DNA of 64,000 bases from Sporosarcina ureilytica. GTDB lineage: Bacteria; Bacillota; Bacilli; Bacillales_A; Planococcaceae. The stretch's first letter is position 1. Every line of letters starts with the position of its first letter. This document shows, piece by piece, positions 1 through 64,000 of this stretch. A program made the translations under genes and the position numbers. Where the stretch lies: assembly GCF_001753205.1 (NCBI RefSeq), contig NZ_CP017560.1, positions 1,674,001-1,738,000 on the forward strand. The letters are read 5' to 3'. The notes beneath the pieces were generated by a model. That model worked only from the letters and a program-made list of their open reading frames with translations, ran no database searches and had not been told where the DNA came from.

Positions 1-1342
1 AAATGTCTAAGGATGTACCTATACGTAAAGTGTTAGGTACAAAACCGCCAATTAATACGCCTTTTTCAAGTGCTTTTGCATTGATAATATTAATTGGGAA
101 TGTGCTTGGATCTGCCTCATGAGTTGTGTTCCGATCTAGTTTTATAAAAGGAGTATTTTTTGCATCCTTAACTAGCTCTACCATCCAAAGGACTCCAGCA
201 CCATTGACAGGTCCTACAGTCGGGTGTTTGTCCTGCAGCTCCAATAATCTCTTTTTAAAATATTTGCCTGTTTCCTTTGCTTTTGCAACTAAGTTTTCTT
301 CAATCATATATTCAATATTTGCACATACAGCAGCCATTGCGATAGGGTGACCCGAATAAGTAGAGACCGTTTCCCAACGGAATTGGTCCATAAATTCGGC
401 GATTTCTTTATTAACTACTACGGCACCGGCCGGAATTGTTGAACTGGAGAGTCCTTTCGCCATTGTGACAATATCTGGCTCCACTCCGTAGTGCTGGTAA
501 TTAAACCATTCTCCTGTACGTCCAAATCCTGTTAAAACCTCATCGACAATCCAGAGAATATCAAGTTCTTTTGTCATCTTGCGGATTTGTGGAATATATT
601 CTTTTGGTGGGTGAATCGAGCCCGCCCCTTGTGTAATTTCGGTAACCATTGCAGCTACTTGTTCTGGACCTTGGTTTTCAATCATCCGCCTCGTATAGGT
701 TACACAGGCTAGCTCCCCAGTCTCATCGTGACATGACCCATATTTATGGCTAAGCGGGCAGCGCAAGCAGTTAGGAGAAGGGGCTACTGCAACCACTCCA
801 TCTTGCTGTCCCGGAACGTGTCTTTGCTCTGTATTTGGATCGGTCTCTGTAATCCCGCTTCGAGTTCCTTTTACTCGTGTCAGTGAGGAGGCGCCTCTTG
901 TCCAACCATGGTAAGCGTGTTCTCTTGTAATTACATTTGGTCGATTTTTAAAGAGTCGCGCAATGAAGAGTGCTGTCTCGTTTGCTTCACTTCCAGTTGA
1001 AACAAATCTGATTTTTCCTGGCCAGCTTTCCTCTCCAAGAATATCCTCCATAATCAGTTTTGCCGCTTTTGCCTTATAGTCCGAAGTATAGGCATCCCAG
1101 ACAAATCCATATCGATCAAGTGCATCTTTGATTGCATCATTAATTTTTTTGTTTTTCTGTCCAGTATTTACGCAATACAATTGGTTAAATAAATCCAATA
1201 AGCGTGTTCCGTCCGGCATAATGAGGTAATCACCTTCAGTGGACTCAATTGGGACTGTTTGGTATTCATCCTGTGTAGCAAATGTCCTTAGTATATATTT
1301 ATTATCCCATTCTTCAACCTTTTTCCAATCAATATTCGTCAT
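1..1342 (-). CDS. Class III PLP-dependent aminotransferase, C-terminus cut by window edge
   Basis: The reading frame starts at an ATG at 1342-1340, preceded on the minus strand by AAAGGGGG, and runs open to base 1. About 447 residues are visible and the C-terminus lies outside the window. The family is omega-amino acid:pyruvate aminotransferases, cytosolic PLP enzymes that move an amino group from an amine or omega-amino acid to a keto acid. Visible family features are the STGSEANETAL cofactor loop, the WIVDEVLTGFGRTG stretch with the PLP-contacting Asp, and MAKGLSSS with the Schiff-base Lys. A Cys-rich insert (NCLRCPLSHKYGSC) follows the middle of the protein. The substrate cannot be told from sequence; taurine, beta-alanine or another omega-amino acid would fit. 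A sigma-54-like promoter lies about 260 bp upstream. Confidence 0.85.
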   Translation of the reverse strand, partial: MTNIDWKKVEEWDNKYILRTFATQDEYQTVPIESTEGDYLIMPDGTRLLDLFNQLYCVNTGQKNKKINDAIKDALDRYGFVWDAYTSDYKAKAAKLIMEDILGEESWPGKIRFVSTGSEANETALFIARLFKNRPNVITREHAYHGWTRGASSLTRVKGTRSGITETDPNTEQRHVPGQQDGVVAVAPSPNCLRCPLSHKYGSCHDETGELACVTYTRRMIENQGPEQVAAMVTEITQGAGSIHPPKEYIPQIRKMTKELDILWIVDEVLTGFGRTGEWFNYQHYGVEPDIVTMAKGLSSSTIPAGAVVVNKEIAEFMDQFRWETVSTYSGHPIAMAAVCANIEYMIEENLVAKAKETGKYFKKRLLELQDKHPTVGPVNGAGVLWMVELVKDAKNTPFIKLDRNTTHEADPSTFPINIINAKALEKGVLIGGFVPNTLRIGTSLDI

Positions 1343-1602
1343 TATTATGTCCCCCTTTAAGTTAACTGCGATAAAAACTTACTCAAGACAAAAAAATTCT
1401 GCGAATAATCCTGTAGAAAAATAATGGTACGCTACAAAAGTATTCCTACCTTATTATGGAAATGTCGGACTTCTAAACTGAACCAGCAACTTTATCAATA
1501 TCGCTCTTAATTTATTTAAATGGTAGCCTCCTTTATTTTGTTATTCATATAATTCTTTGAAACTACCGGCACCTCTTTTATTGCGCCGCTATTAAATTAT
1601 TG

Positions 1603-1620
1603 ATGCAATAAGCATGCCAA
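1603..1620 (-). promoter_or_regulatory. Sigma-54-like -24/-12 promoter for the aminotransferase
   Basis: On the minus strand this reads TTGGCATGCTTATTGCAT. It matches TGGCAC-N5-TTGCA except for one base, and the GG and GC doublets have the canonical 10-nt spacing. It points toward the aminotransferase start at 1342. In Bacillus, SigL promoters commonly drive amino-acid catabolic genes, which fits. The functional assignment is inferred. Confidence 0.5.
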
Positions 1621-1681
1621 TTAGTAATCCCTCTTTGTTGCACGATTACTGTCATAAGAGGTGTATGGTTTTGGAGCATCG

Positions 1682-1700
1682 ATGTTCATTTTTAGAACAT
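1682..1700. promoter_or_regulatory. Inverted repeat upstream of the sigma-54-like promoter
   Basis: ATGTTC-N7-GAACAT is a perfect 6-bp inverted repeat about 80-100 bp upstream of the putative -24/-12 element. A related, looser GTTC...GAAC pair occurs at 1832-1852. The position is right for an upstream activating site of a sigma-54 enhancer-binding protein, but this is inference. Confidence 0.35.
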
Positions 1701-2103
1701 AGGCTATTAAAGCGGGCAACCAACTACTGTATACCACATTTCATCCGTACTCTTGCAAGAGCGCGGAATTTTGAATGTTCATTGTTCCTTTGTTATAAAA
1801 CCCTCCACCTATAGTGGTAATTTATGATGATTGTTCTATTTCCAGTGGAACATAACAGATTGTATAAACTTAACCGATTCTCTTGCATTCAATAGACAGA
1901 ATAATTAGAGTGTACGTATACTCAAAGTGTCTAATTACTAAAATAGTTAGGGCCCGGAAGAGTGCAGCGATATTTTGGTGTAGAAGAAAAAGATTACTGC
2001 AAATGCCTGCGTAATCACTTAGTGTAGTTGCTGGATTAGCAGTGCTTGAAGTATGTATAAATTTGCTAACCTTAGGACACTTCAAATCAGAAAGGATGAT
2101 AAA

Positions 2104-4383
2104 GTGCCCAAAATAATAGATGAAATCATTTTAAGAGGTCTTAAAGAAAATAATTTAAAAAATATAGATATAAACATACCGAAAGAAAAAATCATCGTAT
2201 TTACGGGGCTTTCCGGCTCAGGAAAAAGTTCCGTAGTTTTTGATACATTGGCAACTGAAAGCAGAAGACAAATGACGATGAACTATCCGCACTATGTTAG
2301 AAATCAAATGCCCAGATACGAAAGACCCCATGCTGATTTGATGCAAAATTTAAGCCCAGTTGTCGTTGTAGAGCAAAGACAAGTCGGCGGCAATTCCCGC
2401 TCAACAGTTGGCACCTATATGGATATCCATCCATTAATTAGACTTTTATTCTCCCGGATTGGCACGCCGCCTATCGCGTCGGCCACCGATTTTTCGAGCC
2501 AAAGTTCATTCGGCAAATGTCCAGCATGTAGTGGGTTTGGGAAGGTCATTGCGCCGGATTTAAATAAAATGGTCGATGTCGATAAGTCACTTCGGGCGTA
2601 TGCAGTGAAGTTTAAGCCGCTATCGCCTTCAGGTTGGCAAGGCAGGTGGATGATGACTGGTGGATTATTTGATCCTGATAAACCGATTAAGGACTATTCA
2701 GAAGAAAAACGTCACCTATTATTATATGGTCCCCCGGAAGGCGAAAGCGTCTTCGCACCGTTTCACACAAAAAATGGTCCACAAGATCATGAGTGGGATG
2801 GGTTATTGCCAAGATTTACACGCCTATATATTAATAGAGACATCTCAAAACTCAAACAAGTTTCTCAAGAAGACGTTTTAGCCGTATCCACCCAAAGCGA
2901 TTGCCAAAACTGCCTAGGTTCAGGTCTAAGCCCTGAAGTTTTAGCATGTAGAATAAATGGCTTCAATATCGCTGAATACGATCAATTGGAATTGACAGAA
3001 TTTCTTGAGGAACTCAATAGGATACATGATCCTTTAGGGGCGTCTATCGCACAACAAGCCATTGCACCTATTCAACAACTCGTTGAATTAGGATTAGGCT
3101 ATTTAAGTCTGTCTAGGAAAATGGGCACGCTATCCGGCGGTGAAGCGCAAAGGGTGAAAATTGCGCGTCATTTGGGGAGTAGTCTTAATAACATCACATA
3201 CATTTTCGATGAACCGAGTGCAGGACTTCATCCAGAAGAAGTGGATAGGTTAATTCAGCTATTAAAAAGTATAAAAGAATATCATAATACCGTCATCGTT
3301 ATCGAACATGATCTATCCGTCATAAAAGCGGCGGATGAAATTATAGAGATGGGCCCGGGGGCAGGTGTAAGCGGAGGAGAAATTGTTTACCAAGGAAAAT
3401 TAGAAGGGCTGGATAATTCTAAAGCGGCAACGAGAGTAAACCAACAGCTAACCATCAACAAACGCCCAAGAGATCGTAAAAGTTATTTTACGATCAAAAG
3501 AGCATGTCATAATAACTTGAAAAACATAAGCGTAAAGATTCCGCAACATGCACTTGTTTCCATATGCGGCGTTTCAGGCTCTGGTAAAAGTTCCTTAATG
3601 ATGGAGGCCTTTCCAGAAAATTATCCAGAAACGATCTTAGTAGGACAAGGCAGTATAGGCATCTCTAGTCGCTCGACGATTGCGACATATATGGGCATCA
3701 TGGATGATATTCGCGCAATCCTTGCAAAAGAAACAGGACAACCCGCGGGTTTATTCACCTTTAACTCATTGGGGGCATGCCCTATGTGCAAAGGAAAAGG
3801 CGTCACAACCCCAGACGTAGCGTTTGCAGATCCAGTGACAGTATTATGTGAAGCGTGTCACGGAATGAGGTATTCAGACGAGGCATTGTTATACCGGTAT
3901 CAAGATAAAAATATAGCGGAGATTTTAGGTTTAACAATAGACGAGGCGATAAACTATTTTAAAGTACCAAGAATCCTAAACAGAGTGAATACGCTGCTAG
4001 ACGTAGGATTAGGATATCTAACGCTAGGGCAGACGACGAGTTCTTTAAGTGGGGGTGAGGTCCAGCGTCTCAAACTTGCGAGTCATTTACAAAAAAAGGG
4101 GCAAATCTATCTGTTGGACGAACCATCTTTAGGATTGCACAAAAAAGATAATGGAAAACTTTTGGATGTATTTCAAAATCTTGTCAACAAGGGAAACTCT
4201 GTTATCATCATCGAACACAATCTAGATTTTATCGCGGCGAGCGATTGGGTAATCGAATTAGGTCCAGGCGGAGGAAAACAAGGTGGGCAGATTTTATTTG
4301 AAGGGACGCCGGAAGAGATGTTGACTGCAGAAACGTTGACATCGAAATGGTTAAAGAATGGAATTGCTGAACAGTTAACATGA
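2104..4383 (+). CDS. Short UvrA-like (class II) ABC-type excinuclease subunit
   Basis: This protein of about 759 residues has two fused ABC ATPase halves of the UvrA type. Visible are Walker A GLSGSGKSS (about 35-43) and GVSGSGKSS, signatures LSGGEAQRVKIA and LSGGEVQRLKLA, and two zinc modules (CPACSGFG/CQNCLGSG and CPMCKGKG/CEACHG). Housekeeping UvrA is about 950 residues, so this shorter form probably lacks the UvrB-binding region. Class II UvrA proteins, including DrrC-type drug-resistance proteins, share this layout. The role is therefore DNA-damage or DNA-drug handling outside the standard UvrABC complex, by inference. I prefer the GTG at 2104 because AAAGGA lies 6 nt upstream; an in-frame ATG at 2053 has no ribosome binding site. 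Confidence 0.85.
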   Translation: MPKIIDEIILRGLKENNLKNIDINIPKEKIIVFTGLSGSGKSSVVFDTLATESRRQMTMNYPHYVRNQMPRYERPHADLMQNLSPVVVVEQRQVGGNSRSTVGTYMDIHPLIRLLFSRIGTPPIASATDFSSQSSFGKCPACSGFGKVIAPDLNKMVDVDKSLRAYAVKFKPLSPSGWQGRWMMTGGLFDPDKPIKDYSEEKRHLLLYGPPEGESVFAPFHTKNGPQDHEWDGLLPRFTRLYINRDISKLKQVSQEDVLAVSTQSDCQNCLGSGLSPEVLACRINGFNIAEYDQLELTEFLEELNRIHDPLGASIAQQAIAPIQQLVELGLGYLSLSRKMGTLSGGEAQRVKIARHLGSSLNNITYIFDEPSAGLHPEEVDRLIQLLKSIKEYHNTVIVIEHDLSVIKAADEIIEMGPGAGVSGGEIVYQGKLEGLDNSKAATRVNQQLTINKRPRDRKSYFTIKRACHNNLKNISVKIPQHALVSICGVSGSGKSSLMMEAFPENYPETILVGQGSIGISSRSTIATYMGIMDDIRAILAKETGQPAGLFTFNSLGACPMCKGKGVTTPDVAFADPVTVLCEACHGMRYSDEALLYRYQDKNIAEILGLTIDEAINYFKVPRILNRVNTLLDVGLGYLTLGQTTSSLSGGEVQRLKLASHLQKKGQIYLLDEPSLGLHKKDNGKLLDVFQNLVNKGNSVIIIEHNLDFIAASDWVIELGPGGGKQGGQILFEGTPEEMLTAETLTSKWLKNGIAEQLT

Positions 4384-4506
4384 AGTGTGATTTCATTTAG
4401 TGCGAAAATTTGTTAAAGTGGTAATAGTCATTTCTATTTATCGACATTTTTAGAAAAAGACTCTAGCGTTGGAAATGGCAAATCGTTAATCTAAGGGGGA
4501 TTTCAA

Positions 4507-4917
4507 ATGGCAACAGATCGTTATCAAAAAGGTTTGGATAAATTAATGGAACTTACAATACCAGACAGTGACAATCCAACTGGCCATATGGATATTGGTG
4601 AGGGATTTAAAGATATTGCGCCTGACTTAAGCAAATATGTTGTTGAATTTGCTTTTGGAGACATTTATGCGCGTCCAGGACTTGATAACAAACAAAAAGT
4701 ACTTACAACCATTTCAGCCCTTGTCGCACAGGGAACACCGCAGATTGAGATGCATGTAAAAACGGGGCTGGCAGTAGGGTTAACACCAGAAGAAATTGTC
4801 GGTTGTATTATGCATCTCATCCCGTATACAGGATTTCCGCGTGCCCTAAATGCATTAAAAGCCGCTCAAAAAGTGTTTGAAGAACGCGGTGTATCTGTTA
4901 CAACATCTGCTAATTAA
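4507..4917 (+). CDS. Carboxymuconolactone decarboxylase / AhpD-like family protein
   Basis: This 136-residue cytosolic protein has the alpha-helical CMD fold. The segment GLAVGLTPEEIVGCIMHLIP followed by YTGFPRALNAL is characteristic of the family. A single Cys (VGCIMH) sits where AhpD-type members carry a CxxC pair, so thiol peroxidase-reductase activity is doubtful. The gene starts at ATG after AAGGGGGA. It stands alone, with a hairpin downstream. The substrate is unknown. Confidence 0.8.
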   Translation: MATDRYQKGLDKLMELTIPDSDNPTGHMDIGEGFKDIAPDLSKYVVEFAFGDIYARPGLDNKQKVLTTISALVAQGTPQIEMHVKTGLAVGLTPEEIVGCIMHLIPYTGFPRALNALKAAQKVFEERGVSVTTSAN

Positions 4918-4943
4918 ATTAGGTTCTTTATTCGAAAAAAGAA

Positions 4944-4988
4944 ATGGTACTAATCGACAGTTTTTATGTGATTAGGGCCATTTTTTTG
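4944..4988 (+). terminator. Rho-independent terminator after the CMD-family gene
   Basis: An imperfect stem (ATGGTACTAATC with GATTAGGGCCAT) is followed by a run of seven T. Confidence 0.65.
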
Positions 4989-5227
4989 TTCTTTATAATT
5001 CTCATTTAATGAAAAAATGGTATTATACAATAAACAAATAACTCTTGTCAATCATAAAATTTGCGATATTTCAAAATATGTGATAATATATAGTTATAAC
5101 AATTATTGAGACAGTATTCGATCATCGTGCGCAATTTCTTACGACAGAATTTGAGTGCGATTTTTTGAATTTGTTAACGTATTTTCGTTGCATTCGGTCA
5201 AAAATTTTAAATAAGGAGAGTGGGTTA

Positions 5228-6070
5228 GTGAATTTAATTAATGAAGAAATAACTCATAAAGTATTTGGTGAGGGAAATATCGTGGGTCATGAGGAATCTG
5301 TTATCACCGTTGATTTTAATGAGAAAATTAAAAAATTCGTTTATCCTGATGCTTTTGGAGAGTTTATTACACTTAATGACCGAAGTGTTGCGAAATCTTT
5401 GGAGAAAATCTTTTTGAAAAGGGAAAAGAAAGAAGAGGCTCTTTTAAGGAAACGCAAAGAAGAACAAGAGCGACTGGCGCTTGAACAGCAACTAAGAGAT
5501 AAGCTAAAGAACAATAGAATTCATGAAAGTTCGCAAATTGTTTTCTGGTTGGATGTAGAAGAACAACAACATGTATTTACCGACTGGCAAGTAAGTACTG
5601 GCACGATTCAAAGTGGAGTAAATAAAGGCCAGCCAAACAGAGCAGCTCGTTTGCGTCCGAACAGCGCAGGTCTATTGACTGTAAGGGGGGCAGAACAACG
5701 AGAAACAGAAAGACAGATTCTCGGTCTTTACATGGTAAATGAAGCGTACTCCGGCAATCTTAGCGAAGACGGAATGGTCCCATCCCATGCAGAATTTAGA
5801 ATCCAGCTCTCGGATCAAGAAGCGGAGGAAATGCTTTTCTGGAATTACTATATCAATCAGAACCATCCACATCGAACTTCATGGAATTCTGGTAAATATC
5901 GTTATTTCGATAATGTCTGGACTGCCCAAATTTTAAAAGATATTATTGCGTTAAGAACAGATGAAGAACAAATCAAAGAAGCTCAAAGGTTTTTGGAATA
6001 TTTCTGTCAAATGAATGCGCTTGACATGAATAATATCCCAGAGGCGAACGGGGCATTAAAGCAATCATAA
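5228..6070 (+). CDS. Unrecognised protein with N-terminal ITHKVFGEG domain and coiled coil
   Basis: I do not recognise the whole protein (about 280 residues). The first 50 residues (ITHKVFGEGNIVGH...ITVDFN) resemble the small beta-barrel segment found at the ends of some helicases and in small Firmicute proteins, with the THKxFGxG pattern. A charged helix at about 55-100 (KREKKEEALLRKRKEEQER) is probably a coiled coil. The remainder is a globular domain rich in Trp, Tyr and Asn. No signal peptide or membrane segment is seen, so it is probably cytosolic. GTG at 5228 follows AAGGAGAG by 7-8 nt and is preferred over the upstream in-frame ATG at 5165. Confidence 0.65.
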   Translation: MNLINEEITHKVFGEGNIVGHEESVITVDFNEKIKKFVYPDAFGEFITLNDRSVAKSLEKIFLKREKKEEALLRKRKEEQERLALEQQLRDKLKNNRIHESSQIVFWLDVEEQQHVFTDWQVSTGTIQSGVNKGQPNRAARLRPNSAGLLTVRGAEQRETERQILGLYMVNEAYSGNLSEDGMVPSHAEFRIQLSDQEAEEMLFWNYYINQNHPHRTSWNSGKYRYFDNVWTAQILKDIIALRTDEEQIKEAQRFLEYFCQMNALDMNNIPEANGALKQS

Positions 6071-6200
6071 TCAGACCAACCCGTTCATATGACCTGAAAT
6101 GAATTGCATAAAATAAATATAGTAATCCTGCCAAAAATATGTTTGGTAGGATTATTTTTAATTATTGATTCAAGAAATGAAGTCGTCACAAGGTCTTACT

Positions 6201-6223
6201 ATTTTGATGATTGTCATCAAAAT
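6201..6223. promoter_or_regulatory. Perfect 10-bp inverted repeat, operator-like
   Basis: ATTTTGATGA-TTG-TCATCAAAAT lies about 125 bp upstream of a 40-aa gene and just before a cre-like element. It has no T-run, so it looks like a protein-binding site rather than a terminator. Confidence 0.4.
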
Positions 6224-6229
6224 GTCAAA

Positions 6230-6243
6230 TGTAAGCGCTTTAT
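6230..6243 (+). promoter_or_regulatory. cre-like site (CcpA)
   Basis: TGTAAGCGCTTTAT differs from the catabolite-responsive consensus TGWAANCGNTNWCA only at the last two positions. An almost identical copy occurs at 17377-17390. Confidence 0.4.
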
Positions 6244-6346
6244 TTTTGGAGGAATTGTGAAAATATGCACATTGTCCTTTTTTCTGTTATAAAACAGCGT
6301 ATACTAAAGGCAGCAATGAAAAGTAACTAACAAAGGAGAATGTCAA

Positions 6347-6469
6347 ATGTGGGTAGTCACAGTATTTGAGCAACAATCCTTCAGAATTTTTGAATATACA
6401 AATCAAAATGAAGCGAAAAAAGCGTTAGCATCATTTTCAAAAAACGCACGTCTTTCTTATGTAGCTTAA
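6347..6469 (+). CDS. Conserved 40-residue protein, paralogue 1
   Basis: An ATG after AAAGGAGA encodes 40 residues beginning MWVVTVFEQQSFRIFEY. A paralogue of identical length lies at 17702, sharing MW-xx-TVFE-x3-(F/V)RIFEY, EA-x3-AL and a terminal (S/T)Y. The matching pattern over the full length, with different codons, argues for a real gene family. It is too small for a catalytic domain and may be a small regulator or complex subunit. The function is unknown. A terminator follows immediately. Confidence 0.75.
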   Translation: MWVVTVFEQQSFRIFEYTNQNEAKKALASFSKNARLSYVA

Positions 6470-6476
6470 TCTATTC

Positions 6477-6512
6477 ACTCCTTTCCTGATTCCAATGGGG
6501 AAGGAGTTTTTC
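6477..6512 (+). terminator. Terminator after 40-aa gene 1
   Basis: The stem ACTCCTTTCC with GGGGAAGGAGT is followed by TTTTTCG. Confidence 0.7.
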
Positions 6513-6598
6513 GTTATGCCTGGACATGAAATAGTTCTTTGGCGTCTACTATTTGCATGCGAATCGTGCACTATACATAGCAATCGCCAAAGTCGGAC

Positions 6599-6627
6599 TT
6601 GCATTCTTCATTGAAAAGAAGTATAGT
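6599..6627 (+). promoter_or_regulatory. Promoter of the lysine riboswitch-dapA unit
   Basis: TTGCAT, a 17-nt spacer and TATAGT form a sigma-A-type promoter about 40 nt before the riboswitch. Confidence 0.6.
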
Positions 6628-6665
6628 CATAGTAATTAAACATTTCTCTTATTTCATAACTTTGA

Positions 6666-6845
6666 AGTAAGGATAGAGGCGCAGAAACCATTAGTACACA
6701 ATCTGAGGATAATGAGGTCCAATGATGATTGTGGAAAGGGGGATTTGCCGAAGTGGAGAGAAACTCATATTTCTCAAAGCTGGTTCTGGGTTGAATAAGT
6801 CCAGGATTGTCATATAGGAAACTATATGGAGGGCTATCTTTTTGC
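6666..6845 (+). promoter_or_regulatory. Lysine riboswitch (L-box)
   Basis: The leader contains L-box landmarks in order: GATAGAGGCGC, TTAGTA, GAGGATAATGAGG, GGAAAGGGGGATTTGCCGAAG, and closing GGGCTATC that pairs with GATAG to form P1. A terminator hairpin at 6871-6899 follows, so lysine binding should cause premature termination and lower dapA expression. Known L-boxes control lysine synthesis and transport genes, and dapA is directly downstream. Confidence 0.9.
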
Positions 6846-6870
6846 AAAGAAATAATTTATTATTTCAACT

Positions 6871-6899
6871 GCAACAACGAACCCTCGTTGTTGCTTTTT
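6871..6899 (+). terminator. Riboswitch-controlled terminator before dapA
   Basis: GCAACAACGA and TCGTTGTTGC form a perfect stem with a 4-nt loop followed by TTTTTG. It is placed as the expression platform of the L-box. Confidence 0.85.
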
Positions 6900-6968
6900 G
6901 TGTTTAATCACAAATCGCCCTACTCCCTCTGTTTATTTTCCAAAAATAAATGATAGGACGTGGAGTTA

Positions 6969-7853
6969 ATGAATTTTGGACAAATTGTAACAGCTATGGT
7001 GACACCATTTGATGCACAGGGAGAAATTGATTTTCCCGCGACGAGAAACTTGATTGAGTATTTAATTGCCAATGGATCGGATAGTTTAGTGATTTCAGGG
7101 ACTACTGGAGAATCTCCGACATTGACAGATGAAGAAAAGGTCGAACTATTTAAGTTTACGGTAGAAGTGGTTAATGGACGGGTGCCGGTGATTGCAGGAA
7201 CAGGTTCGAATAACACAAGAGCGTCAATCGAACTGACGATTCGTGCGGAAGCGGCAGGCGTCGATGCAATTATGCTTGTGGCACCCTACTATAATAAACC
7301 ATGTCAAGAAGGATTATATGAACATTTCAAGACAATAGCAGCGTCGACTACTTTACCGGTTATGCTGTATAACATTCCAGGACGCAGTGCCGTCAATATG
7401 GAAGTAGAAACGACTGTTCGACTTGCAAAAATTTCTAATATCGTTGCCATTAAAGAGGCAAGTGCTGATTTAGATGCGATGGCTAAAATTATCGAACAAA
7501 CGCCTGACCATTTTTCATTGTATAGCGGAGATGACAGTTTAACGCTTCCCGTTTTAGCAATTGGGGGAGCGGGTGTCGTATCCGTGTCGTCCCATATCTT
7601 AGGGAATGACATGCAGGCCATGATCGCAAACTTTAAAGACGGTGATGTGCAACAAGCGGCTAAAGTTCATCGCAGCATGCTGCCAATTATGAATGCAATG
7701 TTTGCAACGCCAAATCCAACTTCGGTTAAAGCGGCATTGAATGCAAGAGCAGTTCCTGTCGGTGGCGTTCGTCTGCCAATGGTCCCGTTGAATGAAGAAC
7801 AACTTCGTACATTGGAAGAAGTATTAAATGCTTATGATGGATTATTCGTCTAA
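6969..7853 (+). CDS. dapA: 4-hydroxy-tetrahydrodipicolinate synthase
   Basis: This 294-residue cytosolic TIM-barrel enzyme condenses pyruvate with L-aspartate semialdehyde, the first committed step toward diaminopimelate and lysine. It also supplies dipicolinate for spores. Visible are GTTGES near residue 45, the active-site Tyr in MLYNIPGRS (about 134) and the Schiff-base Lys in VAIKEAS (about 162). The ATG at 6969 is preferred over a GTG at 6960 because AGGA lies about 10 nt before it and the product then begins MNFGQIVTAMVTPF. The gene is alone between the lysine riboswitch and a terminator, unlike the asd-dapG-dapA arrangement of B. subtilis. Confidence 0.95.
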   Translation: MNFGQIVTAMVTPFDAQGEIDFPATRNLIEYLIANGSDSLVISGTTGESPTLTDEEKVELFKFTVEVVNGRVPVIAGTGSNNTRASIELTIRAEAAGVDAIMLVAPYYNKPCQEGLYEHFKTIAASTTLPVMLYNIPGRSAVNMEVETTVRLAKISNIVAIKEASADLDAMAKIIEQTPDHFSLYSGDDSLTLPVLAIGGAGVVSVSSHILGNDMQAMIANFKDGDVQQAAKVHRSMLPIMNAMFATPNPTSVKAALNARAVPVGGVRLPMVPLNEEQLRTLEEVLNAYDGLFV

Positions 7854-7903
7854 AACGAGTGTCTATAAGATAAACTAAGCTCAAGACATATCGAATCATA
7901 CAC

Positions 7904-7943
7904 ATATGCCAGTCACGCAAATTTCTGTGACTGGCATATTTAT
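7904..7943 (+). terminator. Hairpin terminator after dapA
   Basis: The 12-bp stem TATGCCAGTCAC/GTGACTGGCATA is perfect. The following T-tract is weak (TTTAT). Confidence 0.65.
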
Positions 7944-8140
7944 AACTATCATTTTCATCTTCTTTTTCGCGCCCAGCTAAATCTTGCTTTAGTTTTTAAA
8001 AGAGCTTTTTGTGGTAGGGGACTTAGCGCACTTTGAATTGAGCAACTTTACTATGATATTGTTCAGGCGTTCCAGTGTGTAAGTTTAAAGGAGGAGACCA
8101 CCTAGTATAAATCAACCATATATATATTTGTATGAACAAA

Positions 8141-8183
8141 AAGAGGAAGATGAGAAAATAACATTTTCTCATCTTCCTCTTTT
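8141..8183. terminator. Bidirectional terminator at the end of the ABC transporter operon
   Basis: AAGAGGAAGATGAGAAAAT is mirrored by ATTTTCTCATCTTCCTCTT, with A/T tracts on both sides. It ends the minus-strand operon at 8193. The stretch 7944-8140 before it holds no supported gene. Confidence 0.75.
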
Positions 8184-8192
8184 ATATCAAAT

Positions 8193-9185
8193 TTATTCGA
8201 GGGACTCGAGTAGTTCTAATCGGACCAAACCATCAATGTCAGCGCTTTTCGCATAGCCAGCCTCTTCACTGATTGTGGCCATTTCTTGAATAACTTGTTC
8301 ATTCACCAATGTTGTCACTTGTAGTCGACTAAAGGCAACTTCTACTTCTTCCTTGTCAATCTCTTTTCCTGTTAATTCTTTAATATGATGAATGACAAGT
8401 TCTTGGCTTTCTTCTGGATGTTGTTCAATAAATTCAACGGCTTTCATATGCGCTGTTAAATAAGCTTTCGCCAGCTCTTCGTTTTCTAGAAAACCTTCTC
8501 TAGCAACCACGACAGTATTTGTTGAATCTTTCCCCCAAGCAAATGACTCCCAATCCAGTAGCAAATTACCGTCTGCCTGTGATTCTAAAATATATCCCCA
8601 CGGTTCTTGGGTTGCAGTTGCATCGACTGATTCTTGAATGAATAGTGTTGCTGTGTCGGCGGGGGCTGCCGCAAATAGTTCGACTGTTCCACCATTTGTC
8701 GTCGGTTTTAAATCGACCTCTTGGAGTGCTTTTCTTAACATAACATCTTGCGTACTGCCTATCACTGGAATGGCAACTTTTTTGCCGTCTAAATCTTTTA
8801 GTGATGATATATTACTATGATCACTTGTAACGAGTACGGCACCGCCATTTACCGCGCCAGAAATAATATGGTATCTCGGATCTTTCACATAGATGTTCAG
8901 AAGTGGTCCCGGTCCAACTGTACCTACGTCAATCGATTTAGTTGCCATCGCTTCCATAAATAATCCGCCATTACTCACTGTTTTTGTTTTAATTTCAATG
9001 TCATCGCTAAAAGCTTCCTTGAAATAACCGTTTTCCAATGCGACAATCGTTGTAATATGCGTTAAGTTTGGAAAGTACCCGATGTTCACTTCTTTAATGT
9101 CGGCTTCGCCTTCATTTCCACATGCCGCTAAAATACTGAGCAAAAATATTGTTATCAGCATAAGTACTGGTGATTTTCTTCTCAT
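8193..9185 (-). CDS. ABC transporter substrate-binding lipoprotein, NitT/TauT/SsuA type
   Basis: This 330-residue protein has a lipoprotein signal with lipobox LAAC (Cys22). The body is a two-lobed periplasmic-binding-type fold (VNIGYFPNLTHITTIVALENGYF, VGPGPLLNIYVKDPRY, LDGKKVAIPVIGSTQD). It would be anchored outside the membrane and deliver a ligand to the permease encoded upstream. Homologous systems bind sulfonates, taurine, nitrate or pyrimidine precursors. The adjacent cysK and SAM-riboswitch gene make an organosulfur compound the best guess. It is the last gene of the ATPase-permease-binding protein operon. Confidence 0.85.
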   Translation of the reverse strand: MRRKSPVLMLITIFLLSILAACGNEGEADIKEVNIGYFPNLTHITTIVALENGYFKEAFSDDIEIKTKTVSNGGLFMEAMATKSIDVGTVGPGPLLNIYVKDPRYHIISGAVNGGAVLVTSDHSNISSLKDLDGKKVAIPVIGSTQDVMLRKALQEVDLKPTTNGGTVELFAAAPADTATLFIQESVDATATQEPWGYILESQADGNLLLDWESFAWGKDSTNTVVVAREGFLENEELAKAYLTAHMKAVEFIEQHPEESQELVIHHIKELTGKEIDKEEVEVAFSRLQVTTLVNEQVIQEMATISEEAGYAKSADIDGLVRLELLESLE

Positions 9186-9243
9186 ATAAATCGCTCCTCT
9201 AATTTTGCCTAATTTTTAATGCTTTTAGCTAATAAAATAAACC

Positions 9244-9996
9244 CTAACTAACTCCCCATTTCTTCTGGACGTTGCGTTCTAGTCGTAAAAAGACGACGTT
9301 ATCCATAATCGTACCGATGACTCCGATAATAATCATGACGGAAATGACCAAATCCATTTGTCCCAAAGATCTGCCTGTCTCAAGTAGTTGCCCTAAGCCA
9401 TTTCCAGCGCCGAGTAATTCTCCTGCCATCAATGCTCGCCATGAAAATGCCCATGCAATTCGTAACCCCGAAATGAGTTGGGGAACAGAGGAGGGGAGGA
9501 TAACGGTTCGCAAAAAGTGAAATCCGTTTGACCCAAATGTTTTGCCTACTCGTTGGTAAAGCGTCGGAACATTTTTAAAACCGCTCGTCGCGTTAATGGT
9601 CATCGTCCAAGTTGCCCCGATGGTCACGATAAATAAAATCGCAATATCATTCAAACCAAACCAAATAATTGCAAGTGGGAACCAAACAATACTTGGAATA
9701 GACTGCAGGGCAGTTACGAGGAACCCAAGTGTATCTTCCACCAACTTATATCGCCAAATTAAATAGCCTAATAGCAGACCAAGTATGATTGCAATCGAAA
9801 ATCCAAGGAGGAGCCGACCTAAACTGCTCGTAATTGCGGAAATCATTTGTCCGCTAATCAAACCAGACAGTAATGTTTGAATGACTTGGGTAAAACTAGG
9901 AAACATAAAAGGGGGTAAATCTGATAATCTAGATGTGACTTCCCATATCCCCGCTAGCATCGCGATGAAGATCACGCGTCTTAAAACTGTAGTCAT
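9244..9996 (-). CDS. ABC transporter permease, SsuC/TauC type
   Basis: This 250-residue membrane protein has about six hydrophobic segments and the cytoplasmic EAA-type loop (TFGSNGFHFLRTVILPSSVPQLISGLRIA). It forms the transport channel with the ATPase and lipoprotein. The ATG at 9996 has AAAGGAGG 9 nt upstream, so its start overlaps the end of the ATPase gene by 68 nt. That suggests translational coupling. Substrate inference is as for the binding protein. Confidence 0.85.
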   Translation of the reverse strand: MTTVLRRVIFIAMLAGIWEVTSRLSDLPPFMFPSFTQVIQTLLSGLISGQMISAITSSLGRLLLGFSIAIILGLLLGYLIWRYKLVEDTLGFLVTALQSIPSIVWFPLAIIWFGLNDIAILFIVTIGATWTMTINATSGFKNVPTLYQRVGKTFGSNGFHFLRTVILPSSVPQLISGLRIAWAFSWRALMAGELLGAGNGLGQLLETGRSLGQMDLVISVMIIIGVIGTIMDNVVFLRLERNVQKKWGVS

Positions 9997-10771
9997 CGCC
10001 CATTTCCTCCTTTACAACTTTCTCAATTTCATCTTCCAAAGCTGTTAAAATTTGTTTCTCTAATTGAAGCGTAATATCATTCGGCGTAATGCCATCTTTC
10101 GTTGTTTCCACTTTAAAAGTTGCTTTGATTTTTCCTGGGCGTGTTTCAAAAACTATGATTTTTTCCGATAAAAGAACAGCTTCCCGAATATTATGGGTAA
10201 TAAAGAAAATCGTCACTTTTGTCTTTTTCCAAATTTCCAGAAGTTCATTATGTAAAACCATTCTCGTTTGTTCATCCAAAGCAGCAAACGGCTCATCCAT
10301 TAATAAAATATCCGGTTCCATGATAAGTGCACGTGCAATGGATGCACGTTGTTTCATGCCGCCTGATAATTGGTGCGGATAGGCATCCGCATAATTGCTT
10401 AAATGAACCATCTTCAACATCTTACGCGCTTTATCTTCAGCTTCTTTTTTGGTAATTTTCTTCAAACGCAATCCATAGGTAACATTATCTAAAATCGTTA
10501 GCCATGGAAATAATCCGTCTTCTTGAAAGACCACTACTCGGTCTGGCCCCGCGCCTGTTACTTTCTTTCCGGCAATCAGAATTTCTCCTGCGTCTGGTTG
10601 TTCAAGCCCTGCGATTAAATATAGTAATGTTGATTTCCCGCAGCCAGAGGGGCCCACAATGGACACGAATTGGCCTTGCTCAACTTCTAAATCAATGGTA
10701 TCTAACACTTTCACTTGCCCATTTTCTTTATGAGGAAAACTTTTTTCAATCCCATCAATCTTCAAGTACAT
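9929..10771 (-). CDS. ABC transporter ATPase, SsuB/TauB type
   Basis: This 280-residue cytoplasmic ATPase shows Walker A GPSGCGKST (near residue 40), the Q-loop VVFQEDGLFPWLT, signature LSGGMKQR, Walker B ILLMDEPFAALD and the H-loop FFITHNI. A C-terminal extension of about 40 charged residues follows the core. It is the first gene of the operon, and its ATG follows GGAGG. Confidence 0.88.
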   Translation of the reverse strand: MYLKIDGIEKSFPHKENGQVKVLDTIDLEVEQGQFVSIVGPSGCGKSTLLYLIAGLEQPDAGEILIAGKKVTGAGPDRVVVFQEDGLFPWLTILDNVTYGLRLKKITKKEAEDKARKMLKMVHLSNYADAYPHQLSGGMKQRASIARALIMEPDILLMDEPFAALDEQTRMVLHNELLEIWKKTKVTIFFITHNIREAVLLSEKIIVFETRPGKIKATFKVETTKDGITPNDITLQLEKQILTALEDEIEKVVKEEMGDDYSFKTRDLHRDASGDMGSHI

Positions 10772-10873
10772 ATTGAATTTCCTCCTTCATTCATAAATCC
10801 TATTAAATCAATATGAATAAATGTATTAACTATAATCTACTATACTACTCGGAATTGTCAACTATGTACAGAT

Positions 10874-10910
10874 GAAAAAACCTTTCACCTACTCTCATAG
10901 GCAAAAGGTT
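10874..10910 (-). terminator. Terminator after cysK
   Basis: On the minus strand AACCTTTTGCCTA pairs with TAGGTGAAAGGTT, followed by TTTTTT. Confidence 0.75.
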
Positions 10911-10915
10911 GAATT

Positions 10916-11845
10916 TTAAAATTGAAATAAGTCGCTCGATAAATAACGTTCACCTGAATCGGGTGCGATACAGACGACTGTATCATTTGGTGTTAAACGC
11001 TTGGCAACCTCTAGTGCTGCAAAAACCGATGCACCCCCTGAAGGTCCGAGTAGGATACCTTCATTAGCGGCCAATTGTCTCACGATATGATAGGCTTCAT
11101 CATCTTCTATTTTGAAAATTTCATCATACACATTTGTATTGAGTACATGCGGAATGAAACCTGGACTTGTTCCAACAAGCTTATGTTTTCCAGGTTTGCC
11201 GCCGGACAACACCGGGGATCCAGCAGGCTCGGCCACATGAACAGTAATTGAAGGATCATACTCTTTGAGTGCTTCTCCCGTTCCTGTCACGGTTCCACCT
11301 GTTCCGGCAGTACAAACAAAAGCAGTAAGTTTTCTGTCAATCGCTGCCATTGCATCAATGATTTCAACGGCAGTCGTTGTCCGATGAATAGTAGGATTCG
11401 CCTCATTATCAAATTGCATCGGAATAAAACTGTTTTCAATCGTGGAGGCGAGTTCGTTCGCTTTAGCGATTGCGCCCGGCATCCTCTCTTCACTCGGCGT
11501 AAGAACAACTTCTGCACCGTACGCTTTTAATAGATTAATGCGCTCAGCAGTTGCGTTATCGGGCATAACCATAATTGCCCGATAACCTTTAGCGGCAGCA
11601 TTCATGGCAAGTCCGATACCAGTATTTCCAGACGTCGGTTCAATAATCGTTGCACCAACTTGTAATTGTCCGCTTGCCTCCGCCGCTACAATCATATTAT
11701 AAGCAGCGCGGTCTTTGACACTTCGGCTAGGGTTGAAAAACTCAAGCTTCACATAGACTGCCGCTCCATTTTTCGGAGATAATGACTGCAGCTTTACAAG
11801 TGGCGTATTTCCAATCAGGTCGGCAATATTATTAACAACTCGCAT
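10916..11845 (-). CDS. cysK: Cysteine synthase (O-acetylserine sulfhydrylase)
   Basis: This 309-residue PLP enzyme makes L-cysteine from O-acetylserine and sulfide in the cytosol. Landmarks are IGNTPLVKL, the PLP Lys44 in SVKDRAA, the substrate loop TSGNTGIG, the phosphate-binding GTGGT and LLGPSGGA near the C-terminus. Length and layout match CysK and CysM; I favour CysK because of the C-terminal ERYLSSDLFQF. It ends just upstream of the ABC transporter promoter on the same strand, with a terminator between. Confidence 0.9.
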   Translation of the reverse strand: MRVVNNIADLIGNTPLVKLQSLSPKNGAAVYVKLEFFNPSRSVKDRAAYNMIVAAEASGQLQVGATIIEPTSGNTGIGLAMNAAAKGYRAIMVMPDNATAERINLLKAYGAEVVLTPSEERMPGAIAKANELASTIENSFIPMQFDNEANPTIHRTTTAVEIIDAMAAIDRKLTAFVCTAGTGGTVTGTGEALKEYDPSITVHVAEPAGSPVLSGGKPGKHKLVGTSPGFIPHVLNTNVYDEIFKIEDDEAYHIVRQLAANEGILLGPSGGASVFAALEVAKRLTPNDTVVCIAPDSGERYLSSDLFQF

Positions 11846-11977
11846 AGTAATCTTCCTCTCTAATAATTCTCTGCTTCGTATTTATCATAACAAATTAATC
11901 TATATTAATCCTACTTATTTACAAGGGATTAAAGAAACCATAACTGCACAAATACTTTGAAAAGGATTTACAAGAGC

Positions 11978-12006
11978 TTGACATTCGTATTTTGGTGTTG
12001 TATTAT
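11978..12006 (+). promoter_or_regulatory. Promoter of the SAM-riboswitch transcript
   Basis: TTGACA, a 17-nt spacer and TATTAT lie 26 nt before the riboswitch. It is a near-consensus sigma-A promoter. Confidence 0.75.
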
Positions 12007-12031
12007 TCAGATTAATAAAATATTGTATTTT

Positions 12032-12130
12032 CTTATCAAGAGAGGTTGAGGGACTGGCCCAATGAAACCTCGGCAACAGACATTATCGTACTGTGCCAAT
12101 TCCAGCAAGCGTAAAGCTTGAAAGATAAGG
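12032..12130 (+). promoter_or_regulatory. SAM-I riboswitch (S-box)
   Basis: The S-box landmarks are all present: CTTATCAAGAGAGG, GAGGGACTGGCCC, ATGAAACCTCGGCAACAG, GTGCCAATTCCAGCAAG and the closing AAAGATAAGG pairing with CTTATC. A terminator follows at 12153-12191. SAM binding should switch off the downstream gene, so expression should rise in methionine limitation. Confidence 0.93.
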
Positions 12131-12152
12131 AGAGAAATGAACTTTTATGTTG

Positions 12153-12191
12153 ACACCTCTTCTTTAATAATAGGAAGGGGTGTTATTTTTT
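12153..12191 (+). terminator. SAM-riboswitch terminator
   Basis: ACACCTCTTC and GAAGGGGTGT form a stem followed by TATTTTTTG. An open frame that starts at 12137 runs through this hairpin and is not the real start of the gene. Confidence 0.8.
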
Positions 12192-12253
12192 GTGTCTTAC
12201 CTAGTACTAATATCGGAATAATAAAATTTAAAAAGAATAGGGAGGAATTTAAA

Positions 12254-12964
12254 ATGACAAAAATCGAATTAGTTAAAGAAAAAATTGGTGGGATACACGC
12301 AATTCCTGAACTTGCACCGCAATGGAAGAAACTAAACCTCGCGGAAATTCTTAAAAGGAACGCAGCGTTTGTTTCTGTTAGCCAAAACAAATCACTTTAT
12401 GAACCTTGGGGCGCACAAGGATTTGAGAATCATCGTGAAAGAGGAAATTTACCAGCAACAATAGATGTAGTTCAAGCAGCACGGAAAGCAAGTAATTTCG
12501 TTTCATTCAGTTGGGTTGGCTATAGCGTCTTCAGGGAAGATTATCCGCAGACGATATTCGATAAAGTGCAGTATGAAACATGGGTTGAAAACCTTAATTT
12601 TACTGAAGAGCAAAAGGAAAAGGATAACGAGCTAGTGGATGAGTTGCAGGAATTAGTGGAACCTGGGGATTTACAATTCAATGAAATTGCTCTGCAAACC
12701 GCGTTTGTCGGAACACCTCTCCCGCTAGAGTTGGCGCGCAAGCAGGTCGAAGTCATTGTATTTACGGGGATTCATCTCGATTGGTGTATAGAAGGAAATG
12801 TTCGCTCTGCACGTGATCACGGTTATTTGCCAATTGTCATTGGTGATGCGACTGGGTGCAAATATCCAGAAGAAGAAGCGGCCGCGATGAGACGCATTAA
12901 TAATTATTTCGCACCGGTGATTTCCGCTGAAACATTTGTAAATCTTTTGAAGCAGCCAGTTTAA
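12254..12964 (+). CDS. Isochorismatase-fold cysteine hydrolase-like protein under SAM control
   Basis: This 236-residue cytosolic protein starts at ATG 12254 after GGGAGGAA. The isochorismatase fold is visible in AFVGTPLPLELA, VIVFTGIHLDWCIEGNVRSA and the region after it; the Cys of DWC sits at the nucleophile position. The usual N-terminal catalytic Asp (LxVxDxQ) reads FVSVSQNK, and the usual Lys before SAFxGT reads as a non-Lys (EIALQTAF). A classical Asp-Lys-Cys triad is therefore not seen. The role is unknown, but S-box control ties it to methionine, SAM or sulfur metabolism. Confidence 0.75.
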   Translation: MTKIELVKEKIGGIHAIPELAPQWKKLNLAEILKRNAAFVSVSQNKSLYEPWGAQGFENHRERGNLPATIDVVQAARKASNFVSFSWVGYSVFREDYPQTIFDKVQYETWVENLNFTEEQKEKDNELVDELQELVEPGDLQFNEIALQTAFVGTPLPLELARKQVEVIVFTGIHLDWCIEGNVRSARDHGYLPIVIGDATGCKYPEEEAAAMRRINNYFAPVISAETFVNLLKQPV

Positions 12965-13121
12965 GTGGAATCATTCAAAACAGATACTCACTAGTGAAGC
13001 GTGCTTATGCAGTAAACATTTACATTTTATTGAACAAACGTGAAGGTTAAAACAATCATAATCGTTCTATGAGAGGTACACTGAATCATTTAGTAATAAG
13101 TGGGGGAGCGGTGATAAAAAA

Positions 13122-13163
13122 TAAACCATAGAAACTCCCTTAGGAGAATCTATGGTTTTATTT
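13122..13163. terminator. Bidirectional terminator
   Basis: ATAAACCATAGA is mirrored by TCTATGGTTTTAT. It separates the convergent isochorismatase-fold gene and the antiporter gene. Confidence 0.7.
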
Positions 13164-13173
13164 AGCTCAGTAT

Positions 13174-15192
13174 TTAATCACGTGAGCCGCGAATATCTGT
13201 TTCTTTCATTTCTGTCGGATAAAACACGATGAAATTGCCGCGATTTAAAGCAGCAAGTTTTTTAGGCACATCTTCTAATTCAGGATTCCATGCCACAGTT
13301 CCTTTTCTAGCACTTAATAAAATGACCAGGTCCGTTGATTTAATATCGTTCAAGTCATTTTCATAAAGTGAATCCCAACTATCCTTTGAATGGAAGTCGA
13401 TTTTAATATTAGGGCGCACACGTCCGGAAACTTTTTGATAGACATCTAAGTCATCGCGGAGGACAAGGCCTTTAATTGAGGTACTTAACTGGGAAGCGAT
13501 GTCCTTAATAATAGAAATGGCATCTTCAAAACCCGGTTTATAAACAACATTATTCGGCAAAATTAAAATAATACGATCCATTGTATTGAGCGGTTGTCTG
13601 ACTTTCGTAATCAGTGAACGCTGAAACGTATGTTCAAGGAAGTTATCAATTACTCTTCCATAAGTCTTATTGTTTTCTTCCGTGACACCATCCCAACCTG
13701 CGATAATCGTTGTAATTTGTTCTTCCGTAGAGGCACGTTCAATTCCCCAACCAACATTTTGGTCTACTCTTGTCAGGAGCTTAACAGGAACTTCTGCACC
13801 TGAGGCATACATGACAGCACTTTCTAGCATTTTTTCAGCTTGAGATACTTCATCGCTTGCCTCTTTTAAATCTTTTTGAACAACTGTTAGTGGATAGAGC
13901 GGTGCATCTGAATTCAACGCCTTTTTCAAAACAAATCCCATATCCATTAATGATTCCATTGTCTTCGGATTCGCAAGCGGGATTAAGATTCGTTCAGGAA
14001 GTGATTCGTCTGAACCGCCCTTATCCTGTGAAATAGCCAGTTTTTTAGCATATTTTTCAGAGAAGTAGGGACCTATAATACAAGTTACCAAGATAATCAC
14101 AATTACAGCGTTTACGATTTGCTGGTCAATTAATCCAAGTCTAAACCCAACGAGTGTCGCTGCTAATGTTGCGGCTGCCTGTGATATAGATAGACCGAAA
14201 ATCAGGTTTGTTTCCACTTTAGAATAACCGTATATTTTACCAGTAATCCAGCTGGAAATCACTTTACCGACAATTCCAGCAATTAAGATTAAGCCTGTTA
14301 CCACTAATGCATCAGGATCAGAGAACAACACGCGTAGATCCATCAACATTCCAACAGATAATAAGAAAAACGGAATAAACATTGCATTCGCTGTAAATCG
14401 AATTCTATTCATTAATGGCCCATGGTCGTAAATGTAGCGGTTTAGCGCAAGACCGGCCAAGAATGCACCGATAATCGGTTCTAAACCTACAAATAATGAG
14501 ATTGCCCCAGCTACGAATAGAACGGCCATGACAAAGTTAAACTCTAATGCTGCTTCATTTTTAGAGTGTTTAAAAAACCACTTTGTCAGATAAGGTGTAA
14601 TGATGAGAATACCGGCAGCAAAAACAGCTGTTGAAATTAATAAATACATCCAGAATCCGAATGTTAAATTTCCTGCGGATGCGCCTGTTACGATAGCAAG
14701 CACAAGCATTGCTAAGCTGTCCGTTAATAAAGTTCCGCCAATTGCAGTTGTGACAGCTTTATTTTTAGTCACCCCGAAGGTACTTACAGCCGGATAACCG
14801 AGTAACGTATGCGATGAAAGAATCGTACCGAATAAAATAGCCGAAAGTACACCAAGATCAAGCCATAATCCTACGATAATTCCAAGGATAAAAGGAAATC
14901 CGAAAGAAAGTAATCCGAAAACAATACTTCGGTTCCGGTATTTCTTAAACCCATCAAAGTCCAATTCAAGACCCGCAATAAACATAATAAACAATAAACC
15001 AACTGTGCCAAGCAATTCAATAGTCGAATCGCGTGCTAGGATGCCTAACCCATTGGGGCCAACGATAATTCCAGCGATAATTGCGCCGATAATCGCTGGC
15101 ATCCTTAATTTCTCCATCAATATAGGAAAGAACAAGAACATTAAAACGGCCAAACCAAATATAAGAACTGGTTCAGTCAGTGGGAAATTCAT
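13174..15192 (-). CDS. KefB/CPA2-type cation/proton antiporter with cytoplasmic C-terminal domain
   Basis: The first ~390 residues form about 12 hydrophobic segments of the CPA2 monovalent cation:proton antiporter family (GLAVLMFLFFPILMEKLRMP, AIIAGIIVGPNG, FIAGLELDF, FLAGLALN). The remaining ~280 residues are soluble and resemble a UspA-like nucleotide-binding domain rather than a RCK/TrkA_N domain. The protein should exchange K+ or Na+ for protons at the membrane. I prefer the ATG at 15192 (672 residues), downstream of GTGAGG, over the upstream ATG at 15222. It is monocistronic. Confidence 0.8.
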   Translation of the reverse strand: MNFPLTEPVLIFGLAVLMFLFFPILMEKLRMPAIIGAIIAGIIVGPNGLGILARDSTIELLGTVGLLFIMFIAGLELDFDGFKKYRNRSIVFGLLSFGFPFILGIIVGLWLDLGVLSAILFGTILSSHTLLGYPAVSTFGVTKNKAVTTAIGGTLLTDSLAMLVLAIVTGASAGNLTFGFWMYLLISTAVFAAGILIITPYLTKWFFKHSKNEAALEFNFVMAVLFVAGAISLFVGLEPIIGAFLAGLALNRYIYDHGPLMNRIRFTANAMFIPFFLLSVGMLMDLRVLFSDPDALVVTGLILIAGIVGKVISSWITGKIYGYSKVETNLIFGLSISQAAATLAATLVGFRLGLIDQQIVNAVIVIILVTCIIGPYFSEKYAKKLAISQDKGGSDESLPERILIPLANPKTMESLMDMGFVLKKALNSDAPLYPLTVVQKDLKEASDEVSQAEKMLESAVMYASGAEVPVKLLTRVDQNVGWGIERASTEEQITTIIAGWDGVTEENNKTYGRVIDNFLEHTFQRSLITKVRQPLNTMDRIILILPNNVVYKPGFEDAISIIKDIASQLSTSIKGLVLRDDLDVYQKVSGRVRPNIKIDFHSKDSWDSLYENDLNDIKSTDLVILLSARKGTVAWNPELEDVPKKLAALNRGNFIVFYPTEMKETDIRGSRD

Positions 15193-15395
15193 AATTAAAC
15201 CAACCTCACTTTCATGTAACAATTACAATAACATTTGTTTTTTGATTTTCTTTTTATGAATAAACAATGTACTATATTTGATTTAAAAATTCTAGTCTAA
15301 AAAAGCAATTTAAATCGTTAGACAGTTTAGATAAAAAAGTAGGTTGGTGATGAAGCCTATTACTAGCGGATATTAAGCCGACTTTTAACTTTATA

Positions 15396-15572
15396 ATGGT
15401 GCCGGGAAATCATTCTAGATATAAATTAAACGGGAATTATTGCCACTTTGGGAAGGAATGGGATCTGTACTTAAAGCACTTTTCTGCTAACAATATGGAA
15501 CCGTGGTTAATAGAAAGTAATAAAGGGCTCTTTTTGCAATTAGACTATGCACAAGTTTTTGGGGAATGTTAA
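15396..15572 (+). CDS. Possible small ORF or gene relic, 58 residues
   Basis: An ATG opens a 58-residue frame starting MVPGNHSRYKLNGNYCHFG and ending DYAQVFGEC. Its composition is protein-like (EWDLYLKHF, MEPWLIESNKGLFLQLDY), but no good ribosome binding site precedes it and I do not recognise it. It could be the remaining piece of a larger gene. Confidence 0.25.
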   Translation: MVPGNHSRYKLNGNYCHFGKEWDLYLKHFSANNMEPWLIESNKGLFLQLDYAQVFGEC

Positions 15573-15667
15573 TGCATCAAACGTCAGGTTTTATATATTA
15601 TGTGCTTTGAAAACAAAGTTACTCAACAAAACAACAATAGACAAAGCACAACGCTTTGTCTACTTGG

Positions 15668-15805
15668 TCAATTTCATATTCCAATCTTTTCGCTGCGCCG
15701 ATACAATATATAGTTTGGGCAATTATGAAATTGCCTCTGTTGAGTTAAACCATTCTCCACTATATATTGTATCAGCTTAGCGGTTTTAGGTAATTATGAA
15801 ATTGA
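15668..15805. repeat. Long imperfect inverted repeat, about 46-bp arms
   Basis: Left arm 15668-15713 and right arm 15760-15805 are inverted copies. Both begin (right arm reverse-complemented) with TCAATTTCAT and end with GATACAATATATAG, with mismatches in the middle. The 46-nt loop carries its own palindrome GGCAATT-ATGA-AATTGCC. It is not followed by a T-run. It could be a MITE-like remnant or a structured intergenic element. Confidence 0.6.
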
Positions 15806-15852
15806 CTCTACTGTGGAAATCAATATTTAAAATAAGCATTTCTCTAAAAGAA

Positions 15853-17343
15853 TCAACGAATTCCCTTCATAAATCGCTGAATCACCGGTGAAATGAAAAA
15901 CAGTATGATACTGAGGACAATTGCAGAACCGCCAATTGTACCAAAGTAAATAATCTCAGTTTCTGCTGAATAAAACTTAACCAGTTGTGCATTTAATGCT
16001 TGCGCTGCGGCGTTCGATAGGAACCATAAGCTCATTGTTTGCGCCGAAAACGCAACAGGTGCTAGTTTTGTCGTTGCAGATAAACCAACAGGGGAGAGAC
16101 ATAATTCTCCGACCGCAACGAAGAAAATACTTAAAACTAACCAAAGCGGATTCACAAGCGCATCTCCGCCGCCAAAATAACTTGGCAGTAAAATGACGAT
16201 AAATGATAAACCACCGAATAATAACCCTAATGAAAACTTTTGTGGGATTGTTGGCTGACGATCTCCAAGTCTCACCCAAAGCCAAGCAAACATTGGCGCA
16301 AGAATAATAACAAATAATGGCCAAAATGATTGGAACCAAGCTGGTGAAAGTTTTATCCCCATGAAATTCAAATTCGCTCTCGTATCCGCATATAGCGCTA
16401 AAACCGTTGCCCCTTGTTCAGCAATGACCCAGAATAAAACGGATGCTAAAAAGAGGGGAATATACGCGATAATCCTTGACTGTTCTACTTCAGTCGTTTT
16501 TGGACTTCTATACATCACGATAAAATAAGCAGTCGGAATGAGAAAAGCCAAAATTCCAACAAACGCTACAAACGAATCAAACGTTAACCATCCTAGTGGA
16601 ATAGAAATTGCAATTAGGAGTGCAATAACGATTGTCGACACAATAGAAATCGTAAGAGTCCGTTTTTTCTCTGTAGCATTTAAAGGGTTTGGCGCTTGTG
16701 TACCCGCAAGTCCAAGATTTTTCTTTTTCGTTGCAATAAATACGACCAAACCTAAGAACATACCGACAGCCGCAACCCCAAATCCTAGATGGAAACTTGT
16801 ATCCATTAAACTTCCGGCAATTAACGGAGCTATGAATGCGCCCATATTAATGCCCATATAGAAAATACTAAATCCGGCATCACGGCGATTATCGTCTTCC
16901 GCATATAAGTCACCAACAACGCTAGAAACGTTAGGCTTTAATAGTCCTGTACCAAGTACAATAAGCACCATCGAAATAAAGAACATTGTTAAGTTCCCAG
17001 GAATCGCTAAAACTAAATGACCAAACATGATCAGAATTCCACCGTAAAAAACAGCTTTAGACGTTCCAAATATCCGGTCAGCTAACCATCCTCCGATAAT
17101 TCCTGACATATAGACGAGTGAACCGTAAATCGACATGATAGACAGTGCAACTGTCTTATCTAATCCAAGTCCGCCGTTTGATACTTCATAATACATATAG
17201 AAGACAAGGATTGCGCGCATTCCATAATAGGAAAAGCGTTCCCAAAACTCAGTGAAAAATAATGTGAATAACCCTTTTGGATGCCCGAAGAAACCTTTTT
17301 GCGGGGCACTTTCAATAATTTGTTGTTTAGTTAATTTCGACAC
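15853..17343 (-). CDS. dtpT: POT-family proton-dependent di/tripeptide transporter
   Basis: This 496-residue membrane protein of the POT/PTR family imports small peptides with protons. Family marks are FFTEFWERFSYYGMRAILV (ExxER-type motif in helix 1), GGWLADRIFGTSKAVFYGG and FSIFYMGINMGAF in helix 5. Fourteen or so hydrophobic segments are present. GTG at 17343 follows AAGGGGG. A cre-like site lies 34-47 nt upstream of the start, suggesting catabolite control. Confidence 0.88.
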   Translation of the reverse strand: MSKLTKQQIIESAPQKGFFGHPKGLFTLFFTEFWERFSYYGMRAILVFYMYYEVSNGGLGLDKTVALSIMSIYGSLVYMSGIIGGWLADRIFGTSKAVFYGGILIMFGHLVLAIPGNLTMFFISMVLIVLGTGLLKPNVSSVVGDLYAEDDNRRDAGFSIFYMGINMGAFIAPLIAGSLMDTSFHLGFGVAAVGMFLGLVVFIATKKKNLGLAGTQAPNPLNATEKKRTLTISIVSTIVIALLIAISIPLGWLTFDSFVAFVGILAFLIPTAYFIVMYRSPKTTEVEQSRIIAYIPLFLASVLFWVIAEQGATVLALYADTRANLNFMGIKLSPAWFQSFWPLFVIILAPMFAWLWVRLGDRQPTIPQKFSLGLLFGGLSFIVILLPSYFGGGDALVNPLWLVLSIFFVAVGELCLSPVGLSATTKLAPVAFSAQTMSLWFLSNAAAQALNAQLVKFYSAETEIIYFGTIGGSAIVLSIILFFISPVIQRFMKGIR

Positions 17344-17376
17344 GATACATCCCCCTTACTCTAAACATATGATACA

Positions 17377-17390
17377 TGTAAGCGCTTTAA
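17377..17390 (-). promoter_or_regulatory. cre-like site upstream of the peptide transporter
   Basis: TGTAAGCGCTTTAA matches the CcpA consensus at all positions but one. It lies close to the transporter start codon, a position typical of repression. Confidence 0.45.
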
Positions 17391-17530
17391 GTTGCTATAA
17401 GAATATTATAAAAATAATAATGTTGTAAAATAATGATTATTACCAATTTTTTGTTTACTCAAAGGGACTATGACAAAATCAATGTTTGGCTGTTTAAAAT
17501 AATTCCCTTCATTAAATAATTAAACTAGTA

Positions 17531-17546
17531 CGTGAAGCTTTTCACA
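17531..17546. promoter_or_regulatory. Fnr/Rex-like palindrome, distal copy
   Basis: CGTGAAGCTTTTCACA is one base away from TGTGA-N6-TCACA. Its centre is 42 bp (four helical turns) upstream of the second copy. Confidence 0.45.
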
Positions 17547-17572
17547 AAACAGACAAAAACTTATGAAGCATA

Positions 17573-17588
17573 TGTGAAATAATTCACA
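17573..17588. promoter_or_regulatory. Fnr/Rex-like palindrome, proximal copy
   Basis: TGTGAAATAATTCACA is an exact TGTGA-N6-TCACA site (Bacillus Fnr consensus) and also resembles the Rex operator. It lies just upstream of the putative -35 of the 40-aa/DoxX unit, so oxygen or redox control is plausible. Confidence 0.55.
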
Positions 17589-17594
17589 AAGTTC

Positions 17595-17622
17595 TTTTCA
17601 TAGGCAAGGAAATGCGTATAAT
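17595..17622 (+). promoter_or_regulatory. Promoter of the 40-aa paralogue 2 / DoxX unit
   Basis: TTTTCA, a 16-nt spacer and a consensus TATAAT. The weak -35 is consistent with activator dependence. Confidence 0.5.
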
Positions 17623-17701
17623 ACTAGTTAATAAGATAAACAATCTTATAGTGTCAATTCTCTACACAATATAAAAAAATATTTGAAAGGAAGGATACAA
17701 C

Positions 17702-17824
17702 ATGTGGTTACTTACAGTTTTTGAGAAAACAAGTGTTAGGATTTTTGAATACCAAGATAAGGCTGAAGCGTTAGTAGCACTTGAGCAGTTTGAAGAAAGT
17801 GCATTATTAACTTACACGAACTAA
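17702..17824 (+). CDS. Conserved 40-residue protein, paralogue 2
   Basis: An ATG after GGAAGGA encodes 40 residues beginning MWLLTVFEKTSVRIFEY. It is the same length and pattern as the protein at 6347. It is 31 nt upstream of the DoxX gene and probably co-transcribed behind the Fnr/Rex-like sites. No function is known to me. Conserved aromatic and acidic residues suggest a small beta-alpha fold or a partner-binding peptide. Confidence 0.75.
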   Translation: MWLLTVFEKTSVRIFEYQDKAEALVALEQFEESALLTYTN

Positions 17825-17855
17825 ATCATTTATATAATTTTTATGAGGTGAGGAC

Positions 17856-18413
17856 ATGGTTGAATTAAGAAATTCCCAATTTGGGAAAAATGTAATTGTT
17901 GAGGAAAATCCACTATCAAGATGGTTATTTTCGAACACAATATCTGCATGGATATGGTTAGTGTTAAGAGTATACCTTGGTTATTCTTGGTTGAAGGCAG
18001 GTATCGGAAAAGTTACGTCTGATGCATGGACAGGCGATCAAGCAGGCGTTGCAATACAGGGTTTTATGAAGGGTGCCCTTGCAAAAGCTGAAGCAGGGGA
18101 CGTTGCAGGATGGTATGCTTGGTTTCTAGAAAGTGTTGTCATTCCAAATGCGGTTCCATTTTCTTACATGGTCGCATGGGGTGAAGTATTAGTAGGGCTC
18201 GGCTTAATCGTTGGATTGTTAACGGGAATTGCAGCATTCTTTGGTGCAACAATGAATATGTCTTTCTTATTGGCAGGTACTGTAAGCTCAAACCCAGTCA
18301 TGTTTATGATTGCGATTGTCTTAATCTTGGCATGGAAAGTTGCCGGTTGGTATGGACTAGATCGCTGGGTATTGCCGCGATTAGGAACGCCTTGGTCTTC
18401 ACGGAATAAATAG
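17856..18413 (+). CDS. DoxX-family membrane protein
   Basis: This 185-residue protein has four hydrophobic segments and the DoxX marks LRVYLGYSWLKAGIGK and AWGEVLVGLGLIVGLLTGIAA. Family members are integral membrane proteins linked to quinone, thiol or thiosulfate redox processes. The ATG follows ATGAGGTGAGG. With the 40-aa gene it forms a two-gene unit preceded by Fnr/Rex-like operators, which fits a role in respiration or redox balance. A terminator follows. Confidence 0.8.
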   Translation: MVELRNSQFGKNVIVEENPLSRWLFSNTISAWIWLVLRVYLGYSWLKAGIGKVTSDAWTGDQAGVAIQGFMKGALAKAEAGDVAGWYAWFLESVVIPNAVPFSYMVAWGEVLVGLGLIVGLLTGIAAFFGATMNMSFLLAGTVSSNPVMFMIAIVLILAWKVAGWYGLDRWVLPRLGTPWSSRNK

Positions 18414-18426
18414 TATCAGATAGCTT

Positions 18427-18458
18427 AAATCCCAAGTTTATTTACTTGGGATTTTTTT
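18427..18458 (+). terminator. Terminator after DoxX gene
   Basis: AAATCCCAAG and CTTGGGATTT form a stem followed by seven T. Confidence 0.85.
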
Positions 18459-18560
18459 GCGTAAAGAATATGGAATCACTCGATAACAGGCCCCTTCATA
18501 ATTTGTTTATACGTTTTAGGACTTCGGACTTAATTAATGCTATAAAAGAAACAAGTACGA

Positions 18561-18710
18561 CTGTGTGCTGAGCTCTTTGAGATGATTCGAGGTGGTCAGA
18601 TTGATAGCAATCCTTGGCGCAATGGAAGTCACGAAAAAAATGGTGACCTTGCCAATTGGGTGATCCTTGGTAAAATGGTGAAAGGGGTGGGTGGTGCGAT
18701 GGATAGGGGA
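18561..18710 (+). pseudogene. Relic of 3-oxoacid CoA-transferase subunit B (scoB-like)
   Basis: Pieces of the ScoB sequence appear in order but in different frames: [13 protein letters not shown], then after a shift AILGAMEV, then after a shift back [20 protein letters not shown]. Intact ScoB has the same blocks as one continuous stretch. Only about 50 residues of homology remain, with no start and no 3' half, so this is a decayed fragment. ScoAB (succinyl-CoA:acetoacetate transfer) works with 3-hydroxybutyrate dehydrogenase, whose intact gene starts at 18826. The fragment is probably the remains of a ketone-body operon. Confidence 0.7.
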
Positions 18711-18825
18711 TTAGAGACTTGGCGTTGTCGTAGAGGTAAAATCGAAATCACAACGTCATTTACTGTCGGTCCACATCTTCTAAAAGAAAATAGTTAACAG
18801 TTATCACTAAGGGGGGCATCAGAAC

Positions 18826-19602
18826 ATGAAAGAAAACAAAGTCGTATTTATTACGGGGGCTGCAGGCGGCATAGGTTATGAGATTGGCGTTGCGTTTGCA
18901 AGAGAAGGCGCAAAAGTAGCTTTTTCTGATATCAATGAAGAAAAGCTGAAAGAAGCTGTCAATCAATTAGTTGCTGAAGGTTATGATTGTTTCGGTGTAA
19001 AATGTGATGTAACGAAAGAAGAAGACATTCAACAAGCGATTGATAAAACAGTAACACATTACGGACGACTCGATGTGTTAGTGAACAATGCTGGAATGCA
19101 ACATGTTGCGCTCATTGAAGATTTTCCAACTGAAAAATTTGAATTAATGACTAAAATTATGCTTGTAGCACCGTTTATGGCCATTAAACATGTGATGCCG
19201 ATGATGAAGAAACAAGGGTTTGGCCGCATTATTAATATCGCATCGATTAATGGCGTTATCGGATTTGCAGGTAAAGCGGCATATAATAGTGCGAAACACG
19301 GTGTTATTGGCCTAACAAAAGTAGCTGCTTTAGAAGGTGCTGAATATGGGATTACTGTGAATGCAATTTGTCCAGGTTATGTTGAAACGCCGCTGGTGCG
19401 CAATCAACTCGTCGATTTGGCGGCAACTCGAAATGTTTCACTTGAGAAAGTGTTAGAAGAAGTTCTTTATCCACTCGTCCCACAAAAAAGATTGTTGACA
19501 GTCCAAGAAGTTGCTGATATGACATTATTTATTGCAAGTGATAAAGCAAAAGGGATTACAGGCCAACCGATAATTATTGATGGTGGCTATACTGCCCAGT
19601 AG
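18826..19602 (+). CDS. 3-hydroxybutyrate dehydrogenase (short-chain dehydrogenase)
   Basis: This 258-residue NAD-dependent SDR shows the cofactor motif TGAAGGIGYEIG, NNAGMQHV, and the catalytic Ser (ASINGV) with YNSAKHG (Tyr-x3-Lys). C-terminal GYVETPLVRNQ and KRLLTVQEVADMTLFIAS are typical of D-3-hydroxybutyrate dehydrogenases, which interconvert 3-hydroxybutyrate and acetoacetate. The ATG follows AAGGGGGG. A decayed CoA-transferase fragment immediately upstream supports the ketone-body assignment. Other SDR substrates cannot be excluded. Confidence 0.82.
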   Translation: MKENKVVFITGAAGGIGYEIGVAFAREGAKVAFSDINEEKLKEAVNQLVAEGYDCFGVKCDVTKEEDIQQAIDKTVTHYGRLDVLVNNAGMQHVALIEDFPTEKFELMTKIMLVAPFMAIKHVMPMMKKQGFGRIINIASINGVIGFAGKAAYNSAKHGVIGLTKVAALEGAEYGITVNAICPGYVETPLVRNQLVDLAATRNVSLEKVLEEVLYPLVPQKRLLTVQEVADMTLFIASDKAKGITGQPIIIDGGYTAQ

Positions 19603-20085
19603 CATGTCTATATGTCGCACGGATTCGTGAATGGTATATTCGTAAGGATATAGCGCCATGAAAGCTTAAATTTTTCATTAACCTTTGCTGATGAAGGCAA
19701 AGGTTATTTTTGTGCTTGTTTATACTCCTCGCTCCACTTCTTTATATATGACAATTGCATTGAAAACCGCCAAATCCACAAAATGGTTTTACAAAAAAAC
19801 GACCTTTTGGTTGCTCATATCCTGTTTTTTAATTTTAAAAACAAATACCTTATATTGGACAACCTTCCGATTAGATGAAAGCTACCAGTTTTAATTTGTA
19901 ATCTTATTGAAATAGTAAGTTCGAGAATTGCGTCAAATTAAGCAAGCTATAAATCTTTAAATGACAATCATGTAACAATTAGATGACATCCTGAATAAAT
20001 GGTTTTACACGCCAGTGAGTTTCAATAGGATGCACTGTACGCATAAGAAATTTGGAGCGACAGATTTGAAAGGGGCTAATACTAC
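19603..20085. other. Intergenic region, no supported gene
   Basis: Apart from the terminator at 19679-19711 I see no conserved signal in these 480 bp. A 69-codon frame at 19685 overlaps that hairpin and has no ribosome binding site. Confidence 0.5.
19679..19711 (+). terminator. Terminator after 3-hydroxybutyrate dehydrogenase
   Basis: TAACCTTTGC and GCAAAGGTTA form a stem followed by TTTTTG. Confidence 0.75.
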
Positions 20086-20841
20086 ATGAAGGTTAAAAAG
20101 ATCCTATTCCTGTTAATAGCAGTGACTTTGACAATGACTTTAGTTGCTTACGGTAAGGAAGGAAATGTAGGAAATGACGAACGATCTTCTGAACAAGAGG
20201 TTGTTCGAGTAGAAGTTGCGGCTGACGAGGAACAATTGAAGGAGGAAGAGCTTCTAGAAGTAGATGAAGGAGAAGTTGTTGCAAAGGTGAATGACGAAGA
20301 AGTTAAAGGAAAGAAGTATAATGCGGTTTTGAGATCGATTCTTAGTCAAATAGAACAAAATGGTGAAACAGCAAGGCATGATTCTACTGAGGAATTAAAA
20401 AAGCAAGCACTTGATACGATTGTGAATCAGACATTGCTACTTCAACAAGCAAAAGAAGCAAAAATTCAAGTGTCCGCAGAAGAGATTGAAGAAGCGTACG
20501 CAATGTTCGCCAAACAATTTGAAGATGAAAAAGCGATGGAAAAAGAATTTGAGAGTAAAAATGTAGATGAAAAAATTATCAAAGAACAAATTGCTGAATC
20601 CATAACGTTTAATAAATATCAAAATAAAGTGGTGCCTATAAAAGATGTTACTGAAAAAGAAATCCAAAATTACTACGATCAGCTAGTAACGGAAGCGAAA
20701 GGAAAAGGGAAATTGCTGCAGCCCTTAGAAGAAATAAAGAAGGAAATCCAAGCAAAGATAGAACAAGAACGACAGCATAAACAGTTAGTTGCACATATTG
20801 AAGAGTTGAAAAAATCAGCGAAAATTGAAGTAAGTATATAA
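20086..20841 (+). CDS. SurA N-terminal-like secreted protein with altered lipobox
   Basis: This 251-residue protein has a signal sequence (MKVKKILFLLIAVTLTMTLV), an acidic linker, then a SurA/PrsA-type N-terminal chaperone fold (GEVVAKVNDEEVKGKKYNAV, LDTIVNQTLLLQQAKE). No parvulin PPIase domain is present. Related proteins carry a lipobox (LxAC); here residue 22 is Tyr (TAC) where Cys (TGC) is expected, a one-base change. The protein may thus be anchored by its uncleaved signal or released instead of lipidated. The role would be extracytoplasmic chaperoning. ATG follows GAAAGGGG. Confidence 0.7.
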   Translation: MKVKKILFLLIAVTLTMTLVAYGKEGNVGNDERSSEQEVVRVEVAADEEQLKEEELLEVDEGEVVAKVNDEEVKGKKYNAVLRSILSQIEQNGETARHDSTEELKKQALDTIVNQTLLLQQAKEAKIQVSAEEIEEAYAMFAKQFEDEKAMEKEFESKNVDEKIIKEQIAESITFNKYQNKVVPIKDVTEKEIQNYYDQLVTEAKGKGKLLQPLEEIKKEIQAKIEQERQHKQLVAHIEELKKSAKIEVSI

Positions 20842-20968
20842 ATTAGGATAAAAAATCGAATAAGAATGATATTGTGTTTAGTCTATAAAAAGATGCGTTT
20901 TTATGATAATCGTGTATAATTAACGTAAACTGAATGTTTGGGAAATACATTTTGGAAGAGGAGGAAAT

Positions 20969-21340
20969 ATGGAGCTAGGTGCATTCTCAATTAGTCTAAG
21001 TGTTAAAGATATTAACAAATCAAAGTCATTTTATGAAAACCTAGGATTTCAAGTATTGGGCGGGGACATTACTCAAAATTGGCTAATATTGAAAAATGGA
21101 AGCTGCATCGTTGGCCTATTCCAAGGAATGTTTAAGAAAAATATGCTGACTTTTAATCCCGGTTGGAATGGAAATGCCGAAAATCTTGATTCATTTACAG
21201 ATATTCGAGACCTTCAAAGGCAGCTAAAGGCAGAAGGAATTCAAATGTTGACTGAGGCGGATGAATCGAGCGAAGGACCAGCCAGTTTTATGATTGAAGA
21301 TCCAGACGGTAACCCGATTCTAATAGACCAACATAGGTGA
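20969..21340 (+). CDS. VOC-superfamily (glyoxalase-like) protein
   Basis: This 123-residue protein has the paired beta-alpha-beta-beta-beta modules of the vicinal oxygen chelate fold: [22 protein letters not shown] at the start and [17 protein letters not shown] at the end. Members include glyoxalase, dioxygenases and antibiotic-binding proteins; the substrate is unknown. The ATG follows GAGGAGGAAAT. A decayed, stop-containing copy of its N-terminal half lies at about 30228-30340. Confidence 0.8.
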
Positions 21341-21471
21341 AGTCCGCAACGAGAGTGAGTGTTCGATTGGTTTTACTTATGTTTCATCGCATTTACATGG
21401 ATATCGTATAGCCAGTATGTGTGAAGTTTTAACTGATTAGTCAGCTACAAATAATAATAACGTTGCTTACC

Positions 21472-21522
21472 GAAGTGCCCCCCAAAAGTTAGATTTTGAC
21501 GCTAACTTTTGGGGGGCACTTC
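21472..21522. repeat. Perfect 21-bp inverted repeat resembling paired IS3-family ends
   Basis: Arms 21472-21492 and 21502-21522 are perfect inverted copies beginning GAAGTGCCCCCC and ending AAAGTTAG, with a 9-nt loop. Such G/C-run ends followed by AAAAGTTAGA are typical of IS3-family (IS150-like) terminal repeats as I remember them. The structure may be a minimal element with both ends and no transposase, or simply a hairpin terminator. There is no T-run directly after it. Confidence 0.5.
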
Positions 21523-21587
21523 AATGTAGTTTAACTTTAAAAATCCATATTCTATAAATGAAAACGAGTGTAAATGAAATAAGAATT

Positions 21588-21968
21588 TTATTCGAGCACA
21601 TCAAACCATAATGATGATGTATCATCCGCATCTTCATTGTAATTAATTGTAATTTCCTCACCCATTTTAATATCGAGTCGTGTATAAAAATCAATCGATT
21701 GATTCTCCATGTTATATATAAAGTATGCATTTGGCGAATAGGAATGATTAAAAATCGAACCATAACCAAGCGCGAGCGCTGTATGTTCGTATTTCTCACC
21801 CCAACTAAAACAATAATCATTCAATATTGTCTTTTTTAGATATTTCCATTCGTTTCGATGTGATACGATAACAGGCGATACTTCTATGAGTTCACCTTTT
21901 TTAATGTCACGTGTAGCAAATATTCCTCTACCGTACTTTCCAGTATCTTTTATGCAGATGGGTAACAC
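21588..21968 (-). CDS. SET-domain protein (putative protein-lysine methyltransferase)
   Basis: This 126-residue protein is essentially a bare SET domain: YGRGIFATRDIKKGELIEVSPV at the N-terminus, FNHSYSPNAYF (the NHS motif of the SAM/Lys site) and MGEEITINYNED at the C-terminus. SET enzymes transfer methyl groups from SAM to protein lysines. The GTG start at 21968 follows AAAGGAGA by about 8 nt. It begins 19 bp after the cotH stop on the same strand, so the two are probably co-expressed. That suggests a substrate among spore-surface proteins, which is inference. Confidence 0.8.
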   Translation of the reverse strand: MLPICIKDTGKYGRGIFATRDIKKGELIEVSPVIVSHRNEWKYLKKTILNDYCFSWGEKYEHTALALGYGSIFNHSYSPNAYFIYNMENQSIDFYTRLDIKMGEEITINYNEDADDTSSLWFDVLE

Positions 21969-21986
21969 AGTAGAATCTCCTTTCGA

Positions 21987-23075
21987 TTAATCAAAATTCA
22001 CTAGTTGCTTTTTTAAATAGCTGTTACGATCACGGATAAATTGAAAAATAAATTCAGGTTCCTGATCGTATATATCCATCTTCGTATGTTTATATGGATC
22101 TAGAAGGATATGTGGTCGAAGTGCTTCATGCAATGACCTAACTTTATTTTCCATATAGTTCACCGTAAATTTATTTTCTAAAATATCTCCCAATATCTTC
22201 CGGTAACGTTTACGAAATTCTGGTACGCGCATTAGAAGATAACAAAGATGATTGCTCTTCTTTCCTTCGATATGGACGTAGTCGTACTGCATAGGACCCC
22301 CATCGACTTTCCGCCCCCAAGTTGCATCATAATCCCATGGAATAAATTCAAATAGTCCGGTTTGACTATTGTGGTATAACGCATAATTGTGGGTGAATCC
22401 ATCATTATTCATTGTACAAACAGCTCCTGCAAGCCAATGTAGGAATGTGTCAACGTTAAGTAAATCTGGAATTTTGTTCTGGAAGTCTGCTAGCGGTGTA
22501 TGATTGACGTGTTCTATAAAATTAAGAAGGATTGTATCATCCGTTTCTGTCCCGACGGCTCGTTGATAGCCAGAAAGAAGTGACTTTTTCATCTTTTCAT
22601 CTCTAAGTAAGGAAAAGTTTGCATTGTTGTTGACTGCATAGTAAATCGGACCAGGAGGAAGCCCTCTCTTTTTTAAAAAGTACTCATCAACAGATTCTAA
22701 TTGTAAGTAGACGCCTTTAGGAGACCCATTGCGAATTAAATTGACATGTTGACTTTCAGGTGATAAAACCCCAATATCATGGAAAAAATCGAAGGAAAGT
22801 TTATTGCGGATTAAAGAAGGGTCTTTATATTCTGCATTGAGATGAATCATTCTTTTCCCCGAAAATGTCTCCGGGTTAACGAACTCAATGAGATAAGATC
22901 TTTTACGGAATTTTCGTGTATATGAACCACGATAGGCGATATCAATATCATAAGTGACGTCATCAACGATTAAATCTGCGGGAACAGGGTCATTATTCCA
23001 CAAGTCACTACGTAACTCCTCTAAATTTTCCTCTTCAAACACTAAAGAAAAAGATGGTAGCAAATAGGACATCAT
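21987..23075 (-). CDS. cotH: CotH-type spore coat protein kinase
   Basis: This protein of about 362 residues matches the CotH family, atypical protein kinases that phosphorylate spore coat proteins (CotB and CotG in B. subtilis). Visible blocks are YRGSYTRKFRKRSYLIEF, HLNAEYKDPSLIRNKLSFD, PKGVYLQLESVDEYFLKKRG and the catalytic-region FEFIPWDYDATWGR. No signal peptide is present, consistent with mother-cell action. The ATG at 23075 lies 7 nt after AAAGGA; other in-frame starts are adjacent. A SET-domain gene follows. Confidence 0.88.
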   Translation of the reverse strand: MMSYLLPSFSLVFEEENLEELRSDLWNNDPVPADLIVDDVTYDIDIAYRGSYTRKFRKRSYLIEFVNPETFSGKRMIHLNAEYKDPSLIRNKLSFDFFHDIGVLSPESQHVNLIRNGSPKGVYLQLESVDEYFLKKRGLPPGPIYYAVNNNANFSLLRDEKMKKSLLSGYQRAVGTETDDTILLNFIEHVNHTPLADFQNKIPDLLNVDTFLHWLAGAVCTMNNDGFTHNYALYHNSQTGLFEFIPWDYDATWGRKVDGGPMQYDYVHIEGKKSNHLCYLLMRVPEFRKRYRKILGDILENKFTVNYMENKVRSLHEALRPHILLDPYKHTKMDIYDQEPEFIFQFIRDRNSYLKKQLVNFD

Positions 23076-23136
23076 CACTATTTCCTTTCTAGTTAATCCG
23101 TAAAAAAGAAATGATACCGAAAAAATGAATGAGTGC

Positions 23137-23157
23137 TTCGTTTCATTGTGAAACGAA
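23137..23157. promoter_or_regulatory. Perfect 9-bp hairpin upstream of cotH
   Basis: TTCGTTTCA-TTG-TGAAACGAA lies between the Thr-rich gene and cotH. It could be an operator or a leader hairpin. Confidence 0.35.
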
Positions 23158-23186
23158 CAGCATACGGATTAAGTTATGAAGTAAAA

Positions 23187-23228
23187 AGTATCCGCATGAT
23201 CAAGAGATGCATGATCAAGCGGATGTTA
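23187..23228 (-). terminator. Terminator after the Thr/Gly/His repeat gene
   Basis: ATCCGCTTGATCATG and its near-inverse TGATCATGCGGAT are followed on the minus strand by ACTTTTTAC. Confidence 0.6.
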
Positions 23229-23233
23229 TTTAT

Positions 23234-23620
23234 TTATCTTCGACGTCGACCGCGACGACCTTTTTTATGACCTTTCTTAGGACCGCTACCAGTTGTAGTA
23301 GTACCAGTTGTAGTAGTACCAGTTGTAGTATTGCCAGTTGTAGTAGTACCAGTTGTTGTTGTGCCAGTTGTCGTCCAACATCCTGTTGAAGTGCCAGTCG
23401 TCGTAGTCCCAGTCGTTGTATGGCAGGTTGATGTATGGCCAGTTGTTGTATGGCCAGTTGTTGTATGGCCAGTTGTTGTATGACCAGTTGTTGTATGACC
23501 AGTTGTTGTATGACCAGTCGTTGTATGGCCAGTTGTCGTATGACCAGTTGTTGAAGTGCCAGTCGTCGTAGTCCCGGTCGTTGTAGTAGTTACTCTACCT
23601 TTTTTCCCTTTTTTAGGCAT
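23234..23620 (-). CDS. Thr/Gly/His repeat protein, putative spore surface protein
   Basis: This 128-residue protein is almost entirely five-residue repeats. About eight consecutive TTTGH units sit in the middle, flanked by TTTTG variants. The ends are very basic (MPKKGKKGR and KKGHKKGRRGRRRR). A few Cys residues (TSTCH, STGCW) could cross-link. The ATG follows AAAGGTGGG. The gene lies directly upstream of cotH on the same strand. In B. subtilis CotH phosphorylates repeat-rich coat proteins, so this hydroxyl-rich protein is a candidate substrate. I know no named homologue. Confidence 0.7.
   Translation of the reverse strand: MPKKGKKGRVTTTTTGTTTTGTSTTGHTTTGHTTTGHTTTGHTTTGHTTTGHTTTGHTTTGHTSTCHTTTGTTTTGTSTGCWTTTGTTTTGTTTTGNTTTGTTTTGTTTTGSGPKKGHKKGRRGRRRR
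23412..23552. repeat. 15-bp tandem repeat array
   Basis: The unit GTATGGCCAGTTGTT (with T/C and G/A variants) is repeated about nine times and encodes the TTTGH units on the minus strand. Such arrays change copy number readily. Confidence 0.8.
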
Positions 23621-24028
23621 AAGAATCCCACCTTTCTATTGAAGATAATTCATAGTATGCAATATTTTTTAACCCCATTAGGCAATCAAGAAACTAGGGC
23701 AGAATCATGTACAATTTCATAGATTATATATAGGAAGATAACCCAACGAATTTTGCTTGTTAAAAGTTTAATCCTTTTTTCGATGCAATAATCGGCAATG
23801 GTTTGTCTTATTTGAATGCTAACTTAGTATGAAGGAATTTATTAATTGCTTTAGTAAATGAAGTACCGTTGATAATAGGATCTGAACATTGTATGGATTC
23901 TTCTATTTATTCTATTATGAAATAACAAAAATAGAGGATTCTTATTCCCAAATGGGCGAATGACCATTACCTAAACTTCCCGGGACACATATAGATATAA
24001 GGATATTAGAAAAGGAGGTTTGACAACT
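23621..24028. other. Divergent intergenic region between coat genes
   Basis: The 408-bp region separates the minus-strand repeat gene from the plus-strand CotB-like gene. CATATAGATATA at about 23986 roughly resembles a sigma-K -10 but with off spacing, so I do not call it. Nothing else is supported. Confidence 0.45.
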
Positions 24029-24511
24029 GTGAATTTTCATTCGCTTGTAGATAGGGTAATAAAAGTCGATCGGGGTGGACCGGAGTCCCGCACGGGCATG
24101 TTGTTGGGAGCAAAAAAGGACCACATCACGTTATTGCATGAAGAAGAAGGAATCATCTATTACAACACACACCATATTAAGAGCTTAACTTATAATTCTA
24201 AAGACCAAGTAGAAATTGATGTTGATATTCCTGATGACTTTACGTACATTAAAGCCAAGGATTTTAGAGGTATTCTTGAGAAATTAACGCTTCGATGGGT
24301 AAAAATTAACCGTGGCGGGCCAGAAACTCTAGAAGGGGTAATGGATGTTGTTACGGATGATTTTGTAACAATTGTAGCGAACGAAGAAATCGTTCGAGTT
24401 TCAATGTTCCATATCCGCAATATTAGCTATGGCATCAAAGTTGACAAAAAGAATAAATGTAAAGAATCGGACAATGGCAAGGGAGATTGTGGAAAAGAAA
24501 AGGGTAAATAA
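24029..24511 (+). CDS. CotB-like spore coat protein
   Basis: This 160-residue protein has two copies of the CotB module: VDRVIKVDRGGPESRTGMLL with IIYYNTHHIKSL, and LRWVKINRGGPETLEGVM with VRVSMFHIRNIS. RGGPE followed by KxG or EG is diagnostic for CotB. It lacks the Ser/Lys-rich C-terminal tail that CotH phosphorylates in B. subtilis CotB; instead it ends in a short Lys/Gly/Cys tail. The GTG at 24029 follows AAAGGAGGT by 9 nt. It heads three collinear genes of the same kind. Confidence 0.82.
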   Translation: MNFHSLVDRVIKVDRGGPESRTGMLLGAKKDHITLLHEEEGIIYYNTHHIKSLTYNSKDQVEIDVDIPDDFTYIKAKDFRGILEKLTLRWVKINRGGPETLEGVMDVVTDDFVTIVANEEIVRVSMFHIRNISYGIKVDKKNKCKESDNGKGDCGKEKGK

Positions 24512-24584
24512 TTTAGACATATGATATGTTCGTCGCTTCTTAATAGAAGAAGCGACGATATTCTATGAAGGGGGCGCCCAAAAG

Positions 24585-27038
24585 TTGCGAGAGCAAAAAG
24601 ATATGGAAATATTTGGCAGCCTTAAGGATACGAAAATTGGTGTGTTTCTAAGTGGACATCAGTATTTGGAAGGCGTTTTGTTAGCTATTAAACAAGATCA
24701 CATAGTTGTTGATGTAAATCAACACGTTCATTATATTGCCCATGAACATATCCAAGCTATATCAAAGAATGCAAAAGACTTTTATGTTTCATCTAAAGAT
24801 GTTCCTTATCTCGATAAACAATACTTGATGGAAGTATTGAAGGATTTGCAATACAGCTGGGTCATCATCAATGGGTCGAGCAATCAAGCGATTTATGGGG
24901 TCATTAGTAAAATCATCGATGATTATATTATTTTAATCAGTCATCAAGAAATACTTTATATTCCAAGTCTAATCATAACAAACATTTATAGTTCGATATC
25001 CGAATCTGACATAATCTTGATGAATGAGAGGGCATTATTAGAAAACAAAAAAATAGTTGATTTAACTATGAATATAGAGACTGATGAAGTTGACAACGAA
25101 CTTATAAAGGATGCAATAAACACTAAGGAAATATTGGAAGTAGATCAGGCCGATATAGAACATTCGACAGAGCTTGAATTAACGGAAAGTGTACGTCCAC
25201 TTCTTGAAGATGCAAAGGATAATTCCCAACCAATTTCAAGTGAAGTTAAAGCAGATAAAGAAATCGTTGAGGTTCAGAAAGATAGTACGCATGAGGTATT
25301 AGAAGTGCGCAAAGAAACTCCCCATGTGGAACTCTCAAAGAAACTCGAATTAATGAAGATTCTCTATTTAACTATCAATAATAGAAAGTCTACCTCTCAA
25401 TCAATATTAAGTGAATACAAAGCAACTGAAGACTCCGTTACACCTTTACCGGAAGCATCGGAGGAGCTAGCTAACTCCAGTTTGGACGAGGAAATGGAAG
25501 AAGTTTCGGATGGTAGAAGCGCAGATGAGGTAATTAAAGGTAGCGATATCGGTGATGTCAATGCGGAAGTTTCATCAAAACTTGAATCTGAAAAGCGTGT
25601 TGATTTACCTATTGATGAAGAAGTGAGTTTTGATTTAATACTAAGTGAAGAAAAAGCAACTGAAAACTCCGTTACACCTTTACCGGAAGCATCGGAAGAG
25701 CTAACTAACTCCAGTTTGGACGAGGAAATGGAAGAAGTTTTGGATGGTAGTGGCGCAGATGAGGTAATTGGAGGTAGCGATATCGGTGATGCCAATGCGG
25801 AAGTTTCATCAAAACTTGAATCTGAAGAGCGTGTTGATTTACCTATTGATGAAGAAGTGAGTTTTGAATTAATACTAAGTGAATACAAAGCAACTGAAGA
25901 CTCCGTTACACCTTTACCGGAAGCATCGGAAGAGCTAGCTAACTCCAGTTTGGACGAGGAAATGGAAGAGGTTCCGGATGGTAGTGGCGCAGATAAGGTA
26001 ATTGGAGGTAGCGATATCGGTGATGTCAATGCGGAAGTTTCATCAAAACTTGAATTTGAAAAGCGTGTTGATTTACCTATTGATGAAGAAGTGAGTTTTG
26101 AATTAATACTAAGTGAAGAAAAAGCAACTGAAAACTCCGTTACACCTTTACCGGAAGCATCGGAAGAGCTAGCTAACTCCAGTTTGGACGAGGAAATGGA
26201 AGAAGTTTCGGTTGGTAGAAGCTCAGATGAGGTAATTGAAGGTAGCGATATCGGTGATGCCAATGCGGAAGTTTCATCAAAACTTGAATCTGAAGAGCGT
26301 GTCGATTTACCTATTGATGAAGAAGCGAGTTTTGAATTAAACCTAAGTGAAGAAAGAGTCGCTGAAAACTCCGTTCTAGATTTGGCAGAAGCATCGAAGG
26401 AATTGGCGAACTCCTCTGTAGAGCAAGAAGTAGCTGAGGTTTTGCATGACGGCTATCTAGAAGAATACCAACTAGTTGAATTTAAAGAGAATTTAAATTA
26501 TCTACAACGAAATATTGAAGATTTATTGAATAAGGATGAAGAATATTTAAGTGAAGTGGATAACCAGGTTGGAAATGAAATTCATCATACCGATAACGGT
26601 GTTGAGCAATCCTTTAGCAAAGTTCAATCTTACCAGAAGGAAAACGGAAAACCTCGTGGTAAACGTAGCCCCATTCATTATGAAAGTAGGCCTAGTAACC
26701 CAATAAAGGAAGATAATTGTCAAATTCATGACGAAAGAGTAATCACAATGGAAGAAACAGCGCAGGATGATACGAATCCCACTCACACGCCTAGCAGAGA
26801 ACTAAGTCCGAAAGAAGAAAAAGAAATGTTGCAGAAGCAATATTCTTCACTTATGAAGCATGCTGCTGAGTATTTACTTAAATTGGAAGATAATATCGAA
26901 CGTGAACATTCCAAAACAGATATCTTTAAAATGCCTATAAGAAAAATCAGTCCAATAGATAAGAAATCGGCTCTTGAAGGGCAATATATATCCTTAATGA
27001 ATCATGCTGCAAAGATGTATTGGCAATTAAGTGATTAA
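24585..27038 (+). CDS. Large coat-like protein: CotB-type N-terminus plus 78-residue acidic repeats
   Basis: This protein has 817 residues. Residues 1-140 contain two LSm/CotB-like segments (FLSGHQYLEGVLLAIKQDHI..., WVIINGSSNQAIYGVISKI). Residues about 270-610 hold four near-identical 78-residue acidic repeats (VTPLPEASEELANSSLDEE...DIGDVNAEVSSKLE) plus a diverged fifth. The C-terminus has two related helices (QYSSLMKHAAEYL, QYISLMNHAAKMY). No signal peptide is seen, as expected for a mother-cell coat protein. The start is uncertain: TTG 24585 lies 10 nt after GAAGGGGG, and ATG 24603 is the alternative. The role in the coat is inferred from neighbours. Confidence 0.7.
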   Translation: MREQKDMEIFGSLKDTKIGVFLSGHQYLEGVLLAIKQDHIVVDVNQHVHYIAHEHIQAISKNAKDFYVSSKDVPYLDKQYLMEVLKDLQYSWVIINGSSNQAIYGVISKIIDDYIILISHQEILYIPSLIITNIYSSISESDIILMNERALLENKKIVDLTMNIETDEVDNELIKDAINTKEILEVDQADIEHSTELELTESVRPLLEDAKDNSQPISSEVKADKEIVEVQKDSTHEVLEVRKETPHVELSKKLELMKILYLTINNRKSTSQSILSEYKATEDSVTPLPEASEELANSSLDEEMEEVSDGRSADEVIKGSDIGDVNAEVSSKLESEKRVDLPIDEEVSFDLILSEEKATENSVTPLPEASEELTNSSLDEEMEEVLDGSGADEVIGGSDIGDANAEVSSKLESEERVDLPIDEEVSFELILSEYKATEDSVTPLPEASEELANSSLDEEMEEVPDGSGADKVIGGSDIGDVNAEVSSKLEFEKRVDLPIDEEVSFELILSEEKATENSVTPLPEASEELANSSLDEEMEEVSVGRSSDEVIEGSDIGDANAEVSSKLESEERVDLPIDEEASFELNLSEERVAENSVLDLAEASKELANSSVEQEVAEVLHDGYLEEYQLVEFKENLNYLQRNIEDLLNKDEEYLSEVDNQVGNEIHHTDNGVEQSFSKVQSYQKENGKPRGKRSPIHYESRPSNPIKEDNCQIHDERVITMEETAQDDTNPTHTPSRELSPKEEKEMLQKQYSSLMKHAAEYLLKLEDNIEREHSKTDIFKMPIRKISPIDKKSALEGQYISLMNHAAKMYWQLSD
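25398..26440 (+). repeat. Tandem 234-bp repeats inside the coat-like gene
   Basis: The block CTCCGTTACACCTTTACC recurs at exact 234-bp spacing (about 25433, 25667, 25901, 26135), and a diverged fifth copy lies at about 26369. Copies 1 and 3 share GDVNAEV and EYKATED-type variants, and copies 2 and 4 share GDANAEV and EEKATEN. This ABAB pattern indicates duplication of a 468-bp two-unit block. Confidence 0.9.
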
Positions 27039-27061
27039 TGTTCAATGAAGGAGATGTAAAT

Positions 27062-27739
27062 TTGAATAAAATTATTCGAAATCTTGTCCATGAAGTTGTT
27101 CGGATAAAATCTTCGGGTACGCATTCGATTACCGGAACGCTAATTGACGTTGGAGATGATATCATCGTGCTTTTCAACGGAAAGGAATTTATGTATATCT
27201 CCATAGATCATATCCAAAATTTTGACGTGGATCGTGACATTCTAGATGATATCGAATCACCAACTGGATTCCCAAGCATCATTGCGCAAGATACTAATAA
27301 AGATTTATCTTTAGAAGAGGTTGTTACGCAAGCGATAGGTACATTTGTTGAAATTTATGTAACAGGCGACCAGCCCTTGTATGGTCATATTACAAGCGTT
27401 ATGAATGACTATTTTGTTTTCCAATCTCCCGTTTATCAAACGATGTATATTTCATTACATCATCTGAAGTGGCTCATCCCGTATACGCAAATTAAAAAAC
27501 CTTATGGCTTAGATAATTATCCAATCCCCGTGCAGGCAAATAAGGAGTTATTAGCAAGTGCATTTGATGCCCAAGTGGAAAAGTTTAAAAATAAAATCGT
27601 TGTCTTTAATATTAGTGGAAATAAGAGTTACTTGGGGAAGTTAAACGATTTTGAAGATCAAATTATTGAAATCCAAACAGTAAAAACGCATCCCATTTAT
27701 CTTAACTTTAAACACATCAAAACAATGCACCAAGTGTAG
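27062..27739 (+). CDS. Third CotB-like/LSm-like coat cluster protein
   Basis: This protein of about 225 residues has three short beta-rich segments of the same type as its two upstream neighbours: VHEVVRIKSSGTHSITGTLI, GTFVEIYVTGDQPLYGHIT and KNKIVVFNISGNKSYLGKL. Each is followed by a (M)YISxxHI/L element. The TTG at 27062 has AAGGAGATG 7 nt upstream and is preferred over the ATG at 27038, which overlaps the previous stop. Probably co-translated with the repeat protein. Function is inferred to be structural in the spore coat. Confidence 0.7.
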   Translation: MNKIIRNLVHEVVRIKSSGTHSITGTLIDVGDDIIVLFNGKEFMYISIDHIQNFDVDRDILDDIESPTGFPSIIAQDTNKDLSLEEVVTQAIGTFVEIYVTGDQPLYGHITSVMNDYFVFQSPVYQTMYISLHHLKWLIPYTQIKKPYGLDNYPIPVQANKELLASAFDAQVEKFKNKIVVFNISGNKSYLGKLNDFEDQIIEIQTVKTHPIYLNFKHIKTMHQV

Positions 27740-28233
27740 CCTGTAGGAAAAACTAAGTTTTTTTCAGTGAAGTCATGTTTATTGGCTTGAAGATCCCCCT
27801 GAGTGGCTGACGAGATATTATCGGCAGCCAATATCTATTAGGACTGTCATAGCAGTGCGAATACACGTAGAAAGAGGTGTGAAATCATTCATCCTTCTTT
27901 TTATGTGTATATTTTTGAATATGTAAAATCATGTCTTTGTCTATCCAATGGATGGATTTTTTTCTTTATTCAGAAGCTCATTTCGGATTCTAAATCAGAA
28001 AGGCTTTCAACGAAGCGTTAAAATATCCTGCGGTGAATAAGTTTTTGGTGTTTTCCTCAATTGCTGCACATTTATTCTGAAAAAATACTTGTCCAATAAA
28101 ATAATGTTCAATATGGACAAGTTTACATTTTAATAGGGTGGACAGACATCTCGTTCCTAGTAAAGTGAAGTGAATATACATAGGGAAACGGACAAACAAT
28201 TCACCAGATTTTTATCAAGTTGAAAGAAGGGAT
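27740..28233. other. Intergenic region, 0.49 kb
   Basis: A hairpin at 28087-28121 (CTTGTCCAATA with TATGGACAAG) is the only clear structure. No gene is supported. Confidence 0.5.
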
Positions 28234-29604
28234 ATGTGTGTTGGAATGAGTTATGAAGTTGTGGTTATAGGTATGGTGTTCCTTGCAACTATGTCATTCA
28301 TCTTTTGGGGACCTAGAGATGTGAATGAGGCATGGCCAGCGTCGATAGGAGCAGGGATCATTTTGCTAACAGGGATTGTCTCACGCTTAGATATAATTGA
28401 TATCATTAGCAAAATTGGTGGGGCGTCAATTACGATTATTGCAACCATTGTCATGGCGGTAATATTGGAGAGTTTTGGTTTTTTCCACTGGGCAGCCGCA
28501 AAACTTGCGATATTATCAAAGGGTTCTGGCCACCGGCTCTATTGGTATATCCAGTTACTATGTTTTTTAATGACACTCTTATTTAATAATGATGGAAGTA
28601 TTTTAATCACAACACCAATTCTTATTCTTCTACTAAAAAACATTCAATTAAAACCCCATCAACAAATTCCTTACCTACTAAGTGGAGCACTTATTGCGAC
28701 TGCTTCTAGTGCGCCAATTGGCGTTAGTAATATAGTCAACTTGATCGCATTGAATATCATTGATATGTCACTTTGGATGCATACAGCAATGATGTTCGTT
28801 CCAGGAACCTTAGGATTGTTTTTTATGTCATATTTGATGTATAGAGTAATCAGGAAGAAACTACCAGAAAAATTACCTGATTCGATTATCGATATTGAGG
28901 ATTACTTTTTCGTTAAAAATTTCCACCCGTTAAAAGCAAGGTTTTCTGTTGAAACAAAACGGAAACGTACACAATTTATGATGAAGATTTTACTGTTTGT
29001 ATTTGTTATGCGTTGTCTCCTTTTTGTTGCCTCTTATGTCAACATTCCCATTGAAATTGTCGCAGTCCTCGGATCGGTCGTCTTACTTGCGTGGAGATGG
29101 TATCACTTAGGAACAAACCCAGTGGACATCTTGAAAAAAACGCCATGGCACATTCTAATATTTGCCTTCTCTATGTATGTAATCATATATGGCATGCATA
29201 ATGTGGGACTCACAGCGTTGTTAGTAGAATGGTGTGAACCAATCGTCAATCAAGGATTATTTCAAGCAAGTATGATTATGGGTGGTTTAGTATCGCTCCT
29301 TTCCAACTTCTTCAATAATCACCCGGCCTTGATGATTGGGACGATAACCTTAACTGAAATGGGGCTAGATCCAATAACATTAAAGACCATCTATCTGGCA
29401 AATATTATAGGCAGCGATATGGGATCCTTGTTATTACCCATTGGTACATTAGCTTCCCTCATTTGGATGCATATTTTAAGAAAAAATAAGGTGAAAGTTT
29501 ATTGGAAAGATTATTTAAGCGTATCATTCATTGTCATTCCAATTTCAACAATCGTAACGTTGATATTGTTATATTTCTGGGTACAACTCGTTTTCGCAGG
29601 ATAA
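28234..29604 (+). CDS. ArsB/YdfA-type ion transporter (IT superfamily)
   Basis: This membrane protein of about 456 residues has roughly 11-12 hydrophobic segments. The two half-repeats carry FNNDGSILITTPILILLL and LLSNFFNNHPALMIGTITL, the paired NN(D/H) hairpins of ArsB-type transporters. A-T-A-S-S-A-P-I-G-V-S-N follows the first. ArsB exports arsenite; related members move Na+ or dicarboxylates. No ars regulator or reductase is adjacent, so arsenite is only one possibility. The start is ambiguous: ATG 28234 is very close to AAGGG, and ATG 28246 is the alternative. Confidence 0.7.
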   Translation: MCVGMSYEVVVIGMVFLATMSFIFWGPRDVNEAWPASIGAGIILLTGIVSRLDIIDIISKIGGASITIIATIVMAVILESFGFFHWAAAKLAILSKGSGHRLYWYIQLLCFLMTLLFNNDGSILITTPILILLLKNIQLKPHQQIPYLLSGALIATASSAPIGVSNIVNLIALNIIDMSLWMHTAMMFVPGTLGLFFMSYLMYRVIRKKLPEKLPDSIIDIEDYFFVKNFHPLKARFSVETKRKRTQFMMKILLFVFVMRCLLFVASYVNIPIEIVAVLGSVVLLAWRWYHLGTNPVDILKKTPWHILIFAFSMYVIIYGMHNVGLTALLVEWCEPIVNQGLFQASMIMGGLVSLLSNFFNNHPALMIGTITLTEMGLDPITLKTIYLANIIGSDMGSLLLPIGTLASLIWMHILRKNKVKVYWKDYLSVSFIVIPISTIVTLILLYFWVQLVFAG

Positions 29605-29766
29605 AGCGCAAAAAGCCAATTGAGTTCGTAATTCAATAAGGCACGAGAACAAGGAATCAGCAAAACTTTCAGAGAAATCGTGATTGCTATTACTTGGGTG
29701 ATGAACTCTACTTACAATCACCAAATTGATAAACGAACATGAGGTGATAGTTGTTCAGAGTTAACT

Positions 29767-29795
29767 ATGAGGGTAAAATTCATACCCTCTTTTCT
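29767..29795 (+). terminator. Terminator hairpin
   Basis: GAGGGTA and TACCCTC form a short stem followed by TTTTCT. It lies 160 bp after the ArsB-type gene. Confidence 0.5.
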
Positions 29796-30227
29796 GTTAA
29801 ATTAATAACGATCTAGTCAAGATTGAATAAGTTGCGTATTTTTAAAATCTATATGGGTAATATTTCACAATAAAAATCATTCATTGAACACACAATAAAA
29901 TACATATATAATGACATCCAATTCCATCTTACAAAAGTAAATAAGAATTTCAAGATATGATTAAATACGTTATTTAAGTCGTCATTGAGAATGATAGGGG
30001 GGGGATCGGTATATGTAGTTTTGAAACTTCTACGTCTAGTAGTAGGTATACATAAATATCTCATCTAAAGTCGAGGTATAATCCATGCGTTTATGAATAA
30101 CAGATCTTATTAAAAATACTTTTTCGTCATTCGGTTTGTTTAATCTATATATATGTAATTAGCGGAGGAAAGGATACTAAATTACAGCATACTAAATAAT
30201 TGTTTTTTTGTAATTTCCATGCTGACA

Positions 30228-30340
30228 AAAACTAGGGATTGAAGTATTGGGCGGGGAAATTACTTAAAATAGGCTGATTTTTAAAAATGACTGACGGTTG
30301 TATCATTTGTCTATCTTAAGGGAATGTTTGACAATTTTCA
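30228..30340 (+). pseudogene. Decayed fragment of a VOC-family gene
   Basis: AAGTATTGGGCGGGGA-x-ATTACT matches the VOC gene at 21055 base for base except one, and similarity continues to GGAATGTTT. Translated, it reads GIEVLGGEIT-stop-NRLIFKND-stop against [19 protein letters not shown] in the intact copy. Two in-frame stops and loss of both ends make it a relic of a duplication. Confidence 0.7.
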
Positions 30341-30350
30341 AATTAGGAAT

Positions 30351-30381
30351 GAAACGCTTGACCTTCTAGGTTAAGCGCTTC
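30351..30381. terminator. Hairpin at the end of pcm
   Basis: GAAACGCTTGACC pairs with GGTTAAGCGCTTC, but the T-tract is weak on either strand. Confidence 0.4.
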
Positions 30382-30390
30382 GTTGTTTCT

Positions 30391-30972
30391 TCATTCATAT
30401 TTTCCTTTCAATGGAACAAACCTTACATTATCCAATGCATCTTGATGAATCTTCCCAAATTCATCTTTTTCTATTAGAAGCAGTTCCTGATAAAGTGGTG
30501 TTCCTACTGGAATGATCATTTTTCCACTGGGGGCTAATTGGTCTAATAATTCACGAGGAATTTCGCTAGCGGCTGCAGTTACCATAATGCGGTCATAAGG
30601 CGCATGTTCATCCCAACCGGTGCTTCCGTCATCAAGCTTAAAATGAATGTTCGAAAATCCAGCCTCTTTTAGCCTTTCTTTGGCCCGTTCATATAAAGGC
30701 TCAATTCGTTCTATGGTATAAACTGAGTCCGAAAAAGCCGCGAGGAGGGCCGTTTGAAAACCTGAACCCGTTCCAAGTTCTAACACTTTTGAATGGGGTT
30801 GTAAATTGAGTGATTGTGTCATATTGAGTACAAGTGAAGGCTGGGAAATCGTTTGTTCATGCCCAATGGGAATCGCTTCGTCCATATAGGCAAATTCCTT
30901 AAGCGAATCCATAAAAAAGCTGCGGTCTAACTTTTTGAAATAGGCAATAATTTCTTCGTTTTGATTGGTCAT
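30391..30972 (-). CDS. pcm: Protein-L-isoaspartate O-methyltransferase
   Basis: This 193-residue cytosolic SAM-dependent enzyme methylates abnormal isoaspartyl residues to start protein repair. It has the SAM motif VLELGTGSGFQTALLA, VYTIERIEPL, DDGSTGWDEHAPYDRIMVTAAA and the post-motif LLDQLAPSGKMIIPVG, all diagnostic for PCMT. The N-terminal substrate motif (QTISQPSLVL) is intact. ATG follows AGGAGT. Repair of aged proteins would suit a spore former. Confidence 0.88.
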   Translation of the reverse strand: MTNQNEEIIAYFKKLDRSFFMDSLKEFAYMDEAIPIGHEQTISQPSLVLNMTQSLNLQPHSKVLELGTGSGFQTALLAAFSDSVYTIERIEPLYERAKERLKEAGFSNIHFKLDDGSTGWDEHAPYDRIMVTAAASEIPRELLDQLAPSGKMIIPVGTPLYQELLLIEKDEFGKIHQDALDNVRFVPLKGKYE

Positions 30973-31018
30973 GATTTTAACTCCTTTTGTACAATAGCAG
31001 TTATTGAGCGTCCGTCTA

Positions 31019-31981
31019 CTAAGATTTAAATATTTGCAGCCAACCTTTATGTTTAAACCATACTAGCATGGCAACACCGATAAAAATCATCATGGCCAAC
31101 ACAGCGAGGTAACTGTAACGCCATCGAAGCTCGGGCATATGTTCAAAGTTCATACCGTAAACACCAGCGATAAAAGTGAGTGGTATAAAAACAGAAGAGA
31201 TGATGGTCAGCATCATCATAATCCGGTTCATTTGGTTAGAATTAATGGAAAGTTGACTATCTCGAATATCAGAGGTCAAATCTCGATTTAATTCCAAGAT
31301 TTCTACGAGACGTAGTAAATGGTCATGAATGTCGCTAAAATAAGCGCGTTCAATTGTTGAAAAAGAGAGGACTTCTGAATTCAACATACGGTATAAAAGT
31401 TCCCGCATTGGAATAATCGTTCGTCTGAGTCTAAGTAAGTCGCCACGCACATCAAAAACGAAGTCCATAGAAAGGTGAACCGTGGACGGTGAAAGTTTTT
31501 CTTCAATATCATTTAAATGATCTTCTATTTTATAAAGAATAGGGAAGTAATTATCCACAATTTTATCGATAATCTGATAGGCGGTAAAAACATGTCCTTC
31601 TTCCCATTTCGTTGGGTTTTGAATAATGCGTTCTTTTGCATCTTTCAATTCTTGCGGCTCATGAAAGTGGAAGGTGACAACGTAATTAGTACCAAAAAAC
31701 ATGTTAACTTCCTCAGCCTCTATATTATCTCGACAAATTGAATGTAGGACAAAGAAAGTGTAGTCCTCATAGTAGTTCAATTTTGGCCGTTGCAGACGTT
31801 GCAAACAATCCTCGATTGCAAGCGGATGAAATTGAAAAAATGAAGCTAATAAATTTATTTCCTCCCCGGTTGGTCGGTCAAAGTCAACCCAGTACCATAG
31901 AAAATTTCGCGTATGAATTTCGCTCAAAGGAAAATCAAAAAGAAGTTCGTTATCTTCGGTAAAGCCAAGTGTATGTATCAT
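31019..31981 (-). CDS. corA: CorA-family magnesium transporter
   Basis: This 320-residue protein has a large N-terminal cytoplasmic domain, a long stalk helix and two C-terminal membrane helices. The signature YGMNF precedes the last helix, and the protein ends with basic residues near KHKGWL. CorA proteins form pentamers that import Mg2+ (and Co2+ or Ni2+). ATG follows AGGAGGAAAATC. Monocistronic, close behind pcm on the same strand in reverse order. Confidence 0.9.
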   Translation of the reverse strand: MIHTLGFTEDNELLFDFPLSEIHTRNFLWYWVDFDRPTGEEINLLASFFQFHPLAIEDCLQRLQRPKLNYYEDYTFFVLHSICRDNIEAEEVNMFFGTNYVVTFHFHEPQELKDAKERIIQNPTKWEEGHVFTAYQIIDKIVDNYFPILYKIEDHLNDIEEKLSPSTVHLSMDFVFDVRGDLLRLRRTIIPMRELLYRMLNSEVLSFSTIERAYFSDIHDHLLRLVEILELNRDLTSDIRDSQLSINSNQMNRIMMMLTIISSVFIPLTFIAGVYGMNFEHMPELRWRYSYLAVLAMMIFIGVAMLVWFKHKGWLQIFKS

Positions 31982-32220
31982 GATTTTCCTCCTATATGGT
32001 TATTGCTTAATATTATTTATTTACTAACCTAATGGGATCTAAACATTTTCAATAGAACTTTAAATATTCATAATAAAGAAAAGCTGATGTTTAAAGCGTT
32101 CATTCAATAGTTAGGTAAATGAATATCTTGGGAGAAAATAAATGAAAAAATGCCGCTGTTTTAGGTATACTAAACATAATGAATATTAATAAACTTAAAC
32201 GTCGGGCGGAGGGTGTTATC

Positions 32221-32880
32221 ATGAAAGTTCGAATTGAATGGCATTATAGTAAATCAAAAAGCACAGAAATTGCATTTCATTCCGAAGAGATAGAGGCATC
32301 ACAAGCAGTAGGAATTGCCGAAGATTTGATTAAAACTGGACGGACGAAAAATGTAGTATTTATAGATCAGTTTGATAACCAGTGGACGGTAAAAGAAATG
32401 AAAGGTTATTTGAAGGGCATCGAGACAGAACCGCATAATCTAATTGTTTATTTCGACGGAGGATTCGACAGGCCAACAGGTTCAGCAGGTTTGGGATGTG
32501 TCATTTTTTATGACCAAAATGGAAAGTCATACAGACTAAGAAAGAATGAAGCGATTGAGGGGCTCAAGTCTAATAATGAAGCCGAATATGCGGCGCTATA
32601 CATGGCCGTACAAGAGCTAGCGTACTTAAACGTCCATCACTTACCAGTTCGAATCATTGGGGATTCCCGAGTCGTGATTAACCATTTAACTGAAGAATGG
32701 CCAGCAATTGAGAGGGATTTGTCTGATTGGGCGGATAAAATCGAAGCAAAAATGGAATCGCTTGGTTTATATCCCGATTATTATTTAGTCAATCGAAACG
32801 CAAATAAAGAAGCGGATCGCCTTGCTACCCAGGCTTTGCAAGGAACCGATATTTCAGCGACAATTGAAGTTGTCAAGTAG
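32221..32880 (+). CDS. RNase HI-like protein with extra N-terminal domain
   Basis: This 219-residue protein has an approximately 75-residue N-terminal region and a C-terminal RNase H fold. The catalytic carboxylates are visible: Asp in YFDGGFDRP, Glu in NNEAEYAAL, Asp in IGDSRVVI and Asp in NKEADRLA. All four are present, so RNA:DNA hybrid cleavage is plausible. The domain layout resembles B. subtilis YpeP-type proteins. ATG 32221 follows CGGAGGG; an upstream in-frame ATG at 32179 lacks a ribosome binding site. Confidence 0.8.
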   Translation: MKVRIEWHYSKSKSTEIAFHSEEIEASQAVGIAEDLIKTGRTKNVVFIDQFDNQWTVKEMKGYLKGIETEPHNLIVYFDGGFDRPTGSAGLGCVIFYDQNGKSYRLRKNEAIEGLKSNNEAEYAALYMAVQELAYLNVHHLPVRIIGDSRVVINHLTEEWPAIERDLSDWADKIEAKMESLGLYPDYYLVNRNANKEADRLATQALQGTDISATIEVVK

Positions 32881-32884
32881 GTAC

Positions 32885-32918
32885 AGGCGCCAGTCGCTCG
32901 GATCTGGCACCTTTCTTT
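32885..32918 (+). terminator. Terminator after the RNase H-like gene
   Basis: AGGCGCCAG pairs with CTGGCACCT, followed by TTCTTTC. It also lies at the end of the convergent DUF1456 gene. Confidence 0.5.
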
Positions 32919-33397
32919 CAGCCTCTGTATTTTATGGTTAAGCCTTTTAAGAAATTTCGCACGTAGCGGTCACCACATACATTATAATTTCGATGATCTT
33001 CTCTTCTTAATACAGCGCTTAATTCGCTTTTAGAGATTCTGATGCCTGCATCCTCTAAAATTTCAATCATATCATCGCTAGTTAATGTAAGTGCGATTCT
33101 TAATTTTTTCAGGATGATATTATTCACATTTTCATCGTTCAAGACAGGGAGTGGTTGCCTTTTAGGTTGTCCTGGTTTTGGTTCCTGTTTACCTCTTTTA
33201 AATATAATGAGTCCATTTAAAAACGAATCGAGCATCGCATTTGTACACTCAAGATACTCGTCATCTGACTTTGATAGAAGTAGTGAGATATCTTGAATGG
33301 CTACTTCACAATCACCCAACTTAAAAATTTCAACCATTTCCGCATTTTTCAAGTCTAGTGCATATCTTAATCTAATTAACACATCATTATTATTCAT
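32918..33397 (-). CDS. DUF1456 (YehS-like) protein
   Basis: This 159-residue protein contains two related halves of about 70 residues, each starting NN(D/I)xxL-RLR-AL and ending FLxGLxIxxRG. That duplicated helical module is the hallmark of YehS/DUF1456 proteins. It has no signal or membrane segment. Function is unknown. ATG follows AGGAGGTT. Confidence 0.82.
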   Translation of the reverse strand: MNNNDVLIRLRYALDLKNAEMVEIFKLGDCEVAIQDISLLLSKSDDEYLECTNAMLDSFLNGLIIFKRGKQEPKPGQPKRQPLPVLNDENVNNIILKKLRIALTLTSDDMIEILEDAGIRISKSELSAVLRREDHRNYNVCGDRYVRNFLKGLTIKYRG

Positions 33398-33631
33398 ATA
33401 AAAACCTCCTGAAAATCATTGTTCGATTACTGCATCTTCATTAAGAAGAATGAACATTCCATTGAGCTGTTTAGCCCTTCAAAGAATTTCTTTCTAATAA
33501 TAACATATTGAATCGAATAAAACTTGAAATATCATAGGCATTACCGTTCAACTCAACTTAGTATTTTAAAATTAGACTTCACACAAAACTCCGAATTCAT
33601 GTATGATGAATACATAAAAGGGGGGAGTTTC

Positions 33632-34573
33632 ATGTTGGAAAAGTTAGGGGTTATTCCGATTCAAGTGGACTTGCCATTTCGATTAAACCATGTTAACTGT
33701 TTTATGGCGGAAGGGGAAAATGGGTGGACAATCATTGACGCAGGGTTAAATAATAAGGAAACATCAAGGTTATGGGAAGAAATCATTCGTGATAAACATA
33801 TTACAGATTTATACATTACGCATTATCATCCAGATCATTATGGACATGCGGGTGCACTTCAAAAGAAAACGGGGGCGCGTGTGTCGATGTCAAAAATTGA
33901 CGCGGAAAATGGTCGGAAAGCGTGGACAGATGAATTTATTAATAAAATAGTAGGGTGGTATGTCGCTTCAGGAATTTCTCTAAAAACAGCACAGCAAATG
34001 GTACAAAACACGGCGGATTTCAAACCGCTTGTCACGCCAGCACCAACGATTAACCATCATATTGTAGAAGGAGAAAAAGTTCCGTTTGGTAATTATGAAT
34101 ATGAAGTCATTGTAACGCCTGGCCATGCAGACGGAATGGTTTGTTTTTATAACGCTGAAAATCAAGTTCTTTTTTCTGCGGACCATATTTTACCGAGAAT
34201 TACACCAAATATTTCTTACTGGTTTCACGGGGACAGCAATCCGTTAAAATCCTATCTTGCTTCATTAGAAAAAGTGAAACAGTTGAATGCTCGTTTTGTC
34301 ATTCCTTCTCATGGGAAACCATTTTATGATGCAAATAAACGAATTGAAGAAATCGAAAAGCATCACGATGATCGGTTAAATGAGACATTGGCAGCGCTAT
34401 CCGAGAAATCTACTGTGAACGAGATATACAAGCGGTTATTTCAATGGGAATTAACCATCCATGAAACTCGTTTTGCGATTGGCGAAACGTTGGCGCATTT
34501 GGAATATTTAAGGTCGACGGGGGATTGTACGAGGGAATTGCATGATAATAAATGGATTTATATGAAAAGATAA
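33632..34573 (+). CDS. Metallo-beta-lactamase-fold hydrolase
   Basis: This 313-residue cytosolic protein shows the di-metal motif THYHPDHYG (HxHxDH), further ligands in TPGHADG and FSADHILP, and the final PSHGKP. These are the five MBL-fold motifs. A helical C-terminal domain of about 70 residues follows. The substrate is unknown; related proteins act on thioesters or small metabolites. ATG 33632 is preceded by AAAAGGGGGGAG, better than the upstream in-frame ATG at 33524. Confidence 0.82.
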   Translation: MLEKLGVIPIQVDLPFRLNHVNCFMAEGENGWTIIDAGLNNKETSRLWEEIIRDKHITDLYITHYHPDHYGHAGALQKKTGARVSMSKIDAENGRKAWTDEFINKIVGWYVASGISLKTAQQMVQNTADFKPLVTPAPTINHHIVEGEKVPFGNYEYEVIVTPGHADGMVCFYNAENQVLFSADHILPRITPNISYWFHGDSNPLKSYLASLEKVKQLNARFVIPSHGKPFYDANKRIEEIEKHHDDRLNETLAALSEKSTVNEIYKRLFQWELTIHETRFAIGETLAHLEYLRSTGDCTRELHDNKWIYMKR

Positions 34574-34634
34574 CCGTTGAAATACAAAATAATTTATTCG
34601 TATGAATGGGAAGAAATCTTATCGCAAAGGCTTG

Positions 34635-34661
34635 TACTGGCACAATCATACTCCTGTGCCA
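34635..34661. other. Hairpin between convergent genes
   Basis: CTGGCACA-N10-TGTGCCAG lies between the MBL gene and the monooxygenase gene. No strong T-run follows. Confidence 0.4.
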
Positions 34662-34687
34662 GGTACATGTCTTCGTAGGATTGTGAG

Positions 34688-34993
34688 TTAGCTTAGTTTT
34701 CCGTGATTAATTGCAGTCAAAGCGTCATTCGCTGTAAAGATTTTCGCATTCACGTTTGTTACGCCAAAATCTTCTAATCGCTTCGTATGCATGTCTAAAT
34801 AATTTTTAGCATCTTCTTTCGTTTCAAATAGATAGATGCCACCAGCCTCTTTTGTTTCCTCATTCTCTGTCCAAATCTTCCAAATGAATCCTTTTTCCTC
34901 ATTTATGCTTTTTGCAAGATCTGAAAATGCTGCGACCATTTCTTCTCCAAAAGGTCCTTCGTGTTTGAAATCCACTTGTAAAATATATGCCAT
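34688..34993 (-). CDS. YdhR-type putative monooxygenase
   Basis: This 101-residue protein has the ferredoxin-like dimeric alpha-beta barrel of YdhR proteins: LQVDFKHEGPFGEEM at the N-terminus, GFIWKIWTENEETKEAGGIYLF in the middle. Members are proposed to be small-molecule monooxygenases or binding proteins; activity is unproven. ATG follows AGGAGGTTTT. Monocistronic. Confidence 0.8.
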   Translation of the reverse strand: MAYILQVDFKHEGPFGEEMVAAFSDLAKSINEEKGFIWKIWTENEETKEAGGIYLFETKEDAKNYLDMHTKRLEDFGVTNVNAKIFTANDALTAINHGKLS

Positions 34994-35257
34994 TATTAAA
35001 ACCTCCTACCTTCTAATATGTACCGATAATTGTATATTAGCACGTTAAATGATTGAGCACGCTTTTTTGCTTACTTTAATTAAGGTTTTTGTGAATCATC
35101 GTTCATTTATTATATATTACATACTTCGTCATAATTTATCATTTCGTTTACAGTTGTTACATCTATATTAAATCGCACAAAAATACCGTTTTATCTGTTT
35201 AAATGAGGGTAAATAATAAATATACTGAGTGTAGACATAATCATAAGGGTGATGAGT

Positions 35258-36268
35258 TTGGAGCGTAACGCATATTTTGATAATGCGAAGTTAGTGTTAA
35301 TTTTTTTAGTTGTCTTTGGTCATATGATTCAGCCTTTTATTGACGGGGCGGGTATCAATACCTTATATATGTGGATTTATACATTTCACATGCCCGCATT
35401 TATATTTTTAGCAGGATTTTTTGCGAAAGGGTCAGGAAATCAAAAATATATCATTAATTTGGTAAAGAAATTATTAGTACCTTATTTAATATTTCAACTG
35501 CTTTACACGGGCTATTATTTTCTCTTAGGGAAGAGCGGATGGCAAGGAATCTTTTATCCGCAATGGTCACTTTGGTTTTTATTTAGTTTGTTCAGTTGGC
35601 ATATATTATTAGTATGGTTTAAAAAGTTCCCAGCGACAATTAGTGTATCACTGGCCGTATTGATTGGATTAGTCGTCGGGTATTTTGGAGAAATTGGCCA
35701 TACGTATAGTCTGTCAAGAACATTTGTCTTTTTCCCGTTTTTCCTCTTCGGTTATTGGTGTACGACTGAACAAGTTATGTGGTTGAAACGGAAACGTGTT
35801 AAAATAGCGTCACTCATCGTATTATTCGTGGTAGCAGTGGCAATTTATTTTGCGCCTGATTTTAACTCGGGATGGTTATTAGCTTCGAAATCATATGGCG
35901 CTTTAGATATGCCGGCATATGGCGGACTTGCACGATTACTTGTTTATGTAACTTCTGCAATGATGGCAATGAGTGTTTTAGCATGGATTCCGCAAAAGCA
36001 TAGTTGGTTTACGCAATTAGGTAAGCGAACGTTATACGTTTATTTACTCCACGGATTTTTTATTCAGTTTTTCCGGCAAATAGACTTGTTCCAAGTGAGT
36101 CATTTCATCGATGTTGTTGGGATAGCCATCGTATCTGCGGGAATTGTATTATTGTTATCGAATAAACCGGTTCTTGGAATATGGCAACCATTTATTGAAG
36201 GTCGAATGACAATACTAAAAAATGCATTCAATCGAACAGTTGAACAAATACAACACAGAATTCAATAA
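35258..36268 (+). CDS. Acyltransferase-3-family membrane protein (fucose O-acetylase-like)
   Basis: This protein has about 336 residues and about ten hydrophobic segments. RNAYFDNAKLVLIFLVVFGH with the conserved His, followed by FHMPAFIFLAGFFAKG, is typical of membrane O-acyltransferases that acetylate surface sugars (COG3594-like). The acceptor is unknown. Start codons GTG 35249, ATG 35252 and TTG 35258 are all in frame; AAGGGTGAT best fits TTG 35258. A strong terminator follows. Confidence 0.75.
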   Translation: MERNAYFDNAKLVLIFLVVFGHMIQPFIDGAGINTLYMWIYTFHMPAFIFLAGFFAKGSGNQKYIINLVKKLLVPYLIFQLLYTGYYFLLGKSGWQGIFYPQWSLWFLFSLFSWHILLVWFKKFPATISVSLAVLIGLVVGYFGEIGHTYSLSRTFVFFPFFLFGYWCTTEQVMWLKRKRVKIASLIVLFVVAVAIYFAPDFNSGWLLASKSYGALDMPAYGGLARLLVYVTSAMMAMSVLAWIPQKHSWFTQLGKRTLYVYLLHGFFIQFFRQIDLFQVSHFIDVVGIAIVSAGIVLLLSNKPVLGIWQPFIEGRMTILKNAFNRTVEQIQHRIQ

Positions 36269-36271
36269 CAT

Positions 36272-36305
36272 AAACATGCCCACCAATTTAATAGGTGGGC
36301 ATGTT
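36272..36305 (+). terminator. Terminator after the acyltransferase gene
   Basis: AAACATGCCCACC and GGTGGGCATGTTT form a perfect 13-bp stem. It can act on both strands. Confidence 0.75.
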
Positions 36306-36324
36306 TGCGTCATTAATTTATATT

Positions 36325-36459
36325 TTATTTTGTGTTTTTCTTTTTTGCGGCTTCTTCTAATTTTGTTTTAGGTTCTTGTGCGAATTCCGTATCTGCATAG
36401 CCTTGAGGTGTAACGCTATTTGCTTTCTTTCCTTTATTATGATTAGGTTTTTTTGGCAT
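36325..36459 (-). CDS. sspL: Small acid-soluble spore protein, SspL-like
   Basis: This 44-residue protein contains SVTPQGYA and ends with EPKTKLEEAAKKKNTK. B. subtilis SspL has the same two blocks (GVTPQGD and DPKTELEERAKKSNTK) and nearly the same length (42). Minor SASPs of this class are made in the forespore under sigma-G. The ATG is preceded by GAGGGGTGAAA. Confidence 0.75.
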   Translation of the reverse strand: MPKKPNHNKGKKANSVTPQGYADTEFAQEPKTKLEEAAKKKNTK

Positions 36460-36541
36460 TGATTTCACCCCTCGTCCTTATCATTTAGATAGTATCAAAT
36501 TCTAAATTACAAAATTTGGCCATCATATTATTCGGCATATC

Positions 36542-36727
36542 CTATTCTTTTTGGTTACTACTTCGTTTGTTAGGTGAATCGTTTCTATTTTTCTGATTGG
36601 TATTAAAATCCGCACCAAATTCTTCATTTTTACTTTGATTATTGCTATTGCTGTTTTTATTTTCTTTGTAAATCTCGTAAGGATTATGTGTACGCACATT
36701 CATCGTTGTTTTGTTGTTTTTATTCAA
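36542..36727 (-). CDS. Small spore protein, possibly gamma-type SASP-like
   Basis: This Asn/Lys-rich hydrophilic protein of about 61 residues contains NEEFGADFNTNQKNRN, similar to the QFGTEFASETN block of gamma-type SASPs. I choose TTG 36727, about 8 nt after GGGAGGTG; ATG 36733 overlaps the ribosome binding site. A sigma-G-like promoter lies upstream (GAATA, 17-nt spacer, CAAAGTA). The assignment rests on composition and one block, so it is tentative. Confidence 0.5.
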   Translation of the reverse strand: MNKNNKTTMNVRTHNPYEIYKENKNSNSNNQSKNEEFGADFNTNQKNRNDSPNKRSSNQKE

Positions 36728-36748
36728 AGTCATTCACCTCCCTCTGTG

Positions 36749-36777
36749 TACTTTGTCCAAGCGCATACAATTTATTC
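36749..36777 (-). promoter_or_regulatory. Sigma-G-like promoter for the small spore protein
   Basis: On the minus strand GAATA, 17 nt and CAAAGTA resemble GNATR-N17/18-CATNNTA, with one mismatch in the -10. Confidence 0.45.
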
Positions 36778-36886
36778 GTCAGCTAATGGCGTGGTAAAAT
36801 CATGTAAACGTCATAACCTCATTCATTTTCTACTCTTTTTCTACTATAATAGTCATAGGAATCTAAGATGTTAAAGGAGAATGAGT

Positions 36887-37846
36887 ATGTTTCGAATGAG
36901 CTGGAGTAGAGTACTTATTCTTTTTGCAATTGTTTTCATAGCGAGTCAAATTATTGGAAGCTTCTTTTTTTACGGCTTAGCTGTGAAACGTGGTCCGAAA
37001 GAGTTCTTGCAAAATAATGCAGATTTAGAAGTGTCGGATGAAGCAATGGAGCAATTTTTGAATGGTGACTGGATAGATTGGGTGAATGCACAAGACTTTG
37101 AACAATTGACAATGACATCACGTGATGGGTTGAAATTGTCTGGCTATTATTTACCTGCTGCTACGCCTACTGATAAAGTAGTTATTTTAACACATGGTTA
37201 TTTAGGGCACGCAAAGCAGATGGGCTTGTTTGGACAGTATTATAATAAGGACTTGGGTTATAACATTTTTATGCCGAATGCACGTGGGCATGGAAAAAGT
37301 GAAGGGAATTATTATGGTTTCGGTTGGCCCGATCGACTGGATTTAATTGATTGGACAAATTTATTAGTTGATAAACTTGGCGATGAAACGAAAGTAATTT
37401 ATCATGGTTTATCCATGGGCGCGGCGACTGTGCTAATGGCAAGCGGCGAAGAAGAACTTCCGATTCAAGTGCAAGCGATTATTGCGGATAGCCCCTATCA
37501 ATCTGTCTATCAGTTATTTTCTTATCAAATGCGAAGAATGTTTTATCTTCCAGCCTTTCCTTTATTAGATAGCACAAGTGCCTTAACAAAAATTAGGGCG
37601 GGCTATTCGTTTAAAGAAGCCAATGCGTTACATGCCGTTCAAAAGACGAAAGTTCCGATATTGTATATACACGGGGAAAGCGACACCTTTGTACCGACTG
37701 AAATGACGAGACACCTTGTCCATGCAACCGCAAGTGATGCGGATCTACTTCTTGTTCCGGGTGCTAATCACGGCGAAGCGTTTGTGTTGGCTAAAGATGA
37801 GTACAAAAAGAGAATTGAGGTTTTTTTCAAACGCTTCATTAAATGA
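36887..37846 (+). CDS. Alpha/beta hydrolase, membrane-anchored (YqkD-like)
   Basis: This protein of about 319 residues has one N-terminal hydrophobic segment (RVLILFAIVFIASQIIGSFF), probably an uncleaved signal anchor. The hydrolase domain follows: oxyanion region ILTHGYLGHAKQ, nucleophile Ser in YHGLSMGAAT, acid Asp in IHGESDTFVP, and His in GANHGEAF. The triad is complete. The substrate is unknown; esterase or peptidase activity at the membrane surface is likely. ATG 36887 lies 7 nt after AAAGGAGA and is better placed than ATG 36881. Confidence 0.82.
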   Translation: MFRMSWSRVLILFAIVFIASQIIGSFFFYGLAVKRGPKEFLQNNADLEVSDEAMEQFLNGDWIDWVNAQDFEQLTMTSRDGLKLSGYYLPAATPTDKVVILTHGYLGHAKQMGLFGQYYNKDLGYNIFMPNARGHGKSEGNYYGFGWPDRLDLIDWTNLLVDKLGDETKVIYHGLSMGAATVLMASGEEELPIQVQAIIADSPYQSVYQLFSYQMRRMFYLPAFPLLDSTSALTKIRAGYSFKEANALHAVQKTKVPILYIHGESDTFVPTEMTRHLVHATASDADLLLVPGANHGEAFVLAKDEYKKRIEVFFKRFIK

Positions 37847-37854
37847 TAACTATC

Positions 37855-37889
37855 GCCCAAGCTCCATTTTTGGAACTTGGGTATTTTGC
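37855..37889 (+). terminator. Terminator after the hydrolase gene
   Basis: GCCCAAGCTCC and GGAACTTGGG form a stem followed by TATTTTG. Confidence 0.65.
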
Positions 37890-37906
37890 GTTCCTTTTAG
37901 GTGGAA

Positions 37907-38095
37907 TTAATCAGTAGTTGGGTTATTCGCTTTTCTAACTTGTTCTGGATTCGTATCACTATACATAGCTGTGCCTTTTCCACCTGTCTTCGCAATTTCG
38001 GCTAATACTTCATTGTATGATAACCCAGACTTGGCATTTTGTTTCTTCACTTCATCAATATTTGTACCCGCTATTGTAAAATTTTTGTTTGGCAA
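37907..38095 (-). CDS. Gamma-type small acid-soluble spore protein
   Basis: This 62-residue protein contains TNIDEVKKQNAKSG and NPEQVRKANN, the paired xxVKKQN/xVRKxN blocks of gamma-type SASPs. Such proteins are amino-acid stores degraded at germination. The TTG at 38095 follows AAAGGAGGG by 8 nt and gives LPNKNFTIAG; the longer upstream frame has no such signal. A sigma-G-like promoter precedes it at 38120-38148. Confidence 0.75.
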   Translation of the reverse strand: MPNKNFTIAGTNIDEVKKQNAKSGLSYNEVLAEIAKTGGKGTAMYSDTNPEQVRKANNPTTD

Positions 38096-38119
38096 TAAAA
38101 TTCCCTCCTTTGCATGCTT

Positions 38120-38148
38120 TAGCATTCCTTTGTTTTTAAAAAATATTC
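38120..38148 (-). promoter_or_regulatory. Sigma-G-like promoter for the gamma-type SASP
   Basis: On the minus strand GAATA, 17 nt and AATGCTA resemble the sigma-G consensus with one mismatch. The layout matches that at 36749-36777. Confidence 0.45.
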
Positions 38149-38251
38149 CTCTACGATCACTTAATTTTGGATGTTTTCTCTTGAATTTTGGGTATACCAA
38201 CTAAAAGGATGTTTTTTTTTGATTGTTTTCGTTTGAAGGAGGAAGTTTAAA

Positions 38252-39100
38252 ATGGAGTGGAAAGGTAGACGCAAAAGCGCGAATGTCGAAGATAGAAGAG
38301 GGCAAAGAAAAGGCGGACTCGCAATTGGCGGCGGCATTGGCGGACTTATTATAGTTTTGTTGTTTGCATTTTTGGGCGGTGGGGACCTTGGTGATGTTTT
38401 GAATATGTCGCAAATTGGAACAGAAGAAAATACCGATCCTTATGTAGAAACGGCGGAAGAAAAGGAACTTGCTGAATTTGTCTCTGTTGTACTTGCAGAT
38501 ACTGAGGATGTTTGGTCTGAAATATTTCGCGAACAAGGAATGGAATATGAAAATCCAAAATTAGTTTTATTCACGGACAGTGTGCAATCCGCTTGTGGCG
38601 CAGCTAATTCGGCAGTAGGTCCATTTTATTGTCCTGGCGATCATAAACTGTATATCGATTTAAGTTTCTTTAAAGAATTGCAAGACCGATTTCAAGCACC
38701 AGGTGATTTTGCTATGGCCTATGTAATTGCCCATGAAGTCGGTCATCATGTTCAAACTTTACTAGGGACCAACGCTGAAGTGAATGCGCTTCGTTCAAAA
38801 TTAAGCGAAAAAGAGTTTAATCAAGTTTCAGTCCGTTTGGAACTTCAGGCGGATTATTTTGCCGGGGTATGGGCGCAACATGAGCAAGAAATGAACTTCC
38901 TGAATGAGGGGGACATCGAAGAGGCCATGAATGCAGCGAGCGCAGTTGGGGATGATGCGATACAACTTCAGGCAAGGGGCTATGTCGTACCCGATAGTTT
39001 CACACACGGAACTTCAGAGCAAAGAAAACGCTGGTTTATGAAAGGGTTTAAAAACGGAACGATTGAAGGGGGCGATACGTTTAGTGCGGTTGAGTTGTGA
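38252..39100 (+). CDS. Neutral zinc metallopeptidase family protein (YpfJ-like)
   Basis: This 282-residue protein has a basic N-terminus (RRKSANVEDRRGQR), one hydrophobic anchor (GGLIIVLLFAFLGGG), then a domain with Cys pair SACGAANSAVGPFYCPGD and the zinc motif AHEVGHH plus LELQADYFAG. This is the YpfJ/zincin layout. It should be a membrane-anchored protein with an extracytoplasmic metalloprotease domain; substrates are unknown. ATG follows GAAGGAGGAAG. Confidence 0.85.
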   Translation: MEWKGRRKSANVEDRRGQRKGGLAIGGGIGGLIIVLLFAFLGGGDLGDVLNMSQIGTEENTDPYVETAEEKELAEFVSVVLADTEDVWSEIFREQGMEYENPKLVLFTDSVQSACGAANSAVGPFYCPGDHKLYIDLSFFKELQDRFQAPGDFAMAYVIAHEVGHHVQTLLGTNAEVNALRSKLSEKEFNQVSVRLELQADYFAGVWAQHEQEMNFLNEGDIEEAMNAASAVGDDAIQLQARGYVVPDSFTHGTSEQRKRWFMKGFKNGTIEGGDTFSAVEL

Positions 39101-39252
39101 AGGTGCAGGTGTCTTCTTTTGTTTTTGCGTGATATTTTAAGTAATTCAACAAAATGAATTAAAGCAAAGAAATGCTTGTCTGAAGGAAAGGTGAGTGCTT
39201 CATCAAATAGTACTGTTAATATATTACGATGTTCGTAATTGGAGGGAGTAGA

Positions 39253-40107
39253 ATGGAAAGTTCTGAACGTCTCATTCATCATATTGCTGTCGATTTGAAA
39301 GAAGAAGCTTTGCGAATAGAAAAAGAAATAATGATGCAATTTCCACCACTTCTTGGTTATGATTTATTGGTGGGACGCAAGTATTATTTATCACATAATT
39401 TGGATCCTCCGTGGGATCGTTCAGGACATCTTTATTCAAAAAGTATTGATGCCACTTTTGATAAGAAAGATTACAAAAAGGTCAAAGAATTTTTTGAAGA
39501 GTTTAGAGGAAACTCGATAGCTTCGTTTGTCTCGGGCTGTGGGCTATACTATGAAACATACGGTGAGTATTATAAGGAATGGATGATTGGGAAATATCAA
39601 AATGCCCATTATGCTGTTTTAGAAAATTTAAATATAGATGTTGTTACGATGTTAACAGGAAGGAGTTATGATAAGGACAGTTCGGATATAGAAGAACGGG
39701 TGGATTGCTTAATGGATGAAGTGAATGAATTTGTAGATCAATCGTATTTTTACGCTGAAAATTTATTTCTAAAAATCATAGAAATGGACTTACACTTTGT
39801 ATATAAACTTGGTGAGAAGAAAGCCAGAAAACGTCTACACAGAATGCGAGTAGACATGGAAAATGAAATGAAGAATATAGAACAAGAAAAGGCTGTTTTT
39901 AATCGTTTTTGGCCTTTACTTGAAAAGAAACATAAACTGGTTTATCAAAAATCATTCCCTAGTAGAATCGAAATGCCTGAATTCGAATCATTTCAACGAT
40001 TTCTTCAAAAACAGAACGTTAGCGAACAGGAAATGAATTTGATAGGGAAGTACGCACCCATATCATTTTCGAATTCTGTAACAAATAAATTACAATTAAA
40101 ACCTTAA
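39253..40107 (+). CDS. Unrecognised hydrophilic protein, 284 residues
   Basis: I do not recognise this protein. ATG 39253 follows TTGGAGGGAG, better than an in-frame ATG at 39229. It is predicted cytosolic, with an N-terminal block rich in Tyr (YETYGEYYKEWMIGKYQ) and a helical, charged middle (KKARKRLHRMRVDMENEMKN) that may be a coiled coil. No catalytic motif is apparent. It stands alone between ypfJ-like and thpR. Confidence 0.6.
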   Translation: MESSERLIHHIAVDLKEEALRIEKEIMMQFPPLLGYDLLVGRKYYLSHNLDPPWDRSGHLYSKSIDATFDKKDYKKVKEFFEEFRGNSIASFVSGCGLYYETYGEYYKEWMIGKYQNAHYAVLENLNIDVVTMLTGRSYDKDSSDIEERVDCLMDEVNEFVDQSYFYAENLFLKIIEMDLHFVYKLGEKKARKRLHRMRVDMENEMKNIEQEKAVFNRFWPLLEKKHKLVYQKSFPSRIEMPEFESFQRFLQKQNVSEQEMNLIGKYAPISFSNSVTNKLQLKP

Positions 40108-40202
40108 TTTTCTAGAAGAATTGAAAGATAAACAAGCTGTAGGCCGAGTATTTAAAAACAATGTCATGGTATATAGTATAAGCTTTAATAAATAAATACT
40201 TT

Positions 40203-40751
40203 TTAAAGTGTCAGGCAACTGAAAGTCGCGATAGCTTCGTATTTTGGCAGCTTTTCCGGGTAAATTGTAAATAAAGAAAAGCTTGGAACAGAAACTTCTA
40301 TAGGAGTTATGGTTTGTTTTTCGATGTCTAAATTTTCCTGCGTTTTCCGCTTTTTTGCGATTGTAATATGCGGAACGAATCGATCTGTTTTTGGTATCCC
40401 CAACAGAGAGGGAATTGATGCATTTATCTTTTGCTGTAAGTGGGTGAGTGAAAGATTTTCGTCAATAGCTAGATAGATGACTCTAGGATCGCTCTTTGAA
40501 CCAAAATAGGACAGACCATTAATTGATAACGAAAAAGAAGTTGTCTTTTTTGCAATCTCAGCTAACTGATTTTTCACGAATGGAAGTTGTTGTGCTTCAA
40601 CCGCGCCTAAATATAGTAAGGTCACATGCAAATCGTCTCGATAAGTTAACACTTTATAATACCTACGTAAGGAATATTCTTTCTTGAACTTATCTGCAAT
40701 CTCCTCAACCTGTGCGGGGATGGGAATGCCTATGAAATAATGACGTTTCAT
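40203..40751 (-). CDS. thpR: RNA 2',3'-cyclic phosphodiesterase (LigT/ThpR)
   Basis: This 182-residue 2H-family enzyme opens 2',3'-cyclic phosphates on RNA ends. Both signature motifs are present: HVTLLYLG and HITIAKK. N-terminal RHYFIGIPIP is typical of the family. ATG 40751 follows AAGAGGTTAAACC and is preferred over the frame start at 40769. Confidence 0.85.
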   Translation of the reverse strand: MKRHYFIGIPIPAQVEEIADKFKKEYSLRRYYKVLTYRDDLHVTLLYLGAVEAQQLPFVKNQLAEIAKKTTSFSLSINGLSYFGSKSDPRVIYLAIDENLSLTHLQQKINASIPSLLGIPKTDRFVPHITIAKKRKTQENLDIEKQTITPIEVSVPSFSLFTIYPEKLPKYEAIATFSCLTL

Positions 40752-40841
40752 CGGTTTAACCTCTTTCAATTTCTTAATTAATTTTAGGATACCAATTAGT
40801 GAAGGAATCTAATCATTTGGAGAAGGAAATCCCCCAGAAAA

Positions 40842-40913
40842 ATCGGGCACCTAAACAATCATGAAAGTTTTAACAAACGGGATAGTTTAAATTATCATGT
40901 TAGTTTGGGTGCC
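40842..40913 (-). terminator. Long hairpin terminator after an MBL-fold gene
   Basis: GGCACCCAAACTAACATGA and TCATGATTGTTTAGGTGCC are imperfect inverse copies. On the minus strand they are followed by CGATTTTTC. Confidence 0.55.
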
Positions 40914-40924
40914 TGTCACCATTA

Positions 40925-41740
40925 TCAACCTCTGTTTAAAAAAGCACGTACCATATGAACGGCCGACCATTCTGAGTTTGAAGCGGCGATTAAAGGGTAG
41001 TTCCTTGGAAAAAGTTCGGCAGTTATTTCATAGACATCTTTTCCTTTTTTCGATAGTGCGAGTGCTTTGCCTTCCATCTCTTCAAGGTAATCAATTTTTA
41101 AATGAATCATCGCTTTCGGATTCTTGACGAGGCCTGCGTGACAGCAGTACATTTGTTCAAAATCGTAGGCTAGGATTTTTTTTAATGAATCCAGTGTCGA
41201 AAGAATGTTTTCGTCGACTAGGACGAGTTTTACTTTTGGCGTAATAAATAAATCGCCAGTAAATAAAATTCCTTTTGATTGATTATAAAAAGCAACGTGG
41301 TCTTTTGAGTGTCCTGGCGTTTCAATAACTTCCCATGTGTCTTTTCGTGATTGGAATGTTTTGCTAAGCGGCTGTGAAGTAAACGGCTCGACATCTCCCC
41401 AAATTTCTTTTCTGTAAACTGGAATACGTTGTGGTTGTTTCGTTAAGTGCGTTGACATTTGATGGATATAAATGGGTACCTCATATTGTTGTTGAATTAA
41501 AGCGGCATTTCCTGTATGATCCTCATGAAAATGTGTTAGGACAACTTGGTCAAAATCACATGTTTTAAAGAAATGATTGAATTCATTTCTAAGAGACTGC
41601 GATCCTGTATCAATTAAAACGCCATCCACGGCAAAGCTATATACGGACATCGTCGTACGCGGTATTGTAATCATACAATTTGCCATGAATACTTCATTTT
41701 CTTGTAAAATTTCCCCTTTAGTTTCAATGAACGTTTTCAT
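40925..41740 (-). CDS. Metallo-beta-lactamase-fold hydrolase
   Basis: This 271-residue protein has THFHEDHTGN (HxHxDH), TPGHSKDHV, FTGDLF and CCHAG, giving the MBL metal ligands. It is not close to the MBL protein at 33632. The substrate is unknown. ATG 41740 follows AAAGGGGTGTGGG; the longer frame to 41770 is not supported. Confidence 0.8.
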   Translation of the reverse strand: MKTFIETKGEILQENEVFMANCMITIPRTTMSVYSFAVDGVLIDTGSQSLRNEFNHFFKTCDFDQVVLTHFHEDHTGNAALIQQQYEVPIYIHQMSTHLTKQPQRIPVYRKEIWGDVEPFTSQPLSKTFQSRKDTWEVIETPGHSKDHVAFYNQSKGILFTGDLFITPKVKLVLVDENILSTLDSLKKILAYDFEQMYCCHAGLVKNPKAMIHLKIDYLEEMEGKALALSKKGKDVYEITAELFPRNYPLIAASNSEWSAVHMVRAFLNRG

Positions 41741-41794
41741 TACCCACACCCCTTTATTGAAGTATATCATGACTTAAAGTGATTGAGTATTCAT

Positions 41795-42211
41795 TCATTT
41801 ATTTTTTTGATTTGTTTTACGCTCTATATTGAACTGAACGATTGCCTGAATAAGATCATTCGGTAAAGGTTGTGCATGCGGAAGGTGAATCGTTCCTTTT
41901 GCATAATGAAAGCCTGCGAGTTTCTCTTCAAACGCTGTAACCGTCGGCGCACCGACGTGAAACCCAATATGGTTTTGGTGCATTGCAAAATGAACTAAAT
42001 TTCCATTCTGAACGAAAGTCGGCATATTCCAACTGATTTTCTCCGTTGCTTCGGGTGCTGCTTCACGAATGATTGTCCTTAGTTCTTGAAGATGTGTTTG
42101 TTCCGTTTCGGGAAACTGTGCAATATACTCATCAATTGAATAAACAGTTTTACATGAATGAGACTGGTTTCTCCTTTTGAAATCACGTCCACAAATAGGG
42201 CATGTCCACAT
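41795..42211 (-). CDS. DUF1801-type protein with N-terminal zinc ribbon
   Basis: This 138-residue protein joins a short zinc-binding-like segment (WTCPICGRDFKRRNQSHSC: C-x2-C...H-x-C) to a DUF1801/YdhG-like domain (EKISWNMPTFVQNGNLVHFAMHQNHIGFH). DUF1801 proteins have been linked to iron delivery, but the biochemical role is unclear. ATG follows AGGAGGAG. Confidence 0.75.
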   Translation of the reverse strand: MWTCPICGRDFKRRNQSHSCKTVYSIDEYIAQFPETEQTHLQELRTIIREAAPEATEKISWNMPTFVQNGNLVHFAMHQNHIGFHVGAPTVTAFEEKLAGFHYAKGTIHLPHAQPLPNDLIQAIVQFNIERKTNQKNK

Positions 42212-42361
42212 ACAAATCTCCTCCTAAAAAACTAAATGTAGATTGATTTTATTATAGCAGAAAGCATGGTCTGCTTTTAGAAATGGGAATTCTTGACGGT
42301 TCACTTTTTTATTGATAACCTTACCGCATTGTTAAGAGTCGAAAGTGTTGGAGGGGCTCCT

Positions 42362-43486
42362 TTGAAATTATTTCGGAATAAATATAAACAGCTTAGCTTA
42401 TATGTTGGATTAGCGATTGCTTGTATTGCTTCATTTATATTCGTCTTTCACAATGCGTCATTTTACGATCGCCCAATTGCTAAGGTGATAGAGGTAGAAA
42501 TCATAGATGAGATGCAAGTGACTGATTTTAGAAATAATAAAGATAAACTATTCACTCAACGTCTCGTGGCTGAAATGAGCAATGGGCAGGAAAAAGGGCA
42601 GCGTATTGAGTTGATTAATGAATATTCTGATTCAGGTGCCTATGACCAAAAATACAAAGTAGGCCATGAATTATTTGTATTAATCGACAAAAACATTTCG
42701 AATAATCAGGTGCTAACCGGGACGATTAAAGACGTGAAACGGGATAAGTATCTGGTCATCATAACCTGGGTATTTATTTTCACGTTGCTCATTGTCGGTA
42801 AAAAACAAGGGCTTTATTCTGTTGTCAGCTTGATAATTAATGCGGCATTACTATCCTACGCGTTAGACGTATACGTACAAAATTCGACGATTAGTTTAGT
42901 ATTGATATGCGGTGTGACCGCCATTTTATTTACTGTCATTTCATTGTTCCTTGTGAATGGAATCAATGAAAAAACGTATGCTGCGATTATCGCGACAATG
43001 CTCGGGACATTCGCATCACTTTTGATTACTTACCTTGTCATTTGGATTGCAGCAGAAAATGGTCTCCGTTATGAAGAAATGCAGTTTATTTCGAGACCGT
43101 ACCAAATGGTTTTCATGGCCGGTTTATTTGTCGGATCGCTCGGTGCGGTGATGGATATTGCGATTACGATGTCCGCTTCGATCTTTGAAATCTACGAGAA
43201 AAACCCAGATGTCACTTCAAAAGCATTACAAAAATCAGGGATGGAAATTGGGAAGGACGTTATGGGAACGATGACGAGTATTTTGTTTTTTGTTTATGTA
43301 AGTGGTTCGCTTCCCATGTTAATATTATACTTGAAAAATGCTGCACCGCTAGGATTTACGTTGTCCATGAACCTTTCCTTGGAATTAGCGAGAGCGCTAG
43401 CAGGAGGGATTGGCATCGTACTCACGATACCAATTGGACTTTATACGGCGATATTTTTTGTTAATCGAAAGAGGGCACGCTTATGA
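42362..43486 (+). CDS. YibE/F-family membrane protein, first gene of pair
   Basis: This protein has about 374 residues: an N-terminal anchor, an approximately 100-residue extracytoplasmic domain, and about seven hydrophobic segments with FVGSLGAVMDIAITMSASIFE, the core motif of the YibE/F family. Family members are of unknown function, often paired. TTG 42362 follows TTGGAGGGG by 6 nt; the upstream frame start at 42293 lacks a ribosome binding site. Its stop overlaps the next start (ATGA). Confidence 0.8.
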   Translation: MKLFRNKYKQLSLYVGLAIACIASFIFVFHNASFYDRPIAKVIEVEIIDEMQVTDFRNNKDKLFTQRLVAEMSNGQEKGQRIELINEYSDSGAYDQKYKVGHELFVLIDKNISNNQVLTGTIKDVKRDKYLVIITWVFIFTLLIVGKKQGLYSVVSLIINAALLSYALDVYVQNSTISLVLICGVTAILFTVISLFLVNGINEKTYAAIIATMLGTFASLLITYLVIWIAAENGLRYEEMQFISRPYQMVFMAGLFVGSLGAVMDIAITMSASIFEIYEKNPDVTSKALQKSGMEIGKDVMGTMTSILFFVYVSGSLPMLILYLKNAAPLGFTLSMNLSLELARALAGGIGIVLTIPIGLYTAIFFVNRKRARL

Positions 43487-44247
43487 ATGTTTTAGTTGTG
43501 TTGGCGATGATTTTATTCGGATTAATGGTGCTTGTTGGTGGAAAAAAAGGGGTTAAATCTTTTATTTCTTTGTTTATCAATTTCGGGGTTATTTTAGTGA
43601 TGGTTTTCTTTATGATGGATCCAAATACAAATCCCATTGTATTAACTTTGATGGCTTGTATTGTCATTGTTTGTGTCAATCTATTTTATGTTAATGAAGT
43701 GAATAGTAAGACGAAAATGGCGTTCATTTCAACGATTGTCACGCTCATAGTTTTATTTTTGTTCATTCATTACATCACGAAATCTGCGATGATCCAAGGA
43801 TTTGGCGAAGAAGAAATTGTGGAGTTAGCGCCGTTTTCGTTGTTAATTGGCATCGATTTTGTAAAGATAAGTGTCTCCATTGTCATCATTAGTACAGTTG
43901 GAGCCATTACAGACGTAGCAATCGCAATCTCCTCACCGATGCGTGAATTGAAAGTTCATAATCCGCACATGAGCCGGAAAGATTTGTTTACATCGGGTAT
44001 GCGCATAGGCCGAGATATTTTAGGAACGGATACGAATACGTTGTTTTTTGCTTTTATTGGGGGCTATTTGGCGCTTATCCTATTGTTTAAAGATTTATCG
44101 TATTCTATTGGTGAAATTGTAAATTCAAAGATATTTGTTGCAGAAATTGTTACAATCTTGTGCGCTAGTATTGGCATCGCGATTATTATTCCAATTACTT
44201 CATGGATTAATGCTACGTATTTAACGAGTAAAAGTTATAAGTCTTGA
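43483..44247 (+). CDS. YibE/F-family membrane protein, second gene of pair
   Basis: This 254-residue protein consists of about seven hydrophobic segments. VGAITDVAIAISSPMRELKVHNP and SGMRIGRDILGTDTNTLFFAF align with the matching core of the upstream gene. The 4-nt start/stop overlap indicates coupled translation, so the two proteins probably form one complex. The first gene supplies the soluble domain and this one only membrane helices. Confidence 0.8.
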   Translation: MNVLVVLAMILFGLMVLVGGKKGVKSFISLFINFGVILVMVFFMMDPNTNPIVLTLMACIVIVCVNLFYVNEVNSKTKMAFISTIVTLIVLFLFIHYITKSAMIQGFGEEEIVELAPFSLLIGIDFVKISVSIVIISTVGAITDVAIAISSPMRELKVHNPHMSRKDLFTSGMRIGRDILGTDTNTLFFAFIGGYLALILLFKDLSYSIGEIVNSKIFVAEIVTILCASIGIAIIIPITSWINATYLTSKSYKS

Positions 44248-44251
44248 AAAA

Positions 44252-44298
44252 CAATCCTCCAGCTATCGGTCGTTTGCCGGTAGATGGGGGATTTATTT
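44252..44298 (+). terminator. Terminator after the YibE/F pair
   Basis: AATCCTCCAGCTATCGG pairs imperfectly with CCGGTAGATGGGGGATT, followed by TATTTTA. Confidence 0.6.
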
Positions 44299-44387
44299 TA
44301 GACAACAGGAAAACAATTAATATGAGTGTAATTAAGGAGCATCGCCTTTTCATATCTTTATAAAAAGGGAAGAAGAGGTGAATGTTT

Positions 44388-44780
44388 ATGAAAAAAGGAT
44401 GTTTGACGATAATTGTGTTATTGGTCGTGGTGCTTGCGTTATTTCCAGTCTTGTCAAACGTCGACGATCTTAAAAGTACGGTGATGAAACATACATCAGC
44501 TTTATTCTCTGAAGATAGGCAACTCAAGGTTTTTGAGGAGTCTTTAATTGAAGATGGCGGTTTTTTTGATCAGGTGAGTAAAAAAATAAGCGAACAAGGG
44601 TATGAACATATTATGCAAGGTATGGTGTATTCCAAAGATGATATTCGTATTGAATTTTTATTAACCAACACCGAAGTTTCTGATGAAGTGAGGAAGGACA
44701 TAGTGGCCATATTTAATGAAATAGTAATAAAAAATAAAATGGAGCCGTCCATTTTTGAAGTGAAAGTTCGTGCAGAATAG
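44388..44780 (+). CDS. Small secreted or anchored protein of unknown function
   Basis: This 130-residue protein begins with MKKGCLTIIVLLVVVLALF, a signal or anchor segment, followed by an alpha/beta extracytoplasmic region rich in acidic residues. It carries a Cys at position 5 rather than at the end of the hydrophobic run, so it is not a standard lipoprotein. I do not recognise the family. ATG 44388 is preferred, after AGAGGTGAATG. Confidence 0.6.
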   Translation: MKKGCLTIIVLLVVVLALFPVLSNVDDLKSTVMKHTSALFSEDRQLKVFEESLIEDGGFFDQVSKKISEQGYEHIMQGMVYSKDDIRIEFLLTNTEVSDEVRKDIVAIFNEIVIKNKMEPSIFEVKVRAE

Positions 44781-44819
44781 TCTACGAACACTGAAAGGAC
44801 CGGCTCCAGGTTTCAAGTG

Positions 44820-45359
44820 TTATCTTTTTGAATCTAAATATCGATAAAGTGTCGATTTACTGATACCTGTTTCTTCTTTAATTTGATGAAGTGTATATTG
44901 CTTACTTTGGTACATAGCAAAAGCTCTATTCAAGTTATCGTCTGATTTTCTCGGTCGCCCGATTGTTTTTCCGCGCTGTTTTGCTGCTTGAATCGCAAAT
45001 GTAGACGTATGGCTTAAAAAAGTTGATTGTAATTCGGTAAAAAACTCAGCCCATGTAAGTAGGGAACCCTCTGTGATGTGCTGATTCGTGATTTTTTCAT
45101 CTAGGAAATGAATCGTAATTTCATCACGTTTTGCAAGTCGTAAAATATCTAAGAAATGATGTAATGAGTCCGCGAGTGTTTCAATGTTTTGGACGAACAG
45201 TTTATCGCCTTTTTGGATTGACATAAATAAGTTTTCGAGTTCAGCTCTCTTTTGGGCAAAGGCATGAGATTCTGTAAATAATTGATCGGTTTCGATTGAT
45301 ATTAATTGCTTTTGCATAAGCGGATCTCGAACGATTGGGCGCATGTATCCGTAATTCAA
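44820..45359 (-). CDS. Resolvase-like protein without active-site residues
   Basis: This protein of about 179 residues has the layout of a short serine recombinase: NYGYMRP at the start, a helical E-type linker (SFLSHTSTFAIQAAKQRGKTIGRP) and a C-terminal Hin-like HTH (YTLHQIKEETGISKSTLYRYL). Active members have YxRVS with a nucleophilic Ser and DRLxR arginines. Here these read YMRPIV and IETLADS, so the Ser and Arg residues are absent. It may therefore be a DNA-binding regulator. TTG 45359 lies 8 nt after CAGGAG. It is divergent from sulP across a palindrome. Confidence 0.75.
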   Translation of the reverse strand: MNYGYMRPIVRDPLMQKQLISIETDQLFTESHAFAQKRAELENLFMSIQKGDKLFVQNIETLADSLHHFLDILRLAKRDEITIHFLDEKITNQHITEGSLLTWAEFFTELQSTFLSHTSTFAIQAAKQRGKTIGRPRKSDDNLNRAFAMYQSKQYTLHQIKEETGISKSTLYRYLDSKR

Positions 45360-45375
45360 TTTTTTCACTCCTGTG

Positions 45376-45401
45376 TTCCCAAAAGTCTTTAGTTTTGGGA
45401 A
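45376..45401. promoter_or_regulatory. Palindrome between the resolvase-like gene and sulP
   Basis: TTCCCAAAA-N8-TTTTGGGAA is a perfect 9-bp inverted repeat in the divergent promoter region. It could be the operator of the resolvase-like protein, controlling both genes. Confidence 0.5.
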
Positions 45402-45449
45402 GAAAGATGATATGATAACTACATTATATCACTATAAAGGAGATTTTCT

Positions 45450-46859
45450 ATGCAGACATTAAAACTTGAGTGGTTTGGGAATATTCGCGCTGATATTTTA
45501 GCGGGTATTGTAGTTGGACTAGCCCTTATTCCTGAAGCACTGGCTTTTGCATTTATCGCTGGGGTTGACCCACGCGTTACACTATATGCGTCATTTACAA
45601 TTGCTGTCATTATTGCCTTTGTTGGGGGAAGACCTGGAATGGTTTCTGCTGCGACAGGTGCTATGGCCTTAGTCGTCGTTAGTTTAGTCGCTGAACACGG
45701 TTTACAGTATTTATTGGCCGCAACAATTTTGACTGGAATTATCCAATTCTTACTTGGAATATTCGGGGTCGCGAATTTAATGCGATTTATTCCTAATTCC
45801 GTCATGCTAGGCTTCGTAAATGCGCTCGGCATTATGATATTTCTCGCGCAAATGCCTTATTTGATCGGCGGAAGTATGATGACGTATGTTTTTGCGGTTG
45901 TAACGCTTATTTTAGTGTACGCAATACCGCGCTTTTTTACACTGATACCAGCGCCATTACTTGCGATTATCATTATGACGGTCATCGCTTTTATAAGCGG
46001 AGTGAATTTGCAAACGATCGGTGATTTAGGAACGATGCCGTCTACGTTACCGGTGTTTTTCCTACCAGATATTCCATTGAATTTTGAAACATTGAAAATT
46101 ATTTTGCCATATTCATTAGCGTTAGCGATTGTCGGGTTATTGGAATCTTTATTAACCGCGCAAGTACTAGACGATATGACAGATACATCAAGTAATAAAA
46201 ACAAAGAGGCCCGTGGACAAGGGATTGCGAATTTTATTAATGGATTTTTTGGTGGATTAGCTGGTTGTGCATTAATTGGCCAATCTGTCATTAATGCAAA
46301 ATCTGGTGGTCGTGGTCGACTATCAACATTTGTCGCAGGGGCATTTCTAATGTTCCTGATTATTGTGTTAGGAGATGTTGTCATCGATATACCAATGCCA
46401 GTACTAGTTGGTGTGATGATTATGGTAAGTGCGACAACGTTTAATTGGCGTTCGTTTAAGTTTCTCAAACAAGCACCCAAATCAGAATCGATTGTCATGA
46501 TCGTAACTGTTGCGATTATTTTATATACCCATAACTTAGCAATTGGTGTCATCTTAGGTGTTATTTTAAGTTCTCTATTTTTCGTCGCTCGTATCTCTAG
46601 GGTGGTAGTTTCAGAGGAGAGCGGGTATTATAGCGTAAAGGGCCCCTTGTTTTTCGCCTCAACAACGAAATTTATCCAGTCGTTTGAGCATATAGATGGT
46701 AAGAAAATAACGATTGACTTTGAAAACAGTCAAATTTGGGATGAATCGGCAGTTGGTGCGATTTTGAAAGTGCGGCAAAAACTTGAACAAAAAGGCATCG
46801 ATGTGCAAATTTCAGGATTAAATTCTTCAAGTCAGGAATTGTATAAACAACTCATGTAG
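45450..46859 (+). CDS. SulP-family anion transporter with STAS domain
   Basis: This 469-residue protein has about 10-12 hydrophobic segments typical of SLC26/SulP (ADILAGIVVGLALIPEALAFA, LGFVNALGIMIFLAQ) and a C-terminal STAS domain (KITIDFENSQIWDESAVGAIL). The substrate may be sulfate, bicarbonate or another anion. It has AAGGAGAT upstream and is followed 12 nt later by uspA-like gene, so the two form an operon. Confidence 0.85.
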   Translation: MQTLKLEWFGNIRADILAGIVVGLALIPEALAFAFIAGVDPRVTLYASFTIAVIIAFVGGRPGMVSAATGAMALVVVSLVAEHGLQYLLAATILTGIIQFLLGIFGVANLMRFIPNSVMLGFVNALGIMIFLAQMPYLIGGSMMTYVFAVVTLILVYAIPRFFTLIPAPLLAIIIMTVIAFISGVNLQTIGDLGTMPSTLPVFFLPDIPLNFETLKIILPYSLALAIVGLLESLLTAQVLDDMTDTSSNKNKEARGQGIANFINGFFGGLAGCALIGQSVINAKSGGRGRLSTFVAGAFLMFLIIVLGDVVIDIPMPVLVGVMIMVSATTFNWRSFKFLKQAPKSESIVMIVTVAIILYTHNLAIGVILGVILSSLFFVARISRVVVSEESGYYSVKGPLFFASTTKFIQSFEHIDGKKITIDFENSQIWDESAVGAILKVRQKLEQKGIDVQISGLNSSSQELYKQLM

Positions 46860-46871
46860 GGAGGGGTTTAA

Positions 46872-47285
46872 ATGAAAATTGCAGTTGCAGTTGACGGTTC
46901 GGATAATGCGATGCGTGCTGCAAAATATGCGATTATGCTCGCCACATATTTACCAGAAACAAGTTTAGAAGTCATTATGGTGATTGATCTAGACAAGGCG
47001 AAAGACGAGTATTTATTAACCCAAAGTGCTGAAAGTTTAAGATTAAACCGAGAACGAAAAGTACACCCTATTATTGAACTAGCTAAGAAGCAACAGATTG
47101 ATGTTGAAACAACAATTTTAAAAGGAAAACCGAGTCAAGAAATTATTCAATATGTGAATGAAAATGCGATTGATCAGCTTGTTGTAGGTAGTCGAGGTCT
47201 CAATTCATTCCAAGAAATGATTGTGGGCAGTGTGAGCCATCGGGTGATGAAGTATGTGAAGTGCCCTGTAACGATTGTGAAATAG
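46872..47285 (+). CDS. Universal stress protein (UspA family)
   Basis: This 137-residue cytosolic protein shows the UspA nucleotide-binding fold: KIAVAVDGSDNAMRAAKYA at the start and LVVGSRGLNSFQEMIVGSVSHRVMKYVKCPVTIVK at the end (GxRG-x9-GSxS ATP motif). It may modulate the upstream SulP transporter, as SulP-Usp pairs and fusions suggest. ATG follows GGGAGGGG. Confidence 0.88.
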   Translation: MKIAVAVDGSDNAMRAAKYAIMLATYLPETSLEVIMVIDLDKAKDEYLLTQSAESLRLNRERKVHPIIELAKKQQIDVETTILKGKPSQEIIQYVNENAIDQLVVGSRGLNSFQEMIVGSVSHRVMKYVKCPVTIVK

Positions 47286-47344
47286 TCCGGTCCGGAGTAA
47301 CCGTACAAGATACGTATGGCCAATAAGCTATCATAGTATGAATA

Positions 47345-47397
47345 GAAGGAGGAGCTTAAAGAACATCAAATGTTCAGATGGCTTCTCCTTTTTCTTT
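47345..47397 (+). terminator. Terminator after uspA-like gene
   Basis: GAAGGAGGAGC pairs with GCTTCTCCTT, with an inner hairpin GAACAT/ATGTTC, followed by TTTCTTT. Confidence 0.65.
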
Positions 47398-47631
47398 AAT
47401 TAAAACATACTTAATTAAACAGGTATAGGACCATTCCAAATAACATTGCATTATGAGTATGTGGATGTTATTATGGATTTTACTATTATCGATCGGAGGC
47501 TTTATAAAAATGCAGTCTATCAGAATCCGGATGACTTCCAGGTCTATTAGCTAATTGAATAGTTGTACAAGCTCTATTTGTATAGAGCATTCGGGATAGG
47601 TCTGCCTTTTTATAAATCCATATGTAAAAAT

Positions 47632-47660
47632 GAGAGAGAGGGGCTTTTCTCTCTTTTTTT
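47632..47660 (+). terminator. Terminator hairpin
   Basis: GAGAGAG and CTCTC form a short stem followed by seven T. Confidence 0.55.
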
Positions 47661-47787
47661 GTTGTTCTCTTTTACTTTAGCAGAATAACTTAAGTTTTAG
47701 ATATAGGATAGGTATGCGCTTTTCCGATTATTTTTGTACTAGCTAGCACATGATAAAGAAATATAAATAAAAGGAGAACTATCCTAT

Positions 47788-49272
47788 ATGACAGAACAAT
47801 CAACTGGATCAAAGCAATACGAATTTCTTGCTGACAATCCAAACGTGAAAGTATTACCGATTATGCTTTCCCTCATAATTGGGGCATTTTTTGCGATATT
47901 AAATGAAACACTTTTAAATATTGCACTCATCACTCTAATGGATGAGTTTGGGATTTCGTTAACAACAGTACAGTGGATGGCAACTGGTTTTATGCTTGTT
48001 ATGGGTGTCGTCATTCCTGTTTCGGCTTTATTATTACAATGGTTTACGACGAGACAATTATTTTTAAGTACGATGATAATTTTTACATTTGGTACGATGA
48101 TTAGTGCATCGGCACCGACTTTTTCAATTTTATTAATCGGGCGGTTAATTCAAGCGGTCGGGACTGGGGTGTTAATGCCGATTATATTTAATGTGTTTTT
48201 ATTAATCTTCCCGCCCGAGCGACGCGGAAAAGTGATGGGGATGGTTGGTCTTGTCATTATGTTTGCGCCTGCAATTGGACCGACACTTTCCGGAGTCATC
48301 GTTGAATATTTAGGTTGGCGTTATTTATTTATCACAGTCATTCCGTTTGCTTTATTTTCTATCGCGTTTGCTTATAAGTTTTTAGTGAATGTATCTGAAG
48401 TGACAAAACCAAAAATCGATATTATTTCTATTGTCTTTTCTACAATAGGTTTTGGGTCTACGGTCTATGGCTTTAGTGCTTCGGGTGCAAGTGCAGATGG
48501 GTTTCTTAGTACGAATGTGTTGATTGCAATTATGATCGGTGTAATCGGAATTATACTGTTCGTTTTGAGACAACTAAAATTAGATGAGCCGGTTATGGAT
48601 TTGCGCGTATTCAAATATCCGATGTATCGACATGCGGTCATCATGTTTTTAATCATTATTATGACAATGTTTGCTTCGGAAATTATTTTGCCGATGTTTA
48701 TGCAGGGACCTTTAATGTTAACAGCTGCTACAGCGGGTCTAGTTTTGCTACCGGGTAGTCTTTTGAATGGAATCATGTCGCCATTAATGGGGCATCTTTT
48801 TGATAAGTTTGGACCGCGCGTCTTAATGATTCCTGCAACACTTGTCTTAAGTGGAACGATGTTTATGATGAGCCGTTTGACTGCGGAATCATCTTTATGG
48901 ATTATCGTGATTGGTTATATTTTAATTATGTTATCTGTTTCCGCGATTATGATGCCGGCTCAAACAAATGGACTGAACCAGCTTCCAAAAACACTTTACC
49001 CGCACGGAACCGCAGTCATGTCTACATTACAGCCCGTTGCCGGTGCAATAGGTGTTTCCGTGTTTATCAGTATTCTGAACGCGAGACAGCTTAGTTTCTT
49101 GCAAAAGTCAGGCACACCAAATGACCCGGCTACAATGAGAGCAGCAATGGTGGTGGGTGTTGAATTGGTTTATTTCATAGCTTTTGCGATGTCCATTGTC
49201 GCGGTGATTTTAGCCTTTACTGTTTATCGTGCGAAACCACATGAGGATGAACAAGTACAAAAAGAAGTGTAA
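47788..49272 (+). CDS. MFS drug:proton antiporter, DHA2 (EmrB/LmrB-like)
   Basis: This 494-residue protein has about 14 hydrophobic segments. DHA2 marks include LNETLLNIALITLMDEFG with the acidic residue in helix 1, TTVQWMATGFMLVMG, IGRLIQAVGTGVLMP (motif C-like region) and PPERRGKVMGMVGLVIMFAPAIGPTL. It should export drugs or small toxic compounds. ATG follows AAAAGGAGAA. Terminator downstream; monocistronic. Confidence 0.85.
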   Translation: MTEQSTGSKQYEFLADNPNVKVLPIMLSLIIGAFFAILNETLLNIALITLMDEFGISLTTVQWMATGFMLVMGVVIPVSALLLQWFTTRQLFLSTMIIFTFGTMISASAPTFSILLIGRLIQAVGTGVLMPIIFNVFLLIFPPERRGKVMGMVGLVIMFAPAIGPTLSGVIVEYLGWRYLFITVIPFALFSIAFAYKFLVNVSEVTKPKIDIISIVFSTIGFGSTVYGFSASGASADGFLSTNVLIAIMIGVIGIILFVLRQLKLDEPVMDLRVFKYPMYRHAVIMFLIIIMTMFASEIILPMFMQGPLMLTAATAGLVLLPGSLLNGIMSPLMGHLFDKFGPRVLMIPATLVLSGTMFMMSRLTAESSLWIIVIGYILIMLSVSAIMMPAQTNGLNQLPKTLYPHGTAVMSTLQPVAGAIGVSVFISILNARQLSFLQKSGTPNDPATMRAAMVVGVELVYFIAFAMSIVAVILAFTVYRAKPHEDEQVQKEV

Positions 49273-49286
49273 ACAATGTGTGAAAA

Positions 49287-49322
49287 GATGCCATTCCAGA
49301 ATAGTTGGGGTGGCATTTTTTG
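49287..49322 (+). terminator. Terminator after the efflux pump
   Basis: GATGCCATTCC pairs with GGGGTGGCAT, followed by TTTTTTG. Confidence 0.75.
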
Positions 49323-49432
49323 TATCCTTTTTTAACGTAGCGCGCTATATAGAGAATGTAGGGATGTTTTTATGTATTTAACCTGTACAAAAGTTCTCGC
49401 TTTTACATGTTATATAAATAAGGAGGATTTCA

Positions 49433-50380
49433 ATGGTAACGATAAAAAAGCAATTGGTTTCAAGCCGGATGAGGACGTTCTCAGGAATAAATGGACGTAA
49501 TTTTATTACCATTCACGAAACGGCAAATTATGCGAAGGGTGCAGGCGCTCAAATGCATGCCGATTTGCAATCAAGTGGATTTTCAGCTTCCTGGCATTGG
49601 CAAGTAGATGACAAGGTAGCGATACAATCATTTCCACACACGGTTCGATGTTGGCATGCAGGAGATGGTGCAGGAAATGGCAACTTCCACTCGATTGCAA
49701 TCGAGATTTGTGTGAATGTAGATGGCGATTTTCAACAAGCCGTCGTAAATGCTGCGGCTTTGGTGAAGAAAATTATGCATGATGAAGGGATTCCGAGTGC
49801 TAACGTTGTGCAACACCATCATTGGAGTGGAAAAGATTGCCCACGTCATTTGCGTAAAGGAGATAAAGGAATAGACTGGGCTTCATTTAAAAGACTTCTT
49901 CCAACAAAAGCTGATAGATCTTCTAGTAATTTATCTTACGGAAGTCAAGGAGAAGCAGTTAAACAGCTCCAAATCGACTTAAACAAACTCGGCTACAAAC
50001 TAACGATAGACAGCTCATTTGGTCCGGCCACAGAACGGGCAGTAAAGGCATTTCAAGCATCTCTAAAATTAACAGTAGAAGGAATTGTTGGTCCGCAAAC
50101 GCAAAAAGCATTAAAAGAAGCGCTGGTAAAGCAATCTGTCTCTAGAAAAGTCTTAAAGGTTGGAGATAAAGGAGACAATGTCCGAGCGATGCAAGCGGCA
50201 TTAGCTAGTGTCGGTTTTTATCCTGATAAAGGATCCGAAAATTATGGTGTTGACGGGTATTTCGGTACTAAAACGCGCGATACTGTAAAGCGCTTCCAGT
50301 CCGTCTATACACCAACGGAAATAGATGGCATATTTGGTCCTAAAACCAGGTACGAACTCAATAGAATCATTAAAAAATAA
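49433..50380 (+). CDS. N-acetylmuramoyl-L-alanine amidase with two peptidoglycan-binding repeats
   Basis: This 315-residue protein has an Amidase_2 domain (residues 1-160: FITIHETAN, HWQVDD, HAGDGAGNGNF, HHHWSGKDCP) with zinc-ligand His and Cys residues, followed by two PG_binding_1 repeats (GEAVKQLQIDLNKLGYKL and GDNVRAMQAALASVGFYP). No signal peptide is seen. The layout is that of CwlA-type and phage endolysins. Two genes downstream is a holin-like gene, so the pair may be a prophage or domesticated lysis module. ATG follows AAGGAGG. Confidence 0.88.
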   Translation: MVTIKKQLVSSRMRTFSGINGRNFITIHETANYAKGAGAQMHADLQSSGFSASWHWQVDDKVAIQSFPHTVRCWHAGDGAGNGNFHSIAIEICVNVDGDFQQAVVNAAALVKKIMHDEGIPSANVVQHHHWSGKDCPRHLRKGDKGIDWASFKRLLPTKADRSSSNLSYGSQGEAVKQLQIDLNKLGYKLTIDSSFGPATERAVKAFQASLKLTVEGIVGPQTQKALKEALVKQSVSRKVLKVGDKGDNVRAMQAALASVGFYPDKGSENYGVDGYFGTKTRDTVKRFQSVYTPTEIDGIFGPKTRYELNRIIKK

Positions 50381-50561
50381 CGCGTTTTTTTCACATAAGT
50401 TGGGAAGTACTACATTATCAAAACTATCAAAGAAAAAACTATTTACTAGCATTTTCAAAGAAAATATTAATAGTAAAGGCGGTATGTCTAACGCATGTTT
50501 TTACTTGTCCATATAGTATATAGAGCGGCCGTATCTAATTCATAAAAAGGGGGGGAGAAAA

Positions 50562-50855
50562 ATGGGTTGTAGAAATAATCATCATAATGAAAATCGACGA
50601 AATAGATTTGTTTGTGAATGTAATGAAGAAAACAATCGTAGACAACCAGTTACATTGTTTTGCAGATGTCACGAAGTGCGAGGCGAACGCGAAGAAAATC
50701 GCCACCATCGTTTCCACGAAAATGAAGTTCGCTTCGAGCGAGATAATCGTAGAGACCATTGGCGTGAAGATGTTCGAGAAGAGCGTGATTGCCGCAGAAA
50801 CCGCAGAAGCCGCTGTAACTTCTGTAACTTCTGTAACTTTGGCAGACGTTGGTAA
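50562..50855 (+). CDS. Arg/Asn/Cys-rich small protein, possibly spore coat
   Basis: This 97-residue protein is rich in Arg, Asn, Glu, His and Cys (MGCRNNHHNENRRNR..., CNFCNFCNFGRRW). The ATG follows GGGGGGAG. Such compositions occur in spore coat and cross-linked surface proteins. The C-terminal CNF repeat could bind metal or form disulfides. Another frame of similar length (50587-50859) also lies open here but has no ribosome binding site, and I judge it a shadow. Function is unknown. Confidence 0.55.
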   Translation: MGCRNNHHNENRRNRFVCECNEENNRRQPVTLFCRCHEVRGEREENRHHRFHENEVRFERDNRRDHWREDVREERDCRRNRRSRCNFCNFCNFGRRW

Positions 50856-50904
50856 TTAAAAATAAAAAATCCAAACATGAATGTCCCAGATAGGTGGGCA
50901 TAGG

Positions 50905-50941
50905 AAAAGGCGGCTATTTCTAGAGTAGTCGCTTTTATTTT
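50905..50941 (+). terminator. Terminator after the Cys/Arg-rich gene
   Basis: AAAAGGCGGCTA pairs with TAGTCGCTTTT, followed by ATTTT. Confidence 0.55.
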
Positions 50942-51100
50942 ATGAACATCAGCATGATGCCGGATGCGTTTACCTATCTAGTTCTTCTAATCATTCATTT
51001 TATTGTAGATAGATAAATTAATAGAAAATACAGATGCATTATCGGTTCGCCGTTCTTGTTAAGTTAATTTGAACATAAAATAACATAAAGGGGTGATACG

Positions 51101-51349
51101 ATGTTTGAAGTATATGATGTTATTTTGCTTCCTTTAATAGTGGGCATCGTAGAGATATTTAAACGTACAGGTGTGCATAAAAAATTCTTACCATTAATTT
51201 CGTTACTATTAGGAATTATTGTAGGGGTCGTTTATGTGACAGACTTTGATTGGAAGCAAGGAATCCTTGTTGGCGCAATGCTTGGATTATCGGCAAGTGG
51301 ATTATATAGTAGTTCAAAAAACACTTTTGAAAAAGATGATGAGCAATAA
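51101..51349 (+). CDS. Putative phage-like holin
   Basis: This 82-residue protein has two to three hydrophobic segments (VILLPLIVGIVEIF, FLPLISLLLGIIVGVVYV, GILVGAMLGLSASGLY) with a charged tail. MFEVYDVIL...FKRTGVHKKFLPL and LGLSASGLYSSSKN are typical of holins from Bacillus phages. It may act with the amidase at 49433. ATG follows AAAGGGGTGAT. Phage structural genes are absent, so it is either a leftover or a host-adapted gene. Confidence 0.7.
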   Translation: MFEVYDVILLPLIVGIVEIFKRTGVHKKFLPLISLLLGIIVGVVYVTDFDWKQGILVGAMLGLSASGLYSSSKNTFEKDDEQ

Positions 51350-51489
51350 AGTGATTTCCATCTTTTTTTTTGAAGAAATTCAACGAAAAAGAATAAAGTC
51401 GATGGTTCTTCCTCATAATTCATATGAAAACTATTTGAATCAAACCCTTCATGTGATATAGTTATGATGGATGAAAGTAGGTGGTTCAC

Positions 51490-52470
51490 GTGCGCAAAAA
51501 ATATGGTAAGCTTCGAAAAAAAGGCAACTTAATTGTATTTCCTGGAACAGCTGAAAAGCTAATTCGTGAAGGCATGCATTATGTTGAGCATCATCAATTT
51601 GAACAAGCTGTCCATTCGTTTGAAGAAGCGATGCAATTTGAGCCAGAATCGGATGAGTTTTTACTTCCTTATGCAATTGCACTTTATGAAATAAAAGCGT
51701 TTAGACGTGCTAAAGATATAACGTCAATGTTATTAAATCGTGGACCCGAAGATTATATAGGAACGATGGAATTGTACTTAACAATTTTAATCCATTTGGA
51801 AGAGTATGAAGATGTTGAAATGAAAATTGATATCTTATTGGAAGAAGGTTTTGTTCCAAAAGGAATGCTAAGTAAATTCACATACTTACGCGATTTAAAC
51901 AAGCGCTTAGCATTGCGATACGGGAGCGAAGAATCAATTGTGGCGAAAGCGCCCTTCACGTTGGACGAGTTTATGGCAATGGATGTACTAGGTCAACAAC
52001 AGTTGCTTGCTTCTCTAGATGGGACTGATCTTCATGCGGTGACAGAACTGTTAGAAGACATTGTGGAAAGTGTCCATCTTTCACCAATTGTCATCACATT
52101 TGCGTTGACGCTTTTACACCAAGCGCAATACTCAAAACAAGTGACTGTCCATAAATTTGGTCTCGAGAAAGAAGTCATACCAGCCTCGATGGCGTTACCA
52201 GGTCAGGATGAACGAACGCAAGCAGTTCTGGCTGAGTTGGAAAAGTTATTAACTCAAGATCCGTCACGATTGGAGTTAGCTTATGGACTTGTCGAGAAAT
52301 TTATGATTATTGCATTTCCATTTGATTGGGGAAGTTATTCTGCTGAGGAGATTGCAAATTCCTATATTGTATACATAGAAAGTTTATTTTCAGGTGAAGA
52401 ACTTCCATACACACCCCTTCTTGCATTCATCAAACAATTGGACAACGATTCAGATTTTGAGCCAGTATAA
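51490..52470 (+). CDS. ysoA: TPR protein, YsoA-like
   Basis: This protein of about 326 residues has tetratricopeptide-like repeats near the N-terminus (YVEHHQFEQAVHSFEEAMQFEP, LLPYAIALYEIKAFRRAKDI). It lies directly upstream of tig, the position of ysoA in B. subtilis. Function is unknown; protein-protein interaction is expected. Two GTG starts are in frame, 51481 and 51490; AGGTGG favours 51490. Confidence 0.78.
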   Translation: MRKKYGKLRKKGNLIVFPGTAEKLIREGMHYVEHHQFEQAVHSFEEAMQFEPESDEFLLPYAIALYEIKAFRRAKDITSMLLNRGPEDYIGTMELYLTILIHLEEYEDVEMKIDILLEEGFVPKGMLSKFTYLRDLNKRLALRYGSEESIVAKAPFTLDEFMAMDVLGQQQLLASLDGTDLHAVTELLEDIVESVHLSPIVITFALTLLHQAQYSKQVTVHKFGLEKEVIPASMALPGQDERTQAVLAELEKLLTQDPSRLELAYGLVEKFMIIAFPFDWGSYSAEEIANSYIVYIESLFSGEELPYTPLLAFIKQLDNDSDFEPV

Positions 52471-52477
52471 AAAAATA

Positions 52478-52505
52478 TTGAAAGATAAAGGCGTTATGCT
52501 ATACT
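52478..52505 (+). promoter_or_regulatory. Promoter of tig
   Basis: TTGAAA, a 16-nt spacer and TATACT lie about 70 nt before the tig start. Confidence 0.6.
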
Positions 52506-52572
52506 GAAACAGTTGTCAAAATTGCATATACGTGTAAAAATAGATTTACAAATGATTCGGAGGTTTTTTAAT

Positions 52573-53859
52573 ATGTCAGTTAAATGGGAAAAACAAGAAG
52601 GGAACCAAGGCGTTTTAACAGTTGAGGTTCCAGCAGAAGAAGTTACAAAAGGTCTAAATCAAGCATTTAAAAAAGTTGTAAAAGATGTACAAGCTCCAGG
52701 TTTCCGTAAAGGAAAAATGCCACGTAAAATGTTTGAAAAAATGTACGGTGTAGAAGCTCTATACAATGATGCATTAGACTTCATCTTACCAGATGCTTAT
52801 TCGAATGCAGTTGAAGAAGCGGGCATTGATCCAGTCGATCGCCCAGAAATCGACATCGAGCAAATGGAACAAGGCAAAGAACTTATTTTCAAAGCGACAG
52901 TTACTGTTAAACCTGAAGTGAAACTAGGAGATTACAAAGGTTTAGAAGTTACGCGTCAAGAAACTGAAGTTACAGATGAAGAAATTGAAGAGCAATTAAA
53001 AGATCGCCAAACAGCTTTCGCTGAACTTGTTGTAAAAGAAGACGGCGAAGTACAAAACGGTGATACAGTGAAACTAGACTTCAAAGGTTTCTCTGACGGA
53101 GAAGCGTTTGAAGGTGGAGAAGCACAAGACTTCGATTTAGAAATTGGTTCAGGTTCTTTCATTCCAGGATTTGAAGACCAAATGGTTGGCATGAAAGTCG
53201 GCGAAGAAAAAGAAATCGAAGTGAATTTCCCAGAAGAATACCATGCAGCAGAACTTGCAGGTAAACCAGCTGTTTTCGAAGTAAAAGTGAATGAAATTAA
53301 AACGAAAGAAATTCCTGAGTTAGACGACGAGCTTGCAAAAGAAATCGACGAAGAAGTTGAAAGTCTTGACGAGCTACGTAAAAAAATGAAGGAACAAACA
53401 GCAACAGAAAAGAAAACTGCTTCTGAAACAGCACTTCGTGATGACCTTGTAGAAGCGGCAGCACGCAATGCAGAAATCGATATTCCAGAAGTTATGATTG
53501 AATCAGAAGTTGAGCGCATGATGGGTGAATTCGAACAACGTCTACAACAGCAAGGCATGAACCTTGATCTTTATTTCCAATTCTCAGGACAAGATAAAGA
53601 GGCGCTAAGCGAGCAAATGAAAGACGATGCAATCAACCGTGTGCGTGTTTCATTAACACTTGAAGCAATTGGCAAAGAAGAAAATATTGAAGTTGCAGAA
53701 GAAGATATTAACGCAGAACTTCAAAAAATGTCTGATCAATTCGGTATGGATGTAGAACAGATTAAAGCAGCGCTTGGCGGTACGACGGTTCTTGAAAATG
53801 ACCTTCGTTTCAACAAAACAGTTGAATTCCTTGTAGAAAACGCAAAGATTACTGAATAA
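52573..53859 (+). CDS. tig: Trigger factor
   Basis: This 428-residue ribosome-associated chaperone and prolyl isomerase has all three parts: the ribosome-binding domain with [17 protein letters not shown], the FKBP-type PPIase domain ([21 protein letters not shown] to [19 protein letters not shown]), and the helical C-terminal chaperone arms. The ATG at 52573 follows CGGAGGT; the earlier TTG at 52513 is not supported. Length matches the family. Followed by a terminator and clpX. Confidence 0.96.
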
Positions 53860-53874
53860 GAAAAAGATATATGG

Positions 53875-53904
53875 ACAAGGTACGGTAGACCGTACCTTGT
53901 TTTA
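53875..53904 (+). terminator. Terminator after tig
   Basis: ACAAGGTACGG and CCGTACCTTGT form a perfect stem with a short loop followed by TTTAC. Confidence 0.8.
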
Positions 53905-53998
53905 CATAAAATAAGCATTTTCGTATCATTTGAATTCTAAATAGTTGATTATACGGAATGAGTCTTGTAATATTGTCACTTGAAAAGGGGTGAGCATA

Positions 53999-55261
53999 AT
54001 GTTCAAATTTAACGATGAAAAAGATAATTTAAACTGTTCCTTTTGTGGAAAATCCCAAGAACAAGTTCGGAAGCTTGTAACAGGCCAAGGGGTCTATATT
54101 TGCGACGAATGCGTTGAACTTTGTGCCGAAATCGTCAAAGAGGAGATCGAGCTTGAAGAAGACTTCGAGTTAAAAGATGTCCCAAAACCGAAAGAAATAC
54201 AAAGTATTCTTGATGACTATTTAATTGGGCAGAACCGAGCAAAGAAATCGCTCGCGGTAGCTGTATATAATCATTACAAGCGTGTCAATTCTGGTAGTAA
54301 AATTGATGATGTAGAACTTGCGAAGTCTAACATCGTTCTCATTGGACCTACTGGAAGTGGTAAGACCTTACTCGCTCAAACGCTAGCACGAATCCTTGAT
54401 GTACCATTTGCAATTGCAGATGCAACGTCATTAACAGAGGCGGGCTACGTTGGTGAAGATGTCGAAAATATATTACTAAAATTAATCCAAGCAGCTGATT
54501 ACGATGTGGAAAAAGCTGAAAGAGGCATTATTTATATCGATGAAATCGACAAAGTTGCACGCAAATCTGAAAACGCATCGATTACACGAGACGTATCAGG
54601 CGAAGGTGTTCAACAAGCGCTCTTGAAAATTTTAGAAGGTACGGTTGCAAGTGTTCCACCTCAAGGAGGACGTAAGCATCCGCATCAAGAATTTATCCAA
54701 TTAGATACAACGAATATTCTCTTTATCGTCGGTGGTGCATTTGACGGCATTAACGATATTATTAAAAGAAGAATTGGTCAAAAACTCATTGGGTTTGGTA
54801 CAGGCACAGAGCCAGTTGAAGAAGAATCACTTCTTTCAAAATTAATTCCGGAAGACTTACAAAATTATGGTTTAATTCCGGAGTTTATTGGCCGATTACC
54901 GGTACTTGCAAGCCTTGAGCCGCTTGATGAAGATGCATTGTTCCAAATTTTAACGTTACCGAAAAATGCAATCGTTAAGCAGTATCAAAAGATGTTAGAA
55001 ATAGACGGGGTTAACTTACGTTTTGAGGAAGATGCGTTAATCGAGATTGCGAAAGAAGCAATTGAACGAAAAACGGGTGCCCGTGGATTGCGTTCAATCA
55101 TTGAAAACATCATGTTAGATATTATGTATGAATTACCATCTCTTGAAGAAGTGACTGAATGTGTTATTACGAAAGATTCAGTCCTAAACAAAACAAGTCC
55201 TATTTTGTTAAAAGAAGATGGGTCCGAATACACAATATTAGATGACAAAGACTCGGCGTAA
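53999..55261 (+). CDS. clpX: ATP-dependent Clp protease ATP-binding subunit ClpX
   Basis: This 420-residue AAA+ unfoldase feeds proteins to ClpP. It has the N-terminal zinc domain (Cys13, 16, 35, 38 in NCSFCGK and YICDECVE), Walker A GPTGSGKT, Walker [10 protein letters not shown], pore loop GYVGED, IGF loop (IGFGTGTE) for ClpP docking, and the sensor-2 region [14 protein letters not shown] 53999 lies after GGGGTGAGC; the GTG at 53990 overlaps the ribosome binding site. Confidence 0.97.
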
Positions 55262-55273
55262 TGCCTGAAGGAC

Positions 55274-55328
55274 AAAGCTGACACCGATTGTGCATAGATA
55301 TTTGCGCATGTTGGTTGTCAGCTTTTTC
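55274..55328 (+). terminator. Hairpin between clpX and lon
   Basis: AAGCTGACA and TGTCAGCTT enclose a 30-nt internal region and are followed by TTTCC. It ends the clpX transcript. Confidence 0.65.
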
Positions 55329-55370
55329 CTTCTCCATATACATATTTTATTCCAATGGAGGTGTTTTTGC

Positions 55371-57698
55371 TTGAAACAAAATAAACATACAAATATCCCT
55401 TTATTACCACTTCGTGGAATCCTCATCTATCCGACAATGATCTTGCATATAGATGTGGGACGTGAACGATCTATTTTGGCAATCGAACGCGCACTTGAGC
55501 AAGACAGCCTCATTTTCTTAGCAACCCAAAAAGATACAAAAATTGAAAATCCAGAACGAGATGATTTATACGATATAGGTACATTCGCCGCGGTTAAATC
55601 GGTTAAGGAATTGGAGAACGGTACGCACCGTGTTTTAATTGAGGGCATTGCGCGGGCTGAATGGACAAAGTATGAAGAAGATGATTTGTTTAGTATCGTC
55701 GATGTCACAACATATCAAGATAATACAGCGAAAGTGGATGTTGAACTAGAAGCGCTGATGCGGACGCTTCGTAAGTACTTCGAAAAATATGTGAAAGCAT
55801 CTAAAAAGCTTTCAAAAGATACGTTTAATTCAATTGCAGAAATTCGTGAACCTGGGAGATTAGCGGATATGGTTGCCTCTAATTTGCCAATCAAAATCGA
55901 AGCGAAACAAGAAGTGCTTGAATTATTAAAAGTTGAAGAACGATTAGAGTGGCTCATTAGCTGTTTACACAATGAACAAGAAGTTCTTTTGATGGAAAAT
56001 AAAATTACTGAACGTGTCCAACAAGCAATGGAAAGGACGCAGAAAGAATTTTATTTGCGCGAGCAAATGAAAGCGATTCAAACGGAACTTGGCGATAAAG
56101 ACGGAAAAGGATTAGAAATTGCTGAACTTCAAGAGAAAATTGAACAAGCAAACATGCCAGAAGATGTTAAAGAAGTTGCAGAGCGTGAATTAAATCGATA
56201 TGAAAGAATTCCTGCAGCCTCAGCTGAAAGTGGCATCATACGCAGTTATATTGATTGGCTTGTCGCGCTACCTTGGTCCGTTGCGTCAAAGGATCAGTTA
56301 GACATCAACCGTTCGGCTGAAATTTTAAATCGGGATCACGATGGGTTAGAACAGGTAAAAGAACGGATCCTTGAATATTTAGCCGTTCGCCAATTAACAA
56401 ATTCACTGCGTGGTCCAATTTTATGTCTTGCAGGACCCCCAGGTGTTGGTAAAACATCCTTGGCTCGCTCTATCGCAGAATCACTTGGCCGTAAATTTGT
56501 TCGTATATCACTAGGTGGTGTGCGTGATGAATCGGAAATTCGAGGGCATAGACGGACGTATGTCGGTGCGATGCCAGGAAGAATTATTCAAGGTATGAAA
56601 AAAGCTGGGAAAATAAATCCTGTCTTCTTGTTGGATGAAATTGATAAGATGTCCAATGATTTTCGCGGCGATCCATCAGCTGCGATGTTAGAAGTATTAG
56701 ATCCAGAACAAAATGCAACGTTTAGTGACCATTATATTGAAGAACCATTTAATTTATCGGAAGTATTATTTATTGCAACTGCAAATGATTTAAGTGCGAT
56801 TCCTGGTCCGCTTCGAGATAGAATGGAAATTATTTCGCTGTCGAGCTATACGGAATTAGAAAAAAGCACCATTGCTAAAAATCATTTAATCCCGAAACAG
56901 ATGAAAGAACATGGTTTAACAGGTGCTGCATTACGGATTAATGATGAGGCGATTCTCGATATTATTCGGTATTACACGAAAGAAGCGGGCGTCCGAGGTT
57001 TAGAGCGTAAAATCTCATCTGTCTGCCGAAGAGCTGCAAAACAAATTGTGACTGGCGAGAAAAAACGTGTAGTCATTACGCCAAATACATTAGAAGATAT
57101 ACTTGGTAAAAAGAAATTTAGGTACGGTCTTGCAGAAACGGTGAACCAAATCGGTGTGGCGACAGGACTTGCTTATACGCAAGTAGGCGGCGACACATTG
57201 CAAATTGAAGTGTCTCTTTCTCCTGGTAAAGGGAAGTTAATGCTAACCGGGAAATTGGGTGACGTGATGAAGGAGTCTGCACAAGCTGCACTTTCCTATG
57301 TACGCTCCAAAACAGAGGCCTTTCAGATTGACCCGAAGTTTCATGAAACCTATGACATTCACATCCACGTTCCAGAAGGAGCCATTCCGAAAGATGGACC
57401 TTCCGCTGGGATTACAATGGCAACCGCACTTGTTTCTGCATTAACAGAACGAAAAGTATTGCGAGAAGTGGGAATGACTGGTGAAATTACGCTTCGTGGA
57501 CGTGTACTTCCAATTGGTGGCGTGAAAGAGAAAAGTTTAAGTGCGCACCGTGCAGGATTAACAACAATTATTTTACCACTTGATAATGAGCGAGACATTG
57601 AAGATATTCCTGAAAGTGTCCGCGAACAATTAACATTTAAATTTGTAACAGATGTCGAAGAAGTCCTCGATATCGCATTGGAGGCTAAGGGCAAATGA
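55371..57698 (+). CDS. lon: ATP-dependent Lon protease
   Basis: This 775-residue protease has the N-terminal substrate-recognition domain ([17 protein letters not shown]), AAA+ core with Walker [10 protein letters not shown] and FLLDEIDKM, and the C-terminal Ser-Lys protease domain (PKDGPSAG with catalytic Ser, [14 protein letters not shown] with catalytic Lys). TTG 55371 follows TGGAGGTG and matches the 774-residue length of LonA. The lonB gene that lies between clpX and lonA in B. subtilis is absent here. The stop overlaps the next start. Confidence 0.96.
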
Positions 57699-58276
57699 AA
57701 GTCCATAACGTAGAAATGATTATGAGCGCGGTGAGACCTGAACAATATCCGGAAGAGGGATATCCTGAGTTTGCGCTCGCAGGACGTTCAAATGTAGGAA
57801 AGTCTTCTTTTATCAATCGTATGATTGCACGAAAAAGTTTAGCAAGAACATCATCTAAGCCAGGAAAAACACAAACACTTAACTTTTATAAAATTGAAGA
57901 ACAGTTGTTTTTTGTCGATGTACCTGGCTACGGTTATGCAAAAGTTTCAAAGACCGAACGTGAAGCTTGGGGACATATGATTCAAGAGTATTTAACGACA
58001 CGTGAAGAATTACGTGCGGTTATTCAAATCATCGATGTTCGTCATCCACCCACTGCAGATGATCGGTTAATGTATGACTTTTTAGTTCATTATGAAATTC
58101 CAGCCATCATCATTGCGACAAAAGCAGATAAAATTCCAAGAGGAAAAGTGAATAAACATTTAAAAATCGTCCGTGAAGGGCTAAACATCCGAAAAGGCGA
58201 CCCATTAATCTTATTCTCCTCCGAAAAAGCAACAGGAATGGAAGAAGCCTGGAAAGAAATCGAAAAAAGGATGTAA
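57695..58276 (+). CDS. ysxC: Ribosome biogenesis GTPase YsxC/EngB
   Basis: This 193-residue GTPase is required for 50S subunit assembly. It has G1 GRSNVGKSS (about 30-38), G3 DVPGYG, G4 TKADK and G5 FSSEKATG. The ATG overlaps the lon stop by 4 nt (ATGA), indicating translational coupling. Its last codons (GGATGTAA) run directly into the first of two structured repeats. Confidence 0.95.
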
Positions 58277-58400
58277 CTAAAAGCTGAAGACGCCGGTTAG
58301 ACGTGACAAGCGTAAGGCGAGTCGACGGAGTGGCGCATTTTGCCACGCAGTCGAATTGACTTACGACTCGAACGTCTGGCGTCTGAAGCTAGATGTAACC
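58277..58400. repeat. Structured repeat, copy 1
   Basis: This element of about 112-122 nt begins AAAAGCTGA (58279) and ends GAAGCTAGATGTAACC. Its stems are AGACGCC/GGCGTCT, AGACGT/ACGTCT, CGTAAG/CTTACG, TCGAC/GTCGA and GTGGC/GCCAC. Single-stranded blocks such as GACAAGCGTAAGGCGAG are shared with copy 2. It lies between ysxC and hemA. Confidence 0.8.
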
Positions 58401-58522
58401 AAAAGCTGAGGGGGATTGCCCAGATGCGACAGGCATAAGGCGAGCTGACACAGCGGCGTTTTTTGTCGCAGTGTCAGATTGACTTATGACCCGAGCATCT
58501 ATCCCCCGAAGTTAGATGTACC
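58399..58522. repeat. Structured repeat, copy 2
   Basis: This copy begins 122 nt after copy 1 (AAAAGCTGA at 58401) and ends GAAGTTAGATGTACC. The stems read GGGGGAT/ATCCCCC, AGATGC/GCATCT, CATAAG/CTTATG and CTGACAC/GTGTCAG. Each stem differs from copy 1 but remains complementary, while flanking blocks are conserved. Confidence 0.8.
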
Positions 58523-58591
58523 AAATGCGTACATCAATCAATATAAAATTGGCGCAAATAATAAAGTAGACTGCATTCGCTTCATTAAACA

Positions 58592-58631
58592 ATAAAACGG
58601 TTGATCATCAAAGGATCAGCCGTTTTATTTG
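58592..58631 (+). terminator. Terminator between the repeats and hemA
   Basis: ATAAAACGGTTGATC pairs with GATCAGCCGTTTTAT with a 7-nt loop, followed by TTGTTT. Confidence 0.75.
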
Positions 58632-58790
58632 TTTAACCTAACAGAAAATGGCGTAAATTAAGCGTTTAATCATTGAACTGAACATATCTAACTAGCAGTA
58701 TCACATTAGACTAATTCCAAAAACAGGCTGTAAACCTTTGTACTTCATAAGGTGTTCACATTTAATGCACCCGAAAGAGTCGAGATATGT

Positions 58791-58796
58791 TATACT
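58791..58796 (+). promoter_or_regulatory. Extended -10 promoter of hemA
   Basis: TGTTATACT is an extended -10 element 44 nt before the hemA start. No good -35 is seen. Confidence 0.45.
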
Positions 58797-58840
58797 GGTC
58801 ATAATGAAATTCAAGAACGTTGAGAGGTGTGAGCACCAAA

Positions 58841-60211
58841 GTGCATACAATTGTAGTAGGCGTTAACCATCGGACGGCACCTGTAGAATTAAGAGAAAAA
58901 CTGTCGTTTGTTGAATCTGAACTGCCGCAAGCAATGCGATTACTTCAACAACAAAAAAGTGTTTTAGAAAACATTATCATTTCAACCTGCAACAGAACAG
59001 AGATTTATGCAGTAGTCGATCAAATACATACTGGACGTTATTATGTAAAACGCTTTCTATCGGAATGGTTTTCGATTCCAATGAAAGCATTTGAAAGCCA
59101 TTTAATCATTCACGAAAACGATGAAGTAATTGAACATTTAATGAAAGTTTCGGCCGGCATGGATTCTATGGTGCTTGGAGAAACTCAAATACTAGGACAA
59201 GTTCGAGATAGCTTTTTAGAGGCGCAATCTATTGGGACAACTGGAACTGTCTTTAACCAACTCTTTAGACAGGCGGTAACATTTTCAAAAAGAGCGCATT
59301 CAGAAACGGACATCGGTGCAAATGCCGTATCCATTTCCTATGCAGCAGTTGAATTAGCAAAACAAATTTTTGGAAACTTGAATCATAAACATGTGTTAAT
59401 TTTAGGTGCCGGAGAAATGGGAGAGTTGGCACTTAAAAATTTACAAGGTAGCGGTGCAGAAAAGGTGACGGTTGTGAACCGAACGTTTTCTACAGCTGAA
59501 GAAATGGCTCGGAAATTTGGTGGCGTTGCGAAGCCAATGAATGAGCTACAATGTGCGCTTCTAGAGGCGGATATTTTAATTAGTTCTACTTCCGCGACCG
59601 AATATGTCATTGATTATCAGACAATGAAATATGTAGAGCGTATGCGTGAAGGCAATTCTTTGTTTTTAATTGATATTGCTGTTCCACGCGATTTAGATCC
59701 ACGTATCGGTGAACTTTCCAATGTATTTCTTTATGATATCGATGATTTACAAAGTATTGTCGATGCAAATTTGGCGGAACGTGAACGTGCTGCCGAAAAA
59801 ATTGGGTATATGATTGAAGGTCAAATTATTGAGTTTAACGAATGGCTTGCAACGCTTGGTGTAGTTCCAGTGATTACTGCGCTACGTGAAAAAGGCTTGC
59901 AAATACAACGGACAACAATGGAAAGTATTTTAAATAAAATTCCCGACTTAACAGAACGTGAGAAAAAGGTATTAAGTAAGCATACAAAATCGATTCTTAA
60001 CCAATTAATTAAAGAACCTATCAGAGAAGCAAAAGAACTTGCAATGGAACCTAACTCTGCTGAAAAACTAGAGTTATTCCAAAAGATTTTCGGAATTGAG
60101 GAAGAAGTAGAAAGAGAGAAAGAAAAAGAAGCAATTGCAAAGTTAGCGAAAAAACGACTAAAAGTTCGTGCGAAAAATAATCCGGTGCCTAAACCTGAGT
60201 GGACATTTTAA
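58841..60211 (+). CDS. hemA: Glutamyl-tRNA reductase
   Basis: This 456-residue enzyme reduces Glu-tRNA(Glu) with NADPH to glutamate-1-semialdehyde, the entry step to haem synthesis. It shows [16 protein letters not shown], the catalytic Cys50 in [32 protein letters not shown] and the NADP site [14 protein letters not shown] 58841 gives the family start MHTIVVG and lies after GAGAGGTG, although the spacing is long (13 nt). It heads hemAXCDBL. Confidence 0.95.
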
Positions 60212-60218
60212 AGCGAAT

Positions 60219-60276
60219 AAGGAATTTCCGCATTTGAATGCTATATGATAATACGGAAATTCCTTTGTTTTTCCGC
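60219..60276 (+). terminator. Hairpin between hemA and hemX
   Basis: AAGGAATTTCCG pairs with CGGAAATTCCTT, followed by TGTTTTTCC. It could partly terminate the hem operon after hemA. Confidence 0.7.
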
Positions 60277-60306
60277 TAGACTTGGCAGTTTTAGAAAGGC
60301 AGTGGC

Positions 60307-61140
60307 ATGATGACTGATATAACGATGTCAAGACTGCATGAAGTAATGGTCGTCTTGTACGCGGTCAGTCTTGTATTTTATTTTATAGATTATTTGAATA
60401 AAGATCGCATCGCACACCGCAATGCTTTTGGGTTATTAACGCTCGTTTTTAGTATGCAATCGATTTTTCTTGTACTATTTATAATCGAAACGAAACGTTT
60501 CCCCGTATTGTCCTTGTTTGAAGGGATTTACTTTTATGCTTGGCTATTAATTACAATATCAATAGCCCTTCATCTCTTTACAAAACTTGGCTATGCGGTA
60601 TTTTTTTTAAATATCATTGGTTTTATCTTTATGACAATCCATACATTTGCCCCTGTGCAAATTAAGCAGTCAACAATAGGGGATGCGTTAATCTCAGAAT
60701 TACTATTTATCCATATTACTTTTGCGATATTGTCTTATGTTGCATTTGCGATATCGTTTGTCTGTGCGATATTATATTTACTCCTCTATCGCAATTTGAA
60801 AAAGAAAAAGTGGACAAAGCAATTTGGTCGATTGCCATCGCTTCAACAAACTGCAACAGGTATGAAAACGGGGATTATTATAGGGATTCCCTTTTTATTT
60901 ATTAGTCTAGTACTTGGGATGCAATGGGCGCATATCGTCTTATCTGAATGGTCATTTTTCGATATGAAAATAGTAGGTTCATTTTTCATATTAATTGTTT
61001 ATAGTCTAGTCTTGTTTGGGATTCAAACAGGGAGACTACGAGGTAATAATCATATGTGGGCAAATATATTTGCCTTTTTATTTGTCATTATTAATTTTTT
61101 TCTTGGAAGTACTTTATCCGAGTTTCATTTTTGGCTATGA
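60307..61140 (+). CDS. hemX: HemX, cytochrome c assembly-like membrane protein
   Basis: This 277-residue protein has about eight hydrophobic segments and belongs to the CcsA/HemX group. FPVLSLFEGIYFYAWLLI and the two membrane His-containing segments (FIHITFAILSYVAF, QWAHIVLSEW) are visible. In B. subtilis HemX lowers HemA levels. ATG follows AAAGG by 7 nt. It lies between hemA and hemC as in B. subtilis. Confidence 0.88.
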   Translation: MMTDITMSRLHEVMVVLYAVSLVFYFIDYLNKDRIAHRNAFGLLTLVFSMQSIFLVLFIIETKRFPVLSLFEGIYFYAWLLITISIALHLFTKLGYAVFFLNIIGFIFMTIHTFAPVQIKQSTIGDALISELLFIHITFAILSYVAFAISFVCAILYLLLYRNLKKKKWTKQFGRLPSLQQTATGMKTGIIIGIPFLFISLVLGMQWAHIVLSEWSFFDMKIVGSFFILIVYSLVLFGIQTGRLRGNNHMWANIFAFLFVIINFFLGSTLSEFHFWL

Positions 61141-61196
61141 TTTTACTAATATTTAACTGTTAAAACAAAGACAACATCATGAAAGGTTTGAATGCA

Positions 61197-62135
61197 TTGA
61201 GAAAAATTGTTGTTGGTTCAAGAAGAAGTAATCTAGCAATGACCCAAACAAAATGGGTAATTGAACAATTAAAAGAAGCAGGCGCTCCATTTGAATTTGA
61301 AATCAAAGAAATCATGACAAAAGGCGATAAAATCCTTGACGTCATGCTTTCTAAAGTAGGCGGGAAAGGCCTTTTCGTTAAAGAAATTCAAGATGCTTTA
61401 TTTAATAAAGAAATCGATTTTGCAGTACATAGCATGAAAGATATGCCGTCAGATTTACCTGAAGGCCTAATGATTGGATGTATACCGCCGCGTGTTGATG
61501 CGAGAGATGCTTTCATTTCCAACGGTCACGTAAAATTCATGGACTTGCCGGAAGGTGCAGTCGTAGGAACGTCCAGTTTACGTCGCAGTTCGCAACTTCT
61601 ATTATTACGTCCTGACATTGAAATTAAATGGATTCGCGGAAATATTGAAACGCGTTTGAGAAAATTACACGAAGGCGAATACGATGCAATTTTACTAGCC
61701 GCGGCAGGAATAGAACGTGTCGGTTGGGATAAAGACGTTGTTACTGAATTTTTATCAGCAGAAGATCTTATACCGGCAGTTGGGCAAGGTGCGCTTGCAA
61801 TTGAATGCCGTTCAGATGATCAAGAATTACTCGATGAACTTGCAAAAATCAATGATTCGAAAACTTGGGATGAAGTGTCAGCTGAGCGAACATTTTTATC
61901 TGAAATGGACGGATCGTGTCAAGTTCCAATCGCTGGCTATGCGCAATTAAAAGGTTCCGACGTTGAATTTACAGGTTTCATTGCTTCACCGGATGCATCC
62001 CAAGTGTTTAAACATACTGTAGTCCATGCTGATCCTGTTCAGGCAGGAAAAGAGGTCGCAAAAGTATTGCGTGCTGAAGGTGCCGATGAAGTAATTAAGA
62101 AAGTGTTGGCTGACTTAGAAAATGAGAACAAGTGA
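61197..62135 (+). CDS. hemC: Porphobilinogen deaminase (hydroxymethylbilane synthase)
   Basis: This 312-residue enzyme polymerises four porphobilinogens to hydroxymethylbilane. It shows [47 protein letters not shown] and the dipyrromethane-cofactor Cys in [14 protein letters not shown] 61197 follows AAAGG by 10 nt and yields [11 protein letters not shown], matching known starts; an in-frame ATG at 61179 is possible. Its end overlaps the hemD start. Confidence 0.93.
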
Positions 62136-62892
62136 ACCACCTCTCAATGGTGAAACGGTTGTTTTTACTGGAACGCCAAGGTCAACAGATGTTTTTAGTT
62201 TAGTCGAACTATATGGAGGAATGCCGGTTTCATTACCGCTAATTAAGGTGGATGAATTAGTGGAACCAACAGATCAACTCCGGTTAGAAGCATGTGCAAC
62301 GTACGATTGGCTCATATTTACGAGCCAAAGTGCAGTTGCAGCTTTTAAAGAAAAGATAAATCGTTTTAATGTTTCTGTCGACACAATCCCTTCGCATATT
62401 GCGGCGATTGGAACAAGAACTGCTGCTGCTCTTGAAGAACTTGGTTTTTCGGTTCGATTCATACCTACCGTTTTCAGTGCAGATGTTTTTGTAAAACAAT
62501 TTCGACCGCCGGCAAATGAAACAGGGCGCCTCTTGTTTTTAAGAGGGTCTATTGCAGGTCCAACGATTCCTGAAGGATTGCCGTTTGAAGTTGATGAATG
62601 GACAATTTATAAGACGGCTAGAGCGACCGAAAATGTTGGGGCCCTTATTAACTTATTAAAAGAGAAGGAACAAATCTCAGTCCTATTTGCGAGTCCATCC
62701 GCTGTTGAAGTGTTTTCAGAAGAAGTTGTACCATCAATCGGCTGGAAAGGCTATACAATTGGCGCAATTGGGCATATCACGGAAAAGGCACTTACGGATG
62801 TGGGGGCTAACGTTCATGTTCGGCCTAATACATACACATTGAAAGATCTTGTCGAAAAGTTGGCAAGCCGAAAGGATGTTCATATTGATTAA
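62122..62892 (+). CDS. hemD: Uroporphyrinogen-III synthase
   Basis: This 256-residue protein has the two-lobed HemD fold. The family diverges strongly, but [50 protein letters not shown] and [12 protein letters not shown] are typical. It cyclises hydroxymethylbilane with ring D inversion. The ATG overlaps hemC by 14 nt and the end overlaps hemB. Confidence 0.9.
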
Positions 62893-63865
62893 CTTAAATT
62901 TCCGTCGTAATCGACGTTTAAGAAATACTGCAACACTTCGTTCAATGGTACGTGAAACAGTATTACAAAAAGAAGATTTTATATATCCAATTTTTGTAGT
63001 GGAAGGCGAAGATATTAAAAATCCAGTTGCTTCAATGCCTGGAGTTTATCAATTATCGCTTGACCATTTTGCAAAAGAAATTGAAGAAGTCGTTGAACTC
63101 GGTATTCCATCTATTATTTTATTTGGCGTTCCAAATGAAAAAGACGCTGTTGGTACACAAGCTTATGCGGAAGATGGAATTGTTCAAAGAGCAATTCGTT
63201 TTGCAAAAGAGCGCCATCCTGAACTTGTCGTTATTGCAGATACTTGCCTCTGTCAATATACGGACCATGGTCATTGCGGTGTAGTAGAAGGTGGTTACGT
63301 AGTCAATGACAAATCACTTGATTTATTAGTACAAACTGCAGTGAGTCAGGCAAAAGCTGGCGCAGACATTATTGCACCATCTAATATGATGGATGGTTTT
63401 GTAGCGGCAATCCGCCAGGGACTTGATGAACAAGGATTCGAAAATATTCCGATTATGTCATATGCGGTTAAATATGCTTCATCTTACTACGGTCCATTCC
63501 GTGATGCAGCGCATTCATCACCGCAATCGGGAGACCGTAAAACGTACCAAATGGACTCAGCTAACAGAATGGAAGCTCTTCGCGAAGCAGAAGCAGACGT
63601 TGAAGAGGGGGCGGACTTTTTAATTGTAAAGCCAGCACTTTCTTATCTCGACATTATGCGTGATGTGAAAAATAACTTCACGTTACCAGTTGTCGCGTAT
63701 AACGTGAGCGGAGAATATTCGATGATTAAAGCAGCCGCGCAAAATGGCTGGATTAATGAACAAGAAATTGTAATTGAAACATTGACGAGTATGAAACGTG
63801 CAGGGGCGGATTTAATTATGACGTACCACGCAAAAGATGCAGCACGTTGGTTGGAGGGTAAATAA
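62885..63865 (+). CDS. hemB: Delta-aminolevulinic acid dehydratase (porphobilinogen synthase)
   Basis: This 326-residue TIM-barrel enzyme joins two 5-aminolevulinates. It shows the zinc cysteines in [33 protein letters not shown] with one active-site Lys and [13 protein letters not shown] with the other. TTG 62885 lies 8 nt after GAAAGGA, overlaps the hemD stop, and gives [13 protein letters not shown]; the frame to 62849 has no signal. Confidence 0.95.
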
Positions 63866-64000
63866 TTGGAAAAACGTTATGAGAACTCAAAACTAGCATT
63901 TGAGAAAGCAGTAGACCTTATGCCGGGCGGTGTAAACTCACCTGTACGTGCATTTAAATCGGTAAACATGGACCCGATTTTTATGGAAAGCGGAAAAGGG
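63866..64000 (+). CDS. hemL: Glutamate-1-semialdehyde 2,1-aminomutase, N-terminal part
   Basis: The first 45 codons are visible before the window ends. TTG 63866 follows GGAGGG by 6 nt. [15 protein letters not shown] is the highly conserved HemL N-terminal motif. It forms 5-aminolevulinate from glutamate-1-semialdehyde. It directly follows the hemB stop, as in B. subtilis. Confidence 0.9.

What the first reader, a model, noticed from the sequence alone, without database searches (positions are those of the whole stretch)
58277..58522. Two adjacent repeats whose stems covary: a possible undescribed structured RNA or DNA element
Copies 1 and 2 are 122 nt apart and share unpaired blocks. Every main stem has changed on both sides so that pairing is kept: AGACGCC/GGCGTCT versus GGGGGAT/ATCCCCC; AGACGT/ACGTCT versus AGATGC/GCATCT; CGTAAG/CTTACG versus CATAAG/CTTATG; TCGAC/GTCGA versus CTGACAC/GTGTCAG. 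Random drift would break these pairs. This implies selection on folding, as in an ncRNA, a mobile hairpin element or a nucleoprotein site. I do not recognise a named family.
Basis: partly seen in the sequence, partly recalled or inferred. Interest (0 to 1): 0.78.

Follow-up and report, generated by a model that had tools for sequence, protein, structure and literature searches.

The report
Widespread stop-codon-proximal RNA hairpin repeat
Two tandem hairpins after the ysxC gene belong to a large, apparently unnamed family of about 114-letter repeats that are scattered and tandemly arrayed through the genomes of many Bacillus-like bacteria and whose sequences change in step so that the fold is kept.

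Summary
Window 58280-58393 and 58402-58516 are two head-to-tail copies of a 114-nt hairpin. They belong to a dispersed family: 28 distinct places in the own genome, 24 of 25 genus genomes, 123 of 200 family genomes, 36 of 299 class genomes. Among 135 distinct copies 36 of 39 pairs changed on both sides. G-U exceeds A-C (57:15; 28:9 in loci found without the model), so the + strand RNA probably folds. No Rfam family matches the window copies, but Bacillaceae-1 RNA sits inside some longer members. Anatomy is polar: the left end lies 0-12 nt after a same-strand stop codon in 30 of 65 cases, the mirror case in 1 of 68; units repeat every ~122 bp; 59 of 180 arrays end in a truncated 5' fragment, 7 begin with a truncated 3' fragment. 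I read it as a spreading RNA-structured repeat of UTRs and operon gaps, comparable to bcr/BOX/REP. Its mover is unknown: abundance correlates with Y1-transposase and reverse-transcriptase counts, yet genomes rich in copies lack each. Effect and spreading mechanism are inferred.

The parts
57695..58276 (+). ysxC (GTPase), upstream gene; its TAA stop is 3 nt before copy 1
58280..58393 (+). copy 1 of the hairpin element (type A)
   Evidence: fold z -5.7; model R1 130.6 bits (it is one of the model-building rows)
58394..58401 (+). inter-unit spacer TGTAACCA, resembling TGTAACTA left of copy 1
   Evidence: 88 scanned spacers are 5-14 nt, 8 nt in 46
58402..58516 (+). copy 2 of the hairpin element (type A), with different stem sequences; its outer stem is that of the first copy at the same site in genome G060
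   Evidence: fold z -7.6; R1 115.4 bits (model-building row)
58305..58308 (+). GACA, 5' side of a conserved internal loop in copy 1 (3' side CGA)
   Evidence: G26 A27 C28 A29 and G91 A92 invariant in 11 own-genome copies including one of type B; not invariant in the wider set (for example GGCA, GAAA)
58517..58529 (+). spacer TGTACCA followed by a very short 5' start of a further unit (AATGCG)
   Evidence: sequence; scored as 6 nt, too short to count as a fragment
58594..58630 (+). hairpin AAAACGGTTGATC...GATCAGCCGTTTT that looks like the end of the ysxC transcript, so both copies may lie in its 3' UTR
   Evidence: read from the sequence; the terminator scan did not list it and found no promoter-like site in 58200-58850
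58820..60211 (+). hemA, downstream gene

Best explanation
The two hairpins are members of a Bacillales-wide family of dispersed, structured-RNA repeats. A framework of nested stems with a conserved GACA/CGA internal loop is kept while stem sequences drift. The inner part is exchangeable: type A (GCATAAG/CTTATG), type B (GCGCTGGAG/TGAAGCG), and forms that carry Bacillaceae-1 RNA. SHOWN: dispersal, head-to-tail arrays, differences in presence and unit number at the same site, stem covariation, the G-U over A-C bias, and the polar position right after stop codons. INFERRED: copies are transcribed with the upstream gene and act in cis as 3'-UTR or intercistronic hairpins that slow 3' decay or tune neighbouring genes. 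They spread by a copying event that starts at a fixed left end, where host TAAGA/TAACA-like sequence matches the unit spacer, and stops at random on the right.
For: Covariation: 36 of 39 pairs, 0 of 500 shuffles; 19 of 39 in a model-free alignment. G-U:A-C 302:18 in 133 model-aligned copies, about 102:18 without two constitutive G-U columns; 57:15 in stems 1 and 2 of anchor-scanned copies, P 3e-7 if independent, of which 28:9 in loci fetched without the model. In five G000/G060 copy pairs 22 of 400 paired and 23 of 169 unpaired positions changed, with two compensatory changes. Abundance. ysxC-hemA site, 30 loci: model hits only in G000, G060, G243, G017, G014 (29 bits) and a remnant in G252 (22.9 bits), none in the other 24. 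Array units 1 against 2 at two shared sites. Stop codon 0-12 nt upstream in 30 of 65, mirror 1 of 68. Truncated right 5' fragments of 10-54 nt in 59 of 180 arrays, left 3' fragments in 7 of 180. Left flank resembles the right spacer: 0.61 identity against 0.46 permuted.
Against: No transcript was seen; no RNA-seq was available. Copies have an opposite-strand gene to the right about as often (68) as a same-strand gene to the left (65), so many are not ordinary sense 3' UTRs. In the G000/G060 pairs 8 of 19 changed pairs are broken. No mover was found. The G-U bias could partly be transcription-linked C-to-T mutation. One covariation measure is not above shuffles. Loci are related and some sites may count twice, so P values are too optimistic.
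Confidence: 0.6

Rival explanations
1. A MITE moved by a DNA transposase with short target duplications; folding is a by-product of its inverted repeats.
For: Left flank resembles the right spacer beyond permutation; some flanks look like duplicated TAAGA, TAACA, TAATGA; sites with and without copies.
Against: The outermost bases are not inverted repeats (AAAGC against GCTGGA). No copy with a gene inside: 0 composite 5'-3' half pairs 260-5000 bp apart in the loci held (strict patterns, loci of 1.4-8 kb). Stems of copies in one genome differ yet stay paired. The polar fragments and the stop-codon bias are unexplained.
Confidence: 0.2
2. REP elements of a RAYT (Y1 transposase): the ~200-aa Y1 protein of the genus mobilises these hairpins.
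For: Such a protein occurs in one or two copies in many genus genomes. Element hits and PF01797 matches correlate over 25 genus genomes (Spearman 0.62, P 0.0009; 0.61 with genome size held, 0.45 with reverse transcriptases also held; not corrected for kinship). REPs also form arrays near stop codons (recalled). I raised the odds from 0.05 to 0.08 for this correlation.
Against: 20 such loci hold one weak model hit (E 0.026), and many of their flanks carry other short palindromes of the GTGCCTGTGCA kind (by eye). G015 has 34 hits and no Y1 match; G175, G131 and G212 have 16, 11 and 15 and no Y1 match.
Confidence: 0.08
3. A neutral DNA repeat whose arms are made complementary by template switching at stalled forks, without selection on RNA.
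For: Double-sided changes outnumber one-sided ones (46 cells against 11); long hairpins invite template switching (recalled).
Against: G-U exceeds A-C about four to one; the unpaired GACA/CGA loop is conserved; paired positions change less than unpaired ones.
Confidence: 0.12
4. A trans-acting sRNA, for example a CsrA sponge as proposed for the reverse complement of Bacillaceae-1.
For: Bacillaceae-1 is a module of some copies; PMC4333381 (one passage read) proposes CsrA sites on its reverse strand.
Against: The window copies lack the module, no promoter-like site was found at 58200-58850, and the G-U bias points to the + strand.
Confidence: 0.05

Closest known systems
bcr1-bcr18 repeats of the Bacillus cereus group
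   Same: Dispersed intergenic repeats of Bacillus relatives, some MITE-like; 84 of 165 and 62 of 155 copies in two strains were part of an mRNA, and bcr3 correlates with longer mRNA half-life (PMC3446304, passages read)
   Different: bcr1 is called specific to the B. cereus group in the title of a cited paper (reference lists); this family spans Planococcaceae and Bacillaceae. No B. cereus record is among the 80 rows printed, which is a capped list. bcr sequences were not held, so there is no direct comparison
Bacillaceae-1 RNA (RF01690)
   Same: Bacillales, high copy, structured; sits inside the framework in L160, L195, L072, L070 and L293, L298, L305 (by eye)
   Different: 67 nt; absent from the window copies; of the 29 loci printed, 24 show no part of this framework beside it by eye (3 clearly inside, L289 and L307 next to a 5' part)
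REP/BIME elements with RAYTs
   Same: Intergenic hairpins in high copy, often grouped, near stop codons (recalled)
   Different: REPs are 20-40 bp (PMC3733652, title and abstract start in a search listing); this is 114 nt, polar, and not next to the RAYT-like genes here
BOX elements of Streptococcus pneumoniae
   Same: Modular repeats with outer parts and an exchangeable or repeated inner part (recalled; PMC3049150 seen in search listings only)
   Different: No BOX sequence was compared; here whole units, not an inner box, are tandemly repeated

Membership tests
Bacillaceae-1 RNA (RF01690) | Match to the covariance model at the gathering score (35 bits) | tested here: not met
   Window: no hit at gathering and none listed up to E 10 in 58200-58620. 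Some longer members of the framework contain it
Any Rfam 15 family | Match at gathering score | tested here: not met
   In the window only Lysine (6666-6844) and SAM (12030-12131) riboswitches; the highest weak hit at the element is rli45, 20.2 bits against 60
REP/RAYT | Hairpins flank a RAYT gene | tested here: not met
   1 weak R1 hit (E 0.026) in 20 RAYT-like loci of 4-8 kb
REP/RAYT | 20-40 bp palindrome with a GTAG or CGTC tag | tested here: not met
   Unit of about 114 nt beginning AAAGC and ending TAGA or TGGA
MITE / insertion-sequence derivative | Terminal inverted repeats with fixed-length target duplication | tested here: inconclusive
   Flank similarity is real but mainly within about 5 nt and variable; outer tips are not inverted repeats
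MITE / insertion-sequence derivative | Autonomous relative with the same ends | tested here: inconclusive
   No composite in the loci held; whole genomes were not searched for it
Element moved by a reverse transcriptase | Reverse transcriptase present where copies are abundant | tested here: inconclusive
   Counts correlate over 25 genus genomes (Spearman 0.69, P 0.0001; 0.66 with genome size held, 0.52 with Y1 also held; not corrected for kinship). But no PF00078 match in G021 (24 hits), G205 (18, listing cap), G157 (17), G196 (15), G012 (14), G163 (12), G229 (11)
bcr1-bcr18 | Sequence similarity to a bcr family | not testable with these tools
   No bcr sequence held
BOX | boxA-boxB-boxC sequence order | not tested
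   No BOX sequence was compared

The most novel reading that the evidence does not exclude
A previously undescribed kind of bacterial mobile RNA element that spreads by target-primed copying of a circular or multimeric template. The host 3' end at a stop-codon-like TAAGA/TAACA pairs with the unit spacer and primes synthesis; one or more whole units plus a randomly truncated next unit are copied in. That would give the fixed left end, head-to-tail arrays and trailing 5' fragments, while each copy stays under selection as a 3'-UTR RNA fold able to exchange modules with Bacillaceae-1 RNA. (Raised from 0.15 to 0.17 because element counts correlate with reverse-transcriptase counts.)
Probability: 0.17. 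Interest if true: 0.88.

Novelty: new variant of a known kind. Interest (0 to 1): 0.62.

Why it matters
It is an abundant structured-RNA repeat across Bacillaceae and Planococcaceae whose window copies match no Rfam 15 family and which nine paper searches did not turn up (open-licence PMC only, so subscription papers are unseen). It offers a frame for the orphan Bacillaceae-1 RNA, which appears here as a module of larger repeats. Its polar arrays and stop-codon-proximal sense position are measurable clues to how small bacterial repeats spread and whether they regulate the genes they follow.

Tried and rejected
1. RAYT/Y1 transposase as mover: 51 of 68 genus genomes have PF01797. Element and Y1 counts correlate, but 20 RAYT-like loci are not flanked by the element (1 weak hit) and some element-rich genomes lack Y1. 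Kept as a low rival.

2. Reverse transcriptase: 47 of 68 genomes have PF00078. Seven element-rich genomes still lack it. Left open.

3. Composite autonomous element: none in the loci held.

4. Phage or plasmid carriage: the core pattern has 0 exact matches in viral contigs; copy 1 has no blastn match in plasmids or phages, copy 2 none in plasmids, at E 1e-5.

5. Insertion at intrinsic terminators as the general rule: terminator-like hairpins start within 25 nt to the right in 21 of 175 arrays, against 11 of 173, 7 of 171, 6 of 171, 4 of 169 and 4 of 166 at shifted positions and 9 of 179 on the left; enriched, but a minority.

6. A clean fixed-length target duplication: only a short, variable similarity.

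7. Bacillaceae-1 as generally part of this framework: my regular expression scored 0 of 29 loci; by eye 3 of 29 are inside it and 2 more lie next to a 5' part.

8. Fragment count: the first scoring gave 77 of 123 anchored right ends in the 10-54 nt range and 13 of 179 left ends. A stricter recount removed 17 right ends that have a 3' half or a Bacillaceae-1-like motif behind them and 6 left ends with a 5' half before them: 59 of 180 right, 7 of 180 left (4 right and 5 left ends were cut or held N; at least L079 and L041 among the 7 are in arrays with missed units).

9. Scanner weakness: the first version had a wrong 3' pattern and was corrected. The corrected one still gives false hits among the 26 'O' rows of 293 and misses copies; later counts use 108-122 nt hits only, 180 arrays after removing repeats by a 40-nt left flank. 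Same-site copies in related species still count apart, for example ysxC in L001 and L115.

10. Paper searches found no description of the framework.

Full report
OBSERVATION. The window holds two head-to-tail copies at 58280-58393 and 58402-58516, 122 bp apart, just after the stop codon of ysxC and before hemA. Both fold far better than shuffles.

FAMILY. A DNA search of the own genome gave 11 matches. Ten copies were aligned: 96.6% of cells pair and 19 of 39 pairs changed on both sides; four of five measures exceed every shuffle, the number of further pair types does not. A covariance model (R1) finds 34 hits at E 0.001 in the own genome, of which six are the same place on the other strand, leaving 28. 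It finds hits in 24 of 41 genomes drawn as relatives: 24 of 25 of the genus, 0 of 16 others. It finds hits in 123 of 200 family genomes, 14 of 19 genera, and 36 of 299 class genomes, of which 18 are outside the own family. Hits per genome are limited by the number of candidates scored, and can include both strands of one place.

STRUCTURE AND SELECTION. In 150 model-aligned copies (135 distinct) 94.9% of cells pair and 36 of 39 pairs have double changes; all five measures exceed all 500 shuffles and all slid structures. These copies were fitted to the model, so the 10-copy MAFFT result is the less biased one. The fourth pair of the outer helix is unpaired in 100 of 135. G-U outnumbers A-C 302 to 18 in 133 distinct copies. 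In stems 1 and 2 of copies found by sequence anchors the ratio is 57 to 15; in the loci fetched without the model 28 to 9, P 0.001 if independent. That points to the + strand as the folding RNA. Unpaired GACA and GA of the internal loop are invariant in 11 own-genome copies, including one with a different inner part, but vary in the wider set. In five G000/G060 pairs of copies, folded on the G000 side, 181 of 200 pairs are unchanged, 2 changed on both sides with pairing kept, 9 changed on one side with pairing kept, 8 broke; 22 of 400 paired and 23 of 169 unpaired positions changed. One of the five pairs is window copy 2 with the first copy of G060, matched by its outer stem.

MODULES. Besides type A (window) there are copies of type B (GCGCTGGAG/TGAAGCG inner part), in some arrays next to type A (242 A, 25 B and 26 other among 293 scanner hits, the last group partly false). 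Others carry Bacillaceae-1 RNA between the outer stem and the core: L160, L195, L072 and L070 by Rfam (positions), L293, L298 and L305 by eye. Bacillaceae-1 itself is found in 71 of 101 family genomes. In one search, 24 of 29 printed loci show no part of this framework beside it, so it looks like a module shared by several repeats.

ANATOMY OF INSERTIONS. 180 arrays or singles were scanned (131 single, 49 arrays); some singles border units that the scanner missed. Spacers are mostly 7-9 nt (77 of 88). Among 138 with at least 700 bp on both sides, 16 overlap a mechanical ORF. In the 116 with both neighbours called, 65 have a same-strand gene to the left, and its stop codon lies 0-12 nt before the element in 30 (26 of them TAA). 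The mirror arrangement, an opposite-strand stop directly at the right end, occurs in 1 of 68. After the last unit, 125 of 180 show a spacer plus an AAAGC-like start, against 20 of 172 at a downstream control. In 59 of 180 this is a 5' fragment of 10-54 nt with neither a 3' half nor a Bacillaceae-1-like motif behind it, at no single preferred length; in 29 it is under 10 nt, in 16 a full unit, in 17 a variant unit. On the left, a truncated 3' fragment of 10-54 nt is seen in 7 of 180 (first, laxer counts). The left flank resembles the right spacer (0.608 identity, permuted 0.464, sd 0.0115; singles without a left neighbour 0.547 against 0.456), mainly in the 5 nt next to AAAGC.

TURNOVER. At ysxC-hemA, 30 genus loci were read (the loci returned, of 68 genomes): copies in G000 (A, A), G060 (A, B, fragment), G243 (A, B, B, fragment), G017 (A), G014 (a copy with a different inner module), a remnant in G252, and no model hit in the other 24, one of which (L116) is cut by a contig end. 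Between G000 and G060, arrays at two shared sites have 1 and 2 units; at one of them the terminal fragment ends at a similar junction (CGACAGGC followed by TTTAAA).

MECHANISM. Shown: dispersal, arrays, turnover, RNA-type pairing selection, polar placement. Inferred: transcription with the upstream gene and a cis effect on mRNA decay or the neighbouring gene, by analogy with bcr repeats (PMC3446304, passages). E. coli REPs close to stop codons are recalled to affect translation; that paper was not seen. The polar ends suggest copying that starts at a fixed left point and stops at random, but no enzyme was identified. Over 25 genus genomes element hits correlate with Y1 (Spearman 0.62) and reverse-transcriptase (0.69) matches; genome size does not explain this, and each correlation persists, weaker, with the other held (0.45 and 0.52). 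Against either as the only mover: genomes with 11-34 hits lack Y1, genomes with 11-24 hits lack PF00078, and RAYT-like genes are not flanked by the element. No autonomous copy was seen, and no match in viral contigs, phages or plasmids.

STANDING. The dispersed covarying RNA-type repeat is firm. Function and movement are open. All loci are phylogenetically related, so P values are guides only.

Noticed in passing
window 6666-6844 and 12030-12131: Lysine and SAM riboswitch aptamers at high score (130.1 and 94.1 bits).
   Followed up: no
L004 and L015 around 1400-1750: Two own-genome copies sit at the same position inside another repeat (CCGCCCGCCCCACGGAAA...GGAACGGAAATCAAC), so the element appears nested in a second repeat family.
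   Followed up: no
L283-L311 at the Bacillaceae-1 match: Bacillaceae-1 RNA lies inside several unrelated-looking larger repeats (for example GATTGGAGTG...GCGGAAAGCGTCC...GGAAATCAAC), as if it were a module that moves between frameworks (by eye).
   Followed up: partly
L263-L282: A ~200-aa Y1 (RAYT-like) protein of the genus has GTGCCTGTGCA / GGTGCCTGGCACC palindromes in many of its flanks, probably its own REP family (by eye).
   Followed up: partly
genus genomes G000-G024: Element hits, Y1_Tnp matches and reverse-transcriptase matches rise together across 25 genomes.
   Followed up: partly
L024 and L017 (own genome near 949-951 kb): Copies lie in gaps of an apparent operon whose translated ends look like fatty-acid degradation genes (fadN/fadA-like, from memory), just upstream of the next gene.
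   Followed up: no
L194 1277-1344: One pattern match is in a record named Arthrobacter beigongshangensis, an actinobacterium; contamination or misassignment is likely.
   Followed up: no
L076 319-1225: An array of at least six units (with a run of N inside) starts 7 nt after a tRNA-Met gene at 319-392.
   Followed up: partly
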